Shown here: piece after piece, positions 1 to 64,000 of the stretch
Layout of the letters: each line of letters begins with the position of its first letter
Position numbering within the stretch: the stretch's first letter is position 1
From: Litorilituus sediminis
Lineage (GTDB): Bacteria; Pseudomonadota; Gammaproteobacteria; Enterobacterales; Alteromonadaceae
Assembly (NCBI RefSeq): GCF_004295665.1
Contig: NZ_CP034759.1
Span: forward strand, 62,001 to 126,000
Length of the DNA: 64,000 bases
Reading direction: 5' to 3'
Notes under the pieces: generated by a model
What the model saw: the letters and a program-made list of their open reading frames with translations, nothing else
The model's database searches: none
Told to the model about the DNA's origin: nothing
Program-made: the position numbers and the translations under genes

Positions 1-109
1 AAAGTCTGGTACTGAGCCATTAATTCGCGTTATGGTGGAAGGCCCTGAGCAAGAAGAAGTGACCGCATTAGCAAATCAAATTGCTGATGTAGTAAAGCAA
101 GTAAGCTAA
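1..109 (+). CDS. glmM: Phosphoglucosamine mutase, C-terminal end (partial)
   Basis: The window opens inside this gene; only about 35 C-terminal codons remain, ending in TAA at 107-109. The visible residues [13 protein letters not shown] are the phosphate-binding signature of the last domain of the phosphohexomutase family. GlmM converts glucosamine-6-phosphate to glucosamine-1-phosphate in the cytoplasm for UDP-GlcNAc and hence murein and LPS synthesis. The order glmM-tpiA-secG downstream is the usual one in gammaproteobacteria and supports the call. The 5' part lies outside the window. Confidence 0.9.
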
Positions 110-172
110 AAAGCTAGACTTCTTCATAGTTTACTTACTTTTACGCCAGTTCGAGTAAAAAGCGAGCAAATG

Positions 173-208
173 GCAAAAGATATCTTGTTATTTACTTGTA
201 TCTTTTGC
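173..208 (+). other. Hairpin between glmM and tpiA
   Basis: A perfect 10-bp stem (gcaaaagata at 173-182 pairing with tatcttttgc at 199-208) encloses a 16-nt loop. No T-run follows, so it is not a standard intrinsic terminator. It may be a processing or stabilising element between glmM and tpiA, or part of the tpiA leader. Confidence 0.4.
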
Positions 209-262
209 TCAGGTTAGTTAATATCTCGCGGCTTCATTTTAGCAATGAACCGAGGAAGAAAA

Positions 263-1033
263 ATGACAAGACGAGCAATTGTTGCCGCTAATTGGAAAAT
301 GAACGGTAATTTAACTTTAGTTAATGACATGGTAACAGGGTTTTCTGATATCTCATTAGCTGAGAATGTTGATGTTGTGATCTGTCCAAGCTTTCCTTAT
401 TTATCAGAGTTTTCACGTGCTGTTGAAGCAAAGCAATTGCCAAGTAATGTTTATCTTGGTAGCCAAAATGTAAGTGAACAGCAAAGTGGCGCATTTACGG
501 GAGAAGTTTCAACAAGTATGTTGAAAGAGTTCTCGGTAAGTTATGTTATAGTTGGACACTCTGAACGTAGAAGTTTATATAAAGAAACCTCTACTTTAGT
601 TGCTCATAAAGTTAAAGCTGCGCTTGAAGCAGGGGTAACACCAATTTTATGTATTGGTGAAAGCGAAAGTGAACGAGCAACTGAGCAAACAGAAACTGTG
701 CTTGCCTCGCAATTACAACCGGTAATTGATGAAGTAGGCATTGAAGCGTTTGCTAATTTAGTTGTAGCCTATGAGCCAGTGTGGGCGATAGGTACAGGTA
801 AAACTGCTTCAAGCGAAATGGCGCAAGAAACTCATCAGTTTATTCGCCAATTTTTAGCACAAAGTAATGAAGAAGTTGCAGCTAAGGTGCCGTTACTATA
901 CGGTGGTAGCGTTAATGCAACTAACAGTGAAGAATTATTCGCACAAGCTGATATAGACGGTGGTTTAATCGGCGGTGCAAGTTTAAAGGTTGAGCAATTT
1001 AAAGCAATTTGCTTAGCAGCTAAAGGAAAATAG
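263..1033 (+). CDS. tpiA: Triosephosphate isomerase
   Basis: Interconverts dihydroxyacetone phosphate and glyceraldehyde-3-phosphate in glycolysis and gluconeogenesis, in the cytoplasm. From the ATG at 263 the protein is 256 residues, the normal family length, and begins MTRRAIVAANWKMNG with the conserved N-K catalytic pair. The catalytic His is in IVGHSERR and the catalytic Glu in AYEPVWAIGTGK. The phosphate-gripping YGGSV segment is near the end. The frame is open to an earlier ATG at 245. The start at 263 is preferred because aggaag (253-258) sits 4 bases ahead and the extra residues match nothing in the family. secG follows after 2 bases. Confidence 0.97.
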   Translation: MTRRAIVAANWKMNGNLTLVNDMVTGFSDISLAENVDVVICPSFPYLSEFSRAVEAKQLPSNVYLGSQNVSEQQSGAFTGEVSTSMLKEFSVSYVIVGHSERRSLYKETSTLVAHKVKAALEAGVTPILCIGESESERATEQTETVLASQLQPVIDEVGIEAFANLVVAYEPVWAIGTGKTASSEMAQETHQFIRQFLAQSNEEVAAKVPLLYGGSVNATNSEELFAQADIDGGLIGGASLKVEQFKAICLAAKGK

Positions 1034-1035
1034 AA

Positions 1036-1422
1036 ATGTTGTATCAAGTTTTAATTATCGCTTACGTATTAATTGCGTTAGCCCTTATTGGTTTAGTATT
1101 AATCCAACAAGGTAAAGGTGCTGATATGGGCGCATCATTTGGTGCAGGTTCATCAGCTACAGTATTTGGTTCAAGTGGTTCGGGTAACTTCTTAACCAAA
1201 GCAACAACTTACCTAGCGATTGCGTTTTTTGCGATTAGCTTAATTTTAGGTAACTTAACCGCTAACCGTACTAAAGCGGTTGATGAGTGGAACAACTTAA
1301 GCGCGCCAACGACTGAAGCGGTTGATGCTATCCCTAGCGAAAGCGTAGAGCCTAAAAATAGTGATGTACCTGGCTCTGGTGACACAGCTAAGAAAGAAGA
1401 AAACAGCGAAGTACCAAACTAA
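1036..1422 (+). CDS. secG: Preprotein translocase subunit SecG
   Basis: Small inner-membrane subunit of the SecYEG translocon, which assists SecA-driven protein export. The 128-residue protein has two predicted membrane segments (about residues 3-23 and 55-75). They are separated by the diagnostic loop IQQGKGADMGASFG and the glycine/serine-rich SSATVFGSSGSGNFLTK. The tail after residue 85 is hydrophilic, acidic and rich in Ser/Pro/Glu, as is common in this group. It starts 2 bases after tpiA, so the two genes are probably co-transcribed. tRNA-Leu lies just downstream, the conserved arrangement. Confidence 0.96.
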   Translation: MLYQVLIIAYVLIALALIGLVLIQQGKGADMGASFGAGSSATVFGSSGSGNFLTKATTYLAIAFFAISLILGNLTANRTKAVDEWNNLSAPTTEAVDAIPSESVEPKNSDVPGSGDTAKKEENSEVPN

Positions 1423-1443
1423 GATACGCTGAAAAATAGTTAT

Positions 1444-1529
1444 GCGGATGTGGCGGAATTGGTAGACGCGCCATCTTGAGGGGGTGGTGAGCTATGCTCG
1501 TGTGGGTTCAAGTCCCACCATCCGCACCA
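1444..1529 (+). tRNA. tRNA-Leu (anticodon GAG)
   Basis: An 86-nt class II tRNA. The acceptor GCGGATG pairs with CATCCGC and CCA is encoded. The anticodon arm is CCATC-TTGAGGG-GGTGG, giving anticodon GAG. The D-arm has the leucine-type GGCGGAATTGGTAGACGC, followed by a variable arm and a TTCAAGT T-loop. Its place after secG is conserved in gammaproteobacteria. tRNA-Leu(GAG) genes are frequent targets of tyrosine-recombinase integration, and here normal synteny ends directly after the gene. Confidence 0.97.
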
Positions 1530-1540
1530 CTTATAAACAA

Positions 1541-1569
1541 AGGGTTGTAGAGATACAGCCCTTTTTTAT
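1541..1569 (+). terminator. Intrinsic terminator after tRNA-Leu
   Basis: The stem agggttgta / tacagccc (one G-T pair, GAGA loop) is followed by a run of six T. It lies 11 bases beyond the tRNA CCA and probably ends the tpiA-secG-tRNA transcript. Confidence 0.85.
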
Positions 1570-1947
1570 TGCTAATTTTCCTGAAAAACGTCCCATTTCC
1601 GTCCCATAATACAATATTGGCTATTTCAAATAAGCAGTATCAGTAAATATGAAAGGTTATAGCCATCACTCTTGACCTCACAAATCAGTTCAAGCTTTTA
1701 TCTAAGCTGTAAACACATCCTTGATGATTTGCAGCCAAACAGAATATCCTGTTCTGTTGCTCAGCCTAACCAAGCTGCGTGCTTGTTGCACTTAAAACGC
1801 CTGATTTGACATTTTGGTTGAAAACTTGCTCAGTAGAGTAGGGAGTGAAATAACAAGAAGCTTGATTACACTTGGCTAAATCATTTACTACACTTTAATG
1901 CGAGTATTATAGTAATGTAGAGCTACAGTTCATGATCAGGGTTGTAT
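1570..1947. other. Gene-free spacer at a synteny break, with short direct repeats
   Basis: About 380 bases with no convincing gene on either strand. It contains two exact copies of cgtcccat (1589-1596 and 1600-1607, 11-bp period) about 60 bases past the tRNA 3' end. Spacers like this occur next to tRNA genes used as integration sites. The usual rimP-nusA genes do not follow. No integrase or intact att duplication is visible, so integration is only an inference. Confidence 0.4.
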
Positions 1948-3345
1948 ATGGAAAATAATGGCAGCTATTTGGAAAAAGAACTTTATCAATTAATCAAAAC
2001 GGACACTAGGGTTTTTGATTTTCTTCAAGAGGGAGCGCTTGATGGTCTTTGGTACTGGGATATAGACAACCCAGAAAACGAGTGGATGAATAAGCGCTTC
2101 TGGGAAGTATTAGGTTATGATCCAAGCGAAAAGAAGCACTTAGCCTCAGAGTGGCAAGATATTATTAATCAGGATGATTTAAAGGTGGCACTCGATAATT
2201 TTGAAAAGCATTGTCTAGATAAAGAGCAGCCATACGATCAAGTGGTTAGATATAAGCATAAAAATGGCTCCACGGTATGGATTCGCTGTCGCGGCATTGC
2301 CATTAGAGATAATGATGGGCGCCCTAAGCGCATGTTAGGCACTCATATTGATATTACCCGGTTAAAAGAGGCTGAGGCTAGGTATCAACGCAATCTTTCT
2401 GAGCTTGATAAGCACTATGCTATTACTAAATTAGCGCTGGAGCAAAGTGAGTTGCTATTTGAAATGGCGCCAGATGCTAATTTACAGGTTGATGTACAAG
2501 GCCATATTATTAAGGCGAATATTCAAGCAGAAAAGCTTTTTGGCTATTCAAAAGCTGAACTTGAACAAATGAATGTTTCTGATTTAATTCCTAAAGGTAT
2601 TTCCGCCAATCATAACAAAAATATTCAAACGTACTTTAAGCAAGGTGGCGCTCGAAAAATGGGCGCCGAGCGAGGAAAAATGGCGGCATTGCGCCGAGAT
2701 GGACAAGCGTTACAGGTTGAAATTACCTTAAATTTAATCTCAACTGCCTATGGTGATTATGCGCTAGCTACGATTCGTGATATGACTAAAATAGAGGCCT
2801 TGATTACCTCTTTAGAAGGGCAAATTGCCGAAAACAAGAAGCTAGAAGAGCTTACTTTAATTGATCCTTTAACGAAAATTTATAATCAAAGGCATTTTGA
2901 ACAAGCACTAAAAAAAGAGTTTGCCTCAAACGCTAGGTATAGCCAGCCACTCTCTTTAATTCTGATTGATATCGACTATTTTAAAGCGGTTAATGATAAA
3001 TACGGGCACTCATCAGGGAATGAGGTGTTGATTGAATTGCCGAGTCTTATCAATCAATTTACCCGATACGGAGATACCTTAGCGCGAGTGGGCGGCGAGG
3101 AGTTTGCGTTAATTTTACCGCATTGTGATAAAGAGTCTGCCTTGGTATTAGCTGAAAGGATTGTTTTTGAAGCAGAGCAACACGCCTTTAAATTAAGTTG
3201 TGGTAATACTCTCAAGTTAACCTTAAGTCTCGGCGTTACGCAACTATACGAAGGTGATACCGATGAACATGCGCTTTTTGAAAGAGCAGATAAAGCATTA
3301 TATGAGTCTAAATCTTTAGGGCGAAATAGAGTGACGACGATTTAA
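1948..3345 (+). CDS. Diguanylate cyclase with two PAS domains (PAS-PAS-GGDEF)
   Basis: Predicted cytosolic enzyme making c-di-GMP from two GTP. From ATG 1948 it is 465 residues. PAS1 with PAC lies at roughly 20-140 (GLWYWDIDNPENEWMNKRFWEVLGY, ending GTHIDITRLKEAE), PAS2 at about 160-275 (FEMAPDANLQVDVQGHIIKAN) and GGDEF at about 300-465. The active-site motif is GGEEF. The metal-binding loop is DIDYFKAVNDKYGH. RYGD five residues before GGEEF fits the RxxD product-inhibition site. No membrane segment is seen, so the input is intracellular, perhaps through a PAS cofactor. ATG 1948 is chosen over TTG 1942 because agg (1938-1940) lies 7 bases ahead. It occupies the place usually held by rimP. Confidence 0.93.
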   Translation: MENNGSYLEKELYQLIKTDTRVFDFLQEGALDGLWYWDIDNPENEWMNKRFWEVLGYDPSEKKHLASEWQDIINQDDLKVALDNFEKHCLDKEQPYDQVVRYKHKNGSTVWIRCRGIAIRDNDGRPKRMLGTHIDITRLKEAEARYQRNLSELDKHYAITKLALEQSELLFEMAPDANLQVDVQGHIIKANIQAEKLFGYSKAELEQMNVSDLIPKGISANHNKNIQTYFKQGGARKMGAERGKMAALRRDGQALQVEITLNLISTAYGDYALATIRDMTKIEALITSLEGQIAENKKLEELTLIDPLTKIYNQRHFEQALKKEFASNARYSQPLSLILIDIDYFKAVNDKYGHSSGNEVLIELPSLINQFTRYGDTLARVGGEEFALILPHCDKESALVLAERIVFEAEQHAFKLSCGNTLKLTLSLGVTQLYEGDTDEHALFERADKALYESKSLGRNRVTTI

Positions 3346-3364
3346 CGTTTGAGGTTAACTGAAA

Positions 3365-3395
3365 AGCCCCACGTTGTGCTGTTAACTGTGGGGCT
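3365..3395 (-). terminator. Hairpin between DGC and amidohydrolase remnant
   Basis: A perfect 8-bp stem (agccccac / gtggggct) with a 15-nt loop. Read on the minus strand it is followed by four T, so it would end the decayed minus-strand hydrolase gene. On the plus strand no T-run follows, though it may still help end the diguanylate cyclase message. Confidence 0.5.
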
Positions 3396-3429
3396 ATAGG
3401 TGATGTAATCTGCTTTAAGGTTGTTGGTA

Positions 3430-3859
3430 TTAAAGTGTATTTTTATATATTTTTCCGTTTTTCATCATTAAAGCAAAGTTTTCTTTTGGATTAGCCACTA
3501 AGTTTAAGTCTTTTAATGGCTTACCATTTACTAGGATAATATCAGCATAGGCGCTTGCTTTTATAACCCCTAGAGAGCCATTAGGGTATGGCGAGCGTGG
3601 ACCCGATAACGCTAACAGCTCACCTGCGGTTGAGGTCGTTTGTCTTAGTGCTTCAACAGGGGTAAACCAGCGAGAGAGTTTCGAATTGCTTTCCTTGTTT
3701 TTCGGCTAATTCAGGGTCAAATAAGGTATCTGTCCCGAAAACAAGCTTTACGCCAAGTTTTTTCGCTAATTGATAGACACGCTCGGTACCTTTGGTGACT
3801 TCAATATATTTTTGACGACTAATACCAAGTGAAATAATTATTTCACTTGGTATAAACAT
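3430..3859 (-). pseudogene. Amidohydrolase-family pseudogene (truncated and frameshifted)
   Basis: Decayed metal-dependent hydrolase of the imidazolonepropionase-like amidohydrolase superfamily. One frame (3859-3653) reads AKKLGVKLVFGTDTLFDPELA, holding the conserved metal-site GTD. The sequence then continues in another frame through RWFTPVEALRQTTSTAGELL, the SGPRSPYP segment and YADIILVNGKPLKDL to a stop at 3430-3432. One base separates the two frames near 3680. Only the C-terminal third of a normal enzyme of about 400 residues or more is present, and no upstream part is recognisable beyond 3860. It cannot encode a functional hydrolase. Confidence 0.8.
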
Positions 3860-4142
3860 AAATTTTTAACCCTCATTGTTTAGGCGATTTAGAAAATGCC
3901 TGATTGTGTCCATTCATAAATAAAGTTAGGTACAGTTGGCGTAATACTATAGCTAATCACAGCAACGGTAATTATATAACTGTGCTTTGAACCTATGAAA
4001 TCGTAAATCAATATAGTAGCTAAAACAATGACGGCCTAAGATTACACAATAGACAGTGCAAATTTTTTTAAACTTAATGGTTTAAATTATCTAATCAATT
4101 AATATTATTTATTAAGTTGTAAAAATTAATTAAATAATCTTG
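3860..4142. other. AT-rich spacer without a gene
   Basis: About 280 bases, strongly AT-rich, between the hydrolase remnant and the 3' end of the LysR gene. No coding frame resembling the missing N-terminal part of the hydrolase was seen, nor any RNA gene. It is consistent with eroded DNA. Confidence 0.4.
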
Positions 4143-4985
4143 TTAATTTCTCACGTAAGGAAACAGCATTAGGGCATCTTGAATAAGTGTGGTTTTATGA
4201 CTTTTTGCCAAATAAATAGCGTAAATATCACGTCCGTACTCTGGCGCTCCTACAACTGGGTGTAGCTTGCCTTTTCTAATATGCTCAAAGCTCATTTGCC
4301 TGGGCAAATAGGCACAGCCTGATGCTTCTAGAATAAAATTTAGCGCTATTCTCGGTTGGCTCATATTATGGCGAATGGCATTGCTTTCCCTGTGAGCTCG
4401 CATAATTTGACTATTCACTGATTCGCCATAGTCAACCATCACCATATTATTTACTTGGTGCAGTGCTAAATCTTTTTCTGTAGAGACAAGCTGTAAAGGA
4501 ACTGTGGCCACTTTCTCACTGATGATGTCTTCAATAAAGGGCGGCTCAAACAAAAAAGCAATATCAACCATACGGCTGATCACTTGTTTTCGTAACTCTA
4601 AAGGTGAGTAGGTTTGTGTGTACAGGTGGACATCGTCTAAGTTGCGATGTATTTTTTGCAGCCAATCTTGTAATACTATGTCCCAGATTGACATCATTGA
4701 ACCAACAAATAACTGTGATGAGCTGGACTCAGCAATGCCGACATCTTGCTTGAGTTTTTGCCACATGATGATCATTTCATTGGCATGCTTGACTAGTCTG
4801 TGGCCTTCAGCGGTTAGTTTTAAACGTTTTTGCGTGCGATCGAATAGCAAAACCCCTAATTCTTCTTCCAATTGCTTGATTCTGCTGCTGATAGCCGCTT
4901 GAGTTAGATACAAGTTTTCTGCCGCCACTCTAACATGCAGCGTTTGGCTAACCTCTAAAAAGGTGGTAAGCAACTCAATCTTCAT
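4143..4985 (-). CDS. LysR-family transcriptional regulator, HdfR-like
   Basis: 280-residue LysR-type regulator. The N-terminal winged helix (about 1-60) reads MKIELLTTFLEVSQTLHVRVAAENLYLTQAAISSRIKQLEEELG; the recognition helix is LTQAAISSRIKQLE. A LysR effector-binding domain follows at about 90-280. The opening residues resemble HdfR of enterobacteria, so it is called HdfR-like rather than orthologous. It is transcribed divergently from rimK across a 132-bp AT-rich gap. LysR proteins often control the divergent neighbour, so this one may regulate the rimK operon; no T-N11-A box was assigned with confidence. Confidence 0.9.
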   Translation of the reverse strand: MKIELLTTFLEVSQTLHVRVAAENLYLTQAAISSRIKQLEEELGVLLFDRTQKRLKLTAEGHRLVKHANEMIIMWQKLKQDVGIAESSSSQLFVGSMMSIWDIVLQDWLQKIHRNLDDVHLYTQTYSPLELRKQVISRMVDIAFLFEPPFIEDIISEKVATVPLQLVSTEKDLALHQVNNMVMVDYGESVNSQIMRAHRESNAIRHNMSQPRIALNFILEASGCAYLPRQMSFEHIRKGKLHPVVGAPEYGRDIYAIYLAKSHKTTLIQDALMLFPYVRN

Positions 4986-5117
4986 ATAATCATTCCTTTA
5001 ATAAAATAATTTTATCAATTAGCTGCTTTTATTTTGATTCTCTTTTTAAAAATTTTCAACTAAATTTAATTACATCAGTAAGCAAAGCGCTTAACGCGCG
5101 TAAGAAGGAATTAAAAC

Positions 5118-6023
5118 ATGAAAATAGCCATTTTATCTCGTAACAAAAATTTATACTCAACTCGCCGCTTAAAAGAAGCGAGCTTAGAACGTGGTCATGA
5201 GGTAGACATTATTGATACCTTGCATTGCTATATGGATATTACCAGCAATCGACCAACGGTACGTTTTCACGGTGAAGAGTTACCTAAATATGATGCCATT
5301 ATTCCTAGAATTGGTGCATCCGTTACCTTTTACGGTACTGCGGTTGCTAGACAATTTGAAATGATGGGCACCTTTAATATTAACGAGTCAGTCGCCATTA
5401 GTCGCTCTCGGGATAAGTTAAGGTCTTTGCAGTTACTATCACGTAAAGGCATTGGGTTGCCGCGTACTGGTTTTGCTAGTAAACCCGACAATATTAAAGA
5501 CTTAATTAAAAATGTTGGTGGGGCGCCACTGGTGATTAAGTTATTAGAGGGGACTCAAGGTATTGGCGTGGTATTGGCTGACACCTCAAAGGCTGCGGAA
5601 AGTATTATTGAAGCCTTTATGGGCTTAAAGGCGAATATTTTAGTGCAAGAATATGTAAAAGAAGCAGGTGGTGCTGATATTCGCTGTTTAGTGGTTGGTG
5701 GCCGTGTTGTTGCAGCAATGAAGCGTCAAGGCGCAGAAGGTGAGTTTAGATCGAATTTACATCGTGGTGGCAGTGCAGAGATAGTGAAGTTAACCAAGGA
5801 AGAGCGCGCTACGGCGGTAAATGCTGCCAAGGTGATGGGATTAAACTTCTGTGGTGTCGATTTATTGCGCTCACACAATGGTCCTATGGTGATGGAAGTT
5901 AATTCATCACCTGGGTTAGAAGGTATTGAAACAGCAACGGGTTTAGATGTTGCTGGCAAAGTAATTGAGTTTTTGGAAAAGAATGCCAAGTTCAATGCCA
6001 CTAAGACCAAAGGGCAAGGCTAA
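5118..6023 (+). CDS. rimK: RimK-family L-glutamate ligase (ribosomal protein S6 modification)
   Basis: ATP-grasp ligase that adds glutamate to the C terminus of ribosomal protein S6; E. coli RimK can also make poly-alpha-glutamate. The protein is 301 residues, the usual length. Its N-terminal pre-ATP-grasp domain starts [21 protein letters not shown]. The ATP-grasp part has [15 protein letters not shown] and [17 protein letters not shown], and the metal-binding end [26 protein letters not shown]. The ATG at 5118 has aaggaa 10 bases upstream. It heads a tight run of same-strand genes: a deacylase, a RimB-like protease, MscS and ZntB. Confidence 0.94.
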
Positions 6024-6045
6024 TTGAGCTTGATTAGGAGTGACA

Positions 6046-7080
6046 ATGGATAGCTTAAAAATTGGCGAGCATGTTGTTTTGCCAGGGCAAACTAAAAAAA
6101 TAGATTTACCTGTTGCTAAGCTTTATACCGATGCTGATGTAAACTTGCCTGTTTATATTATTCGGGGCAAAAAGCCAGGGTGTACTATTTTTGTTAGTGC
6201 TGCGGTACATGGCGACGAGCTTAATGGCATTGAAATTATTCGCCGTTTAATTAACTTAAAGGGTTTTAAAATTTCAGCTGGTACCCTTATTGCTGTGCCT
6301 ATGGTTAATGTTTATGGTGTGGTTAATCAAAGCCGCTATATGCCAGATAGACGAGATTTAAACCGCAGCTTTCCCGGCTCGTCTAAAGGCTCATTAGCGG
6401 CACGTGTAGCGAATATCTTTTTGCAAGAAATTGTTAGCCATTGTGACTATGGTATCGATTTACATACTGGTGCTGTGCATCGCTCTAATTTACCGCAAAT
6501 TAGAGCGCATTTAGCCGATGAGCAAACTTTAGCACTGGCAAAGGCATTTGGTGCCCCGGTAATTTTAAATTCAGATATTATTGAAGGTTCGTTACGTGAT
6601 GCCGCGGTAAACAGTAATACCAAAGTGCTGTTATATGAAGCTGGTGAAGCGCTACGCTTTGATGAGTTTTCTATTCGAGCAGGCATTAAAGGTATTGTTA
6701 ATGTGCTTAAACATTTAAAAATGATGCCCAAAGGCAGAGTGAGTAAAAAGATCACCAGTCAGTTTGTTGCTAACAACAGTGGTTGGGTTAGAGCAACCAG
6801 TAGTGGTATTGTCAGCCATCATTTTGGCCTGGGCGATCAAGTGAAAAAAGGCGAAGTATTAGCCGATATTGGCAGCCCGTATGGTGAATTATTGGGCACT
6901 GTGTTAGCGCATAAAAGTGGCGTGATTATTGGTAAGCAAAATATTCCCTTAGTGCAAGAAGGTGAAGCCATGTATCACATTGCTTATTTTAAAGAAGACG
7001 ATGAAGCCATTGCTGAGCATATTGAGTTGGTTGCAGAAGAACTTGTCAATCGCTTTGAGTCTACAGAGGAGTTATTATGA
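6046..7080 (+). CDS. Succinylglutamate desuccinylase/aspartoacylase-family zinc hydrolase
   Basis: 344-residue zinc carboxypeptidase-like protein of the AstE/AspA family, which removes N-acyl groups from amino acids or small peptides. Zinc ligands are visible in AAVHGDELNGIEIIRR (H and E) and GIDLHTGAVHRSNLP (H). The presumed catalytic Glu is in LLYEAGEALRFDEF. The C-terminal 90 residues form a biotinyl-lipoyl-like barrel (SGIVSHHFGLGDQVKKGEVLADIG). It follows rimK by 22 bases. ATG 6046 has aggag at 6036-6040 and is preferred to GTG 6040. The substrate is unknown; the context suggests a glutamate-containing adduct. It overlaps the next gene by 4 bases (ATGA). Confidence 0.88.
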   Translation: MDSLKIGEHVVLPGQTKKIDLPVAKLYTDADVNLPVYIIRGKKPGCTIFVSAAVHGDELNGIEIIRRLINLKGFKISAGTLIAVPMVNVYGVVNQSRYMPDRRDLNRSFPGSSKGSLAARVANIFLQEIVSHCDYGIDLHTGAVHRSNLPQIRAHLADEQTLALAKAFGAPVILNSDIIEGSLRDAAVNSNTKVLLYEAGEALRFDEFSIRAGIKGIVNVLKHLKMMPKGRVSKKITSQFVANNSGWVRATSSGIVSHHFGLGDQVKKGEVLADIGSPYGELLGTVLAHKSGVIIGKQNIPLVQEGEAMYHIAYFKEDDEAIAEHIELVAEELVNRFESTEELL

Positions 7081-7508
7081 CAGAGAGGATGATTATAGGG
7101 CATATTGAAAATATTGACTTACCTAAGCTCGGTATTAAACAACTGACGGTAAGGGTAGATACGGGGGCGCAAACATCGTCCCTGCATGTTGATAACATTC
7201 AACGTACGTCTATTGATAACAAACCTGCGGTTTTATTTGATATTCACCCAGAAATTCATGATGTTGATAAAAAGGTCAGGTGTACGGCATTATTACATGA
7301 TGTTAGAAAGGTGAAGTCATCTAATGGTCAAAGTGAGCAGCGTTATGTTATTAAAACACCAGCCAAGCTTGGTGAACATGCCTGGAATATTGAAATCACC
7401 TTAACGGATAGATCTGATATGACCTATTTGATGTTATTAGGCAGGCAAGCCTTAAGTGATCATTTTTATATTGATGCGGCCAATGCTTTTGTCGCATCAC
7501 ACGGTTAA
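7077..7508 (+). CDS. RimB-like retropepsin-type protease (ATP-dependent zinc protease family)
   Basis: 143-residue protein of the family annotated as putative ATP-dependent zinc protease (PF05618), which includes Pseudomonas RimB. It has the retropepsin-like active-site segment VRVDTGAQTSSLHVDNI, a central RCTALLHDVRKVKSSNG strand and a closing MLLGRQALSDHF, as in aspartic-protease folds. RimB has been linked to trimming of glutamates added by RimK, which fits this operon. Its start overlaps the stop of the deacylase (ATGA at 7077-7080), implying translational coupling. Whether it is aspartic or metal-dependent cannot be told from the sequence. Confidence 0.86.
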   Translation: MTERMIIGHIENIDLPKLGIKQLTVRVDTGAQTSSLHVDNIQRTSIDNKPAVLFDIHPEIHDVDKKVRCTALLHDVRKVKSSNGQSEQRYVIKTPAKLGEHAWNIEITLTDRSDMTYLMLLGRQALSDHFYIDAANAFVASHG

Positions 7509-7530
7509 CTATATTTGCTTGGAGATAAGT

Positions 7531-8400
7531 ATGTTAGAGCAATTGAAACACTGGTTAAATTATCCTTTATTTACCTTTAATGAGCGTGTGATAACGCTCA
7601 TTGAAGTATTGGCTGTGCCGATTTGGTTAATTGTCAGTATTCTGCTTGCTAACTTTTTAATTACTAAGCTAGGTAAGAAATTACAAAGTAAAAATAAAGA
7701 TCCCAACGTAATCCATTTGGTACAAAGGCTTTTATATATAGTGGTGTTGGCCGTTATCTTTATTACCACCTTGTCGATGTTAAATGTACCTATTACCGCA
7801 TTTGCCTTTTTATCTGGGGCTATTGCCATAGGCTTTGGTTTTGGCGCGCAAAATATTATTAATAACTTTATTAGTGGCTGGATATTAATGGGAGAAAAAC
7901 CCATACGTATTGGTGACTTTTTAGAAGTTGAAGGCGTAAAAGGTATTGTTGAAGAGATAAACACTCGTTCTACCCGAGTAAGACGTGTTGACGGGGTGCA
8001 TATGTTGATCCCTAATAGCAAATTATTAGAAAATACTGTGATTAACTGGACACTTAGAGACAAACTGATCCGAGGTACAGTTTCCGTTGGCGTTGCCTAT
8101 GGCAGTGATTGTCATTTAGTGAAAACCATTATGCTAGATATTGCTAATGAGCAAAAAGAAACCTTAGATGAACATGGCCGTGAGCCACAAGTTTTTTTTC
8201 AAGAGTTTGGTGATAATGCCTTAATATTTGAATTGTATTTTTGGATTAACTCTCAAGTAGAAGGGGGCTTACGCTTGGTGGCCAGTAATATTCGTTTTGA
8301 TTTGGATAAGGCCTTTAAAGAGCACGAGGTAGTGGTTGCCTTCCCTCAACGAGATGTTCACCTTGATGGTACGCTTAACATTATTAAGACATTGCAATAG
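7531..8400 (+). CDS. Small-conductance mechanosensitive channel, MscS family
   Basis: 289-residue inner-membrane channel that opens on membrane tension after hypo-osmotic shock. Membrane segments lie at about 20-45 and 62-85. The pore-lining helix is AFAFLSGAIAIGFGFGAQNIINNFISG. The beta domain follows with GDFLEVEGVKGIVEEINTRSTRVRRVDGVHMLIPNS. The coding frame is open further upstream to 7456, but that part overlaps the protease gene. ATG 7531 with ggaga at 7521-7525 is the credible start. Its place 22 bases after the RimB-like gene suggests the operon has an osmotic role. Confidence 0.92.
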   Translation: MLEQLKHWLNYPLFTFNERVITLIEVLAVPIWLIVSILLANFLITKLGKKLQSKNKDPNVIHLVQRLLYIVVLAVIFITTLSMLNVPITAFAFLSGAIAIGFGFGAQNIINNFISGWILMGEKPIRIGDFLEVEGVKGIVEEINTRSTRVRRVDGVHMLIPNSKLLENTVINWTLRDKLIRGTVSVGVAYGSDCHLVKTIMLDIANEQKETLDEHGREPQVFFQEFGDNALIFELYFWINSQVEGGLRLVASNIRFDLDKAFKEHEVVVAFPQRDVHLDGTLNIIKTLQ

Positions 8401-8444
8401 CGAAATTTGAGGTTAAGAAAGGATTAAAGGAAGAGGGGAAAGAA

Positions 8445-9392
8445 ATGATCTACGATTTTATTGTTGAAAGTTGGCATTTTGATCAGCAAGGAAAATCAAC
8501 ACCAATAGAAAGCAATGCCCAGTTAGAAAACGATTCTTACTGGCTGCATTGTAACCGCTCTTCAGCGCAATTTGAAAAGTGGTTAATGGATGAGGGGGTT
8601 GATGAGTCCATTATTGAGTCCTTATTAGCAAGTGATACCCGGCCAAGATTTCAGCAAATAGATGACAGTAGTTTTTTTCTTATTCTGCGTGGGGTAAACC
8701 TTAACGCCGGTAAAGAGCCTGACGATATGCTCTCCATTAGGCTGTTATACACCCCTAAACGAGTGATCACTTGTAATTTACAGCAGTCTAAAGCCATTGC
8801 CTCGGTGGCAAAAGATTTGCGCAAGGCAAGAGGCCCTGAAAATATAGAGCAATTGGTTATCGCTATTTTAACTCAGCTTAATGCTAAAATTGATGCGGTA
8901 ATAGAGCCTATTGAAGACTTTATCAATGCACAAGACAGTGATGAGTTTAGTAATGAGCAAATCTCGGAAATTAACTCACAGCATCGAAAATTATTAAAGC
9001 TTAATCGCTTCTTAAAACCGCAACTTTATGCCTTATCAGCCTTAAGTAAAAACGATATCGCCGCTTTTGAACCCTATAAAGTGAATATTGCCAATCAGCT
9101 TGATACCTTGCAACGTATCGTTGATACCATTGACTTTTACATTGCGCAAATTGATGTGATTAACAACCGTATTGCCCAACTAAATAGTGAAGTTATGAAT
9201 AGAAACACCTATTTGCTTTCTATTATTGCCGGCATCTTTTTACCGTTAGGTTTTCTTACCGGGCTATTTGGTATCAATATTGGTGGTATGCCAGGCGTTG
9301 AAAATTCCAGTGCATTCTACTGGTTTTGTGGGCTATTAACAGGCATTGGAGTATTTGAAATATATTTATTTAAACGACTGCGCTTTTTGTAA
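8445..9392 (+). CDS. CorA/ZntB-family divalent metal transporter
   Basis: 315-residue CorA-superfamily protein. The long cytoplasmic N-terminal and helical part (1-250) ends in two membrane helices (about 255-275 and 288-308). The loop motif is GLFGINIGGMPG, that is GIN in place of the Mg-specific GMN of CorA. GIN is characteristic of ZntB-type zinc transporters, so ZntB-like is preferred, although the ion cannot be fixed from sequence. Start ATG 8445 has gagggga about 6 bases upstream. It is the last gene of the rimK run, before a strong terminator. Confidence 0.88.
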   Translation: MIYDFIVESWHFDQQGKSTPIESNAQLENDSYWLHCNRSSAQFEKWLMDEGVDESIIESLLASDTRPRFQQIDDSSFFLILRGVNLNAGKEPDDMLSIRLLYTPKRVITCNLQQSKAIASVAKDLRKARGPENIEQLVIAILTQLNAKIDAVIEPIEDFINAQDSDEFSNEQISEINSQHRKLLKLNRFLKPQLYALSALSKNDIAAFEPYKVNIANQLDTLQRIVDTIDFYIAQIDVINNRIAQLNSEVMNRNTYLLSIIAGIFLPLGFLTGLFGINIGGMPGVENSSAFYWFCGLLTGIGVFEIYLFKRLRFL

Positions 9393-9437
9393 AGAATCCT
9401 TTGTAAGGATAGCTATATACAAGATAAAGTTTTAACG

Positions 9438-9467
9438 AAAACAGGCGCAATTTAGCGCCTGTTTTTA
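9438..9467 (+). terminator. Bidirectional intrinsic terminator after the zntB-like gene
   Basis: An 8-bp GC-rich stem (acaggcgc / gcgcctgt) with loop aattta and five T after it on the plus strand. Four A in front give T on the minus strand too. It ends the rimK operon and probably also the minus-strand small gene at 9499-9684. Confidence 0.9.
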
Positions 9468-9498
9468 TATCGCCTTGGTGCGCTTTTTAACAGAGGGT

Positions 9499-9684
9499 TT
9501 AACCACCAATAGGTGTAACGCCTTTTACTTGTAAGCCATTAGGCGTATCCGTTACGTCTACGCTGTGATAGTTGAGGGCAAAGGTCATTGCTTGTAGTTT
9601 GCACTGTTTTTTGCCATTGATAAGTATGGTATTTCTAGCCGAATGTTTAATTTCACGGATGGCTTTTGGGGTATTTAATTGCAT
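9499..9684 (-). CDS. Small hypothetical protein, 61 residues
   Basis: Not recognised. The 61-residue reading frame has no membrane segment or signal. It is mildly basic at the start (KAIREIKHSARN) and ends TPNGLQVKGVTPIGG. A purine-rich aaggga stands about 7 bases ahead of the ATG, and a shared terminator lies just past its stop. Both support a real short gene. The promoter would lie in the AT-rich spacer to 9971. Function unknown. Confidence 0.55.
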   Translation of the reverse strand: MQLNTPKAIREIKHSARNTILINGKKQCKLQAMTFALNYHSVDVTDTPNGLQVKGVTPIGG

Positions 9685-9971
9685 GGTATTCCCTTACTGT
9701 GGTTAATCTTTGTGTGTTTTTTGAACAAAAGTAATTATAGATAAGTTTTTACAGTTGGCGAATTTGTCATACAAATAATGGTAACAAGATATTTTAGACG
9801 CTTTATAACTAAAATGTGCCTTATTCATTGCTTGATAAAAAAGTAGGTGTTAACAGTATGCTAGCTTATACTGTTTTTCATTCTCGCCTGAATTGTACTG
9901 GACGCCGAGTATTGAGCGCTTAGCACTGATTACAGAGTACAAAGTACATTAGCTTTATAGGAAACTTATCA

Positions 9972-10940
9972 ATGACAGCTTCGTCAACTTCTTCAACCTC
10001 ATCAATTAACGCTATTGCCAAAGAAAAAGCTTTATTATCAGATTTGGCTACTATGGTGTCTGAAGGACAAAATCCTGCGACATTAGCTATTGATACTTTA
10101 CCCACCACAGAGGTACTAACCTTGATAAACCAGCAAGATAAGTTAGTGGCTGGTGCGGTTGAAAAAGCAATTCCTAACATTAGCTTAGCGGTTGATGCCA
10201 TTGTTGAGGCGTTTAAAGCTGGCGGACGTTTGATTTATGTAGGCGCAGGCACCAGTGGCCGTTTAGGGGTGCTAGATGCGGTAGAGTGTCCACCAACCTT
10301 TTCGGTCAGTGATGATATGGTGATTGGCTTAATTGCTGGTGGCGAAAAAGCTATGTATAAAGCCGTGGAAGGGGCAGAAGATAGCGCTAGTTTAGCAATT
10401 GAAGAGTTACAAGCAATACACTTTAATGAAAAGGATATTTTAGTTGGCATTGCTGCCAGCGGTAGAACGCCATATGTAATTTCAGCCATTGATTATGCCA
10501 ATAGCTTAAGTGCAACTACGGTTTCTGTTACCTGTAATCCGGGCGCGCCCATTTTGGCTAATGCCAATATAGGTATTTGCGCTGAAGTCGGGCCTGAGGC
10601 GCTTACTGGCTCAACGCGAATGAAATCTGGCACTGCGCAAAAACTAATTTTAAATATGTTAACTACCGCAAGTATGATACGTCGTGGTAAAAGCTATACA
10701 AATCTTATGGTTGATGTGCACGCCAGTAATGAAAAGCTTTATGCCAGAGCCAGTCGTATTGTGATGCAAGCAACTCAGTGCACTCATGAACAAGCGCGCG
10801 AGGCGTTACAAGCGGCTAATTACAGCGCTAAATTAGCGATATTGATGATACTCACCAATGTTGATGTTGAAACCGCGAAAACACTCATTGATAACAATGA
10901 TGGCTTTTTACGTGCAGCGGTAGATGAGTATAAAAAGTAG
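9972..10940 (+). CDS. murQ: N-acetylmuramic acid 6-phosphate etherase
   Basis: Cleaves the lactyl ether of MurNAc-6-P to GlcNAc-6-P and D-lactate during murein recycling, in the cytoplasm. The protein is 322 residues, slightly longer than the E. coli enzyme because of a Ser/Thr-rich N terminus. The SIS domain holds [26 protein letters not shown], the [19 protein letters not shown] segment, [13 protein letters not shown] and [18 protein letters not shown]. The ATG at 9972 has aggaaa 8 bases upstream. It is convergent with a dipeptide epimerase of the same recycling pathway. No MurNAc PTS permease or AnmK is nearby. Confidence 0.95.
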
Positions 10941-10986
10941 TTTGTTAGTTAACTTACTCATTGCTTTTAGCTTGTGCTATAGCCAG

Positions 10987-12099
10987 TTATTTCGCCTGTT
11001 TTTTCGCTTGGCTTAGCAAATTAATTGCCTGTGCTGATGACTCTACACCGCCCCATAATTGCTGATTTAATGGCGACATCATACCTGTTTTGATATCAAA
11101 GCCATGGGCTCTGTCGTGCTTTATGAGCACAGGGCCATCAAGGTCAATAAAGTCTGCATAAGGGCTAAGTAAGGAAATTGGTGCCATGGCTAATGAACTA
11201 GCTACCATACAGCCGAGCATAATTTTTAACTGGTGTGCTTGTGCTGCGCGCATTAGTTCAACGGCCTGAGATAAGCCGCCGGTTTTATCTAATTTTATAT
11301 TAATGGCGTTATAACGTGTTGCCAGCTCGCTTAAATTGTTCAAGTTGTTTAAATTATTTAAGCTTTCGAGATTGTGACATGACTCATCAGCGCATAGAGC
11401 AACTTTTAATGAGAGCTCGGCTAGTGCTTGATCATTACCTGCAGGCAAGGGTTGTTCTATTAAATCTACATTAAGCAAAGATAAAGCGTGATCATTCGCG
11501 GTGAGATCATCAACTGTCCAGCTCTCATTGGCATCTATGATAAAACGGCTTTTTGGCGATGCCGCGTGCACGGCAGTCATTTTTTCAAGTATGTTTTGAT
11601 TATTTAACTTTACTTTAATCAATGGCGCTGGTGCGAGAGTTTGCGACGCTTTTGCCATGGCACTTGGGGTATCTATACTCAGGGTTTGTGCGGTTACACA
11701 TGGCTTGGCGTTTTTTAGTGCCAGTAATTGTTGCACTGATTTTTGCTGCTGTTTTGCTTGTAAGTCCAGCAGCGCACAATTCAAGGCATTGCTGGCTGCA
11801 CCACTAACGTGCTTAGCTGCCTGTTGTTTAAGTTTAGCTAACGTGTTGTTTTGAGTTATCGCCGTTATTAATTGCGTGCTGGCACTGGCAATCGATTCTT
11901 GATACCTTGCATAGGGCACTGATTCTGCCCAGCCAAAGTGGTTATTATCTGAAATCACTACCACTAAGGTTTCTGCCTGTGTTTTTGCGCCACGCGATAT
12001 TCTAAATACATTGGTAAGTGCAAATGATTGGCTAAATAGGGCAATTCGGTAATCGCATGCTTGTTTATAGAAAAGTAATTCTGGCGCTGCTGTGGTCAT
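10987..12099 (-). CDS. L-Ala-D/L-Glu epimerase (enolase superfamily)
   Basis: 370-residue enolase-superfamily enzyme of the dipeptide epimerase type (YcjG/YkfB), which turns L-Ala-D-Glu from murein into L-Ala-L-Glu. The catalytic set is visible: KxK in PLIKVKLNN, metal ligands in FIIDANESW, DLIEQPLP and ALCADESCH, the second catalytic Lys in NINIKLDKTGG, and the C-terminal GCMVASSLAMAP. The N-terminal capping domain covers about 1-130. Convergence with murQ supports the recycling role. A short Asn/Leu repeat (LNNLNNLNNL) lies at about residue 255, an odd low-complexity spot. Confidence 0.9.
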   Translation of the reverse strand: MTTAAPELLFYKQACDYRIALFSQSFALTNVFRISRGAKTQAETLVVVISDNNHFGWAESVPYARYQESIASASTQLITAITQNNTLAKLKQQAAKHVSGAASNALNCALLDLQAKQQQKSVQQLLALKNAKPCVTAQTLSIDTPSAMAKASQTLAPAPLIKVKLNNQNILEKMTAVHAASPKSRFIIDANESWTVDDLTANDHALSLLNVDLIEQPLPAGNDQALAELSLKVALCADESCHNLESLNNLNNLNNLSELATRYNAINIKLDKTGGLSQAVELMRAAQAHQLKIMLGCMVASSLAMAPISLLSPYADFIDLDGPVLIKHDRAHGFDIKTGMMSPLNQQLWGGVESSAQAINLLSQAKKQAK

Positions 12100-12231
12100 A
12101 GTAATAGAGTTCTTTTTAACGCGGTTAGCAATTTATTTTCATTTTGAAGATGTTACCATTAGCATTCTTGTTTATCAGAAAAAACTATCTGAAAAAAGCT
12201 AATAGAAAAATTAACTAACAGAAAGGTAAAA

Positions 12232-12756
12232 ATGCAGGATATAGGTTTAGGGTGTCGCGATTATAACTTGGCTGTTTATATTGCTAATAAGCCTGATGTT
12301 ATTGAGTATGCAGACTTAACCTCGGTTATACCTATGGCACCGGGTGAAATTTATGCCGTAGGGCAGGCTTGCGGTAATGGTTGGCGTAAGGTTTTTAATG
12401 TTTATGCTAAACTGGTTTTTGCTTTACCAGTAGATTTATTCTCTTATGTTGATGGTGCTGAAAGTTGGCAGCAGTTTCGCGATAAATCACTATTGCAGCA
12501 ACAAAGTAAACTCGCTTTGTTGTTTTCTCCCCCCAAGCTAACTCAACAAAACTGCATTCATATTATTTGCGGGCGAACTTATGCCAAACAGCTGCTTAAG
12601 GAGCATAAGCTTAACTGTCAATTAACTTGGTTAGATAATGAGTTTGCTATTGATAAACACAAGCGATTAATTGTTTGTCCTTATTTTGATTATCGACAGC
12701 TGTCTAATAGTAAAGTACTTTACTTGGTGAGTTTGCTAAAGCAATTAGCTAAATAG
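12232..12756 (+). CDS. Conserved hypothetical protein (DUF6942-like?), 174 residues
   Basis: Function not recognised. The protein is soluble, without signal or membrane segments. Distinctive stretches are DYNLAVYIANKPDVIEYADL, GEIYAVGQACGNGWRKVFN and VYAKLVFAL, and later CIHIICGRTYAKQLL and LIVCPYFDYRQLSN. I recall a similar uncharacterised family in Alteromonadales (possibly DUF6942) but could not search. Start ATG 12232 has agaaagg 6 bases before it. It is transcribed divergently from the dipeptide epimerase, so a shared promoter region is likely. The compact C-terminal half suggests a small alpha/beta fold; no catalytic motif is evident. Confidence 0.75.
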   Translation: MQDIGLGCRDYNLAVYIANKPDVIEYADLTSVIPMAPGEIYAVGQACGNGWRKVFNVYAKLVFALPVDLFSYVDGAESWQQFRDKSLLQQQSKLALLFSPPKLTQQNCIHIICGRTYAKQLLKEHKLNCQLTWLDNEFAIDKHKRLIVCPYFDYRQLSNSKVLYLVSLLKQLAK

Positions 12757-12806
12757 AGCACTAACAAACTAAATTGTTAATAAATCCGATGGGGTGTTTA
12801 CTTTTT

Positions 12807-13047
12807 GCGCAAGTATAGGTATAGTTGCGCCCGTTCCATAGTTTTGCCTAAAGTATGGAACATTCATCCTCAATGAATATTCGTGTTTTGTCTTTCCCTT
12901 TCACAGTCAGTCAATACCTTATACATGTAAGTAAAATTAGCTTTACTGCAATCTTGTCTGCATTATTTTCAAGTTGAATTTTGTTTCGCCTCGTTGCGCG
13001 CTAAAGCTAGGTAGACGGCGTTTATACGTTCGTTAAGGAGTAATAGT
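12807..13047 (+). promoter_or_regulatory. Hairpin-rich leader before the 55-residue gene
   Basis: Several stems follow one another: gcgcaa/ttgcgc (12807-12812 with 12825-12830), gttccata/tatggaac (12833-12840 with 12854-12861), attcat/atgaat (12862-12867 with 12873-12878) and agtaaa/tttact (12930-12935 with 12942-12947). Such a series ahead of a small gene suggests a long structured 5' UTR or a cis-acting or small RNA. It matches no riboswitch class I can name. The promoter position is unknown. Confidence 0.45.
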
Positions 13048-13215
13048 ATGTCTTATACATATCAGGGCAAAATTTATACAATAAAAAAACCAGTTAAATC
13101 GGTATCGGTAAACAAACTTAATGTGGTTGTTAAAGATCAGTCTGGCGCACAATTGTTTAAATTTTCTCGCGTTAATGAATCAAAAGACTTTCTAGCTATG
13201 TTATATCAAGGCTAA
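13048..13215 (+). CDS. Small hypothetical protein, 55 residues
   Basis: Reads MSYTYQGKIYTIKKPVK and ends FLAMLYQG before TAA at 13213-13215. It is basic and soluble, with alternating residues suggesting a small beta-rich fold (SVNKLNVVVKDQSGAQLFKF). An excellent ribosome-binding site, aaggag (13035-13040), lies 7 bases before the ATG. A strong terminator follows 34 bases after the stop, so this is a stand-alone monocistronic unit with a long structured leader. I do not recognise the family and assign no function. Confidence 0.8.
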   Translation: MSYTYQGKIYTIKKPVKSVSVNKLNVVVKDQSGAQLFKFSRVNESKDFLAMLYQG

Positions 13216-13248
13216 ATATGCCTGTTGATATCAATATTAGTTAACAAT

Positions 13249-13288
13249 AAGCGAGCTTATTATGAAAAATAATAGCTCGCTTTTTTTA
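13249..13288 (+). terminator. Intrinsic terminator of the 55-residue gene
   Basis: The stem agcgagc-tatta / taata-gctcgct carries one bulge, has a loop tgaaaaa and is followed by seven T. It is strong and directional. Confidence 0.88.
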
Positions 13289-13394
13289 TATATTTGCTTA
13301 TCTTTTTAATTCAATAGCTTGCTTTTATGGCAATTAGGGCAATACTTACTTTGAGCGCTTTTTGTTGTTAAGTAGCGCGTTAGGAACCTAGCAA

Positions 13395-14615
13395 ATGGAA
13401 AGCAAAATGGACGTTAATACGCAAACCAAGGGCTTTGATTGGATAAATGTATTGCTGGTGGATGACAGCTCAGCGATTCTAGATTATGTTAGCACCGTAC
13501 TAGAACAAAACTTCAATATTTCTAATATTCACGCAGCCTCTTCTGCACCTGAAGCAATGCAAGTATTGCGTCAATCTAAACATATCAATTTACTTTTTCT
13601 TGATTTAAATATGCCTAATGTTGATGGCATTCAATTGTTAGAACAAATTCATCGCCTGCAATATAAAGGCTATATCGTTATTATGAGTGGTATTTCTACA
13701 CAAATAATTTCGTCTGTGGAGAACCTAACCAAGAAATATGGCTTAAATTACATAGGTACCTTGCTTAAACCTATTCATGAAAATGATTTTATTCACATCA
13801 TTGATAAAATTGGTACATCGCGAAGAAAGCTTGAACAGCGAGAGTCGCTAAAAACTTATGAGATAATTCGCGCGATTAAAAACAATCATATTGAAGTGCT
13901 TTATCAACCACAAGTTGATTTAGTGGCAAGAAAATTTATGGGGGTTGAAGCCTTATGTCGAATGAAACACCCTAGGTTAGGTATGGTTTCACCTGATAGG
14001 TTTATTGATAAAGCTGAAGAAAGCGAACTGATTATTCATATAACCTTAGCTGTGTTTAAAAAGGCGATGCAAGATTGGAAGAAGTGGTACCTTAATGGCT
14101 TAAATATTAAGTTATCTATTAATGTGTCACCCGTTGCTTTGCAGCAGGCAGAGTTTGCTGATACGGTATTTATGCTCTTAGCGCAATATGCCATGAAACC
14201 TAAGAATTTATGCCTAGAGGTAACAGAAGGTGTATTAGCGGATGATCAAATTCAAGAGTTAGCCAACTTAAACCGTTTGAGTATGCGCGGTGTCGAAATA
14301 GCCTTAGATGACTTTGGTCAAAGCCACTCAACCATTGAACGATTACAAAAACTCCCGATTAATTATCTCAAGTTAGATAAAAGTTATTTTATTGATAATA
14401 AAGGCAATTTAAACCAGTTATCATTAATCAATAGTAGCTTGTCTCTGGCTAAAAAACTCAATATTCGTACTATTGCTGAAGGGGTAGAAGATAGCTCTAT
14501 CATGAGCTTAGTCACTGAGATGGGCTGTGATTATGCGCAGGGCTACTATATAGGTCGCCCACTCGAAGCCAAGCGTGTGGTTTACTGGAAAAGAGAGTGG
14601 GACTCAATAACCTAG
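13395..14615 (+). CDS. Response regulator with EAL c-di-GMP phosphodiesterase output
   Basis: 406 residues. The receiver domain (about 17-140) has the acidic pocket VDDSS, phospho-Asp in LLFLDLNMPNVDG and the Lys in GTLLKPIHE. The EAL domain (about 150-400) hydrolyses c-di-GMP to pGpG. Its catalytic residues are all present: GVEALCRMKHP, the Asn of SINVSP, Glu of LEVTEG, DD of ALDDFGQS, Lys of LKLDKSYF, Glu of AEGVED and Gln of YAQGYYIGRPL. This resembles RocR/VieA-type regulators without a DNA-binding domain. No partner kinase is adjacent. The 3' end overlaps the convergent porin-like gene by 12 bases. The start could also be the ATG at 13410. Confidence 0.93.
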   Translation: MESKMDVNTQTKGFDWINVLLVDDSSAILDYVSTVLEQNFNISNIHAASSAPEAMQVLRQSKHINLLFLDLNMPNVDGIQLLEQIHRLQYKGYIVIMSGISTQIISSVENLTKKYGLNYIGTLLKPIHENDFIHIIDKIGTSRRKLEQRESLKTYEIIRAIKNNHIEVLYQPQVDLVARKFMGVEALCRMKHPRLGMVSPDRFIDKAEESELIIHITLAVFKKAMQDWKKWYLNGLNIKLSINVSPVALQQAEFADTVFMLLAQYAMKPKNLCLEVTEGVLADDQIQELANLNRLSMRGVEIALDDFGQSHSTIERLQKLPINYLKLDKSYFIDNKGNLNQLSLINSSLSLAKKLNIRTIAEGVEDSSIMSLVTEMGCDYAQGYYIGRPLEAKRVVYWKREWDSIT

Positions 14616-15293
14616 TTCGCTAATACACTGTTGCGCTTTTGATAAAAACTCTAGTGCGATACTGTATGATATATAGGCTTTAACATCGCTATCAGACAAA
14701 TTAGTATTTGAAACCCCTAAGGTAAAGCCAAGTTTACTAAAACTTACGCCGTAGTCTATATAGCTTTCGCCGGCATAAAAATCATCAAGCCCGGCACCTA
14801 AATGTAAGTTAATTTCAGCATCAGTAAGCACGTTAAAGTTAATATCAGCTGCAAGATAGGAATCATCCGTAAAGTCAGAACCATCGGCATGAGCTAAAAC
14901 CGAGTAACTTAGTGTAAACATGCCGTAAGATAAGCTGGCATTGATTTCACTAAAATCAACATCCGCGTCGCTGTCAGGGTAGGCGTAATAAATAACGCCA
15001 ACAGAGTAATCAATCTCGCTAATTTGAGCAGCGTAGCCAGCGTATAAATCTAGTTCATAGCTCATACCGTCTGACCAATCAGCATTTGATACCCAAGTGC
15101 CAGCATAAAAGCCAGAGCTCATGTTATAGTCTAAACCGCCAGATATAGCAGCTTTGCCATTGGTTTGTTCTAATCCGCGCCATAAGTAGTTGCTGGTAGC
15201 GCCAACGTTAGCTGATAGTTGGTTTTTTGCATAAGTTAAAGGGGCACTGAGGTAAGTTATCATCATCAATAGTAGGGAAAATAATATCTTCAT
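14604..15293 (-). CDS. TorF-family putative porin with a C-terminal extension
   Basis: 229-residue outer-membrane beta-barrel candidate. The signal peptide is 1-22 (MKILFSLLLMMITYLSAPLTYA). The family opening is LSANVGATSNYLWRGLEQTNGKAAISGGLDY. Alternating strands continue to the barrel-closing ISYSIALEF, which should be the C terminus. Here 13 further residues follow before the stop. The codon after the final Phe (14643-14645 on the plus strand) reads TTA; one base change would make TAA. The read-through tail overlaps the convergent EAL gene by 12 bases. Family function is uncharacterised outer-membrane transport. Confidence 0.85.
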   Translation of the reverse strand: MKILFSLLLMMITYLSAPLTYAKNQLSANVGATSNYLWRGLEQTNGKAAISGGLDYNMSSGFYAGTWVSNADWSDGMSYELDLYAGYAAQISEIDYSVGVIYYAYPDSDADVDFSEINASLSYGMFTLSYSVLAHADGSDFTDDSYLAADINFNVLTDAEINLHLGAGLDDFYAGESYIDYGVSFSKLGFTLGVSNTNLSDSDVKAYISYSIALEFLSKAQQCISELGY

Positions 15294-15381
15294 GGTGGCC
15301 TCGTATTCATCTTAAAAACATCAATTGATTGAGCAGCTTATTGTTTTTGCTTTATTGCTTATCTCAATTGCTCATGGTGAG

Positions 15382-17700
15382 TTAGAGGGTAAATTCACTC
15401 ATCTTCTCTTCTAAGTTTTTCACCAGTTGATCAAGGCGTTTTACATCTTCTTTACTTAAATTCGCCTTATCAGAAATATTATGGGAGTTATCAGCAATTT
15501 CAGTAACATTTTTGTTGATATCGTTTACCACCATACTTTGCTGCTCAGAGGCACTGGCAATTTGAATATTCATATCGCTAAGCTGTTCAACAAGGCTTAA
15601 TATATCGGTAATGGTTTGTCGATTTTTCTCACATGAATGAATACTGTGATTAGCTTTTTCACTTGAGGAGGTAACCATTTTCACTGTATTTTGTGTTTCA
15701 TGCTGAAGCGAGTTGATTTTCTTACGAATATCTTCAGTTGATTGCTGAGTTCTACTGGCTAAGGTTCTTACTTCATCAGCGACAACGGCAAAGCCTCTAC
15801 CTTGCTCGCCAGCTCTTGCCGCTTCAATTGCAGCGTTTAACGCTAATAAATTGGTTTGCTCAGCAATAGATTGAATAACATCGAGCACAGAGCCAATGGA
15901 TTGACTCTCTTCTGCTAGCTTGGCAATAGATTGTGAAGCTGAACTCATGGTTGAATTGAGGTCGTTCATATCTTGTTGTAACTCTTCAGCAGAATGATCA
16001 CTGTCTTCACATTTTATATTGGTCTCTTTTACCGTATTAGCTGCATCAGCGGCATTGCGGGCAACTTCTTGAATTGTGGCAAGCAGCTCATTTGTGGCAA
16101 CAGCCATGCTATCAGCATTGTCTGATTGATGTTGAGTTTGCTCTGTGGTTTCGTTCATATTGGTGAGCATGGTTTCTGTTGATTCAAGTAAAGTTTCAGA
16201 GAGTTTTTCAACGGAGTGAAGTATCTCTTGAATATCATTAATGAGCTGATTGAAGGAGTTTGCTAAGCTGTGCAGTTCGTCGCTGCCATTGTATTCTACG
16301 CGGTTGTTTAGATTCTTATCTGCGGTTATTTTGTTTACTTGGCTGATAAAATTATTAATTGGCGTAGAAATACCTTTACCCACCATAAAGCCACAAAGTA
16401 AGGTTATTGGAACAAGGACAAGAATGATGACGCTGATGACAAGCCAAATTCTCGAGAGCATTTCATCTTTATCTTTCATGGCTTCGGCGACATCTATTTC
16501 ACTTAAAATAGCCCAAGTTACGCCATCTATTTTTAATGGTGCAAATGCTGATAAGACATCAACATCACGATAATCCTGTATCGACTTAATGCCTGATTGG
16601 CCACTGATGGCTAGCTTAGCACTTTCGGTTGATACTTTATGAAGGCCAATACCTGAATTGCTAGCGCTAATTTTATCGACAATATGTTTTTCAATACCTG
16701 AGGCGTTAAGTGCGTTAACGTAACCTGCTTTGTCTTCAATTAAAAAGCGACTTTGGCTGCGTAGTAGTAAATCACTACCAACTAGGTAAGTTTCTCCTGA
16801 CTCGCCCAAACCAATATTCTGCCATTGTTCGTTGTAGGTCATTAACGAGTTGATTTTGCCAATGGGCATTTGAAATATAAGCACGCCAATTTTTTTACCT
16901 GCATCTGAGTATATAGGGGAAGAGATAAACGCCGCTGCGGCATCGTAAGAAGGAAAGTAGGGGGAAAAATCAATTAAGAAACTGCTGTTTTTTTCTGTAC
17001 TTTGATTTGCAGCAGCGAATGCTTTGGCAAGTCCAGTATCGCGGTAAGGGCCGCTGATGAGTGATGTGGCAAAGTCTAGCTCTTTAAATACACTATAAAT
17101 AACATAGCCTGTTTCAGGCTCGACTAAGAAAATATCATAAAAACCAAAGGCATCTAAAAATTGGTTTAAGTGCGGATGGTATTTTTTGTGGACTTGGCTA
17201 TAAGTACTGTTGTCGTTGGCATAATTAAGTTTGTTTTTGTTACCCAGAGGGTTGTTATTGCCGCTAATGTAAGCATGTTGAATGGATTTAGAGTTTTGAT
17301 TGAGTTGTTGGAACTTATCGACAGAGCTTATTGTTGATGCAGGGTTTTGCTTTTTGTATTCTTGATCAAATTGCTCTGTATAATATTGCCGTAATTTATC
17401 ATTATTTTGCATTGATGTTTGAGCCTCGTAGTTAAAGTACGTATCATTAAGCTCTTGCATCATATTGATTATCATGCGGTTATTGGAGTAGGTAACCACT
17501 TCATGCTTTAAGGTTAAAAAATAGTTCTCAATTTGTGTTTTTTGAACTTCTCGAATAGCAATTAATTGGCTAAAGGCTCTATTTTCCAAAGCAGTAGCAG
17601 CAATGGAGGATGCTTGCCAGCCTACTAAAGAGCCCGCGGTAATGATACCTATGGCAGAAAGTAATACTGAAGCAAGAATGATCTTATTAGAAATTTTCAT
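15382..17700 (-). CDS. Methyl-accepting chemotaxis protein with periplasmic Cache-type sensor
   Basis: About 772 residues. TM1 lies near 7-30, and a large periplasmic double-Cache-like domain runs to about 415 ([42 protein letters not shown]). TM2 is at about 421-443, HAMP to about 498 and the cytoplasmic signalling coiled coil to the end. The hairpin tip [37 protein letters not shown] is canonical. It senses a small extracellular ligand and controls CheA. The ATG at 17700 is chosen; a GTG three codons earlier is the alternative. No che genes are nearby, so it is an orphan receptor. No C-terminal CheR-tethering pentapeptide is seen. Confidence 0.95.
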
Positions 17701-17827
17701 GGGCAACACTCAAGCAAGTTAAGCCATAAAAAGAAGTTTAGTCTGTTTTTGATATTTTTGTTTGTTTTTTGAACTGTTTGTAATTGACCAGGTTAGTCAT
17801 CATTACAGCGTCAACAAGAGTTAGGTT

Positions 17828-18874
17828 ATGTTAGATATATACGCAGGCAGAGCAGCCTTAGAAAAAATACAAGGGCAAGGTTTTAAGCAGGAGTTATTTA
17901 CTTCTTTCTATGGCGCATCTGGCGGGCCTAAGTGGTTTACGCTCTTTGGCTTAGATAAACTGATATTTGGTGAGTTTTTTAAAGACAGAACAACAAGGCT
18001 TAACTTGCTGGGTTCATCAGCTGGTGCATTTCGTGCTGCTTGCTTTGCTCAAGCTGACCCTGTTGCTGCGATTACTCGCATGGCTGAGTCCTATTCGCAA
18101 ACGGTTTATTCTAAACAGGCTAAAGCAGATGAAATTACCGCTAAAGCTAAAGAGATAATTGACTACACTATGGCAGGTCATGGTGTCGATGAAATTCTTG
18201 CTAACGAGATAATAAAAACTCACTTTTTAGTGAATAAAGTGAGCGGTTTAGCAGGCTGTGAAAACAAGTTATGCCAATCATTAGGCTTGATTAAGAGTAT
18301 TGTGCTTAATCGTTTTGATCGTAAATTATTGGCTTCTCAGTATCAGCGCTATGTTTTTAAATCACCTAGTAGCCATTTAGCTATTAAAGATTATTGTGGC
18401 TTTACTACAGAGTATGTCGATTTATCCGTATCAAATTTTAAACAGGCTTTGTTAGCCTCAGGCTCTATACCTATGGTAATGCAAGGTGTGCGAGATATAC
18501 CGCAAGCAACAAAAGGCATGTATCGCGATGGTGGTATTGTTGACTATCATTTTGATATCGATATTGCCAACAGAGATGGCTTAACTTTATACCCACATTT
18601 TAATGCAAGGCCAAAGGCAGGTTGGTTTGACAAGCGCCTAAATCGCGATGTGCAATCATATAATTATGACAATGTGGTTATGTTGGTGCCATCTGATGAA
18701 TTTGTTCAGTCGCTGCCCTTTGGCAAGATTCCAGATCGTACCGACTTTACCACTATGGATGCTAAGCCGCGTATCAAATACTGGCAATCGGTGTTGGCGC
18801 AAACAGAAAGACTGGCAGAGAGTTTTGATGACTTTATTAACAAGCAAGCGTTAGAGAACATCAAGCCATTTTAA
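17828..18874 (+). CDS. Patatin-like phospholipase family protein
   Basis: 348-residue serine acyl hydrolase of the patatin family. The oxyanion-hole segment is YGASGGPKWF, the nucleophile elbow GSSAGAFRAA (GxSxG) and the dyad Asp in YRDGGIVDYHFD. No signal peptide or membrane anchor is seen, so it is probably cytoplasmic or peripheral. Patatins cleave acyl groups from glycerolipids, but the substrate here is unknown. Start ATG 17828 follows agttagg. It is transcribed divergently from the chemoreceptor and convergently with the dGTPase gene. Confidence 0.87.
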   Translation: MLDIYAGRAALEKIQGQGFKQELFTSFYGASGGPKWFTLFGLDKLIFGEFFKDRTTRLNLLGSSAGAFRAACFAQADPVAAITRMAESYSQTVYSKQAKADEITAKAKEIIDYTMAGHGVDEILANEIIKTHFLVNKVSGLAGCENKLCQSLGLIKSIVLNRFDRKLLASQYQRYVFKSPSSHLAIKDYCGFTTEYVDLSVSNFKQALLASGSIPMVMQGVRDIPQATKGMYRDGGIVDYHFDIDIANRDGLTLYPHFNARPKAGWFDKRLNRDVQSYNYDNVVMLVPSDEFVQSLPFGKIPDRTDFTTMDAKPRIKYWQSVLAQTERLAESFDDFINKQALENIKPF

Positions 18875-18900
18875 ACTATGCCGATACGCTTAAGTGCTTT

Positions 18901-20247
18901 TTAGTAAAGCTGAAAGCTACTATCTGCATTGGCAGAGAATAACGATTGATACAGTCGTGTGGCGTAATCGTCTGTCATACCGGCAATATAATCAGCAATA
19001 ACTCTATGGGCATTTTGATTATTGGTCTTGGCTTCTTGCCAGCGTTTAGCGCTATTGTTTGGCATTAGTCTGATTGGATCTGATGACAGCGCTTCGAACA
19101 ATTCCATTACGATTTGTTGACCACGATATTCTAACCGTTGAATATTGGTTTGCTTAATAACAAAGGTGAGCACAAAGTCTTTAAATATTTGTAAAACCTG
19201 TGCGATATTTTTAGGCAAAGCCGCATTGTATCTAAGCAAAGGCTCAGAAAAATTCACGTCATCTTGTTCATTTAAGTCGACTATGGTGATGGCGGTGATC
19301 AAATAGTTAACTAAACCACCGATGGCGTCTTTTTGTTTGTGGTGCTGCTCGCTAAAGAGCTTGTCAGTTAGGGTTTTACTGTAGTCAAACAACCAAGCAT
19401 CATCTATTTGCTGTAATCGGGCAATAACATGTTCTTTAAAGTCAGTTTGATTGACGATATTAGTGACAATGGCATCTTCTAAGTCGTGAATGCCATAAGC
19501 AATATCATCTGCCAGCTCCATAATAGAACAATCGAGCGATTTAAAGCGGGTTTTATGATGCTTTGTTGGCTCTGATTGCTGTTTTACTTGTTGGAATAAC
19601 AGCCTGTCGTCATTTGATAACGGTGAAAGCACCCAATCGATAATGTCATTGTCGTCACTATATAAGCCTTTAGGTGGATGCCAGTCGTGTGCTTTTAATT
19701 GCCTAAAGTTAGTCACAGGTGTTAGGTCACGCGCTTGATTTAACTGCTCGATTTGTACAGGGTATTTCATTAAACCAAGTAGGGTGCGCCGACTTAAATT
19801 CATACCATAGTGTTCGCTAAAGGTTTCTAAGCGGGCGACAATGCGTAATGTTTGCCCGTTGCCTTCAAAGCCGCCATGTTCACGCATCATATAATGCAGC
19901 GCTACTTCACCACCATGGCCAAAGGGTGGGTGACCTATATCATGGGCTAAGCAGATAGTTTCTATCAAGCTGTCTGTGGCAGGAAATAGTGCTGCACTTA
20001 ATTCTGGGTACTTACAACGAAGTTGTGCGGTAATGCCAGAGCCAATTTGTGCTGCTTCAAGTGAGTGAGTTAGCCGCGTTCTAAAAAAGTCACCTTGGCG
20101 AGAGCCCATAACTTGGGTTTTTGATTGTAAACGCCTAAATGAAGCCGAGTGCAGTACTCGGGCTCTGTCACGCTGAAAGGGATCACGGTGATCTAATTGT
20201 CTTTTAGATACTTTTTTTAATCGACGCTCTAACCAAATATCACTCAT
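18901..20247 (-). CDS. dgt: Deoxyguanosinetriphosphate triphosphohydrolase-like protein (HD domain)
   Basis: 448-residue HD-superfamily dNTPase, which splits dGTP or other dNTPs into nucleoside and triphosphate. The metal site is spread over RLTHSLEAAQIGSG, CLAHDIGHPPFGHGGE and MELADDIAYGIHDLEDA. The N terminus is WLERRLKKVSKRQLDHRDPFQRDRARVLHSASFRRL. The first ATG at 20253 would leave aggtga directly abutting it. The second ATG at 20247 has that motif at a 6-base spacing and is chosen. A perfect hairpin precedes the ribosome site. It lies downstream of cmoAB on the same strand. Confidence 0.92.
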   Translation of the reverse strand: MSDIWLERRLKKVSKRQLDHRDPFQRDRARVLHSASFRRLQSKTQVMGSRQGDFFRTRLTHSLEAAQIGSGITAQLRCKYPELSAALFPATDSLIETICLAHDIGHPPFGHGGEVALHYMMREHGGFEGNGQTLRIVARLETFSEHYGMNLSRRTLLGLMKYPVQIEQLNQARDLTPVTNFRQLKAHDWHPPKGLYSDDNDIIDWVLSPLSNDDRLLFQQVKQQSEPTKHHKTRFKSLDCSIMELADDIAYGIHDLEDAIVTNIVNQTDFKEHVIARLQQIDDAWLFDYSKTLTDKLFSEQHHKQKDAIGGLVNYLITAITIVDLNEQDDVNFSEPLLRYNAALPKNIAQVLQIFKDFVLTFVIKQTNIQRLEYRGQQIVMELFEALSSDPIRLMPNNSAKRWQEAKTNNQNAHRVIADYIAGMTDDYATRLYQSLFSANADSSFQLY

Positions 20248-20259
20248 GCACATTCACCT

Positions 20260-20282
20260 AAATAAATCTCGCTGATTTATTT
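20260..20282 (-). promoter_or_regulatory. Hairpin abutting the dgt ribosome-binding site
   Basis: A perfect 9-bp AT-rich stem (aaataaatc / gatttattt, loop of 5) ends exactly where the AGGTGA Shine-Dalgarno of dgt begins (20254-20259, minus strand). It could modulate initiation, for example with temperature. The regulatory role is inference. Confidence 0.4.
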
Positions 20283-20323
20283 ATAACCTAATGAATGCTT
20301 ATTTACGAGACTAAGTTGTTCAC

Positions 20324-21304
20324 TTATTTAACATTTGCAATAAATATTGCTCGTTTAGGGGCAGGGTAACCCTCAATGGTTTTGCTGTTGTCGTTAGGGT
20401 CTAAGAAATCTTGTAACGACTCGGTATCAATCCACTGTGTTTTTCTTTGTTCTTCAAATGCGGTGATATCGGTATTGACCACACGAACATTAATAAAGCC
20501 GCAGCGCTCTAACCAGGCACACATAGCTTGTGCGCTAGGTAAAAACCATACATTGCGCATTTTGGCGTAGCGTTCACCGGGTACTAGTACAGTGTTTTCA
20601 TCGCCATCAACAATCAAGGTTTCCAGTACTAGTTCTCCTCCAGGTGCAAGTTGTGTTTTGAGTTGATAGAGAAAATCTATAGGTGAGCGTCTATGATAAA
20701 GTACGCCCATGGCAAAAACGGTATCAAAGGCTTTTAGCTCTGGTAATTGCTCAACACCCAGTGGTAGTAAGTTGACTTTTTCATCTTGGATAAAGTGTTG
20801 AACAGCATTAAATTGCATGAAAAATAATTGTGTTGGGTCTATGCCTACAACAAACTTTGCACCCGCTCCACGCATACGCCATAAATGATAGCCACTGCCA
20901 CAACCAATATCTAACACATAGCGATTTGATAAGTCACTGATATGATCAACTAATCTATCCCACTTAAAATCAGAGCGCCACTCGGTATCAATGTGCAAAC
21001 CATGAATGTGATAAGGGCCTTTTCGCCATGGCTTAAATTTTTTCATTAAGTTTTCAAGGCGTTTAAATTCACCCTGATTTAAATCTTCTTGCTTACCAAC
21101 AAAGACACCCTTTTTAAGATCAATCTCAACAGGGGTATCGCAGTGAGGTTTAGGTAGAGCGTCTAGCGATTTTTGCCACAGCTTATAATCGCCGTGTAAT
21201 TCGTGCTGTTGCCAATGGCTAAGTTGTGCAGGCAGGGTATTTAGCCACTCACTTAAACGGTTGCTGGCGATTTGTTGATAAAATTGAGTAAATGGCTTAT
21301 TCAT
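20324..21304 (-). CDS. cmoB: tRNA U34 carboxymethyltransferase CmoB
   Basis: 326-residue SAM-fold enzyme that transfers the carboxymethyl group from carboxy-SAM to 5-hydroxyuridine at the wobble position of tRNAs. The SAM-binding region is [28 protein letters not shown]. The family signatures [24 protein letters not shown] and [13 protein letters not shown] are present. It is the second gene after cmoA on the minus strand, 42 bases downstream, and normally works directly after CmoA. Length and order match the enterobacterial pair. Confidence 0.97.
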
Positions 21305-21346
21305 GGAATGTCTTATTGGTAATCGAAAATTAACTGTCGCTGTATA

Positions 21347-22081
21347 TTATTTAATGGCGACAAAAGAAGTAAAGTTAAAGCATTGAAACCACGGCGATAT
21401 ATGGTTAAAGCCTGCTTTTTCTAAACGCTCAATATGCTCAGGTATAGTGTCTGTTAACATCACTTTTTCAAGTGCGGTACGCTTTTGCGCAACTTCTAAT
21501 TCACTATAACCGTTATCGCGCTTAAAACTGTGGTGTAAATCGATTAACAGTTCATCGGCGACTTTATCACCATGGTTAAATTTTTCAGACAAGACTAATA
21601 AGCCGCCTTTATTTAAGCCAGCAGCTATCTTGTTTAGTAGCGCTTGACGTTGTGATCTTTCAATAAACTGTAAGGTAAAATTAAGGACTACCATGCTGGC
21701 ATTGTTAATTTCAATATCTTGGATATTACCTTCAATGATAGTTACTGGGGTTTTGCCTTTAAAGGCATCGATATGTAATTTACAGCGTTTAACCATATCG
21801 GCTGAATTATCAACACCATAAATATGACAATTTTCAACGTTAATGCCTTTACGCATAGCAATGGTTGCTGCACCTAATGAACAGCCTAAATCATAAATAT
21901 TGCTATTTTCTTGAACAAATTGTTGGCTAAGTCGCCCTATTGTGTCGATAATGGTACTATAGCCTGGCACTGAACGGCTAATCATATCAGGAAATACTTC
22001 GACCACTTGCGCATCAAAAGCAAAGTCTTTTACTTGCTTGTGTGGGTTTGAGTAGATTAAATCAGTATCAGAAGCGTGCAT
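21347..22081 (-). CDS. cmoA: Carboxy-S-adenosyl-L-methionine synthase CmoA
   Basis: 244-residue SAM-dependent enzyme making carboxy-SAM from SAM and prephenate, the cofactor for CmoB. It opens with [35 protein letters not shown]. The SAM motif [16 protein letters not shown] and the segments [13 protein letters not shown] and [15 protein letters not shown] follow. It is the first gene of cmoA-cmoB, 42 bases ahead of cmoB. It is divergent from the large diguanylate cyclase gene across 91 bases. Confidence 0.97.
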
Positions 22082-22172
22082 GTTGGCGTATATATATTGG
22101 TTGTTTATAGCGAAGCGCTATTTTAACTGATAACCAAGATAAGATAAATAATAGAGATTTAAGGGTTCGTGT

Positions 22173-25067
22173 TTGAAAGCTTTTATTCGGTATTTCTGTG
22201 TTGTCTTGGCATTATTTAGCTTATTTGCCAGTGATTTTGTCTTTGCTTGGTCAAATAGTGAGTTGTCATTTTATCGCGCTGAGGAGAATCAATCCGCTGA
22301 TTTTTCTAAGGTTGAGGGCAAACTCACCATAGCGATTAACAAAACATCGTTTCCCTATCATTCAATCAATTCACAAGGGCAGGCTGTTGGCCTGATGATA
22401 GATCTATGGCGGTTGTGGGCGAAAAAGCAGCAAGTCGAGATAGCGTTTGTGCCCTTAAGCTGGACAGAAACCTTAAAACAGGTTGGCTCAGGCGAAGTTG
22501 ATATTCACGCGGGTTTATCTATTATCGAGCAGCGCCGTGAGTTTTTAGCTTACTCGCAAGCCATTTTTCCTTTATACACTCATGTTTATGTTCATAGAGA
22601 ATTAACTAATATAAACAGCGTTAATGATTTAAGCCCTTATGCTGTTGGCGTGGTTAAAGGCTCAGCTCATATTAATATGCTCGCTAATGCTTACCCTGAG
22701 TTAAAACAACGTTTATTTAATAGCCGCCATGAGCTATATCAAGCGGCCATGAATAATGAGGTGCTGGTATTTACAGGCCTTGAAAAGCTGGCATCTGATT
22801 ATGAGTTTTATCAGCAGCTACAGCAAATGTTTCCTGCGCATAAAAGGTTGAGATATCAACAAGGAGAGTATGGCGTTGCGGTTGCTAAAGATAGAGTGGA
22901 CTTGCTTGCCTTTATTGAGCAAGGCTTTGCCAAGATCACTTTAGCAGAGCGTGTCGCAATTGAGCGAAAATGGCTTGGCTTAGAAAAGCAAAAAAATAGT
23001 TTGTTGGTAGCGATTGCGCCAAACTATTCGCCTTATATGGCGTTAACGCCTAGTGGTAAACCGCAAGGATTATTGGTTGATGTTTGGCGCTATTGGGCAC
23101 AACAAGCCGGGGTAAACATTGAATTTGTGGCACGTGAAATTACTGAGGATATTAGCCTAGTAAAAGAGAAAAAAGTTGATGTTTTATTGGCTTATCCACA
23201 CACAGGAAATGGCATAGACGATGTGCTTTTTGCTCAAGATATTTATCAATCAAGCGCGCAAGTTTATGTGGCAAAGCATGTTTTAGGGATTGAGTCACTA
23301 TCCTCTTTTACTCAGCAAAGTAAAGAGCATCTTATCGGAATTTGGCAAGACTCGCCCTTTAAAGCGCAGTTGCTTGAGCAATATCCAAACCTTAATTATC
23401 GTGTCTATGCAAGCTCAGACGAGATGTTAAAAGCGGCTGAGCGTAATGAGATCAGCGCCATGATAAGTTTAGTTGATTTAATGGATGCAAAATTAGTGCA
23501 GGCTAATTTGCAATCGTCTTTTTATCGATTAGACAAACCTGTTTTTACCGTGAGTTTATCGCCGCTAGTACATCAAGCCAATAAAGAGCTACTTAACTTG
23601 ATTAATCAAACTTTTACTGAGCTAGATATAGAGCAGTTAGTTAAGTTAGAAGAGCGCTGGCTAACAAGCACTGATAGGTATTATAAAAAGTTGGCGCAAA
23701 AAATTACCCTTACCGCAGAAGAGCAAGCATTTTTGCAAGCAAAATCAAGCATTCGTGTTGGTATGGTAAATGACTTGTCGCCAGTTGAATTTGTTAATGA
23801 TGACGGCGAATTTGCCGGCATAAACCGAGATATACTTGATTTAATTGCACAAAGAACTGGCTTGAATTTTACTTATCGAGGTTATGATACCTGGCAGCAA
23901 TTATTCCAAGCATTATTAAATGAAGAGATAGATTTACTTGGCAGCATTACTCCGACAGATAAACGTAAAGAGCAGATGCGCTTTAGCGAAAGCTATTGGC
24001 GAATGCCTTGGGTGATAATGCATCCTCAGCATGTTGGCAAACAATCTAAATTAACCGACTTTTATGGCAAACGTGTCGCCATTGTTCGTGGCTACTATTT
24101 AATCAGCCAATTAAGAAAACAGCATCCGCTGATATCTTTTATCTTAGTTGATAACAGAAAGCAGGGTTTAAAAGCACTACAGCAAGGAAAAGTTGATGGC
24201 TTTATTACTACAATTGCCGCCGCCACTGAGTTATTAAAACAAGAGAGTTTAATCACTATGATGGTTTCTGTGATGGAAACCGTTAACCTTGATGATAGCC
24301 GCTTTGGCATCAATAAAAACTTACCTTTACTGGTGAATATTATTGATAAAGGGCTAATGTCGATATCGGAAAAAGAAAAACAAGCCATTTATGATGATTG
24401 GTTTTCAGTAGAAATTAATACCGGGTTAGATAAAAACGTAGTGCTACAAGTTGGCGCGCAAATCGGCATTATTATTTTATTAGTGCTTATTGTGATAGTA
24501 ATGTGGAATAGACGCTTACAAAGTGAAATTAACCACAGAGAGCAGCTTGAACAAATAATGAAGCATATGGCCACCCATGATGAGTTAACTGGGCTGGCAA
24601 ATCGTGTGCTGTTAAAAGATAGGTTAAGCACAGCCATTGAATTTCATCAACGACAAGCCTTGCAAATGGCGGTGTTATTTATTGATTTAGACGGCTTTAA
24701 AACGATTAATGATAGCTATGGTCATGATGTTGGTGATGAGTTACTTAAAATTGTTGCGCAGCGGTTATCAGGTTGCGTGAGAAAGTCAGATACTGTGGTT
24801 CGCTTTGGTGGTGATGAGTTTGTTTTACTGTTAACTGGTTTACATAGTGAGAATGAAGCCGCCTATGTTGCTGAAAAAGTATTACATTTAATGCAAACGC
24901 CATTTGAGTTATCAAAAACGAAAGCAACCATAGGCTGTAGTATTGGTATTGCTATGTACCCAGGTGATGGTGAGACTGATAACGACTTGTTAAAAGTTGC
25001 CGATACACTTATGTATCAGGTTAAGGCGGCAGGCAAAAATCATTTTGTTTTCAATGAGGCATCCTAG
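22173..25067 (+). CDS. Diguanylate cyclase with three tandem periplasmic SBP_bac_3 domains
   Basis: 964-residue membrane protein. After a signal/anchor (about 1-25), three solute-binding family 3 modules follow at roughly 50-270, 277-497 and 525-745 (third: SIRVGMVNDLSPVEFVNDDGEF and GINRDILDLIAQRTG). A membrane helix lies at about 755-778. The GGDEF domain runs from 795 to 960, with GGDEF at 879-883 and an intact RxxD I-site (RKSD, 870-873). It should make c-di-GMP in response to amino-acid-like ligands. The second SBP module departs most from the usual sequence. The start is a TTG with aaggg upstream; no ATG fits the signal peptide better. Confidence 0.92.
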   Translation: MKAFIRYFCVVLALFSLFASDFVFAWSNSELSFYRAEENQSADFSKVEGKLTIAINKTSFPYHSINSQGQAVGLMIDLWRLWAKKQQVEIAFVPLSWTETLKQVGSGEVDIHAGLSIIEQRREFLAYSQAIFPLYTHVYVHRELTNINSVNDLSPYAVGVVKGSAHINMLANAYPELKQRLFNSRHELYQAAMNNEVLVFTGLEKLASDYEFYQQLQQMFPAHKRLRYQQGEYGVAVAKDRVDLLAFIEQGFAKITLAERVAIERKWLGLEKQKNSLLVAIAPNYSPYMALTPSGKPQGLLVDVWRYWAQQAGVNIEFVAREITEDISLVKEKKVDVLLAYPHTGNGIDDVLFAQDIYQSSAQVYVAKHVLGIESLSSFTQQSKEHLIGIWQDSPFKAQLLEQYPNLNYRVYASSDEMLKAAERNEISAMISLVDLMDAKLVQANLQSSFYRLDKPVFTVSLSPLVHQANKELLNLINQTFTELDIEQLVKLEERWLTSTDRYYKKLAQKITLTAEEQAFLQAKSSIRVGMVNDLSPVEFVNDDGEFAGINRDILDLIAQRTGLNFTYRGYDTWQQLFQALLNEEIDLLGSITPTDKRKEQMRFSESYWRMPWVIMHPQHVGKQSKLTDFYGKRVAIVRGYYLISQLRKQHPLISFILVDNRKQGLKALQQGKVDGFITTIAAATELLKQESLITMMVSVMETVNLDDSRFGINKNLPLLVNIIDKGLMSISEKEKQAIYDDWFSVEINTGLDKNVVLQVGAQIGIIILLVLIVIVMWNRRLQSEINHREQLEQIMKHMATHDELTGLANRVLLKDRLSTAIEFHQRQALQMAVLFIDLDGFKTINDSYGHDVGDELLKIVAQRLSGCVRKSDTVVRFGGDEFVLLLTGLHSENEAAYVAEKVLHLMQTPFELSKTKATIGCSIGIAMYPGDGETDNDLLKVADTLMYQVKAAGKNHFVFNEAS

Positions 25068-25176
25068 CAGGTGACATTGCTAATCTTTGCTTTATAATAG
25101 GCGCAAAATTTTATCCTAACGAGCGGTAATGAATGTATTAGCCGCTTGTCGCTATTATTATCAAGGCAAAAATTAA

Positions 25177-26952
25177 ATGCGTAGTCTTTATTGTGGTGAG
25201 GTAAATGAATCTCACATTGGTCAAGAAGTCACTCTTTGTGGTTGGGTTAATCGTCGTCGTGATTTAGGTGCTGTTATCTTTCTCGATTTACGAGACAGAG
25301 AAGGTATAGTACAAGTTGTTTACGATCCTGATTTGCCTGAAGTGTTAGAGGTAGCAAATACCCTGCGCAATGAGTTTTGTGTGCAGTTAAAAGGTAAAGT
25401 GCGTGCTCGCCCTGAAGGTCAAGTGAATAAAGATATGAAAACCGGTGCTATTGAAGTGCTAGGTTTAGAATTAACCATCTTAAATAAATCAGCACCATTA
25501 CCGTTAGATTCAAACCAAACCAACTCTGAAGAGCAACGTTTAAAATATCGCTATTTAGATTTACGCCGCCCTGAAATGACAGAGCGTATGCGTTTTCGCG
25601 CTAAGGTAACCTCTGCTGTACGTTCATCACTTGAAGCGCAAGGCTTCTTAGATATCGAAACGCCGATTTTAACGGCGGCAACGCCAGAAGGTGCCCGCGA
25701 TTATTTAGTGCCAAGTCGTACTCATAAAGGTAGCTTTTTTGCATTACCGCAATCGCCACAGTTATTTAAGCAATTGCTTATGATGTCGGGTATGGAGCGT
25801 TATTATCAAATCGTTAAGTGTTTCCGTGATGAAGACTTACGTGCCGATAGACAGCCTGAATTTACGCAAATCGATATCGAAACCTCATTTATGACCAGTG
25901 AGCAAGTAATGGCAGTAACGGAAACTATGATCCGTGAATTATTCCAAAAGTTACTTGATGTTGATTTAGGCGAATTCCCTCGTATGCCATACTCAGAAGC
26001 CATGGCACGTTTTGGTAGTGATAAGCCTGATTTACGTAATCCATTAGAAATCGTTGATGTGGCTGATATCTTAAAAGATGTCGAGTTTAAAGTGTTCTCA
26101 GGCCCTGCCAATGATGAAAAAGGTCGCGTAGCGGTAATTAATGTACCAGGTGGAGCGGCTAAGTTCTCACGCAAAAACATTGATGATTTAACTAAGTTTG
26201 TTGGCATCTATGGCGCTAAGGGTATGCCATGGATGAAAGTGAATGATCGCGATGCTGGCCTTGAAGGCATACAATCACCTATCTTAAAATTCTTAGATGA
26301 AGCGTCAGTAAGCGCCTTATTAGCGCGTACTAACGCACAATCTGGTGATATCATTTTCTTTGGCGCTGATACTTATACTACCGTAAGTGAAGCTTTAGGT
26401 GCATTACGCCTTAAACTCGGTGAAGATTTAGACTTATTAGAAGGTGAATGGAAGCCATTATGGGTTGTTGACTTCCCTATGTTTGAAGAAATTGATGGTC
26501 ATATGCATGCCTTGCATCATCCATTTACAGCACCAACTAATGCGACACCAGAAGAGTTAGCAGCAAACCCAGCTGGTGCCTTATCTGATGCTTACGATAT
26601 GGTATTAAATGGTTGTGAATTAGGTGGTGGTTCGGTGCGTATTTTCGATCAAACCATGCAAGCAACCGTATTTAGAATTTTAGGTATTAGTGATGAAGAA
26701 GCTCAAGAAAAATTTGGCTTCTTACTTGAAGCATTGCAATACGGTGCGCCACCGCACGCAGGTTTAGCTTTTGGTTTAGATCGCTTAGTGATGTTAATGA
26801 CGGGTGCAAGCTCTATTCGTGATGTAATGGCATTCCCGAAAACAACGACTGCAGCTTGTCCGTTAACCAATGCTCCGGGTCAAGCAAACCCAGCACAATT
26901 AGAAGAATTAGGTATAGCGACAATTGCTCAAGAGTCTTCTGAAGAAGCCTAA
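25177..26952 (+). CDS. aspS: Aspartate--tRNA ligase
   Basis: 591-residue class II aminoacyl-tRNA synthetase charging tRNA-Asp. The OB-fold anticodon domain (about 1-110) contains [22 protein letters not shown]. The catalytic core has motif 2 ([20 protein letters not shown]) and motif 3 ([12 protein letters not shown]). A GAD insertion domain lies near 290-420. Length and motifs match the bacterial discriminating enzyme. It precedes ruvC with a clear terminator between, so ruvC probably has its own promoter. Confidence 0.98.
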
Positions 26953-26983
26953 GAAAATAGCTAGTGACTTAATAACTGATAAA

Positions 26984-27017
26984 AGCGTATTGTATGGGTA
27001 ACCACAATACGCTTTTT
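26984..27017 (+). terminator. Intrinsic terminator of aspS
   Basis: A 10-bp stem agcgtattgt / acaatacgct with a loop of about 10 bases is followed by five T. It sits 32 bases after the aspS stop. Confidence 0.9.
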
Positions 27018-27039
27018 ATTTTTGGGTAAAGAATAACCT

Positions 27040-27567
27040 ATGAGTATTATTTTAGGTATAGATCCTGGCTCGCGCTTTACTGGCTATGGTGTAATCAAGC
27101 AGCAAGGGCGACAACTGACTTACTTAGGCAGTGGCTGTATAAAAGCGCTGAGTCAAGGGGATGACTTAGGCTCACGATTACAGACCATTTTTGCTGGAGT
27201 CAGTGAAATAATCATGCAGTTTAAACCGGATATGTTTGCCATAGAGCAAGTGTTTATGGCGAAAAACCCTGACTCCGCGTTAAAGCTTGGTCAAGCACGA
27301 GGCTCGGCTATTGTTGCCGCTACCAACAATGATTTAACTATTTATGAGTATTCGGCAAGACAAATAAAACAAGCGGTGGTTGGCACAGGTGGGGCTGATA
27401 AATCTCAGGTTCAGCATATGGTTAAGACCATGTTGAAACTACCAGGCACGCCACAAGCGGATGCTGCTGATGCGTTAGCAGTGGCACTGTGTCATGCCAA
27501 TAGTTTTGACAATATTACTAAGTTATCTGGGCAAGCAAGTAAAACCGTGCGTGGAAGACTTCGCTAA
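27040..27567 (+). CDS. ruvC: Crossover junction endodeoxyribonuclease RuvC
   Basis: 175-residue Holliday-junction resolvase that cleaves the four-way junction delivered by RuvAB. The RNase H-like active site is visible: Asp in [13 protein letters not shown], Glu in [23 protein letters not shown] and the final acidic pair in [14 protein letters not shown]. Start ATG 27040. It is followed 68 bases later by ruvA and then ruvB, the canonical recombination-repair cluster. Confidence 0.98.
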
Positions 27568-27635
27568 AGGTAACTTTACTGTATAAATATATAGTGTTAT
27601 ATTTGCCAAATAAAATGCTTAGTTAGGTAACTGAT

Positions 27636-28271
27636 GTGATAGGTCGTTTACGCGGAACGTTAATAGAAAAAATTGCCCCAGAAATTTTAATTGAATGCTC
27701 AGGTGTTGGTTATGAAGTCAGTATGCCAATGACCAGTATTTATGCTTTACCTGAGCTTAATGAGCAAGCCACTATTTACACTCATTTTGTGGTACGTGAA
27801 GATGCCCAACTATTGTATGGTTTTGCCAACAAAGTAGAGCGTAAGCTATTTCGATTATTAATCAAGGTGAATGGGGTTGGTCCCAAACTGGCGTTAGCAA
27901 TTTTATCTGGCATGTCTGCCGATCAATTTGTTAGTTGTGTTAATCATGATGATGTTAGTGCCATTGTAAAAATACCTGGGGTAGGCAAAAAAACGGCAGA
28001 GCGCTTATTGGTTGAAATGCGTGATCGCTTAAATGATTGGCAAGCACAAATGCCAATGCATACGCCAGCAACCGATGCCATGCCAGAGCAGCTATCAGCT
28101 GAATATACCTTTGTTGATAATTTTGTTAGTGATAATAAAGGTGATGCGATTAATGCCTTATTATCATTAGGTTATAAACAGGTTCAAGCAGATAAAGCGG
28201 TGAAACAAGTTTATAGTCAAGGTATGTCGAGTGAAGATATAATACGTGATGCCTTAAAATCTATGCTGTAA
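27636..28271 (+). CDS. ruvA: Holliday junction branch migration protein RuvA
   Basis: 211-residue DNA-binding subunit that tetramerises on Holliday junctions and loads RuvB. The OB-fold starts [28 protein letters not shown]. Paired helix-hairpin-helix motifs read [19 protein letters not shown] and [20 protein letters not shown]. The C-terminal RuvB-contact domain follows. The start is GTG at 27636 with aggtaa at 27625-27630; no ATG gives the conserved MIGRL opening. Confidence 0.98.
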
Positions 28272-28328
28272 AAGCAAAGTTAAACTGTTAGCTAATATGA
28301 AGTACTGATATACAGGAATATCTAGATA

Positions 28329-29339
28329 ATGATTGAAGCGGATCGCTTAATTGAGCCAGTTGCTACTGTGGAAGATGAAAGTGTTGATAGGGCTATTCGC
28401 CCGAAAATGCTGCAAGACTATACTGGTCAAGCTCATGTGAAAGCACAAATGGAAATTTTTATTCCAGCAGCGAGAAATCGTGGTGAGCCACTTGATCATT
28501 TACTTATTTTTGGTCCGCCAGGTTTAGGTAAAACCACCTTAGCCAATATTGTTGCCAATGAAATGGGCGTTAATATTCGTACTACCTCGGGTCCTGTACT
28601 TGAAAAAGCCGGTGATTTAGCCGCGCTTCTAACCAACTTAGAAGAAAATGATATTTTATTTATTGATGAAATTCATCGCCTTAGCCCAGCCGTAGAGGAA
28701 GTGCTTTACCCTGCAATGGAAGATTACCAGTTAGATATCATGATAGGCGAGGGGCCGGCCGCACGCTCTATTAAACTTGATTTACCGCCATTTACTTTAA
28801 TTGGTGCTACCACCCGAGCTGGCGCACTGACTTCACCGTTAAGGGATCGCTTTGGTATAGTGCAGCGCCTAGAATTTTATAACGTTGCAGATTTAACTAG
28901 CATTGTTGCTCGCTCAGGACACTTTTTAAATTTAAACATTGATGAGCAAGGCGCTTTTGAAGTGGCTAGGCGCTCACGTGGCACGCCTAGAATTGCTAAT
29001 CGTTTATTGCGCCGAGTGCGTGACTATGCCGACGTTAAAACTCAAGGTGTTGTTAGCCAAGATACCGCCGCTGCAGCATTGGATATGCTCGAAGTGGATA
29101 ATGAAGGCTTTGATATCATGGATAGAAAGTTACTGCATGCTATCATTGATAAGTTTATGGGCGGACCTGTAGGTTTGGATAATTTGGCGGCTGCAATTGG
29201 TGAAGAGCGTGAAACCATTGAAGATGTTCTAGAGCCATTTTTAATTCAGCAAGGTTTTTTACAACGCACGCCAAGAGGCAGAATTGCAACCGATAAAGCC
29301 TATCAACACTTTGCAATGGAGCGACCTAAAGATAGTTGA
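28329..29339 (+). CDS. ruvB: Holliday junction branch migration ATPase RuvB
   Basis: 336-residue AAA+ motor that drives branch migration with RuvA. Walker A is [11 protein letters not shown], Walker [12 protein letters not shown], sensor 1 [20 protein letters not shown] and the arginine-finger region [19 protein letters not shown] winged-helix domain closes the protein ([37 protein letters not shown]). ATG 28329 is 57 bases after ruvA. Standard length. Confidence 0.98.
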
Positions 29340-29405
29340 TGGTTAACTAATAGCAGTTGCATTAACTCATTGAGCATTCAGCGATAGTTAATTCAATTGC
29401 TATGA

Positions 29406-29915
29406 TTATTTTTGCGCTCTTTCTTTCCATGCTTTGGCGACACTGTAACGCCAAAGCGCCTGAATCCCAAAGTAACCAATAATTGCAAATACTGTAGCTA
29501 ATATGCCGCAGCCAAGTAAAAATGCTGGGCCTATTGTTGATAGGCTATCTACCACCCATTGCCAGCTCGCTTCAAAGGCAAATTCTTGCTGTGGCTGTGC
29601 TAGCACTAAAGTACCGACTAGATAACAGGCGTAGAATATTACTGGCATAGTAAGTGGGTTAGTTAACCACACTAAGGCGATAGAAAGGGGTAAATTGGCA
29701 TGAAATATAATGGCAGCGCCAGCAGCTAACACCATTTGAAAAGGCACAGGAATAAAGGCGAAAAACAACCCTATCGCAAAGGCTTTTGCTACTGAATGAC
29801 GATTGAGGTGCCATAAGTTGGCATTGTGTAATAAGTTACCAAAAACCTTTAAATACTTATTGTCTTTAATGGTTTGATGATCCGGCATCATACGTTTTAT
29901 GGTTTTCTTTGGCAT
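29406..29915 (-). CDS. DUF2062 membrane protein
   Basis: 169-residue inner-membrane protein with the DUF2062 signature: a basic N-terminal part, HRHSVAKAFAIGLFFAFIPVPFQM (printed as NRHSVAKAFAIGLFFAFIPV), ALVWLTNPLTMPVIFYACYLVGT and a final long membrane helix (FLLGCGILATVFAIIGYF). Three or four membrane segments are likely. The function is unknown. It is commonly found beside comEC in gammaproteobacteria, and here it is divergent from comEC. Confidence 0.85.
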   Translation of the reverse strand: MPKKTIKRMMPDHQTIKDNKYLKVFGNLLHNANLWHLNRHSVAKAFAIGLFFAFIPVPFQMVLAAGAAIIFHANLPLSIALVWLTNPLTMPVIFYACYLVGTLVLAQPQQEFAFEASWQWVVDSLSTIGPAFLLGCGILATVFAIIGYFGIQALWRYSVAKAWKERAQK

Positions 29916-30005
29916 AAAACTAATTAATCTCTAACTAATTGTCGGGTTAAGCTTTAATTATTCTACTATGATTAAGTGAGGATAGTTAAAGGATTTAACG
30001 TCACT

Positions 30006-32537
30006 ATGGACTGGTGGTTATTGAGCTTTTTTCTTGGTGCTATATTGTCACTATTTTTGCCCATAGTACCAGAGATTTTTCAGCTATTTTTACTTCTTTT
30101 GCTCTCACTGGGGCTTTTTTATTACAAACCATTGCAAAAGTGTGCTGCTATGTTGCTTGGCGCAGTCTGGGTATTGTATGGAGCTAATCAATATTTTTCA
30201 GCTAAGCAGCAATTGTTTGATGATATTAGTCATCAAATAGCTAACGCAAAAAGTCAAACCATTCAGGTAAAAGGCAAGTTGCTCAGTTTACAAGATTATG
30301 GTGAACACCTTGGTAATGATAAAAAGCTTGATGCTAAAACCTCTTCTGTCAGTACATCAGCTAAAAAACTACGCTTTAATTTTGAGATCATCCAAATTAG
30401 TAGCAAAGTCTTAGCTAAGCCGGTTATTGTGCGACTGTCTTGGCAGGCGCCATCGTTTTCAATAGCACAAGGGCAAGTGCTTAGTTTGAGGGTGAAGTTA
30501 AAGCCTAGCCATAGCATGGCTAATTTAGCGGCCTTTAATTATAAAACCTGGTTAATTAGTAAAAGCATTGTTGCGACAGGCTATGTTGTTAATCAGTCAA
30601 AAACGCTATCAGGCTCTGATCATAAGGTATTAGAAAATAACCAATCCTTAAGACAGCGTTTGTTTTTTCAGTACCAGCAGTTATTGCCTGAACAAGGCAA
30701 ATACCAAGGTATTTTATTGGCTTTGGGGTTTGGCGATAGAAAGCAATTAAGCCCAAGACAATGGCAGGTATTACAAGCTACAGGTACCAGTCATTTAATT
30801 GCTATTTCAGGGTTACATATTGGTTTAGTTGCCAGTTTTAGCTATGTGCTTTGCATGTTGTTAATTAGAATTTTACCGCTAAAGCATGATAGTTGGCCGC
30901 TATTAAATATTCGATATTTCGCTATATTGCTTAGCTTATGCTGCGCAGTTGCTTATGGCTTTCTTGCCGGCTTTTCTACGCCGACATTGCGGGCGTTAGT
31001 GATGCTGTTTATCTTTTGGTTTAGTCAATTATGCTTAATTCACTTAAGCTATTTACGCTGGTTATTGCTCACCGTCTTTGCCATTATTTTACTCTCGCCA
31101 TTAAGCTTAATGACGGCAAGCTTTTGGTTGTCGTTAACGGCGGTGGCTCTGATATTCTCTGTGTTATGGCGGTTTCGAGCTTATTTTTCTGCAGAACATA
31201 AGCTGTTAACATTTTTTAAGGGCTTGATAATAGTACAGTTGGCTTTAACGGTATTTTTACTCCCTTTGTCAGCGCTTTTCTTTTCACAAATACCTTTACT
31301 TGCATTGCCTGCTAATTTGATTGCTGTACCCTTTATGAGTTTTATTGTCATACCTATAACCTTAGTCTCAGTGGTAAGCAGTGTAGTATTTCCATCGTTG
31401 GCAGTGTTTTTGATTGAGCTTGCCAGCTATGCACTTGAGTTAATTTGGCTTTGGCTTGAGTATTTGGCTAACCTTCCGTTTGCTGTGGTGAAATTGTCTA
31501 ACACACTAAGTCAACTAATTATGGTAACCGTGACCTTAGTGCTATTAATGACTATGACTAATTTTACTTACCCTTGGCGTAGTCAGTTTTTCACTACCTG
31601 GTTAAACTTGGGTAAGGTATCTGCTGTGTTACTGTGTGGTGTTTTGCTTAGTGGCTCTAGTCTTGTTGAAGGCTCTAACCTTGTTGAAGGCTCTAACCTT
31701 GTTGAAGGTAACAAGCGCACTATAAATCATGCAAGTTTGCCGATAACGTGGCAACTACATCTTATTGATGTTGGTCATGGCTTATCAATATTGATCACTC
31801 AAGGTGATATGGCGCTGTTGTATGATACAGGTCCTAGTTATCGCGGTGGCTTTAACATGGCTGATGCGGCAATTTTGCCATATTTACAACATTTAGGGAT
31901 AAGGCAACTTGATGCACTTGTGTTAAGTCACGGTGATAATGATCATAGTGGCGGGTTAGCCCAGCTAGCTAACGAGTTAACTATCAAGCGCTTATTAACG
32001 AATGTTAGTGTGCCTGAAGAAATAGCGATAGATAGTACTCCTTGCCAACAAGGCGATAGTTTTGCTTGGCAAACGCTTACATTTGAGGTGTTATGGCCAT
32101 CAAAAGCGCATTTAGCGACGACTTTATCGGCAACTGACGGTAAGCAGAAAAATGATGACTCTTGTGTTTTGCTAATATCTGATGGTTTTTCCAAGGTATT
32201 ACTTACCGGTGATATTTCTAAAAAGGTTGAAGCAAAGCTTATTGCACATTACCCAGAGCTTGAAGTGGATATATTAACCGTGCCACATCATGGTTCAAAG
32301 ACCTCATCAAGTGATATATTTTTGGCAAGTTTAAGACCATCATTAGCTATTGTCAGTGCAGGTTTTAATAATCGCTGGAATATGCCTGTGCCAGAAGTTA
32401 AACAGCGTTATCGTCAGCATGATATTCAGTTACTTAATAGTGCCGAGCTTGGCATGATAGTGATTGATTTTTCTCAGCAAGGTTGGGTAACGGGCAATTT
32501 TAGAGAAGACTTTAGACCCTTTTGGATTGCTATTTAA
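30006..32537 (+). CDS. comEC: DNA internalisation competence protein ComEC/Rec2
   Basis: Polytopic inner-membrane channel that takes single-stranded DNA into the cytoplasm during natural transformation. From ATG 30006 it is 843 residues. It has N-terminal helices, an OB-like soluble part, the Competence domain (about 195-460; LIAISGLHIGLVASFSY, GFLAGFSTPTLRALVM) and a C-terminal metallo-beta-lactamase-like domain (LIDVGHGLSILI, LVLSHGDNDHSGGLAQL, VPHHGSKTSSS). A GTG start at 29976 is possible but has no ribosome site; aaagga lies 12 bases before the ATG. An 18-bp unit repeated in tandem adds a short repeat between the two domains. comEA is in the same window. Confidence 0.93.
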   Translation: MDWWLLSFFLGAILSLFLPIVPEIFQLFLLLLLSLGLFYYKPLQKCAAMLLGAVWVLYGANQYFSAKQQLFDDISHQIANAKSQTIQVKGKLLSLQDYGEHLGNDKKLDAKTSSVSTSAKKLRFNFEIIQISSKVLAKPVIVRLSWQAPSFSIAQGQVLSLRVKLKPSHSMANLAAFNYKTWLISKSIVATGYVVNQSKTLSGSDHKVLENNQSLRQRLFFQYQQLLPEQGKYQGILLALGFGDRKQLSPRQWQVLQATGTSHLIAISGLHIGLVASFSYVLCMLLIRILPLKHDSWPLLNIRYFAILLSLCCAVAYGFLAGFSTPTLRALVMLFIFWFSQLCLIHLSYLRWLLLTVFAIILLSPLSLMTASFWLSLTAVALIFSVLWRFRAYFSAEHKLLTFFKGLIIVQLALTVFLLPLSALFFSQIPLLALPANLIAVPFMSFIVIPITLVSVVSSVVFPSLAVFLIELASYALELIWLWLEYLANLPFAVVKLSNTLSQLIMVTVTLVLLMTMTNFTYPWRSQFFTTWLNLGKVSAVLLCGVLLSGSSLVEGSNLVEGSNLVEGNKRTINHASLPITWQLHLIDVGHGLSILITQGDMALLYDTGPSYRGGFNMADAAILPYLQHLGIRQLDALVLSHGDNDHSGGLAQLANELTIKRLLTNVSVPEEIAIDSTPCQQGDSFAWQTLTFEVLWPSKAHLATTLSATDGKQKNDDSCVLLISDGFSKVLLTGDISKKVEAKLIAHYPELEVDILTVPHHGSKTSSSDIFLASLRPSLAIVSAGFNNRWNMPVPEVKQRYRQHDIQLLNSAELGMIVIDFSQQGWVTGNFREDFRPFWIAI
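31653..31706 (+). repeat. Three 18-bp tandem repeats inside comEC
   Basis: The unit ggctctaaccttgttgaa occurs at 31671-31688 and 31689-31706 without change, and at 31653-31670 with two differences. It encodes a repeated six-residue unit of the type GSNLVE. It sits in the linker between the Competence and metallo-beta-lactamase domains, stays in frame, and could vary in copy number by slippage without breaking the gene. Confidence 0.9.
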
Positions 32538-32670
32538 CTTGTATTTGAACGCTAGCGGCTTTTATTTAGTTGGTTAGCCTTTAAATTCACGTTAATATAC
32601 CTATATTACTAGTACTTCGATTCAATTACCGATTGCTTTTTAAAGCAAAATCGCTGAGATCTCATAACGA

Positions 32671-34473
32671 ATGACCGACTCATCTTCAAATAATTCTGTA
32701 AATAACTCTATCGTACCTAGTCCGCAAGCAACAACTTGGCAAAACTTTGTTCGTTTAATGAAATATGCCAAGCCATATAAGTTAGGCTTTGTTGCAGCCA
32801 TTATCGGTATGCTAGGTTATGCTGCCATTGATGTTTATTTTTTATCTAAATTAAAGCCACTGATTGATGAAGGGCTGGTTGGTACCAATCCTGAATTTAT
32901 GAAGTGGGCGCCGGTTTTTGTTGTCGGTGCCTTTGTTGTTCGCGGTATTTTTCACTTTGTCGCCAACTATTGTTTAGCTTGGGTGGGCAACCATGTGGTT
33001 ACTGATTTAAGGCAACAATTGTTCGAACATATCATGAGCTTACCTGTTGCTTTTCACGATAAAGAATCAACGGGCGCGCTTATTTCAAAAATTACCTTTG
33101 ATACGGAACAAGTATTACATTCGGTAAGTAAATCCATTTTAACCATTATTCAGCAAAGTGCTTTAGTTATCGGTCTGTTAGGCTTGATGTTTTACTATAG
33201 CTGGCAATTGTCGGTTATTTTTTTACTGGTTACACCTGTGATTGCCGTTATTGTTAATGTGGTATCTAAGCGTTTTCGCGCCGTCAGTAAGCGTATTCAA
33301 GGGGCTATGGGGGAAGTAACCACAGCGGCAGAGCAAACCTTCAATGGTCACAAAGTGGTGCTTACTTTTGATGGTCAACAAAGAGAGTTTGCTCGCTTTG
33401 GTCAAATCAATAAACATAACCGCCAACAACGGATGAAAATGATTGCCACTAAGGCTTCAAGTGTTCCTATTATTCAAATTATCGCATCGTTTGCACTTGC
33501 CTTTGTTTTTTACGCAGTTACTTCAGAAACGTTACGGGAAATTATATCACCAGGTATTTTTGTCAGTATTATTACCTATATGACCATGTTATTAAGACCA
33601 TTGAAATTGCTAACCAATGTTAATAGTGAATTTCAACGTGGTATGGCGGCATGTGTTAGTATTTTTGAAGTATTTGATCAAGAAAAAGAGCAAGATGCAG
33701 GTACAATAGCGCTTAATAAGGCACAAGGTCATATTCGCTTTAAGCAAGTTTGTTTTGCTTATGATTCAAGTGCTGAAAACGCTAGTGAATCACAGTTAGC
33801 ATTAGATAATGTTTCTTTTGATTTAGCTCCGGGGGAAACCTTAGCTTTAGTTGGTCGTTCTGGCAGCGGTAAATCAACGGCAAGTTCTTTATTGCTGAGG
33901 TTTTATGATGCAACCTCGGGCGAAATTTTAATTGATGAGGTAAATATTCAAGACTATAAGCTTGATGATTTACGTAAGCAGTTTGCTTATGTATCACAAC
34001 AAGTGGTGCTATTTAATGACACCTTAGCAAACAATATTGCTTACGGTAAACCTGAGGCCACAGAAGAAGAAATTATTGCTGCGGCAAAAAGCGCTCATGT
34101 GTTAGAGTTTGCTGAAAATATGGAGCACGGCTTACAAACCAATATTGGTGAAAATGGTGCTTTACTCTCGGGTGGTCAACGACAACGTGTCGCCATCGCA
34201 AGGGCCTTATTGTGTGATGCGCCGTTCCTAATATTAGATGAGGCAACCAGTGCCTTAGATACAGAATCAGAGCGCCATATTCAAGATGCGCTGCAAACCT
34301 TACAGCAAAACCGCACCTCTATTGTGATAGCTCACCGCCTTTCTACCATTGAAAGTGCGGATAAAATTATTGTTATGGAGCAAGGAAAGGTTATCGAGCA
34401 GGGCAATCATCAAAGCCTACTTGAACAAGGCGGTGCTTATGCACAATTGCATAGTTTTCAGTTTGATTCCTAA
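32671..34473 (+). CDS. msbA: Lipid A export ATP-binding/permease protein MsbA
   Basis: 600-residue ABC half-transporter flipping core-lipid A across the inner membrane. Six membrane helices lie in about 35-330 and the nucleotide-binding domain in about 350-600. Motifs: Walker A GRSGSGKST, signature LLSGGQRQRVAIARALL, Walker B PFLILDEATSALD and the switch His in IVIAHRLSTIE. The N terminus has an unusual Ser/Asn-rich 20-residue extension. It heads msbA-lpxK-ycaR-kdsB, the standard LPS operon, and follows comEC by 133 bases. Confidence 0.97.
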   Translation: MTDSSSNNSVNNSIVPSPQATTWQNFVRLMKYAKPYKLGFVAAIIGMLGYAAIDVYFLSKLKPLIDEGLVGTNPEFMKWAPVFVVGAFVVRGIFHFVANYCLAWVGNHVVTDLRQQLFEHIMSLPVAFHDKESTGALISKITFDTEQVLHSVSKSILTIIQQSALVIGLLGLMFYYSWQLSVIFLLVTPVIAVIVNVVSKRFRAVSKRIQGAMGEVTTAAEQTFNGHKVVLTFDGQQREFARFGQINKHNRQQRMKMIATKASSVPIIQIIASFALAFVFYAVTSETLREIISPGIFVSIITYMTMLLRPLKLLTNVNSEFQRGMAACVSIFEVFDQEKEQDAGTIALNKAQGHIRFKQVCFAYDSSAENASESQLALDNVSFDLAPGETLALVGRSGSGKSTASSLLLRFYDATSGEILIDEVNIQDYKLDDLRKQFAYVSQQVVLFNDTLANNIAYGKPEATEEEIIAAAKSAHVLEFAENMEHGLQTNIGENGALLSGGQRQRVAIARALLCDAPFLILDEATSALDTESERHIQDALQTLQQNRTSIVIAHRLSTIESADKIIVMEQGKVIEQGNHQSLLEQGGAYAQLHSFQFDS

Positions 34474-34495
34474 TACTGTTGGCGTTTAACTGAAT

Positions 34496-35539
34496 ATGCG
34501 ATTAATAGAAAAGGTTTGGTTTAAGCAACATAAGGCGAAGTACGTATTAGTGCCGTTACTGCTGCCATTAACGCTATTGTTTTACTTAATAACGACAGTG
34601 CGCAGGCTGTTCTTTCGCCTCGGTTTCATTAAATCTGTGCAATTATCAAAACCGGTTATTGTCGTGGGTAATATTGGCATTGGCGGTAATGGCAAAACCC
34701 CTATGGTGCTAAGCCTTGTGAAAATGCTTAAAGCACTTGGCTTTAATCCTGGTGTTATATCTCGTGGCTATGGCGGACAAGCGCCATATTATCCATTTTT
34801 ATTAGATGAGCACAGCACGGCTGAGCAAGCAGGTGATGAGCCAATATTAATTTATCAGCGTTGTCAGGTGCCATTAGCTGTTGGTAGTGATCGCATAGCG
34901 AGCGCACAAGCATTAATTGATAAAGGTTGTGATGTCATTATCAGTGATGATGGTCTTCAACATTATCGCTTACAACGAGATATTGAGTTAATTATTGTTG
35001 ATGGTAATAGGCTTTTTGGTAATGGCTTGTTATTACCCGCGGGGCCGCTTCGTGAAGGTGTTAGCCGATTAAGCGAGGTGGATTTAGTTGTGGTTAATGG
35101 CGGGCAAGCGTTAGATAATTCATTACATAATGCACTGGCAAGCTGCCAAGAGAAAACGATTGCGATGTCATTGCTGGCAACGGATGTAGTGCAGCTAAAA
35201 ACGGGCAAGGTTTTATCAGTTAAAGCATTGAGAGATAAATCAGTTAACGTCAATGCTGCGGCTGGTATTGGCGATCCGCAGCGCTTTTTTAATACCCTAT
35301 CAAACTTAGGCTTTGAGCTTGATATACAACAAGGCTTTGTTGATCACCACAGTTTTTGCCTTGATGATTTTATTCACTATGACGATAATACTCCGCTACT
35401 TATGACAGAAAAAGATGCGGTAAAGTGTCGCCATTTTGCCCAAGATAATTGGTGGTACTTGCCCGTTGAGGCAAGCTACTCAGAAGAGCAGCAAGCACAA
35501 TTACTACAACTTTTAACCACTAAGCTTAAACTTGACTAA
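34496..35539 (+). CDS. lpxK: Tetraacyldisaccharide 4'-kinase
   Basis: 347-residue inner-membrane-associated kinase that phosphorylates lipid A disaccharide at the 4' position. Motifs: Walker A VVGNIGIGGNGKTPMV, then GVISRGYGG, AGDEPILIYQR, DVIISDDGLQHYRLQRDIE and LLPAGPLREG. The N terminus has a hydrophobic segment (about 18-38). It follows msbA by 22 bases. Confidence 0.97.
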   Translation: MRLIEKVWFKQHKAKYVLVPLLLPLTLLFYLITTVRRLFFRLGFIKSVQLSKPVIVVGNIGIGGNGKTPMVLSLVKMLKALGFNPGVISRGYGGQAPYYPFLLDEHSTAEQAGDEPILIYQRCQVPLAVGSDRIASAQALIDKGCDVIISDDGLQHYRLQRDIELIIVDGNRLFGNGLLLPAGPLREGVSRLSEVDLVVVNGGQALDNSLHNALASCQEKTIAMSLLATDVVQLKTGKVLSVKALRDKSVNVNAAAGIGDPQRFFNTLSNLGFELDIQQGFVDHHSFCLDDFIHYDDNTPLLMTEKDAVKCRHFAQDNWWYLPVEASYSEEQQAQLLQLLTTKLKLD

Positions 35540-35616
35540 AGTTTCGTAAGCTTAGCTAAGTTAACGCTTGTGATGTTAGATGATATTAAGAAAATAATTT
35601 ATTAAAGAGAATGACT

Positions 35617-35808
35617 ATGGCTTTTGATACAAAATTAATGGAAATTTTAGCGTGCCCAGTATGTAAGGGAAAGCTTGAGTACAACAAAGAAGCGCAAGAG
35701 CTAATATGTAATTTTGACCGTTTAGCTTACAGCATAGAAAAAGGTATCCCTGTGTTATTGGAAGCAGAAGCACGTAAAATAGACACAACTGACACAAGTG
35801 CTAGCTAG
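35617..35808 (+). CDS. ycaR: Trm112/YcaR-family small zinc-motif protein
   Basis: 63-residue protein of the UPF0434/Trm112p-like family, opening [22 protein letters not shown] with one CxxC pair. The second pair of the family is replaced ([12 protein letters not shown] retains a single Cys). [11 protein letters not shown] is the conserved end. The exact role in bacteria is unclear, but it is conserved between lpxK and kdsB. ATG 35617 is chosen over 35611 because the purine-rich aagaga directly abuts the earlier ATG. Confidence 0.92.
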
Positions 35809-35818
35809 GGAGCAGAAC

Positions 35819-36625
35819 ATGACCGAGGCTATTCCTTCATTTGTGGTTGTTATTCCTGCAAGGTATCAATCTTCGCGCTTACCGGGTAAAGTGCTTGCCG
35901 ATATTCAAGGCAAACCTATGATTCAATGGGTGGTTGAAAAAGCACAGCTAAGTGGCGCACGTAAAGTGATTGTCGCAACCGATAATGATGAAGTTGAGCA
36001 GGTAGTAACGGGCTTTGGTGGGGAGGTATGTAAAACACGTGCCGATCATCAATCTGGTACTGAAAGGTTAGCTGAAGTGATGTCGCTTTATCAGTTTGAT
36101 GATGATGAAATTATTGTCAATGTTCAAGGGGATGAGCCATTTATTCCACCTGAGAATATTCGTCAGGTAGCGAAAAATTTAAGCGCGCAAACAAGCAGTG
36201 AAAATATTGCGCGCATGTCGACACTTGCCATTAAAATTCACAGTGTGGAAGAAGCATTTAATCCTAATGCGGTGAAAGTGATTACCGATCAAAACGGCTA
36301 TGCCTTGTATTTTTCAAGAGCGACAATTCCTTATGATAGAGAGCGCTTTTTAACCGCTCAAGCCAGTACAGATAAAGATATTAAAGCCATCGGGGATTTT
36401 TATTTGCGTCATGTGGGCATTTATGCGTATCGTGCAGGTTTTATTAAAGATTATGTTAGCTGGCCGGTCAGTGAATTGGAGCAAATAGAAGCGCTAGAGC
36501 AACTTAGAGTGCTTTATCAGGGGGAAAAAATTCATGTGGCTGTGGCATCAAGTAATGTGCCAGTTGAAGGGGTAGATACCCCAGAAGATCTTGCCAAAGC
36601 AAGAGAGTACGCGGCAAGGCTCTAG
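35819..36625 (+). CDS. kdsB: 3-deoxy-manno-octulosonate cytidylyltransferase
   Basis: 268-residue enzyme making CMP-Kdo, the activated sugar for LPS inner core. The nucleotide-binding start is [27 protein letters not shown]. Also seen are [35 protein letters not shown] and [15 protein letters not shown] 35819 lies 6 bases after agggag (35807-35812). The frame is open to 35798, which would overlap ycaR. It is the last gene of the LPS operon, before a long hairpin terminator. Confidence 0.97.
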
Positions 36626-36646
36626 CTGTATATCTGCTATGTGTTG

Positions 36647-36703
36647 AAAAGGCTTTGTATTTTAGGTGTTAATAATAGAGCACTTAAGTACAAAGCCTTT
36701 TTT
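36647..36703 (+). terminator. Long bidirectional terminator between kdsB and ubiT
   Basis: The outer stem aaaaggctttgta / tacaaagcctttt continues inward through a second pairing (aggtgtt / agcactt, with G-T pairs). A T-run follows on the plus strand and A's in front give T on the minus strand. It serves both convergent genes. Confidence 0.85.
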
Positions 36704-36712
36704 ATTGAGCGC

Positions 36713-37300
36713 TTATTGTTGAGCAGATTTTAGGCAATCTTGTGTGTTTTGGATAAAGTTAGCGCTAAATTCAACTAAGTTATGCACTGTGCTAGGTAGC
36801 TGGTCAATATCTATGGCATCAATCAAATTTTTAACTTCTAAACCAAGCTCGGTATCGCCTTCAATCTTTAATCTACGCTGAAAAAATAAGGTATCCGGGT
36901 CTTGTTTACGCCCAGCAATCAGGATTAAATCATCACCATTAGCGCTAAAACTGACATCTTCTTGGATAGCCGCATCGGGTGAGGCCATAATTAATCTGTC
37001 GTGATCATAGCTGAGCCACCAGTTTAAACCTAAGTCAGTGACTGATATCTTAAGCCATTTGTCTTGGAGAAACTCAAAGTCACCGTCTTCTAACGCTTCC
37101 CTAAACACCGATGATAATGCTGGAATTAAGGCTGATTTTTGCGCACTAAAAGGCAGTAAGCTAAAGCTTGGCTTTAATATTTTAGGCATGATATTGATGA
37201 TATTTGCTCTAAGTTTTAGTGGTAAGCGTTGTTCAATCGTGTCTAAGGTATCTTTACTCGGGATGATGTTATTTATAAGGGCGAAGGAAGTACTCAACAC
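36713..37300 (-). CDS. ubiT: Ubiquinone biosynthesis accessory factor UbiT (SCP2 domain)
   Basis: 195-residue protein with an SCP2 sterol-carrier-type lipid-binding domain (about 40-145; FREALEDGDFEFLQDKWLKISVTDLG, WWLSYDHDRLIMAS). It closes with the helix TELGLEVKNLIDAIDIDQLP typical of YhbT/UbiT. UbiT binds ubiquinone intermediates and is needed with UbiU and UbiV for oxygen-independent ubiquinone synthesis. It is divergent from ubiU-ubiV, the usual arrangement, with a candidate FNR box in the shared 169-bp gap. Confidence 0.93.
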   Translation of the reverse strand: MLSTSFALINNIIPSKDTLDTIEQRLPLKLRANIINIMPKILKPSFSLLPFSAQKSALIPALSSVFREALEDGDFEFLQDKWLKISVTDLGLNWWLSYDHDRLIMASPDAAIQEDVSFSANGDDLILIAGRKQDPDTLFFQRRLKIEGDTELGLEVKNLIDAIDIDQLPSTVHNLVEFSANFIQNTQDCLKSAQQ

Positions 37301-37381
37301 AGGCAGTCTCTAATTAAACTTACAATGGCAAGAATTCTAGCAATTCATTAGAAAATTAACCTAATGCAGATCAAGTTTTCT

Positions 37382-37395
37382 TTAATACATATCAA
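37382..37395. promoter_or_regulatory. Candidate FNR/ANR box between ubiT and ubiU
   Basis: TTGATATGTATTAA on the minus strand matches the FNR consensus TTGAT-N4-ATCAA at nine of ten defined positions. It lies 75 bases before ubiU and about 82 before ubiT, in the divergent gap. Oxygen-responsive control of these genes is known in enterobacteria. Occupancy here is inferred. Confidence 0.6.
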
Positions 37396-37469
37396 TAAAG
37401 CAGTTATCGTTAAACTTTACACTAAACGCCATTTTTCAATGCTCTGCGAGAGTAAATCTGGAGATAAAT

Positions 37470-38465
37470 GTGGAGTTACTTTGTCCTGCGGGTAATTTAC
37501 CTGCGCTAAAAACTGCCATAGATAACGGTGCTGATGCGGTTTATATTGGCTTAAAAGATGACACTAATGCCAGACATTTTGCTGGCCTTAATTTTAACGA
37601 TGGTAAACTTGCCAAAGCCGCAGATTACGTACATGAGCGCGGTAAAAAATTGCATGTGGCGATAAATACTTTTGCTCATGCTGATGGCGAAGAGCGCTGG
37701 CGTAAGGCGGTTGATAATGCGGTTGCCATTGGTACTGACGCATTAATTATTGCCGATGTTGGTGTACTTGATTATGCCGCGAATAAGTACCCTGATGTTG
37801 AACGCCATGTGTCGGTACAAGCTTCAACCACTAACCTTGAAGCGATAAAGTTTTTTAAAAATAATTTTGATGTTGATCGTGTGGTATTGCCACGGGTGCT
37901 TTCAGTTCAGCAGGTAAGACAATTGGCAAAATCTAGCCCTGTCTCTTTAGAGGTATTTGCCTTTGGTAGCTTATGCATTATGGCTGAGGGGCGATGTTAC
38001 TTATCTTCTTATATGACAGGTGAGTCGCCTAATACTGTAGGCGCGTGTTCCCCAGCTAAATATGTGCGCTGGCAAGAGACAGAGCAAGGGTTAGAGTCGC
38101 GCTTAAATAATGTCTTAATTGATCGATACCAAAGTGATGAAAATGCCGGTTATCCAACCTTATGTAAAGGTCGTTTTGAAGTTGATAACAATGTCTATCA
38201 CGCACTAGAAGAGCCAACCAGCCTGAACACGTTAGAGCTGATTCCTGAATTAATTGCTATGGGCATTGTTTCGGTAAAAATTGAAGGCAGACAGCGAAGC
38301 CCAGCTTATGTTGAACAAGTAGCAAAAACGTGGCGTATGGCACTTGATAGATATAAACAAAGCCCTGAAGACTTTGCCGTGGAAGGTGCTTGGATGAATA
38401 CCTTAGCAAACTTATCTGAAGGCTCACAAACCACCTTAGGTGCTTACCATAGAAAGTGGCAATAA
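37470..38465 (+). CDS. ubiU: Oxygen-independent ubiquinone hydroxylation protein UbiU (U32 family)
   Basis: 331-residue member of the U32 peptidase-like family. With UbiV it hydroxylates ubiquinone precursors without oxygen, using prephenate-derived oxygen. It starts MELLCPAGNLPALKTAIDNGADAVYIGLKDDTNARHFAG. The 4Fe-4S ligands are the cysteines in FGSLCIMAEGRCYLSSY, VGACSPAKYVRW and YPTLCKGRFEV. The start is GTG 37470 with ggaga 5 bases upstream; the overlapping ATG at 37468 is in another frame. ubiV follows 46 bases after its stop. Confidence 0.96.
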   Translation: MELLCPAGNLPALKTAIDNGADAVYIGLKDDTNARHFAGLNFNDGKLAKAADYVHERGKKLHVAINTFAHADGEERWRKAVDNAVAIGTDALIIADVGVLDYAANKYPDVERHVSVQASTTNLEAIKFFKNNFDVDRVVLPRVLSVQQVRQLAKSSPVSLEVFAFGSLCIMAEGRCYLSSYMTGESPNTVGACSPAKYVRWQETEQGLESRLNNVLIDRYQSDENAGYPTLCKGRFEVDNNVYHALEEPTSLNTLELIPELIAMGIVSVKIEGRQRSPAYVEQVAKTWRMALDRYKQSPEDFAVEGAWMNTLANLSEGSQTTLGAYHRKWQ

Positions 38466-38511
38466 ATGCTAAGTGCGTGCTGATACTCAATTACATCGTA
38501 TAGGAAAAAAC

Positions 38512-39393
38512 ATGAAATTTTCTCTTGGCCCTAGTTTATTTTTCTGGCCTAAAGCGCAAGTTGAAGACTTTTACCATAAAGCAAAATCTTCAAGTGCAGA
38601 CATTATTTATCTTGGCGAAACCGTATGTTCAAAGCGTCGTGAATTAAGAGCCAAAGATTGGCTAAATCTTGCTCATGAAGTCGCGAAAGACTGTAATAAG
38701 CAAGTGGTTGTGTCAACCATGACATTATTAGAGTCACCCGCTGAAATTCAGGTCCTTAAACGACTTTGTGATAATGGTGATTTTCTTGTTGAAGCCAATG
38801 ATTTAAGTGCCGTGCAAATTATGCATGATCTTAAAATGCCGTTTGTCGCAGGGCCTGCGATTAACTGTTATAACGTTTCCACACTAAAAGTGCTTTTAAA
38901 ACAAGGCATGATTCGTTGGTTGATGCCAGTTGAATTATCTGGTGATTGGTTAAAAACCTTGCTTGAGCAAGCAACAGAGCAGGGGATACGTGAGCAGTTT
39001 GAGTGTGAAGTCTTTTCATGGGGTTATTTACCTTTAGCTTACTCAGCACGTTGTTTTACCGCCCGCTCAGAAGATAGAGCAAAAGATGATTGCCAATACT
39101 GCTGCATTAACTATCCGCAGGGACGACGCATGAACAGTAGGGAAGGAGAAAAAGTCTTTGTGCTTAATGGTATTCAAACTATGTCAGGATACCAGTATAA
39201 TTTGATTAATGAGCTGAGCTCGCTTCAGGCAATGGGAGTTGATATTGCCCGCATTAGTGCTGATAGTGAGCAAGCATTTGAGCAATTAGATAAGTTTAAA
39301 GCGCAATTAATAGAGCCTGTTAACTACCCACTTGATGGTGTTAATGAATGTAATGGCTTTTGGCATAAAATTGCTGGTATGTCGATTGCCTAA
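38512..39393 (+). CDS. ubiV: Oxygen-independent ubiquinone hydroxylation protein UbiV (U32 family)
   Basis: 293-residue partner of UbiU, also an iron-sulfur protein. Cluster cysteines are visible in LGETVCSKRRELRAKDW and, grouped, in SARCFTARSEDRAKDDCQYCCINYPQGRRM. It starts MKFSLGPSLFFWPKAQVEDFY. ATG 38512 has agga 6 bases upstream; the open frame to 38473 lacks a ribosome site. It forms an operon with ubiU and works with the divergent ubiT during anaerobic or microaerobic respiration. Confidence 0.95.
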   Translation: MKFSLGPSLFFWPKAQVEDFYHKAKSSSADIIYLGETVCSKRRELRAKDWLNLAHEVAKDCNKQVVVSTMTLLESPAEIQVLKRLCDNGDFLVEANDLSAVQIMHDLKMPFVAGPAINCYNVSTLKVLLKQGMIRWLMPVELSGDWLKTLLEQATEQGIREQFECEVFSWGYLPLAYSARCFTARSEDRAKDDCQYCCINYPQGRRMNSREGEKVFVLNGIQTMSGYQYNLINELSSLQAMGVDIARISADSEQAFEQLDKFKAQLIEPVNYPLDGVNECNGFWHKIAGMSIA

Positions 39394-39447
39394 TTTTGCT
39401 TATTTCAGCTGATTAATGACCTTACTTTTCAAGAAAATGAGACTTTC

Positions 39448-40602
39448 ATGTACGTTTTAGATTTAGCACAGTTAACGCCGCAAGCGTTTTTAGATGAATA
39501 TTGGCAGAAAAAGCCTGTAGTTATTCGCCAAGGTTTTAAAGATTTTCAAGATCCGATTAGCCCAGATGAAATGGCGGGCTTAGCCATGGAAGAAGAAGTG
39601 CAGTCTCGCTTAGTTTATAAGGAAGAGGGCAAGTGGCAAGCTAAGTTTGGCCCTTTTGAAAGCTATGAGCATCTGGGGAATGAAAATTGGTCTTTGGTGG
39701 TACAGGCCCTTGATAACTTCTCAGAAGAAGCGGCACAGCTTATTGAGCCATTTCGCTTTATTCCGCATTGGCGCTTAGATGATTTAATGGCAAGCTTTGC
39801 AACCCCAGGCGGTAGTGTTGGTCCACATATTGATAATTATGATGTCTTTATTTGCCAAGGCTCAGGTAAAAGGCGATGGCGTGTAGGGGATAGAGGCCAA
39901 CATACTGAATTTGCTGCCCACGAAGCTTTGCTCCATGTTGAGCCTTTTGAAGCGATAATCGATGCAGAACTCGAGCCTGGAGATATTATTTATATTCCCC
40001 CTGGATTTCCACATGAGGGTATTACCCTTGAAACTTCAATGAGCTTTTCTGTTGGCTTTAGGGCTAATGCGGCGGTGAATTTATTAAGCGGTTTTGCTGA
40101 TTATCTTATTGATAATGAGCTTGGAGGGCAATTACTTGAAGATCCTGATAGAAAAGTTGTTGAACACTCAGGTGAAGTCAGTAAAGCAGACTACCAAAGC
40201 ATTAAGGCGCAAATACAGGGCTTACTTGATGATGAGCGCTTATTTGCAAGCTTTGCCGGTAAGTTTTTAACCTCGGCAAAACATGAATTAGATATTATGT
40301 TACCAGAGGAGCCATTTACCTTAGAAGAGGTTAGCCAGTTATTAACGAGCCATGCGTTTAAGCGATTAGGTGGTTTACGTGCTTTTTATTTAGCGAATAC
40401 CATTGAACAGGGGATTTGTTATATTAATGGCGAACAAGTTGAGTTCTCTGTTGAAATCATACCTGCGGTTAAATTATTGTGTGATCAGGTCACGGTAGAG
40501 CCTGAGGAATTGACTCAGTGGTCGAGCAATTTAGATTTCATCAATTTAATGAAAGATTTACTTGATCAAGGTTATTGGTATTTAGCTGAAAGCGAAGCTT
40601 GA
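39448..40602 (+). CDS. roxA: Ribosomal oxygenase (50S L16 arginine hydroxylase), JmjC/cupin
   Basis: 384-residue 2-oxoglutarate/Fe(II) oxygenase of the YcfD family that hydroxylates an arginine of ribosomal protein L16. The JmjC core (about 90-215) has the HxD iron ligands in GPHIDNYDVFICQGSGKRRW and the distal His in YIPPGFPHEGITLE. A dimerisation and winged-helix C-terminal part follows. It begins MYVLDLAQLTPQAFLDEYWQKKPVVIRQG. It lies 54 bases after ubiV on the same strand. Confidence 0.93.
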   Translation: MYVLDLAQLTPQAFLDEYWQKKPVVIRQGFKDFQDPISPDEMAGLAMEEEVQSRLVYKEEGKWQAKFGPFESYEHLGNENWSLVVQALDNFSEEAAQLIEPFRFIPHWRLDDLMASFATPGGSVGPHIDNYDVFICQGSGKRRWRVGDRGQHTEFAAHEALLHVEPFEAIIDAELEPGDIIYIPPGFPHEGITLETSMSFSVGFRANAAVNLLSGFADYLIDNELGGQLLEDPDRKVVEHSGEVSKADYQSIKAQIQGLLDDERLFASFAGKFLTSAKHELDIMLPEEPFTLEEVSQLLTSHAFKRLGGLRAFYLANTIEQGICYINGEQVEFSVEIIPAVKLLCDQVTVEPEELTQWSSNLDFINLMKDLLDQGYWYLAESEA

Positions 40603-40702
40603 TTATTGATTTAATGTCCAATAACTGGTTGATGACTGTCAGATTTCTTTACATATCAATTTGCTTGTATTTTAAACATGTTTAATTTCATAAGCTTATA
40701 AG

Positions 40703-40718
40703 TTGGCGTGGTTTTTGC
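40703..40718 (+). promoter_or_regulatory. Sigma-54-type (-24/-12) promoter ahead of the PEP-CTERM gene
   Basis: TTGGCGTGGTTTTTGC matches the RpoN pattern with GG at 40705-40706 and GC at 40717-40718, the required 12-base spacing. It lies about 42-57 bases before the two possible starts. PEP-CTERM genes are known to be driven by RpoN with the PrsK/PrsR system in some bacteria. Confidence 0.7.
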
Positions 40719-40775
40719 CTTATAGGGCGAGTGATTTTTTTGTCATAATTTTTTTGAATAATGGAAAATGTAGTA

Positions 40776-41396
40776 ATGATTTTAAAGAATATAAAAACAC
40801 TTTGTGCCACGGCGTTATTACTTTGTGCCAATGCTAGTGCAACGCTAATTACGTTTGAAACTCGTGGTTTAGATCACGATGCGCCAAATCATGGTATCGA
40901 TAATACTGACTTTATGGCGTCATGGAATGCACAGTTATCGGCAATTACCAGCACTGAATTATTAGACTTTACTCGAGTTCAGTCTGGTAATGACAGTTTT
41001 AGCCATGTACAAATCGATTTAAATATTGATAGAGCAAACACTAACTGGATCTTTGAATTAGGTTTAGATGCAGGTTTTGGCGCTGCTGTTTATTTAGATG
41101 GTCAACTTGTACAGTCAAGAACTGATGATTTATGGTGGGGATATAACTGGAATAATTCAGATGTTTTCACTGTCGCTTTAAACGACTTAACGCGCGCGAA
41201 TAAAGTGGTTGATATTTTCTGGGCTGAACATTGTTGTAATGGTGCTAGCTCAATTCGTTTTAAAAATGATGCTAACCAGTGGAATAACTTAAATGTAGCA
41301 AGTTTAAATGCTGCAAGTATTCCTGAGCCAACCAGTGTCGCGCTTATTGCCTTAGGTTTATTAGGTTTTGCTTCACGCAAACAGTTTAAGAAATAA
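40776..41396 (+). CDS. PEP-CTERM sorting domain protein (secreted)
   Basis: 206 residues from ATG 40776 (ATG 40761 is an alternative). The signal peptide is MILKNIKTLCATALLLCANASA. The mature part is beta-rich, with AVYLDGQLVQSR, a Trp-rich WWGYNWNNSD and a Cys pair in FWAEHCCNGASS. The C terminus is a full PEP-CTERM signal: PEP in SIPEPTSVALIALGLLG, then a hydrophobic helix and a basic tail (ASRKQFKK). Exosortase would cleave it during export to the surface or exopolysaccharide matrix. No exosortase gene is in the window. It lies downstream of roxA but has its own sigma-54-like promoter and a strong terminator. Confidence 0.9.
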   Translation: MILKNIKTLCATALLLCANASATLITFETRGLDHDAPNHGIDNTDFMASWNAQLSAITSTELLDFTRVQSGNDSFSHVQIDLNIDRANTNWIFELGLDAGFGAAVYLDGQLVQSRTDDLWWGYNWNNSDVFTVALNDLTRANKVVDIFWAEHCCNGASSIRFKNDANQWNNLNVASLNAASIPEPTSVALIALGLLGFASRKQFKK

Positions 41397-41425
41397 TAAA
41401 CGATTAACTTAGTTGATTAGTTGAT

Positions 41426-41456
41426 AAAAAATCCTGCCGAGGCAGGATTTTTTTTG
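41426..41456 (+). terminator. Intrinsic terminator of the PEP-CTERM gene
   Basis: The stem aaatcctgcc / ggcaggattt with a tight loop is followed by eight T. It also reads as a hairpin with T on the minus strand. Confidence 0.92.
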
Positions 41457-41523
41457 GCTATTATTCTCTATGCAAAACAAGCTCTAACTAAGCCAAGTTA
41501 GGCCTAGTTAGGCTTAACTTGCT

Positions 41524-44500
41524 TTAACTCGCTATGGCTATTTCTTGTTTATTTTTGCGAATATACTGAGCAATATTCACCTTATCTATTTGCTCGTCTT
41601 TCATATGTTTTTCGGCGAAATCTAAATAGACTCCCGATGTTAAGAACAGCTCAAATAGATCAAAGTCAATATGCTGCTCTAAGGCAAATTTATGCAAGAT
41701 ATCAATGGCGACACTAAGCGACTTTGCTTTTTTATAGGGTCTATCACCTGCTGTTAGCGCTTCAAAGATATCGGCTATCACTAGCACTCTTTCTGGAATG
41801 GATAAATCTTCTGCGCTCAATTTTCGAGGATAACCTGTACCTATCAGGGTTTCATGGTGTGTCGATGCGTATCTGGGGACTCTAGCCAGCTCTTTCGGGA
41901 AGGGCAGTTTGTCTAACATCTTAATTGTGCCAATGATGTGCTCATTAATTTTAAACCTGTCTTCGGCGGTTAATGTGCCTCTAGATATAGATAAGTTGTA
42001 TAGCTCACCAAGATTGTATTGATGTTCAGGAATTGTCATTTTTATGCCTAATTTATCATCAAAGTTTGGTGCATTTGTTCTGGCAATAATATGCTCTGGC
42101 TTATCAATTAGCAGGGTTTCTGTTGCTGGCAATGTTGGCTTGCTGCTTTTAAGGTTTAGCTCTTCAACCGGAGATAAGCCTAAGGTATCGTCGAAGTGTC
42201 GTTGCCAGGTTATTTTGGCTAGTTCAGTTAAGCGTGCCACCTTATCATCACTCATAAATTCGCCGCCAACATTGGCACTGGCGATAAAGGCAAAATCGTC
42301 AGTTAGTTGTTGCTGTTTATCGGCTAATGCTGCGCTTAATTGCTGTTTTTGCTCTGGATTTTTCGCGAGTTGTTGATGAAACTCAATTTCAGCATCACGC
42401 CATAACACTTCAAAGCGCATACGGACTTCGTGAATGCGGTTGTAAATAGTTTCAAGCTTTGAACCTTTATCAACTATGTGCTCTGGGGTAATAATTTTCC
42501 CGCAATCATGTAACCAGGCCGCGGTTTTAAACTCTCGGTACTCTTCTTCTGATTTAAAAGAAAAGTCCTTAAATGGCGGGCTGTTTGATTCTGCTGCGGC
42601 ATTTGCTAATGATAAGCCTAAATCAGGAACACGCTTACAGTGATTGCCTGTATAAGGGGACTTATCATCTATGGTTTGGGCAATTAATTGGATAAAAGCA
42701 TCCATTAACTCTATTTGGCTCTTTTCATGGTGTTGAATAGCGCTAGACATTTCAACTAGAGAGACTGCCAATGCGTCAATTTCTTTAATGTTTGTTGCAA
42801 CTTTGGTCACGCTTGCATATTGCCTGTTCTTAATTTTTTCATTCTCTTGGGCAAGTTGTTTTATTGGTTTTACTATGGGGCCTGAAAATAGCCAGCTTAC
42901 CGGTAAAACAAAAAACAGACAGACAGAGGTGATTAGAATAGAAAGCTGCACCTTGGCATTACTGGAAGCAAAAATACTGTCACTTGGCGTTAATATGGCT
43001 AAAAATTCACTATGATCGTGGTTTGCAGGAGTTAAGTAAATATAATGTAAGACACCGTCAATCTCTAAGGGGACTAACTGATCATAGCTATCTTTTCGCT
43101 CTGTCAGTTGCAAAAGCTCTTTATGGGGCACGACACTTAGCTCTTGTTTTTCAATTTGTTTGTCGCTTAACCACTTATCTTTAAGAAATTGATGTTGCTC
43201 AAGGCTAATATGTTTAATCGCCTTGTTAATAATAGCCAATAAATCAGCTCGCGATTTATTAACCATAAAATGTAAATTATGGCTTACCTTGGCAGGTGAA
43301 AAATCGATATTGGTGTGGTATTTGATATTTTCAATAAAGAATTGTTTTTGTGTATAGCTAAAAATAATTTCATTATCTAAGCCCGCATAAACTTCACCGT
43401 TTGCCACCGCTTCTAGCACAGCTTTGGTTGAGGCAAGCTCAATAATGCTGATTTGTGGAAAATGTGCTTTAACACTTTCTATAATGGACCAGCCAGCAGG
43501 TATAGCGAGTTCTTTACCATTAAGTTGTGATAAATGGCTAATATTATTGTCACTCCCTTGGCCTAACTCTTGGGTAATAATAGCGAAGGGGAGTGATAAA
43601 AAGCTGTTTGAATACAGGCCGAGTTGGGCATTATTTTTGTTCTTGAAAATAGGTTGTAGGATATCTATGTCATTTTGTTTAAATTTTTCTGTTAGTTCTA
43701 ACCAACTAAAACCATTAACAAACTTAAAGTTTAAGCCGGTCATTTGGCTAATTAAATTTAAATAATCAATGCTGTAGCCATGTGGGGCTCCCGCCACCGA
43801 AAAGTCTATCGGTGCCCAGTCATTTTCATTAGAGACAATAATTTCGCCACTTGACTGCACCAGTTGCTGCTCTGCTACAGTTAATGGCAGTGGTGAGCTA
43901 GTTAATGTACTTAGCTGCCTAGTTTGACTTTTATTGGTGGATATAATTTCACCGGATTGCTGAAAAAGGTAAATATCTTTATCTGTTTTGCCTTGCGCAT
44001 TGAGGCCCTGTTTAGTGAGGTAAGCATCGATTGAAGATAAGGCAATATCAACTGCAAGGGTAATGTTTGTGTTGGGTACTTTAGTTGAATAAGTACGCCC
44101 AGGAGCCTGTAAATGCTGAAATAGGTAGGGATCTGTTCTATAAACACTTGCCTGACTGGCATTGACAAACCAAGGCCTTGTCGTGGCATCATAATGGCTT
44201 GGCTCTGCACGGCTGGCACGTAACTGCATATTTGCATCGAAATAGTTAAAGGTTCGCTTTCTTTGTTCACCTTGACCATTAATGGTGACGCTTACCCAGC
44301 GATCTTTATATGAGGCTTTGATTTGCGCGCGAATTTTCGGGCTGGCTTCTAGATTAATTAATTCATAAAAATCACCGTTATCTAGTCCGATGTAGATAGC
44401 ATATAAATCGCTATTAGACTTTAAAACTTCGGCAAAGATGTTGTAAGTATCAGGAGCAATTTCATTCTCGGCAACTAGCTCACCAATTTGCGCTAAGATC

Positions 44501-44724
44501 AGGGTTAAGCTTTCAGCTTTGATATCAGTAGCAAGTAGATGGTTTTTAGTGTTTTTACTGGCTAATTGAAAAAGCTCGCTTGCCGTTTCTGTTGCCATAG
44601 ACTTACTAAAGTAATACTGAAGGCCAATAGCAACTGTGGCTGTGATTAGGGTCGCCAAAATAAAGATACTGACAACGGTATAGCGAATGGTGTGTTTTTT
44701 TAATCGGCGAGGCAAGGTTTTCAT
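41524..44724 (-). CDS. HD-GYP c-di-GMP phosphodiesterase with Cache and nested SBP_bac_3 sensor
   Basis: 1066 residues. TM1 lies at about 15-37 and a double-Cache-like periplasmic region at about 38-285. A family 3 solute-binding module occupies about 291-520 (ENDWAPIDFSVAGAPHGYSIDYLNLISQMTGLNF split over 300-333). Cache-like sequence resumes at 535-585, TM2 is at 592-614, then a HAMP-like linker. The HD-GYP domain runs from about 690 to 1030, with WLHDCGK (HD at 739-740) and HHETLIGTGYP (956-966). A 130-residue insert separates the HD and GYP parts. It should degrade c-di-GMP in response to a periplasmic ligand. Confidence 0.9.
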   Translation of the reverse strand: MKTLPRRLKKHTIRYTVVSIFILATLITATVAIGLQYYFSKSMATETASELFQLASKNTKNHLLATDIKAESLTLILAQIGELVAENEIAPDTYNIFAEVLKSNSDLYAIYIGLDNGDFYELINLEASPKIRAQIKASYKDRWVSVTINGQGEQRKRTFNYFDANMQLRASRAEPSHYDATTRPWFVNASQASVYRTDPYLFQHLQAPGRTYSTKVPNTNITLAVDIALSSIDAYLTKQGLNAQGKTDKDIYLFQQSGEIISTNKSQTRQLSTLTSSPLPLTVAEQQLVQSSGEIIVSNENDWAPIDFSVAGAPHGYSIDYLNLISQMTGLNFKFVNGFSWLELTEKFKQNDIDILQPIFKNKNNAQLGLYSNSFLSLPFAIITQELGQGSDNNISHLSQLNGKELAIPAGWSIIESVKAHFPQISIIELASTKAVLEAVANGEVYAGLDNEIIFSYTQKQFFIENIKYHTNIDFSPAKVSHNLHFMVNKSRADLLAIINKAIKHISLEQHQFLKDKWLSDKQIEKQELSVVPHKELLQLTERKDSYDQLVPLEIDGVLHYIYLTPANHDHSEFLAILTPSDSIFASSNAKVQLSILITSVCLFFVLPVSWLFSGPIVKPIKQLAQENEKIKNRQYASVTKVATNIKEIDALAVSLVEMSSAIQHHEKSQIELMDAFIQLIAQTIDDKSPYTGNHCKRVPDLGLSLANAAAESNSPPFKDFSFKSEEEYREFKTAAWLHDCGKIITPEHIVDKGSKLETIYNRIHEVRMRFEVLWRDAEIEFHQQLAKNPEQKQQLSAALADKQQQLTDDFAFIASANVGGEFMSDDKVARLTELAKITWQRHFDDTLGLSPVEELNLKSSKPTLPATETLLIDKPEHIIARTNAPNFDDKLGIKMTIPEHQYNLGELYNLSISRGTLTAEDRFKINEHIIGTIKMLDKLPFPKELARVPRYASTHHETLIGTGYPRKLSAEDLSIPERVLVIADIFEALTAGDRPYKKAKSLSVAIDILHKFALEQHIDFDLFELFLTSGVYLDFAEKHMKDEQIDKVNIAQYIRKNKQEIAIAS

Positions 44725-44935
44725 TATGCTTCCTTGTAATTGACTGCGCTAATATGGTTATTTTTTATCAATCATAACAATATTTTTTCTTGTCTGTTTA
44801 TTTTTTATGCTGAGTTTTATTTAATTGCTTTTATAGCTTATTAAATACCTTGGAGAAATGAAAAGTTACTATTGCGCGCACGCGAGCAATGAGGATAATG
44901 GCGGTTTAGTATTTATTGTGAAGTAAAAGATTGTA

Positions 44936-45637
44936 ATGCGCCTAGATAAGTTTATTTGTAAAAGCACTGAGTTAAGTAGAAACGAAGCCAAAAAGCTGCT
45001 TAAAACAGGTGATGTCAAAGTTAATGGTGAAGTAGCTAAAGATCCTGCGATGCAAGTTCACGAAAACAATAGTATTACTATTGATGGTCACGAATTAGTC
45101 GCGCGAAGTTCACGCTATATTATGTTGCACAAAGTCGCCGAAACCATTTGCTCAAATGTTGATGAAATTTATCCGTCAGTTTTACATTTTATAGATGTTG
45201 ATAAAGCATTTGATTTACACATTGCTGGTAGGTTAGATGCTGATACAACAGGCCTAGTGTTGATTACTGATGATGGCAGATGGTCTCATAATGTTATTTC
45301 GCCGAAAAAACAGTGTCCTAAGGTTTATCGTGTCTGGCTTCGTGATGAGATTATGGCAGATGAATTACCTGGCTTAGTCGAGCACTTTAAAGCAGGCATT
45401 CAATTGCAAGGTGAAGCTAATTTAACTCGGCCTGCGGTTTTACAGCAAGTGGATACTGATGAAGTGCTCTTAACTATTACTGAAGGTAAATACCATCAAG
45501 TTAAGCGCATGTTTGCCGCGGTTGGTAACCGTGTTGTTGGCTTACATAGAGAAAGCATAGGTAATGTAAAGCTTGCCGATTTAGCACCAGGTGAGTGGCG
45601 ATATTTATCTGAGCAAGAAATTGCACAGTTTAAATAA
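44936..45637 (+). CDS. rsuA: 16S rRNA pseudouridine(516) synthase RsuA
   Basis: 233-residue pseudouridine synthase of the RsuA/RluB/E/F family. The S4 RNA-binding domain (1-60) starts MRLDKFICKSTELSRNEAKKLLKTGDVKVNGE. The catalytic domain has the active Asp in GRLDADTTGLVLITDDGRWSH and the closing segments ITEGKYHQVKRMFAAVGNRV and LHRESIGNVKLADLAPGEWR. RsuA is preferred over RluE/F from the N terminus and length, with some residual uncertainty. It is divergent from the HD-GYP gene. Confidence 0.92.
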   Translation: MRLDKFICKSTELSRNEAKKLLKTGDVKVNGEVAKDPAMQVHENNSITIDGHELVARSSRYIMLHKVAETICSNVDEIYPSVLHFIDVDKAFDLHIAGRLDADTTGLVLITDDGRWSHNVISPKKQCPKVYRVWLRDEIMADELPGLVEHFKAGIQLQGEANLTRPAVLQQVDTDEVLLTITEGKYHQVKRMFAAVGNRVVGLHRESIGNVKLADLAPGEWRYLSEQEIAQFK

Positions 45638-45649
45638 CGATAAAGAACA

Positions 45650-45694
45650 ATAAAAGGCTTAGAAGGAACATTAACGGCAAGTTTCTCCTAAGCC
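45650..45694 (-). terminator. Hairpin terminator of the 110-residue gene
   Basis: On the minus strand ggcttaggagaaac pairs imperfectly with a 3' arm ending ctaagcc, followed by TTTTA. It lies just past the stop of the minus-strand gene and also after rsuA. Confidence 0.6.
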
Positions 45695-45703
45695 AATACG
45701 GCG

Positions 45704-46036
45704 TTAATGTTTTTTAACGACAAAGTTACTCTCAAGTAATGCCAGCATTTGCTCAACTGATAGCCTTTTCATTTCTAAATGTGAGCTAGCAAAAATATTT
45801 CCCTCTTTATCGCCAAAGGCTAAATCAATGGTATCGGGTCTGTCATCATGCATTAACAAGACAAGCTTTTTGTTTTGAGCGATACAATCAATGGTGACGG
45901 CATCAGTATTCATGCCTTGTTGTCGAAGCGCTTTGTCAATGATACCAATAATGGTATTTACATCAGTGTATTTTTGATAAAAAAGATCGTTTGCTTTGGC
46001 GACGATTTCAGATACTTGCTTTAAAGGTTCTTTCAT
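45704..46036 (-). CDS. Conserved hypothetical protein, 110 residues
   Basis: Not recognised. It is soluble, with an amphipathic N-terminal helix (MKEPLKQVSEIVAKANDLFYQKY) and a central beta part with VTIDCIAQNKKLVLLMHDD and TIDLAFGDKEGNIF. A short C-terminal helix precedes a basic end (FVVKKH). There is no signal or membrane segment. The composition suggests a small alpha/beta protein. Terminator-like hairpin downstream; convergent with rsuA. No function is proposed. Confidence 0.75.
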   Translation of the reverse strand: MKEPLKQVSEIVAKANDLFYQKYTDVNTIIGIIDKALRQQGMNTDAVTIDCIAQNKKLVLLMHDDRPDTIDLAFGDKEGNIFASSHLEMKRLSVEQMLALLESNFVVKKH

Positions 46037-46354
46037 TTATTACACTCTTTTCATTACACTTTTTCACCAAAGGCGTCTTACTTAACATGATTAGTCACAT
46101 GTTTATATATGCTTATCGTTAAATACACTTGGTCTATTGGTTTGTATCTCTATGATAACGGGCAATAGGGCGTATTTGGAATTTAATTTCGCCCTTTTTG
46201 ATATATAACAAATTACTACAGCAAACTGACGAATAAGCACAGTTTTCGTTTTTTCTTACAAATAAACTGTTTCTACGAAGCATATGAGTCATTTCATTTG
46301 CTGCTTTCTTACCTTTGATGTGTTTTTTAATTTTCAGCAGATTGACTAGATTTT
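46037..46354. other. Intergenic stretch with an orphan terminator-like hairpin
   Basis: About 320 bases without a credible gene. At 46167-46199 the plus strand has agggcg ... cgccct followed by five T, resembling an intrinsic terminator. No plus-strand gene ends here, so a short untranslated transcript could end at it. The rest is AT-rich and unremarkable, and presumably holds the promoters of both flanking genes. Confidence 0.4.
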
Positions 46355-46855
46355 ATGATTAGAAACTTATTTGTCGTAGGCGTTTTAAGCTCATTGCTTA
46401 TTGCCTGTAACTCCTCTGAGCCAGAGGCAGTACCAGACCCTATTTTAGCCATTAATAACCCCAAGCCTATTGAAGGGGCGATAGCAAGTTGTTTAAGCCT
46501 AGAAGAAAAGTTCTCAACCTTAGAGCCAGCAGTAGAGGATTTTTATCTTATTTTTTATCAAGATGGTCACGAGCCTTTTCGCTTAAATTATAAGGCTGAA
46601 TCACAAAGTGCTCGCTGGCTTGTCTATTTAGATGGTCAGCACTCCAATGCTTTTGTCGATATTTATTACGATCATAACTTTCAAACCTCAATGCCGATTG
46701 CACAACTGGGTGAAAATGAAAGAAAAACCAATGCAACCTTTATTTTTATCGATCATCAGGCTAATGGCATTATTAACGGCTGGAGTAGACAAATAATTGA
46801 TTTATCAACTGAGTGTGTTGATTCCTACGCAGATGAAACTGGCGGAGTACTTTAA
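46355..46855 (+). CDS. Putative lipoprotein, 166 residues
   Basis: Secreted lipoprotein candidate of unknown function. The signal peptide has a lipobox, LLIAC, with the acylated Cys at about residue 18, followed by an acidic linker (NSSEPEAVPDP). The mature part is a small domain with aromatic strands (FYLIFYQDGHEPFRLNY, AFVDIYYDHNFQTSMP, TFIFIDHQANGIINGW) and two further Cys (CLSLEE, STECVDSY) that may form a disulfide. Its TAA overlaps by one base the ATG of the next gene. I recognise no family. Confidence 0.75.
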   Translation: MIRNLFVVGVLSSLLIACNSSEPEAVPDPILAINNPKPIEGAIASCLSLEEKFSTLEPAVEDFYLIFYQDGHEPFRLNYKAESQSARWLVYLDGQHSNAFVDIYYDHNFQTSMPIAQLGENERKTNATFIFIDHQANGIINGWSRQIIDLSTECVDSYADETGGVL

Positions 46856-47043
46856 TGAGCAAAACTAAACGGGCAACATTATTTATTATTGATGGCAAAG
46901 AGGCGATGGATATTAATCAGTTAAAACGAACTGAGCTTAGGCAGGCTAGATGCATTCAAGTAAGAAGAGGAACAAGAGCATTAGGTACTCGGGTCAGTGC
47001 TATTTTATCGGCGTATGAGGATAAAATTGATTTTATTGATTAG
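46855..47043 (+). CDS. Small basic hypothetical protein, 62 residues, with an IS at its stop codon
   Basis: 62 residues, basic in the middle (LKRTELRQARCIQVRRGTRALGTRV), no signal. Not recognised. The ATG overlaps the lipoprotein stop (TAATG), so translation is coupled. The stop is TAG, made of the target TA plus the first G of an insertion sequence. The empty site (TA followed by GTGAG beyond the IS) would also read TAG, so the protein is unchanged. The gene's downstream hairpin now lies beyond the IS at 47937. Confidence 0.65.
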   Translation: MSKTKRATLFIIDGKEAMDINQLKRTELRQARCIQVRRGTRALGTRVSAILSAYEDKIDFID

Positions 47044-47926
47044 GGGCTGTTGATCTTTCGCGAGTGTTTTTTGAGCGGCATGGTAAAGCGTTATAATTTG
47101 CTTCGCCAAAAGTAAACTAACAACTCAATACCATGCCTAGACTAATGCTAACTGATAAGCGGTGGTTAAAGCTACTTCAAGTAATGAAGAGCACTGGCCG
47201 CATATACAACAAACCAAAACACAGAATGACGTTTGAGGGGATATTATATCGACTGAGAACAGGCATCCCGTGGCGCGATTTACCAACAGAGTTTGGCGGC
47301 TGGAGTAGCATTTATCGTCGCTTTAATTTGTGGTCGAAGAAAGGCTTATTGAATATGCTATTCAATGAGTTAGCCAAACTTTCAGATTATGATTGGGTCT
47401 TTCTTGATGGTTCTATAGTTCGAGCACACCAACACAGTACAGGGGCTGCTACTGACAATTCTGAACAAATAGGAAAAAGTCGAGGGGGAAATTCAACTAA
47501 AATTCACTTGGCAGTGGATAGTGGTGGTTTGCCAATTTGCTTTGAGCTATCAGAAGGTCAACGACACGACATCGTTCATGCAGAAAGTTTGGTAGCGCAG
47601 TTAGATGATGTAAATACCGTAGTTTGTGATAAAGGGTATGACAGTGAGCCATTTCGCAAATTTGTTCGAGAGCTGGGCGGGGTAACGGTTATTGCCAAAC
47701 GTAATTACGGACAAGACATAGATAAAACAAGCATGGATTGGTGCTTATACAAATATCGTCATTTGGTTGAAAATGCATTTGCGAGAATCAAGCATTTTAG
47801 AGCTATTTCAACGAGATATGATAAATTAGGAAGGAATTATGCCAGCATGGTATCGCTGGCATTTATGTTAATGTGGCTACCGATGTACTGCTGAACAAGA
47901 TATGTACAGCAAAGATCAACAACCCC
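47043..47926 (+). mobile_element. IS5-family insertion sequence, complete (about 884 bp)
   Basis: The left end ggggctgttgatctttcg and the right end, read as its complement, ggggttgttgatctttgc form near-perfect terminal inverted repeats. They are flanked on both sides by TA, the target duplication typical of some IS5 subgroups such as IS427-like elements. It contains one intact transposase gene. Preservation of both ends and of the reading frame suggests a recent, possibly active, insertion. Confidence 0.93.
47133..47894 (+). CDS. IS5-family transposase (single ORF, DDE)
   Basis: 253-residue transposase. The N-terminal part MPRLMLTDKRWLKLLQVM and the segment FEGILYRLRTGIPWRDLPTEFGGWSSIYRRF belong to the DUF4096/IS5 type. 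The DDE residues are seen in WVFLDGSIVRAHQHS (D), VVCDKGYDSEPFR (D) and LVENAFARIKHFRAI (E). Many related elements split this gene by a programmed frameshift; here it is one uninterrupted frame. It lies inside the terminal repeats of the element. Confidence 0.95.
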   Translation: MPRLMLTDKRWLKLLQVMKSTGRIYNKPKHRMTFEGILYRLRTGIPWRDLPTEFGGWSSIYRRFNLWSKKGLLNMLFNELAKLSDYDWVFLDGSIVRAHQHSTGAATDNSEQIGKSRGGNSTKIHLAVDSGGLPICFELSEGQRHDIVHAESLVAQLDDVNTVVCDKGYDSEPFRKFVRELGGVTVIAKRNYGQDIDKTSMDWCLYKYRHLVENAFARIKHFRAISTRYDKLGRNYASMVSLAFMLMWLPMYC

Positions 47927-47936
47927 TAGTGAGTTA

Positions 47937-47966
47937 TTAAGAGAAGGCAGGGGGGCCTTCTCTTAA
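47937..47966. terminator. Strong hairpin displaced from its gene by the IS
   Basis: A perfect 12-bp stem ttaagagaaggc / gccttctcttaa has a G-rich loop and no T-run. Before the IS entered it lay about 10 bases beyond the stop of the 62-residue gene. It separates that gene from the convergent minus-strand cluster. Confidence 0.6.
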
Positions 47967-48005
47967 TTAGCTTACTTTATAGTTAAAAAGAGCCTTAACT
48001 AACCT

Positions 48006-48953
48006 CTAACTATTCTTTTTAAATACTAAGTGGGCTGCAATAAGGTCACTAATCGCTGTGCCTACAGATTTAAATACCGTGATTTCCTCATCCGATTGAC
48101 GAAGCAGATCAGGGTTTTTACACATATCAGCTAATTCACCTACGATATCTTTTGCATTAAATACACCTTCTTCAATAGGAATAAGTATTTCTCCGGCCTC
48201 ATTTAAGGTATTGGTTAGGCTATCAACGTATACTCTTGCTTTGGTGATTGTTGTGCTGTCACATTCTCGAGCGTTAGGCATATGGTTACCTAAACAATCA
48301 ACATGAGTGCCAGGGCTTAGTGCTTCACCATTAAATAATGGGCTGTGTGAGCCTGTAGCACAACAGATGATATCGCTACTGGCAACTTCAACATTAACAT
48401 CTTGGCTTACACGAAAGTTAACGGCAGGGTATTTTGTGCTATAGCTTTCAATTAGCTGGGCAACTTTTTCTTGGCTTCGCCCCCAAATAGTTACTTGCTT
48501 GATGTCTCTTACTGATAAATGTGCATCTAATAAATAGCCGGAAAGATTGCCTGTACCAAAAAGCATGAAATTACGGCTATCTGGTTTTGAAAGCAGTTGA
48601 CTTGCTAAAGCGGAAACCGCCGCAGTACGCCAATAGGTAACACTTGTACCATCAACTAATGCTAATGGCTCACCCGTTTCACGCTTAAATAACATGATTT
48701 TAGAAAAAAGCCCTGGAATGTCATGTTTGGCAGCATTGTCGGGAAAATAGGTAAACATTTTGTTGCCAATGACTTCTTCATTCCAAGAAGGAAGCAAAGC
48801 AAAGGCATCATGGTTATCGTCGTTCTCTGGTTCTAATGAAAGTACATTGCGCTGTGGCATATGAAACGGCTTAGCAAAACTCGTTTTTAGTAAGGGGATC
48901 AGCTCGGCAAAGTTAAGGGATTGCTGTACTTGTTCTGTACTGATGATTTTCAT
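48006..48953 (-). CDS. Ornithine cyclodeaminase-family reductase, probable delta1-pyrroline-2-carboxylate reductase
   Basis: 315-residue protein of the ornithine cyclodeaminase/mu-crystallin superfamily. The NAD(P)-binding Rossmann motif is MLFGTGNLSGYLLDAHL, followed by VTIWGRSQEKVAQLIESY. Also present are SDIICCATGSHSPLF, DCLGNHMPNARECDS and a C-terminal VGTAISDLIAAHLV. Bacterial members beside 3-hydroxyproline dehydratase (LhpI type) reduce delta1-pyrroline-2-carboxylate to L-proline. That reading is favoured here because the dehydratase is two genes upstream. It is the last gene of a four-gene minus-strand cluster. Confidence 0.82.
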   Translation of the reverse strand: MKIISTEQVQQSLNFAELIPLLKTSFAKPFHMPQRNVLSLEPENDDNHDAFALLPSWNEEVIGNKMFTYFPDNAAKHDIPGLFSKIMLFKRETGEPLALVDGTSVTYWRTAAVSALASQLLSKPDSRNFMLFGTGNLSGYLLDAHLSVRDIKQVTIWGRSQEKVAQLIESYSTKYPAVNFRVSQDVNVEVASSDIICCATGSHSPLFNGEALSPGTHVDCLGNHMPNARECDSTTITKARVYVDSLTNTLNEAGEILIPIEEGVFNAKDIVGELADMCKNPDLLRQSDEEITVFKSVGTAISDLIAAHLVFKKNS

Positions 48954-48986
48954 GTTGTTCTCTTGTTAACGCTAATTCAACAGCAT

Positions 48987-49019
48987 TAGAGTACAAGGCT
49001 AAGCTTGCCTTGCACTCTA
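48987..49019 (-). other. Intergenic hairpin between the M24 peptidase and reductase genes
   Basis: A 13-bp stem with one mismatch (tagagtacaaggc / gccttgcactcta) and a 7-base loop taagctt; no T-run follows. It may be an mRNA processing or stability element setting the expression ratio of the two genes. Confidence 0.45.
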
Positions 49020-49033
49020 GTACTGCTAAGTCA

Positions 49034-50119
49034 TTATAAAATGATTAACTCTTTTGGTGATTCATTAAGGATTTCAAGACCGTTCTCGGTTAAGACGACA
49101 TCATCTTCAATTCTTACACCACCCCAATCAGGGATATAAATGCCTGGTTCAACGGTAAATACGCAGCCTAGCTCCATTTTATAGTCACAATGTGGACCGA
49201 TAAATGGCCACTCATGCAGCTGCAAGCCAACACCATGGCCTAATCCTTCACCACGATATTTACCATATTCACTAGCAATTAAGATATCGTCAGCAATCTT
49301 TTGCAATGCTTTACCTTCGATACCTTCTTTAATGGCATCAAGTGCTGCTTGTTGAGAATCTTTTACGGTTTGGTAGATAGACTTTTGTTTTTCGTCAGCT
49401 TCAGCAAAGATAAAGGTACGCGTCATATCTGAGCGGTAGCCATTTACCACAGCACCAAAGTCAACCAGAATAAAGTCGCCTCGTTTTAATTTTACTGATG
49501 CCGACGGGATACCATGCGGCATGGCAGCACGAGCACCAAATAATAAAATGGTGGCAAAAGAGAGCTCTTCAGAGCCAAGTTTAGCCATTTGATACTCAAG
49601 TTCGTTAGATAATTCGCGCTCACTAATGCCTTCTTTCACTAAAGGTAGAATATTAGCTAGGGCTTGGTCAGCAATTTTTGCCGCTTGGCGAATCGAGTCA
49701 ATTTCATCTTGGCTTTTAACCATTCTAAAGGTTTCAACAATACCGGTTTTGCCAATAAATTCGCTAATATTGGCTTGTTGTTGGATCTCTGCTTGAATTT
49801 GTTGCCACTGTTCAACGCTGATGTGATCACTTTCAAAGTTTACTTGTTGACAGTTATCTTTTAGCAATAACTCAGCAATTAATGATGCTAAGCTTTGGTT
49901 AGCGCGGTCACGACAAATCACTGTAAATTCAGTTGCTTGTTTTTCGGCTTGCTCAACGTAACGATAATCAGTCAGTAGGTAATTGTTGTGCTCTGTGAAC
50001 ACTAATGTGGCAGCATGACCTGTAAAGCCTGACAAATAGGTGATGTTGATATCACTGAAAATGATCATCGCACTTTGTGACTGAGTGAAGACTTGTTGGC
50101 GTAAGCGATTAAGTTTCAT
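49034..50119 (-). CDS. M24-family Xaa-Pro peptidase
   Basis: 361-residue creatinase-fold metallopeptidase. The N-terminal domain is about 1-125 and the pita-bread catalytic domain about 130-361. All five metal ligands are visible: two Asp in VDFGAVVNGYRSDMTRTF, His in GEGLGHGVGLQLHEWP, Glu in VFTVEPGIYIPDWGG and Glu in VRIEDDVVL. These enzymes cleave before or after proline in short peptides. Between a hydroxyproline dehydratase and the reductase, downstream of a peptide permease, it probably frees proline or hydroxyproline from imported peptides. Confidence 0.9.
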   Translation of the reverse strand: MKLNRLRQQVFTQSQSAMIIFSDINITYLSGFTGHAATLVFTEHNNYLLTDYRYVEQAEKQATEFTVICRDRANQSLASLIAELLLKDNCQQVNFESDHISVEQWQQIQAEIQQQANISEFIGKTGIVETFRMVKSQDEIDSIRQAAKIADQALANILPLVKEGISERELSNELEYQMAKLGSEELSFATILLFGARAAMPHGIPSASVKLKRGDFILVDFGAVVNGYRSDMTRTFIFAEADEKQKSIYQTVKDSQQAALDAIKEGIEGKALQKIADDILIASEYGKYRGEGLGHGVGLQLHEWPFIGPHCDYKMELGCVFTVEPGIYIPDWGGVRIEDDVVLTENGLEILNESPKELIIL

Positions 50120-50140
50120 AGTTACTCTCTTTAAATTCGT

Positions 50141-51208
50141 TTATCTTAATAAAAAACCGTATTTTAGTGGATCAGCTTGGTTGATTAACCATTGTGCTTT
50201 ACCACAAATATGCGCATCGCCTGTGACTTGAGGGATGACAGCATCAAAGCCTGCAAAGTCAAGTTTTTCGATGGCTTTAACATTGAATTGGCTACCTAAA
50301 ATACTTTCTATAATAATGGCTTGCTCTAGCGCCACTTCTTCTTTGGCAACGTGTAAAGCAATGCGGCCACTAACACCACTGCCAGTAGGGCTTCTATCTA
50401 GCTCACCGTCAGCAAAAATACAGACATTACGACTGTGAACATCGGCATTAGGTGATTTATCGATAAAAATAACCCCATATAAAAAGCTTAAATCTTCTTC
50501 TACAGGGTGCTCAATAGCCATTTGATTCATCACAGCGGCTTTAATTTTGCGGCCATAATCAATTAAGGTCTCTTGGTTTTTAGGCTCGAGTGATAAATTG
50601 AGCTTTGCAGCATCAACGTAGGCGTAAAATGCGCCGCCAAAGGCAACATCAAAATCAACCTTGCCAATACCATCAACATCAACACTTTGCTCTTTTGCTA
50701 AAACAAAAGATGGCACACAGTTAAAGGTTACCTGAGTAATAATATTACCTTCTGCAAAGGCTTTGGCAAAAATTTGCCCACAAGGTACATCAATAACAAC
50801 CTCGGTTACTTGACCTGTTTGCTCAACCACACCCGACTCAACAGCACACTTCGCTAGGGCAATTACCGCATGGCCACACATGGTGCTATAGCCTTCGTTG
50901 TGGATAAAAATAGCACCAAAATGGCTATTTTCTCGTTCTGCTTCAGTAATAATCGCGCCATACATATCGGCATGACCGCGTGGTTCAAACATCAGGGCGC
51001 GGCGAAGATCGTCATGGTTTTCCTGACAATCTCTACGTTTTGCTAAAATAGTGTTTCCGGCAAGCTCAGGAAAGCCACTGGTTATAATACGTAAAGGCTC
51101 GCCACCTGTGTGACATTCCAGCGTATTGATAGTTTTATAACTTTCTTGCTCAGTGTTTACTTGCCATTGTTCAAATTGCTTGGCAGGGTTTACTTTTCTA
51201 ATTTGCAT
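50141..51208 (-). CDS. Proline racemase-superfamily enzyme, probable trans-3-hydroxy-L-proline dehydratase
   Basis: 355 residues. Proline racemases and 4-hydroxyproline epimerases use two Cys. Here the first motif keeps Cys (STMCGHAVIALAK, C111) and the second has Thr (DRSPTGSGVSGR, T275). A Cys/Thr pair is the mark of trans-3-hydroxy-L-proline dehydratase, as in the human enzyme, which forms delta-pyrroline-2-carboxylate. The adjacent reductase-family gene would then yield proline. Other segments (NTLECHTGGEPLRII, FGAIFIHNEGYS, FADGELDRSPTG) are standard. The start follows the POT gene by 2 bases. Confidence 0.87.
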   Translation of the reverse strand: MQIRKVNPAKQFEQWQVNTEQESYKTINTLECHTGGEPLRIITSGFPELAGNTILAKRRDCQENHDDLRRALMFEPRGHADMYGAIITEAERENSHFGAIFIHNEGYSTMCGHAVIALAKCAVESGVVEQTGQVTEVVIDVPCGQIFAKAFAEGNIITQVTFNCVPSFVLAKEQSVDVDGIGKVDFDVAFGGAFYAYVDAAKLNLSLEPKNQETLIDYGRKIKAAVMNQMAIEHPVEEDLSFLYGVIFIDKSPNADVHSRNVCIFADGELDRSPTGSGVSGRIALHVAKEEVALEQAIIIESILGSQFNVKAIEKLDFAGFDAVIPQVTGDAHICGKAQWLINQADPLKYGFLLR

Positions 51209-51210
51209 GC

Positions 51211-52980
51211 TTAACTTGCCTCTAACTGTAATTGTTGTTGCTTTTCAATCTCATCAACAAAGTGACGGTTAAATAGATACAAAGCAACACAGGTTACTAG
51301 GCCAAGTAAGGCAATAACAGCCCACATTAGCGCTGGGTTATTTAGGTTGACTGCTAATGAGTCATAAAGCCAACCAGATAGTAAGCCGCCAAATAAGTTA
51401 CCTAATGCCATAGAGACAAAATAGTAACCCATAAACATGGCTGCTTTATCAGCTGGAGCAAATGAAGCAACATACTCTTGACTCTTTGGTGATGCTGTCA
51501 TTTCACCAATAGCAAAAACAATAACTGAGCAGGCCACTAATAAACCGCCAAAGACAACGGCATGACCAGCACTATTCATTAACATAGAGAAAGATAAAAT
51601 GGCTGTACCAGCGATTAGCGTTGGTAATGGCTTAAACTTGTCAATAAAACGGCTAATGACTACTTGGAATAATATGATCATTAAAAAGTCTAGACTTAAA
51701 ATAGTGGCCGGGTTCATTTGTCGATAATCATTCGCCCACTTGCTGGCAAGTTGCTCACTTAATTCTAGGGTTGAGCCTGTTGATTGTTGCACCTGTGCTA
51801 AGGTTTCAAAGCTTTGTTTTAATTCTTGTGCTGGAATACGTACATCAAGCGCTGCTAATGTAGTGGTGATTTCTTTCATCGCCCCTTGTGCTTGCTGTAG
51901 TTCAATGGTGTTGAACTTTTCTGCTAAACGTGCGATTTCACTGGCTAAGGTTTCTAAGTTAACTGCTGTAAATATGTCATGTAACCATGGGCTGATTGAG
52001 TGTAATAGACGCACTAAATCACTGGTATCTACATAATCTCTTACATAAACAGGTAAAGTGATAAAAATTTGTAGGTATACAGTCCAAAAGCCCGTCAAAA
52101 TCAGTAAGTAAGTCATAAATGGCTTATTACCAACACGCATTTTTTGTAGATACCAAGCGGGTGTTTCATTTGCTTTTGTTGGTAGCTTGGCAATAACTAG
52201 GTCCCATAACAGGGCTGAAACAATCAATACTACTGCGATTATTGTTGTTAATTTCCCGCTGGTAATAAAACCTGCGTAGTAAGAGACCAGTAAAATAAGC
52301 AGAGGTACAACAGCAAGTGCTAAACGACCATTACCTAAAACCTGTTGCATCTCTTGAAAAACTTGTTTCAATGATTTGTTTTTGGCTTCTCTGCTTGGTT
52401 CTTTATAGAAGAACAGTGCAGGTATAAAGTTGACAGAAATCCAAATACAGGCAAAAACAAACACCCATTCCCAGCCGTAGTTCTTTTGCACTATGGGTGC
52501 AATTACTGGCCCTAAGAAACCACCAATATTTACCATCATATAGAAAATACCAAAGCCCAAGCCTCGGTTAGTTTCATCGGTTGTTCTACTAATGGTAGCG
52601 GTGACGACAGGTTTAAATATACCTGCGCCTAAGGCGATGAGCATAAAGATACTCATAAAACTGGCTAAATCTTTGGCATAGCCTAATAAATAATAGCTAG
52701 GCGCCATTAAAGCAAAAGATAACAGGAACATTTTTCTATAACCAAATCTATCTGCTAGCGCACCTGAAATAACAGGAAATAGATATAAGAAAAATGGTAC
52801 AACACCCATGATTAAGCCACGCTCTGTGTTGCCTAAACCTAAACCGCCTTGTGTAGCTGGGGTCATAATATAACTTGCTAGTAAGGTGTACATACCGTAC
52901 CAAGCTAAGCGCTCAAATATCTCCATGGTATTGGCGACATAAAAAGCACTCTGAAAAGGAGTTCGTTGAATTTGACTCAT
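51211..52980 (-). CDS. POT/PTR-family proton-dependent oligopeptide transporter
   Basis: 589-residue inner-membrane carrier importing di- and tripeptides with protons. The opening holds the POT motif variant MEIFERLAWYGMYTLLASYI, then GLIMGVVPFFLYLFPVISGALADRFGYRKMFL. About 12 or more membrane segments are predicted. A hydrophilic insert of roughly 90 residues (about 330-425, helical, rich in Leu, Ala, Glu and Gln) interrupts the second half and is unusual for bacterial POTs. It heads the hydroxyproline cluster; operators of the form ATTGTATACAAT lie 36-64 bases upstream. Confidence 0.9.
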   Translation of the reverse strand: MSQIQRTPFQSAFYVANTMEIFERLAWYGMYTLLASYIMTPATQGGLGLGNTERGLIMGVVPFFLYLFPVISGALADRFGYRKMFLLSFALMAPSYYLLGYAKDLASFMSIFMLIALGAGIFKPVVTATISRTTDETNRGLGFGIFYMMVNIGGFLGPVIAPIVQKNYGWEWVFVFACIWISVNFIPALFFYKEPSREAKNKSLKQVFQEMQQVLGNGRLALAVVPLLILLVSYYAGFITSGKLTTIIAVVLIVSALLWDLVIAKLPTKANETPAWYLQKMRVGNKPFMTYLLILTGFWTVYLQIFITLPVYVRDYVDTSDLVRLLHSISPWLHDIFTAVNLETLASEIARLAEKFNTIELQQAQGAMKEITTTLAALDVRIPAQELKQSFETLAQVQQSTGSTLELSEQLASKWANDYRQMNPATILSLDFLMIILFQVVISRFIDKFKPLPTLIAGTAILSFSMLMNSAGHAVVFGGLLVACSVIVFAIGEMTASPKSQEYVASFAPADKAAMFMGYYFVSMALGNLFGGLLSGWLYDSLAVNLNNPALMWAVIALLGLVTCVALYLFNRHFVDEIEKQQQLQLEAS

Positions 52981-53015
52981 AACAATATTTATCTACTAGA
53001 ATTATAGTATTGTCG

Positions 53016-53044
53016 ATTGTATACAATTTGCGATTGTTTACAAG
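53016..53044 (-). promoter_or_regulatory. Two tandem palindromic operators upstream of the POT gene
   Basis: Perfect 12-bp palindrome ATTGTATACAAT (53016-53027) and an imperfect copy ATTGTTTACAAG (53033-53044), centres 17 bases apart. TTGTATACAA-type sites are typical of GntR/FadR-subfamily regulators. They probably control the whole minus-strand peptide/hydroxyproline cluster. No regulator gene is adjacent. Confidence 0.65.
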
Positions 53045-53245
53045 CAATTTATCAGAGTCTATTCGGTGCCTGTACAGAGGAAAGTGTTATGTTAATTTAC
53101 GGCTGTTAAAACGGCGTATATATGTCTATCTTTAACTACAAGGTTACTCATTGAAATATGTCGAAATTGTCTTAAGGTTAAAGGACTACGATCTACTTTT
53201 ACACCAGGCTTAATTGGGCCATCTCACCAGAAATTATAATGTAAT

Positions 53246-54885
53246 ATGAATAAACAAAGGACATTGCGTTTTCAAATTATATTCCCCATTGCTATGGCTA
53301 TGCTGGTTATTGTCTTGCTGGTGAGTTTCACTACGCCAAGTTTTGTAAAAAGAATAATCCAATCTCAAGTCTCACATAATTCGATTAATGCGCTTCAACA
53401 GATTAAGACCTTACGTGCTTACTACACGCAGCATATTGTCAAGAAGGTACAAGATAATACTGATATGTTGGTAGCCATTGATCACTACAATAAAAGCGAT
53501 ACCATTCCTTTACCTGCGACTATGATTCATGACTTGAGTGAGCTGTTCGATAAAAATGGCAGCCAATTACGTTTATATAGTCATTACCCATTTCCACAAC
53601 GTGAGCAACGCCATTTAGATAAATTTGAAGAAAAAGCTTGGTTTGCATTAAATCAACAACCAGAGAAAGTGATTGAAACTTTAGAAATTCAAGGAGATAA
53701 AAGTCTTTTAAGGTAGCAATCGCGGATCAAATGCAAGTACAAGCTTGTGTTGATTGTCATAATAACCATCCATTAACGCCTAAAGCTGATTGGCAGTTAG
53801 GTGATGTGCGTGGCGTACTTGAAATAAGCACAGATATTACCAAACAAATGGCTTTAGCAGAACAAATTAGTAGTGCTATCGTTATTTTTATTATGTTTGC
53901 TTACGTTTTATTAATGGTGATTTTCTTCTTTGTGACGCGGCGTATTACTAAACACGTAAGCTATATTTCCAAAGCTATGGTTGAATTGGGGGATGGCAAT
54001 GTTGACGCGCAAGTTGATCTGGCTTCATCTACCTTGGAAATAGGGCAAATGGCAAAAGCATTCACCACTTTTAAGCAGGCTTTGTTAAAAACACAGGCAC
54101 TAGAAAAACGCCAGCAATTAATGGAGTCGGAAAAGATTGATGGTTTAGGGCGAATGCTGGCAAGTGTTGCTCATGATGTCAATACGCCGATAAGTATTGG
54201 TATTACTGCGGCGAGTTTAATGTCAGATAAAATAGCGCGTATTGAAGAGCAAATTGCTAAGGGCGAGTTAACTAAATCTGATATGGAAAAATTTATTGCC
54301 AGCGCTACTGAGTCAATGCAAGTTGTCTCAAGTAATCTTGTCTCTGCTGGAAACTTAATTAAGAGCTTTAAACAGGTATCAGTTGATCAAATTAGTGAAG
54401 AGCAGCGTCAGATTGTTTTATCTGAGTACATTAATGAGATAGTGCATAGCTTAAAACCTCGATTAACTCGAGCTAAAGCGACAGTTTTAGTTGACTGTCA
54501 GCAAGATTGTCAGTTTTATACTTACCCAGGTTTGTTATCTCAGGTTGTTTCTAATTTGATCACTAATTCGCTTATACATGGTTTTGGCCAAAAGCCTGGT
54601 GGCAAAATTATTATTACCTTAAATGGCAATGCAGAGGGTAATATTAACATTCACTATCAAGATGATGGCATCGGCATCCCTGTGGAACATCAAGATAAAG
54701 TTATGGAGCCATTTTTTACCACCAAGCGAGAGCAGGGGGGCAGCGGTTTAGGTTTGAGTATTGTTCATACCATAGTAACGCAAAAGTTAGCGGGAAAAAT
54801 TAAGCTGGTTAGTAACCAAGAGCAAGGGGTTATATTTGATATTTGCTTCCCGGCAAAGTGTCCTAGCAAGGAAGCAGAGCCATAA
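53246..54885 (+). pseudogene. Sensor histidine kinase with DUF3365-like heme-motif sensor, split by a frameshift
   Basis: Two frames form one kinase. Frame 1 (53246-53716) has TM1 and most of a DUF3365/Tll0287-like sensor (LSELFDKNGSQLRLYSHYPFP). It stops at TAG 53714-53716. The sequence then continues one base out of phase (VAIADQMQVQACVDCHNNHP, with a CxxCH heme motif) through TM2, HAMP, the H-box SVAHDVNTPIS, N-box NLITNSLIHGF, DDGIGIP and GGSGLGLSIV to 54885. Restoring one G after 53713 would give a protein of about 546 residues. It may be a true lesion, a sequencing error, or yield a separate C-terminal half from ATG 53731 (384 residues). Confidence 0.88.
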
Positions 54886-54893
54886 TAGTGCGA

Positions 54894-55184
54894 TTACTTT
54901 TTCGGGTTTAACTGGTTAAATTTCTCTAACTGCTCTGGTGTTGCTGGCAATTGATGTTTTTCTTTCCACTCGCTATATGGCATGCCATAGACTTGCTCTC
55001 TGGCTGTTTCAATGTCTATGGTAACGCCAAGCTTTTCTGCTTCACTGACCGTCCATTTACTGAAACAGTTACGGCAAAAACCAGCTAAGTTCATTAGCTC
55101 AATATTTTGCACATCTTTTCTACTGTCTAAATGTGCTAATAAGCGGCGAAACACGGCTGCTTGAATTTCAATTTCTTTTTCCAT
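54894..55184 (-). CDS. DUF1244 family protein
   Basis: 96-residue small cytoplasmic protein with the DUF1244 signature: EIQAAVFRRLLAHLDSRKDVQNIELMNLAGFCRNCFSKW (CxxC), then YGMPYSEWKEKHQLPATPEQ. The function is unknown, though the family is broadly conserved in proteobacteria. The CRNC pair may bind metal. Convergent with the kinase gene, with only 8 bases between. Confidence 0.9.
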   Translation of the reverse strand: MEKEIEIQAAVFRRLLAHLDSRKDVQNIELMNLAGFCRNCFSKWTVSEAEKLGVTIDIETAREQVYGMPYSEWKEKHQLPATPEQLEKFNQLNPKK

Positions 55185-55254
55185 TAGTTTAACCTATTGA
55201 ATAATGTGTAGTTGTTATATTGTTTTTAATAGTCGTTGCTATAGCTGCAGTTAA

Positions 55255-56883
55255 TTAGCGAACCGCTTGGCTAACGGCTTCATCGGCTGGCTTGCTGGGA
55301 TCAAAACGACGAATTTGCACTATCATGCCAATGTAAGGATGATCAAAGTAGTGCACCTCACCACTGATAACGCGTCTGTCTTGACTAAAGTTAACCTGCT
55401 TATATTGAGTTAACGCTGTTTGATTGCTGTTGCCATCAAGTGAAGTATCTGCAACTGCGATATTAAAGTCAGCGGTGATATATAAGTAGTGATCAAGGTG
55501 TACTTTAAACAGCCCGGTTAGCTCCCATGGCTGAATTGGAGGTAATGGCGCCATGAGTAGGTTTTGCTCATTGCCTTTATCTGCCGCTATAGCCCCAGAG
55601 TCTTCAGTGGCAATTTCAAGCTGTATTTCTTGACCTAGTTGCTTGATAACGTCTTCGCTATTGCTAGTATCAAGCTGCTTAGCCTGATTAATTAATGCGG
55701 CTAGCTTGGCGGAAAATAGCTGCTCGCTCGCTGATGTTTTAGCTTGCTCATCTGGGTTTATTTGCTGTTGCTCTACTTGTTCATCTAGAGCAGGTGCTTG
55801 CATAATGTTTGCTTTTACGACTTCATTTTCTTGTAAAGCAAGCGCATATTGGTAGCTATTTAATGCTTGTTGATAGTCATTTTGTAAGTGTTTGCCTGCA
55901 AAGAATTGCATTGGTATCGCTTTTGTTCGGGTAATGCCAATTTGTCGCCAGCCTAGATGCATTAATGGTCTGAAATTTTTACTCCAACGTAGGCGGGTGA
56001 TCATATCGCCAAGTAACAGTGAGTCTTTATTAATTAAGTAAGGGCTAGCATCATTTCTATGGCCACTGGCTGAGATAACCTTAGGTGTTTTTTCGACAGG
56101 AAAACCATCTAGCTTAAATGTGCTTAATTGTGCTGGAGTCAGCAATTGGGCAAAGCTGCTGTAAGGTATTTGACATAAGCGGTTACCTTGAGTGTTTGGG
56201 AAAGCTTGATAATGTGGTATCGCCTGTTGCTCAAAATAACGCTCTGCTTGTGAAATTAACTTAATTTGCTCAGCAGAAAGTGTTGAGACAAAAACCTCTT
56301 TTTCGTCGTTGTTAAAAGAGTCTATTTCAGTTACAGCTTGCGGCTGCTGATTAACTTCCTGAGCCTTGCTTGTAATTTCTTGAGTGTTTGCCTCTAAAAT
56401 ATCAGCCGTTTTTAAAGCCTCAGTCGGCTCAATACCGTTAATGATAAACTCATCAAAGCGGCTATCATCTATGGGCAGTGCTTGACTGGATATATCAGAT
56501 AAGGACTTTTCCTTAAATAAAGACGCTGATTGAATTAATTCATGCTCTGGTTTTATGCCTGCGTAGATAATACTGTCAGGTGCAAAAAAGAGCTGTTGTC
56601 TGTTTGAGCACAGCGGCAGCTTTTGTTTTAGTGAGCTAATATCTGGCTGTAAATAAGATGACAACAGATCAAAAGAGCGTTTGTATTTAGGTAATGCTAC
56701 AGCCTTGTTAAACTGCTCTTTTAGCAGTGTTTTGTCTCCTAACTGTTGAAATAAAATCACTTCTATTTCAAACCAGCGAGGTGGTTTTTTTTCTGCAGCT
56801 GCGCTAGAAAAAGCCATCATGCTTAAACTTGTTGTTAAACAGGTGCTAATAATAAAGGGCATGAAGGCGTTTTTGTGTTTCAT
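55255..56883 (-). CDS. csiV: CsiV family periplasmic protein
   Basis: About 542 residues from ATG 56883 (MKHKNAFMPF, signal peptide to about residue 30 ending SSAAAEK). The frame is open to 56925 but without a ribosome site. The N-terminal block PPRWFEIEVILFQQL is the CsiV signature. The C-terminal block has the LTGLFKVHLDHYLYITADFN and RVISGEVHYFDHPYIGMIVQIRRF segments. The middle 200 residues are acidic and Gln-rich, and poorly conserved. CsiV in Vibrio binds peptidoglycan and is needed for synthesis of a noncanonical D-amino acid. The position next to mfd matches Vibrio gene order. Confidence 0.85.
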   Translation of the reverse strand: MKHKNAFMPFIISTCLTTSLSMMAFSSAAAEKKPPRWFEIEVILFQQLGDKTLLKEQFNKAVALPKYKRSFDLLSSYLQPDISSLKQKLPLCSNRQQLFFAPDSIIYAGIKPEHELIQSASLFKEKSLSDISSQALPIDDSRFDEFIINGIEPTEALKTADILEANTQEITSKAQEVNQQPQAVTEIDSFNNDEKEVFVSTLSAEQIKLISQAERYFEQQAIPHYQAFPNTQGNRLCQIPYSSFAQLLTPAQLSTFKLDGFPVEKTPKVISASGHRNDASPYLINKDSLLLGDMITRLRWSKNFRPLMHLGWRQIGITRTKAIPMQFFAGKHLQNDYQQALNSYQYALALQENEVVKANIMQAPALDEQVEQQQINPDEQAKTSASEQLFSAKLAALINQAKQLDTSNSEDVIKQLGQEIQLEIATEDSGAIAADKGNEQNLLMAPLPPIQPWELTGLFKVHLDHYLYITADFNIAVADTSLDGNSNQTALTQYKQVNFSQDRRVISGEVHYFDHPYIGMIVQIRRFDPSKPADEAVSQAVR

Positions 56884-56955
56884 TAATCGTCCATTTCGGG
56901 CCGTTATATGGATAACGGCACTCATTATTTTTTGTTAAGCAGTATGATGATAGCG

Positions 56956-59900
56956 TTATTTTGCTAATTCATTCAACAGATTCGTTATCACAGTAAATCT
57001 AGCTTGGCTGTCTTCACTGGCTTTAATAAACTTAAGCTTATTGGCACCTTGCATTTTATATTGCGCTGGTTGCGTTTGAATTAAGTTAATTATTGTCATA
57101 GGTTCAACTTGAGTATTGTCACTAAATTCAACCGAGCCGCCTTGTGCATTAGCTTCAATACGAGATATACCTATAGCCTGTGCTTTTAAGCGCAACTTAG
57201 CAATGTGAATGAGATTTTTTGTTGCCTGAGGCAGTAAGCCAAAGCGATCAATTAGCTCTACTTGAATATCGTCCAGCTCAGTTTTGTTTTTACAGCTGGC
57301 AATACGCTTATAAAGGCTAAGGCGCAGGCTAACATCGAAAATATAATCTTCAGGTAGCAAGGCTGGAAGTCGCAGTTCGATATCTGTTTGGCTAGACATG
57401 ACTTGATCAAGTGATGGTTGCTTTCCTTCTTTTAGTGCTGCCACGGCTTGATCTAGCATCTCCATATAGAGGCTAAAGCCGACTTGGCACATAGAGCCAC
57501 TTTGATCTTCACCAAGCAGCTCACCAGCGCCACGAATTTCTAAATCATGGGTTGCTAAGGTAAAGCCGGCGCCTAAATCTTCCAGTGAAGCAATGGCATC
57601 AAGGCGCTTTTTAGCATCTTTAGTAATGCGCTTTTCATGTGGCGTTAATAAATAAGCATAGGCTTGATGGTGCGAACGACCAACACGCCCGCGTAATTGG
57701 TGCAGTTGAGCTAAGCCAAGATGATCGGCTCTATCCATAATAATGGTGTTCGCACTGGGTACGTCAATACCGGTTTCTATAATGGTGGTACAGACGATTA
57801 CGTTATAGCGCTGGTGATAAAAGTCACTCATGATGCGCTCTAGGTCACGTTCGCGCATTTGACCGTGGGCGGTAATAATGCGTGCTTCTGGCACTAATGC
57901 TTGAATATCTGCCGCGGTTTTTTCTATGGTATCGACATGGTTATGTAAAAAATAAACTTGGCCACCACGTAAGGTTTCCCTGAGAATTGACTCTCTAATG
58001 AGCGCATCATCTCTTTGTCTAACAAAGGTTTTTACCGCTAAACGTTTTGCTGGTGGTGTCGCAATAATAGATAAGTCTCGCATACCGCCCATCGCCATAT
58101 TAAGCGTTCTTGGGATCGGGGTTGCCGTTAAGGTTAAGATATCAACATTACTGCGCAGTTGCTTTATTTTCTCTTTTTGTTTAACACCAAATCTGTGCTC
58201 TTCATCAACAACAAGTAATCCTAAATCTTTGTACTTTATGCTGTTTTGTAGCAGTTTATGGGTACCGATAAGAATATCAATTTGACCTGATTCAACTTGT
58301 GCGATGACCTCATTTTGCTGTTTGGCGGTTTTAAATCGAGATAATACTTCTATGCTCACCGGCCAATTGGCAAACCTGTCTCTAAAGTTTTCATAATGTT
58401 GCTGAGCAAGTAATGTCGTCGGTACTAAAATAGCCACTTGCTTAGAGTCGTTAACGGCGATAAAAGCTGCACGCATAGCCACTTCGGTTTTACCAAAGCC
58501 AACATCGCCACAGACAAGCCTGTCCATAGGTTTTGGCGAAAGCATGTCGCTCACAACGGCATTAATTGCTTGCTTTTGATCAAAGGTTTCTTCAAAGCCA
58601 AAGCTATCGCAAAAGCTTTGATAATCTTCTTTATTTCGATTAAAACTATAGCCTTGATGACTTGCACGTTTGGCGTAAATATCGAGTAAGTCTGCTGCAA
58701 CATCGCGTACTTTTTCTGCAGCTTTTTGCTTTGCTTTACTCCAAGCGTCATTGCCAAGTTTATGAAGCGGCGCATTGTCGTTGTCGCTACCTGAATAGCG
58801 ACCGATTAAGTGCAGTGAGGCGACAGGGACATAAAGTTTGGCATCATTTGCATAGCTTAAAGTAAGGAACTCGGTTTTTATATCGCCGGTTTCTAGCGTT
58901 TGCAAGCCCATGTAGCGGCCAATACCGTGCTCTATATGCACAACAGGCTGGCCTATTGATAATTCTGCAAGGTTTTTAAATAAGGCATCGGCTTGTATAT
59001 CAGATGATTTATTTTGACGTCGCTCTTGCCTTACATGATCGCCAAGTAGCTCTGCTTCTGAAATCAGCGCAATAGCATTTTTCGCGGCAACACCTTTACT
59101 TTGAAAGATAAAACCATGGCTTAAGGTATTTACTGTAATACCTAAGCTTGCGTCTGATTGAATGAAGTCATCAATACTATCAAACAGTTGCGGCTTAATA
59201 TCATCACGTAGTAATAGTTCAAGTACGCTTTCGCGTCGGCCTTGGCTTTCGGCAATAAAGAGTATTTTACCTGGAGTGCTTTTATCACTAATAAAATCAT
59301 TTATCAGTGCAAATGGCTGCTTTAACTTATGGTTAATGGTTAAATCAGGTAATGGAGTAACGTCATAGGTGATTGCGCTAGTTTTACTTTTTTCTGGTGT
59401 ATCTTCTTGTGCTAGCTCAGTAACTGCTGGCTTAATGGTTATGCGATCAAACGGTTTTAATGCGCTATAAAGTGCTTCACTATCAAGAAATAGCTGCTCT
59501 GGTGATAATAATGGTCTGGTTGGATCATAACGCCTGTTTTCATAGCGATATTCTATATCAAGCCAATATTGCTGCAGTGATTTGTCGATATCACCTGAGA
59601 CAATAATTAAGGTGTCATCATTAAGGTAATCACATAAGGTGTTGGTGCTTTCAAAGAACAGTGGTAAATAATATTCGATACCCGGTGGTAAAATTCCATT
59701 GCTAACTTGATGATAAATGGACTCTTTATCTATATTGGTTTTAAAAGCTTCTCGGTATTGGCTTCTAAATAGGTTGATACCGTCTTTATCTGTTGGGAAC
59801 TCATGTGCTGGTAGTAAATCAATACTATCAACCTTGTCACTTGAGCGCTGGTTTTCTGGGTCGAATAGTCGGATTTCATCAATTTCATCATCGAAAAAGT

Positions 59901-60480
59901 CTAAACGAAACGGCTGCTTGCTTCCCATAGGAAATAAATCAAGAATAGCGCCGCGAGCAGAGAATTCACCATGCTCCATTACTTGCTCAACACAGCGGTA
60001 TCCACATGCTTCTAGATTTAATCTGAGCTGATGGAGATCTTTTTTCTCACCAGTTTTCACCTGCAGGCTATTGGCTTCAATATAGTGTTTAGGTGACAGC
60101 TTTTGTACTAAGGTGGAAATAGGCACTATGATGATGCCTTTATCCATTCGAGATAATTGATACAAAGTCGCTAAGCGCTGCGAAATGATATCTTGGTGAG
60201 GTGAGAAGGTATCATAAGGTAGAGTTTCCCAGTCGGGGAACAGGCAAATAGTTAATTTTTCATCTGACTTAGGCTGAATACTAATAAGCTCTTGCTCAAA
60301 TTTAAGCGCTGAAGGTGTATCGTGAGTAATTAATAGAATAGGGGATTCAGCTATTTGTGCTGCGTTGAGTATAGCGACACTGGCACTGCTGCCGTATAAA
60401 TTATGCCAGGTTTTCTTATCAGCATTTTTTCCTTTGCGTTTTGCTAGAATCGGGGTAAGTAGGCTTTTTAATTTACTCAT
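56956..60480 (-). CDS. mfd: Transcription-repair coupling factor
   Basis: 1174-residue SF2 translocase that removes stalled RNA polymerase and recruits UvrA. In order: UvrB-like damage-recognition domains (1-400; CLFPDWETLPYDTFSPHQDIISQRL), the RNAP-interaction CarD-like domain (about 510-580; GQPVVHIEHGIGRYMGL), helicase motor with Walker A CGDVGFGKTEVAMRAAF and DEEHRFGVKQKE, GRVGRSHHQAYAYLL, and a C-terminal TRCF domain. Standard length. The start at 60480 has a run of 16-bp repeats in its leader. csiV is downstream on the same strand, 72 bases away. Confidence 0.98.
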   Translation of the reverse strand: MSKLKSLLTPILAKRKGKNADKKTWHNLYGSSASVAILNAAQIAESPILLITHDTPSALKFEQELISIQPKSDEKLTICLFPDWETLPYDTFSPHQDIISQRLATLYQLSRMDKGIIIVPISTLVQKLSPKHYIEANSLQVKTGEKKDLHQLRLNLEACGYRCVEQVMEHGEFSARGAILDLFPMGSKQPFRLDFFDDEIDEIRLFDPENQRSSDKVDSIDLLPAHEFPTDKDGINLFRSQYREAFKTNIDKESIYHQVSNGILPPGIEYYLPLFFESTNTLCDYLNDDTLIIVSGDIDKSLQQYWLDIEYRYENRRYDPTRPLLSPEQLFLDSEALYSALKPFDRITIKPAVTELAQEDTPEKSKTSAITYDVTPLPDLTINHKLKQPFALINDFISDKSTPGKILFIAESQGRRESVLELLLRDDIKPQLFDSIDDFIQSDASLGITVNTLSHGFIFQSKGVAAKNAIALISEAELLGDHVRQERRQNKSSDIQADALFKNLAELSIGQPVVHIEHGIGRYMGLQTLETGDIKTEFLTLSYANDAKLYVPVASLHLIGRYSGSDNDNAPLHKLGNDAWSKAKQKAAEKVRDVAADLLDIYAKRASHQGYSFNRNKEDYQSFCDSFGFEETFDQKQAINAVVSDMLSPKPMDRLVCGDVGFGKTEVAMRAAFIAVNDSKQVAILVPTTLLAQQHYENFRDRFANWPVSIEVLSRFKTAKQQNEVIAQVESGQIDILIGTHKLLQNSIKYKDLGLLVVDEEHRFGVKQKEKIKQLRSNVDILTLTATPIPRTLNMAMGGMRDLSIIATPPAKRLAVKTFVRQRDDALIRESILRETLRGGQVYFLHNHVDTIEKTAADIQALVPEARIITAHGQMRERDLERIMSDFYHQRYNVIVCTTIIETGIDVPSANTIIMDRADHLGLAQLHQLRGRVGRSHHQAYAYLLTPHEKRITKDAKKRLDAIASLEDLGAGFTLATHDLEIRGAGELLGEDQSGSMCQVGFSLYMEMLDQAVAALKEGKQPSLDQVMSSQTDIELRLPALLPEDYIFDVSLRLSLYKRIASCKNKTELDDIQVELIDRFGLLPQATKNLIHIAKLRLKAQAIGISRIEANAQGGSVEFSDNTQVEPMTIINLIQTQPAQYKMQGANKLKFIKASEDSQARFTVITNLLNELAK

Positions 60481-60490
60481 GTGTTCCTTG

Positions 60491-60538
60491 GTGCTGCTTG
60501 TTTTTTGTGCTGCTTAGTCTTGGTGCTGCTGCTTAAGT
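60491..60538 (-). repeat. Three 16-bp degenerate tandem repeats in the mfd leader
   Basis: gtgctgctt begins at 60491 and 60507, and gtgctgct at 60523, a strict 16-base period, just upstream of mfd. The flanks are partly conserved (t-rich). It may be slippage-prone; copy-number change would alter the mfd leader length. Confidence 0.7.
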
Positions 60539-60845
60539 TTTGTTATTTAGCGTGGCAATTTACTAGCTTATTTAAGAAGGGGCTTATGCCTGTTACTAAA
60601 TAGTTTTCGGTATTCTAAATAAGGCACAGCTAAAGCGCTAGTCTGATTGTTAGTATATTTTCTTGATCATTGTTGATTTTAGATTTTAGTCAGTATTATC
60701 GACTTTTATTTATACAATATATTGACTACGCAAGATTTGTTGTCTAAACCTAAAAGTAGTTACTTTCGTTGTTATGTAATGATTACATTGCGAGTAGCTA
60801 AGATAAGTATTTGGATTAATACATGGATTTAACAAGGATTTTATT
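60539..60845. other. mfd-comEA divergent spacer with a perfect palindrome
   Basis: About 300 bases with no gene. At 60775-60787 it has the 13-base perfect palindrome TGTAATGATTACA, about 60 bases upstream of comEA, followed by GCGAGTAGC. This could be an operator for comEA. No convincing CRP-S (competence) site was identified. Confidence 0.45.
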
Positions 60846-61175
60846 ATGAAAAAAGCACTACATCAATCTCGTCATGTTTTAGTTGCCGCGTTTTCAATTG
60901 CCCTCGCTGCAAGTTTTCTACCCAGTGTAGCTCAAGCAAATGAGCTGACAAGTCAATCAGCTAAACAGCATAACCATCAGCTTGCTAAAGTAAGTTTAAA
61001 TAATGCCTCGGTTGAGCAACTGGAAACGTTAAAAGGTGTTGGTCATAAAAAAGCACAAGCAATCGTGAAATACCGACAGCAAATTGGTCAATTTGTTGAG
61101 GTGGAACAATTGCTTAATGTAAAAGGTATAGGTGAAAAAATTATCCAAGATAATTTAGCGCGATTGACTATCTAA
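60846..61175 (+). CDS. ComEA-like helix-hairpin-helix competence protein
   Basis: 109 residues: signal peptide 1-31 (ends VAQA before NELTS), a short linker, then a helix-hairpin-helix DNA-binding domain (VSLNNASVEQLETLKGVGHKKAQAIVKYRQQIGQF, and LLNVKGIGEKIIQDNLARL). Such periplasmic proteins bind incoming double-stranded DNA and ratchet it across the outer membrane for ComEC to import. comEC lies about 29 kb away in the window. Start ATG 60846; aagg about 10 bases upstream. Confidence 0.9.
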   Translation: MKKALHQSRHVLVAAFSIALAASFLPSVAQANELTSQSAKQHNHQLAKVSLNNASVEQLETLKGVGHKKAQAIVKYRQQIGQFVEVEQLLNVKGIGEKIIQDNLARLTI

Positions 61176-61202
61176 ATTTAAGTGAATCATTTACCTGCAA
61201 AA

Positions 61203-61226
61203 GCCAGCGTTATCGCTGGTTTTTTA
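61203..61226 (+). terminator. Intrinsic terminator of comEA
   Basis: The stem gccagcg / cgctggt, with a 4-base loop, is followed by six T, 27 bases after the comEA stop. Confidence 0.9.
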
Positions 61227-61365
61227 TTGTATATTTCTATATCTGTGCAAATTAATCTTTTTTTATTCGTTTTGGTTATAAAGAAGCTATTTATACTATG
61301 GAAAAAAACTACACTTTATGGCACTATCGAGCCCATATTTTTCTGATATAAGTTTGTGTAGGCAA

Positions 61366-62265
61366 ATGAATTTAACCCATTTAAAAAAGCTTGAAGCTGA
61401 ATCTATCCATATCTTTCGTGAAGTTGCTGCTGAATTTGATAAACCAGTGATGTTATATTCAGTGGGTAAAGACTCTGCGGTTCTTTTACACCTTGCTCGC
61501 AAGGCATTTGCACCAGGTAAAATACCTTTCCCACTTTTGCATGTTGATACTGACTGGAAATTCAAAGAAATGATCGCGTTTCGTGATCAAATGGCAAAAG
61601 ATTATGGCTTTGAACTACTGGTACACAAAAACCCAGAAGGCTTAGCTATGGGCATAGGTCCATTTACGCATGGTAGTGCTAAGCATACGGATGTCATGAA
61701 AACTCAAGCATTAAAGCAAGCATTAAACAAATATGGTTTTGATGCCGCCTTTGGTGGTGCTCGTCGTGATGAAGAAAAATCACGAGCGAAAGAGCGCGTT
61801 TACTCTTTTAGAGATAAAAATCATCGTTGGGACCCAAAAAGCCAACGTCCAGAGCTTTGGAATATCTACAATGGTAAGGTAAATAAAGGTGAAAGTATTC
61901 GTGTCTTCCCATTATCAAACTGGACTGAGTTAGATATCTGGCAATACATTTACTTAGAAAGTATTCCAATTGTTCCTTTGTATTTATCAGCTAAACGTCC
62001 AGTTGTTGAGCGTGATGGTACTTTAATTATGGTTGATGACGATCGTATGCCAATTGCTGAAGATGAAGAAGTACAAATGAAAAGTGTACGCTTTAGAACA
62101 TTAGGCTGTTATCCATTAACAGGCGCGGTTGAATCAGATGCCGCGACATTACCTGAAATCATTCAAGAAATGTTACTGACGAAAACCTCAGAGCGTCAAG
62201 GTCGTGTTATTGATCACGACTCAGCAGGCTCTATGGAGAAGAAGAAAATGGAAGGTTATTTTTAA
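61366..62265 (+). CDS. cysD: Sulfate adenylyltransferase subunit 2 CysD
   Basis: 299 residues from ATG 61366 ([20 protein letters not shown]). The PP-loop is [18 protein letters not shown]. Also present are [34 protein letters not shown] and [15 protein letters not shown]. With CysN it adenylates sulfate to APS, the first step of assimilation. An in-frame ATG at 61318 would add 16 residues (MALSSPYFS) not expected from the family; neither start has a strong ribosome site, so 61366 is tentative. cysN follows after 90 bases. Confidence 0.93.
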
Positions 62266-62355
62266 ACAATAACCCCAAGCACATTACTTAGTAACTATTG
62301 ATAAATTTAAAATCAGAGCAGGTAGCGATTTTACCTGCTTGGTGAAGGAAAGAAC

Positions 62356-63756
62356 ATGAGTCATCAATCAGACTTAATTGAAAACGATATTCAAGCGTAT
62401 TTAAAGCAGCACGAAAACAAAGAGCTAGTTAGATTTTTAACCTGTGGTAGCGTAGATGATGGTAAAAGTACCTTAATCGGCCGTTTATTACACGATTCAA
62501 AAATGATTTTTGAAGATCAACTTGCTGCCATTGAAAATGATTCAAAAAAATCAGGTACAACAGGTGAAGCGGTTGACTTAGCTTTATTGGTAGATGGTTT
62601 ACAATCAGAACGTGAACAAGGCATCACCATTGATGTAGCTTATCGTTATTTTTCAACAGATAAGCGTAAGTTTATTATTGCTGACACCCCTGGTCATGAA
62701 CAATATACCCGTAACATGGCAACAGGCGCTTCTACTTGTGATTTAGCGATTATCTTAATTGATGCGCGTTATGGTGTACAAACGCAGACACGTCGTCACT
62801 CATTTATTTGTTCATTATTAGGCATTAAGCATATTGTTGTTGCCGTGAATAAAATGGATTTGGTTGATTACTCGCAAGAGCGTTATCAAGCCATTAAAAA
62901 AGAATACCGTGAGTTTACTGAGTCATTGAATTTTAATGATGTTCGCTTTGTGCCTATGTCGGCGCTTAACGGCGATAACGTGGTTGAAGAAAGTGAAAAT
63001 ATGCCTTGGTACCCAGGCGCAACTTTAATGAAGCTTTTAAATACTATTGATATTAAAGAGCAAGATGAATTCACGCAATTTCGTTTCCAAGTGCAATACG
63101 TTAACCGTCCAAATTTAGATTTTCGCGGTTTTGCTGGCACTATCGCATCAGGCCATGTTTTGGTGGGTGATACTATTGTTGCCTTACCTTCAGGTAAAGA
63201 AAGTGTTGTTAAAGAAATCGTTACTTTTGACGGTAACTTAGAACGTGCTGATAAGGGGATGGCAGTTACCTTAACCTTAGAAGATGAAATTGATATCAGT
63301 CGCGGTGAGATTATTGTTAAAAAAGGTAATTTACCTACGTCAGCAAAAGAGTTTAATGCCACCGTTGTCTGGATGCATGAAAACGAACTGGAATCTGGTC
63401 GTGAATACTTTATCAAGCATGGTAGTAAAATGACCACAGGTCATGCTGATAACATAGTGAATAAATTTGATATTAACACGATGGAAAAGTTACCAAGTAC
63501 TCAATTAGCGGTTAACGATATTGGTACAGTAGACTTTGTTGTTGGTGAAACATTACATTTTGATTCTTACCAAGAAAACAAAGGTTCAGGTGCCTTTATT
63601 ATTGTTGATAGATTAAGCAATATTACTGTCGGCGCTGGTATGATTAATCATGCACTTGATGAAACCGTTCATGAGTACTCAGACTTTGAATTAGAGTTCA
63701 ATGCGCTAGTACGCAAGCACTTCCCTCATTGGGGTGCTCGTGATATTACTAAATAA
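62356..63756 (+). CDS. cysN: Sulfate adenylyltransferase subunit 1 CysN
   Basis: 466-residue EF-Tu-like GTPase partner of CysD, coupling GTP hydrolysis to APS formation. G motifs: [44 protein letters not shown] and the SAL segment [11 protein letters not shown]. Beta-barrel domains follow to [12 protein letters not shown]. There is no fused CysC kinase domain. Start ATG 62356 follows ggaaag by 5 bases. A permease starts 36 bases after its stop. Confidence 0.96.
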
Positions 63757-63791
63757 TCATTATCACTAACTTACGTTAGATAGGGCAATTG

Positions 63792-64000
63792 ATGATAATT
63801 GAACAGTGGTTGATGATTGCGGTATTTATCGCCACTTTTGCTAGTTTAGTAAAATACCAGCAAGTACCAGAGCGGGTTTTTTCTGTTACTGTGTTGGTTT
63901 GTTTAGTACTGTCATTTGTTACTGCTGATGATATTTTAGCTAACGCCGTTAATCCAGGCTTAGTGACCTTAATTTTGCTGGTGTTATGTTCATTTGCCTT
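63792..64000 (+). CDS. SLC13-family permease, N-terminal part (partial)
   Basis: Runs off the window after 69 codons: MIIEQWLMIAVFIATF, ASLVKYQQVPERVFS and VTADDILANAVNPGLVTLI are typical openings of SLC13/DASS-type permeases found between cysN and cysC in Alteromonadales, thought to import sulfate. Two to three membrane helices are visible. ATG 63792 has aggg 6 bases upstream. The rest, possibly with TrkA-C domains, is outside the window. Confidence 0.8.
   Translation, partial: MIIEQWLMIAVFIATFASLVKYQQVPERVFSVTVLVCLVLSFVTADDILANAVNPGLVTLILLVLCSFA

Follow-up and report, generated by a model that had tools for sequence, protein, structure and literature searches.

A four-gene cluster of Litorilituus sediminis predicted to import collagen-derived peptides and to convert 3-hydroxyproline to proline

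Four neighboring genes of Litorilituus sediminis form, with a probability of about 0.8, an operon-like unit within a regulon for hydroxyproline and proline that serves for living on collagen breakdown products. The encoded proteins probably take up short peptides derived from collagen, cleave them, and convert the rare 3-hydroxyproline to proline. In silico, this collagen-peptide reading is well supported by the sequence, namely by the genes themselves, their conserved order, a catalytic residue pair, the enrichment of a palindrome, and a link to collagenases. Coordinates refer to the window, i.e. the whole 64,000-nucleotide stretch that was analyzed (NZ_CP034759.1, positions 62,001 to 126,000). 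The four co-oriented ORFs lie at 48006-52980 on the minus strand, in the order POT carrier, trans-3-hydroxyproline dehydratase (T3HypD), M24 peptidase, and reductase of the ornithine cyclodeaminase (OCD) family (P2CR). All four were found where the first-pass annotation had placed them, and the families that it gave are backed by Pfam cut-offs. The features are as follows.

51211..52980, minus strand: predicted POT/MFS-type proton-coupled di/tripeptide carrier (589 aa; PTR2, MFS_1, ExxER motif, Foldseek)
51706..52041, minus strand: stretch of the carrier with the TM7-TM8 insert (residues 314-425; 15/15 aligned sequences)
50141..51208, minus strand: predicted T3HypD, Cys/Thr proline racemase superfamily (PF05544, NCBIfam T3HypD as best model, C111/T275)
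49034..50119, minus strand: M24 metallopeptidase of the Xaa-Pro aminopeptidase/dipeptidase type (PF00557, motif residues, PDB matches)
48006..48953, minus strand: predicted delta1-pyrroline-2-carboxylate reductase, ornithine cyclodeaminase/mu-crystallin family (NF004793, PDB matches)
53016..53027, unstranded: palindrome ATTGTATACAAT, putative operator of the HypR type, 36 bp ahead of the carrier start codon
53034..53043, unstranded: TTGTTTACAA, neighbor of the palindrome with one mismatch, possible second operator (by position only)

The same gene order is found in every one of the 23 relatives with a T3HypD of at least 64% identity (loci L043-L065; in L052 and L056, contig ends shorten the carrier gene) and is therefore more than chance. 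In most of these relatives, the run starts with 4-hydroxyproline genes (HypE and aldehyde dehydrogenase, in some also a DapA-like deaminase), and a gene similar to D-amino-acid dehydrogenases is divergent from it. A scan of genome contigs for related loci returned one locus, from Litorilituus lipolyticus RZ04.

The carrier is certainly a member of the MFS, with 152.7 bits for MFS_1 (over the cut-off) and 59.8 bits for PTR2 (PF00854; cut-off 27), and it lies below the subfamily cut-off of NCBIfam TIGR00924 (110.9 versus 130.2). Residues Glu-20, Glu-23, and Arg-24, which make up the ExxER motif of TM1, as well as Lys-123 and Glu-493 in predicted TM4 and TM10, are the same in all 15 aligned sequences, the window included. 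When a model of the carrier (pLDDT 68) was searched with Foldseek, the best 32 matches were all POT entries (top E value 9.3e-09), with TM-scores of 0.45-0.57 by query against POT structures. A VIA-align comparison of the model placed other MFS chains level with or above POT and did not single out the latter. The putative POT identity of the carrier rests on the motif and on the Foldseek matches.

The M24 protein reaches 224.4 bits for PF00557 and 72 bits for Creatinase_N, both over the Pfam cut-offs, and its top PDB matches are Xaa-Pro peptidases. Asp-220, Asp-231, His-295, Glu-324, and Glu-338, which we take to be the metal ligands, lie within the expected motifs. Among its NCBIfam matches, the protein stays below every peptidase equivalog cut-off. 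The substrates of carrier and peptidase are named here as predictions.

Upstream of the carrier lies the palindrome ATTGTATACAAT, of which the genome has six perfect copies, including two at the 4-hydroxyproline locus. Three of the six stand at the cluster, in the HypE-HypO interval, and ahead of the gene for a TonB receptor. The other three have nqrA-, nirB-, and trp-type genes (named by eye) as neighbors, with no evident link; these, together with seven further copies of the 10-base core, have no hydroxyproline gene and were regarded as unexplained or due to chance. Across the 23 loci of the relatives, the core TTGTATACAA was observed 34 times against 1.24 expected and is present in 21 of them; the best of 19 other rearrangements of the core reached 6. 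The palindrome lies -18 to 391 bp from the start of the carrier-holding run in 20 of the 23 relatives, the misses being L052 and L056, both at contig ends, and L061. The second M24 gene of L. sediminis (M24b orthologue) is without a palindrome. A GntR ORF, at 7674-8345 of locus L039, adjoins the genes for aldehyde dehydrogenase and HypE, and the palindrome is found both at that locus and at the cluster. We propose that a GntR regulator of the HypR type acts at ATTGTATACAAT, its identity being predicted.

The link to collagen is stronger than the first-pass annotation had suggested, as seen in the palindromes of the 4-hydroxyproline locus and in the M9 collagenase genes. The genome of L. sediminis holds eight M9 matches in seven ORFs, and six of these seven ORFs carry a palindrome match with at most two mismatches within 300 bp upstream, compared with 13 of 168 other ORFs. 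This comparison was made post hoc, after inspection of the sequences, with a background that leaves out four ORFs known to have hydroxyproline palindromes and is raised, to the disadvantage of the collagen reading, since 10 of the 22 pieces that make it up (L040-L042, L104-L110) had been chosen for having a palindrome. Of the 23 relative loci, 8 have M9 genes inside the cluster or close to it, as detected with one M9 query at an E value of 1e-20 followed by Pfam confirmation, a search that may miss diverged ones. In L065, the M9 gene is the fifth of the run and follows P2CR by 47 bp on the same strand. No collagenase gene was found within the window, its cluster, or the 4-hydroxyproline locus of L. 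sediminis. One of the palindrome copies mentioned above as having no hydroxyproline gene, at L107, located 1.6 kb before an M9 gene and directly before a pilin-like ORF, was left uncounted.

T3HypD scores 349.6 bits for Pro_racemase (PF05544; cut-off 27). Its best NCBIfam model is the T3HypD model (NF045511, 397.8 bits, below the equivalog cut-off of 540), and it reaches 194.9 for NF047722, below the cut-off of 550. The catalytic residues proposed by the first-pass annotation, Cys-111 (MCGHAV) and Thr-275 (SPTGSGV), are correct; in an alignment with 7qpo, the Cys/Thr pair and the same SPTG motif are found. Counting only ORFs with blastp alignments of more than 280 residues, the gene of the window has the Cys/Thr pair, as do 28 of 29 T3HypD-like relatives, with L072 (Ser/Cys) as the exception, and a Cys/Cys pair is present in all 28 HypE genes, where the L. 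sediminis gene, present twice, was counted once.

The score below the curated cut-off and the closest PDB entry, 6r76, which is labeled Proline racemase, would also fit an epimerase or a proline racemase, or else an enzyme acting on a different substrate. Such an identity is improbable, because Thr-275 replaces the second catalytic Cys that racemases working by 1,1-proton transfer need (according to the accessible text of PMC4113996 and PMC4364671); moreover, T3HypD is the best NCBIfam model, and a predicted pyrroline-2-carboxylate reductase follows two genes off in 23 of 23 relatives. The latter gene has been named differently elsewhere: COG2423 was placed as ornithine cyclodeaminase in HypR regulons (PMC5343134, in the part available), and the corresponding gene of a Colwellia cluster carries the label P5CR/ornithine cyclodeaminase (main text of PMC7883544), so that the unit might make proline from ornithine by way of either ornithine cyclodeaminase or pyrroline-5-carboxylate reductase. 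We regard this as very improbable, and an ornithine cyclodeaminase is unlikely on model scores. P2CR reaches 168.2 bits for OCD_Mu_crystall (over the Pfam cut-off) and 408.7 bits for NF004793, the model of a bifunctional pyrroline/piperideine-2-carboxylate reductase (cut-off 322), and falls below the cut-off of every ornithine cyclodeaminase model that it matched in NCBIfam. Its top PDB matches are the mu-crystallin-type entry 7rbp and 6t3e, which is named pyrroline-2-carboxylate reductase, and it shares its run with the partner dehydratase.

The cluster might also be devoted to proline peptides in general, with carrier and peptidase serving Xaa-Pro and Xaa-4-hydroxyproline peptides of any protein, and dehydratase and reductase being a minor add-on for rare 3-hydroxyproline. 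This is a serious possibility, somewhat short of even odds. It is favored by genomes in which the genes part company: the draft assemblies G022 and G031 hold the carrier on the HypE contig with no T3HypD found; in G065, one run comprises the carrier together with P2CR, an M24, and an M9, and T3HypD lies elsewhere in the locus; and in G050, G063, and G109, T3HypD is paired with HypO and HypE in a 20-kb locus that holds no carrier gene. However, the recurrent collagenase genes and the near-palindromes before them point to collagen rather than to proteins at large. The collagen-peptide reading retains the import, cleavage, dehydration, and reduction of the first-pass annotation, which fit the results. 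The cluster is not the self-standing trans-3-hydroxyproline system outlined there; instead, it appears as part of a broader regulon for hydroxyproline and proline, and G022 and G031 have the carrier with no T3HypD found.

In the proposed route, for which all enzyme and transport activities, the substrates, and the co-transcription of the unit are predicted, secreted M9 collagenases would cut collagen outside the cell, and the TonB-dependent receptor that shares the cluster's palindrome may pass the fragments across the outer membrane. The POT-type carrier would then take di- and tripeptides across the inner membrane together with protons, and the M24 enzyme would split Xaa-Pro and Xaa-Hyp bonds. 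Freed trans-3-hydroxyproline would be dehydrated to pyrroline-2-carboxylate by the Cys/Thr enzyme and reduced to L-proline, which PutA, present in the genome, can oxidize. Freed 4-hydroxyproline would enter the separate epimerase pathway. This latter route may be incomplete in L. sediminis, because no close HypD was found in its genome; the DapA-like ORFs inspected share less than 24% identity with the HypD of relatives and pass the cut-off of the dapA model.

As a system, the cluster is of a known kind and fits a collagen program described in relatives. The collagen-utilization cluster of Colwellia MAG BB5, C. piezophila, and C. psychrerythraea GAB14E, which belong to the same bacterial family as the host, shares with the present genes an MFS transporter, a YpdF-type aminopeptidase, an OCD-family reductase, and an epimerase, as well as hydroxyproline catabolic genes, a TonB receptor, and M9 collagenase (PMC7883544, main text); the unit described here, in contrast, lies apart from the 4-hydroxyproline locus and the collagenase genes. 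The HypR (GntR) regulon of Proteobacteria likewise has the hypE/O/D/H core, a TonB receptor, and collagenases in common with L. sediminis, and its predicted members in Alteromonadales resemble the genes found here in including the proline (di)peptidases PrdP/AmpP/YpdF and the di/tripeptide permease PdtP (PMC5343134, regulon section). The union of a peptide carrier with a prolyl peptidase, in which the first-pass annotation had seen the main interest, is thus already in print.

In the pathway of T3HypD and pyrroline-2-carboxylate reductase, the available portions of PMC4113996 and PMC4364671 describe a Cys/Thr superfamily enzyme and an OCD-family reductase, as here; they name TRAP and ABC transporters, in contrast to the POT carrier, and the T3HypD neighbors in Bacilli include peptidases and transporters. 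In searches of the open-access literature, we found no paper joining a trans-3-hydroxyproline dehydratase, a POT carrier, and a prolyl peptidase. The main text of PMC7883544 names no dehydratase or trans-3 step, and the regulon section of PMC5343134 mentions no trans-3-hydroxyproline branch and assigns COG2423 to the degradation of ornithine. What appears to be new, relative to these portions of both papers, is the predicted assignment of two enzymes to 3-hydroxyproline, together with the carrier insert. It suggests that the "ornithine cyclodeaminase/P5C reductase" and the second "epimerase" in the hydroxyproline regulons of the family are a trans-3-hydroxyproline branch. Collagen is a large marine pool of organic nitrogen, and such clusters tell which bacteria use it to the last imino acid.

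With the POT/PTR transporters covered in the accessible part of PMC4331665, the carrier shares the ExxER motif of TM1, the conserved Lys and Glu (Lys-123 and Glu-493), and the overall fold. It differs from them in having ∼100 additional residues inserted after predicted TM7 and before predicted TM8, and in a predicted TM7 without Glu. A mammalian ectodomain, located between TM9 and TM10, is missing from bacterial members according to the same source. The insert is found in all 15 aligned sequences (window included) and is entirely helical in the model; modeled alone, it has a pLDDT of 55, and a Pfam search with it gave no family over the cut-off. We tentatively consider, as a rather doubtful proposal, a POT clade that gained a helical TM7-TM8 domain, expected to be periplasmic, and specialized in collagen Pro/Hyp peptides from the co-regulated TonB receptor, combined with an unrecognized 3-hydroxyproline salvage branch in marine collagen clusters labeled "epimerase" and "ornithine cyclodeaminase". 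If the insert handles substrate, it would be an unusual architecture for a bacterial POT.

The predicted trans-3-hydroxyproline cluster of the window consists of four minus-strand genes arranged head to tail, with intergenic gaps of 2, 21, and 80 bp in order. The Pfam family of each product was confirmed.

Features of the cluster and its upstream site
53016–53027, ATTGTATACAAT palindrome, 36 bp upstream of the carrier start codon
52980–51211, minus strand, carrier (first gene)
51706–52041, minus strand, carrier insert between predicted TM7 and TM8, helical in the model and found in 15/15 aligned sequences
51208–50141, minus strand, racemase-family enzyme, the predicted trans-3-hydroxyproline dehydratase (T3HypD; second gene)
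50119–49034, minus strand, M24 peptidase (third gene)
48953–48006, minus strand, OCD-family reductase (fourth gene)

The OCD-family reductase passed the curated cut-off of the pyrroline-2-carboxylate/piperideine-2-carboxylate reductase model (P2CR). In the profile search, neither the dehydratase nor the carrier reached its curated NCBIfam cut-off, and their names are therefore best-match predictions. An ORF for an IS4/5-family transposase (47133–47894, plus strand) is convergent with the cluster and ends 111 bp from its 3′ end. On the other side (53246–54885, plus strand), two ORFs that differ in frame each hold part of a Tll0287-like domain, and the second also encodes HAMP and histidine kinase domains; the pair looks like a single sensor kinase gene interrupted by a change of frame.

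The genome is a single contig of 4.28 Mb, and the nearest named relative found was Litorilituus lipolyticus RZ04 (family Colwelliaceae). We searched 118 genomes, mostly from the genus, family, and order, for T3HypD. Some match was obtained in 42 of them, many to 4-hydroxyproline epimerase (HypE) only. T3HypD with 64–79% identity occurs in 23 relatives, all of which preserve the order and orientation of the four genes. In most of these, the run begins with HypE and an aldehyde dehydrogenase, so that a single cluster holds both the 3- and the 4-hydroxyproline genes; in several, a DapA-like deaminase stands at the start, and a D-amino-acid-dehydrogenase-like gene is divergent from the run. The two gene sets are split in the window's genome and in at least three relatives (locus pairs L043/L073, L044/L075, and L065/L074). 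Carrier matches with E values of 1e-40 or better were found in 28/118 genomes (the window's own, the 23, G022, G031, G056, and G065); the search found no T3HypD in two of these, G022 and G031, yet their carrier lies on the HypE contig.

The palindrome in front of the carrier is adjoined by a one-mismatch copy of its core. The whole genome contains six perfect copies of ATTGTATACAAT, including this one in front of the carrier, and none of its reversed control. At the genome's own 4-hydroxyproline locus, one copy lies between HypE and HypO and another precedes a TonB-dependent receptor; the other three are near nqrA-, nirB-, and trp-type genes. Across the 23 relative loci, the core TTGTATACAA occurs 34 times versus an expectation of 1.24 under a first-order Markov model, and the 19 other palindromes of equal base composition reach at most 6. 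In 20/23 loci this core lies at −18 to 391 bp relative to the start of the carrier-containing run, the exceptions being two contig ends and L061. A GntR-family gene is present at the own 4-hydroxyproline locus. According to PMC5343134, the GntR-type regulator HypR controls hypE/O/D/H, and its targets in Alteromonadales also include a TonB receptor, collagenases, proline (di)peptidases, and a di/tripeptide permease.

Adjoining the GntR gene is an ORF that by eye is SulP-type (L039, 5901–7529), as in several relatives (L067, L069, and L073–L075). In genome G051 (L072, 9423–10484), a Ser/Cys proline-racemase-family gene lies beside an FAD oxidase-like gene with two palindromes upstream, and DapA-like and aldehyde dehydrogenase-like genes are divergent from it.

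The own genome has eight M9 collagenase matches in seven ORFs, and one 2080-residue ORF (L111, 5667–11909) holds two separate matches. Within 300 bp upstream, a site with ≤2 mismatches to the 12-base palindrome was present for 6/7 M9 ORFs versus 13/168 other ORFs (binomial, 1.4e-6; Mann-Whitney, 7e-4), in a test devised after the sites had been seen and with duplicated genes that may have common upstream sequence. At ≤1 mismatch, the counts were 2/7 versus 9/168 (binomial, 0.05). M9 genes also occur in 8 of the 23 relative loci (L045, L046, L047, L049, L057, L061, L063, and L065); in L065, the gene follows P2CR by 47 bp on the same strand. In L066, outside the 23, the carrier, P2CR, an M24, and an M9 gene form a single run behind the palindrome.

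A second M24 type, 26–34% identical to that of the window, is found in 14 loci (e.g. L045, 4541–6828; L063, 12825–15220), preceded by the palindrome in 10 and adjoined by an M9 gene in 5. Its orthologue in the own genome (65% identity) showed no palindrome within the stretch read and no M9 match nearby.

The carrier's TM1 ExxER motif, Lys-123, and Glu-493 are invariant in 15/15 aligned sequences. ExxER in TM1 and conserved lysine and glutamate residues are expected of POT carriers (PMC4331665), with Lys-123 and Glu-493 equated by our own motif matching. Foldseek of the carrier model (pLDDT 68) returned POT structures as top matches; VIA-align favored several other MFS chains. In the model, ∼100 residues between TM7 and TM8 form short helices, in a loop that presumably faces the periplasm, given standard MFS topology. 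A Pfam search of this insert gave no family over the cut-off, and modeled alone it reached pLDDT 55. In genome G009 (L064, 4899–6713 and 15425–16852), the carrier is in two ORFs (three in-frame TAG codons) and the aldehyde dehydrogenase in three, through either decay or assembly error.

Collagenases would cleave collagen, and the fragments would enter the cell via the TonB receptor and then the POT carrier. The M24 enzyme would release proline and hydroxyproline, 3-hydroxyproline would be converted via pyrroline-2-carboxylate to proline, and proline would pass to PutA, which was found in the own genome. What the sequences themselves show is which genes are present, their order, the residues, and the statistics of the motif; the steps above we infer from the named families. 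The genome's 4-hydroxyproline route may be incomplete, because the DapA-like ORFs read are <24% identical to the deaminase found in the relatives and are classed as dapA by their scores; a third DHDPS match is partial.

A 21-kb collagen cluster of Colwellia, conserved in two other Colwellia, comprises an M9 collagenase, an MFS transporter, a TonB receptor, a YpdF-type peptidase, an epimerase, and an OCD-family gene (PMC7883544). A text search of the main text of that paper returned neither “dehydratase” nor “trans-3.” For Bacilli, PRS genes with the T3HypD assignment are reported whose neighbors include OCD-family reductases, transporters, and peptidases (PMC4113996). Searches of an open-access library gave no paper on the exact gene combination. 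By comparison with these two studies, the window cluster belongs to a kind of system already in print, and its analysis likely corrects two published gene names.
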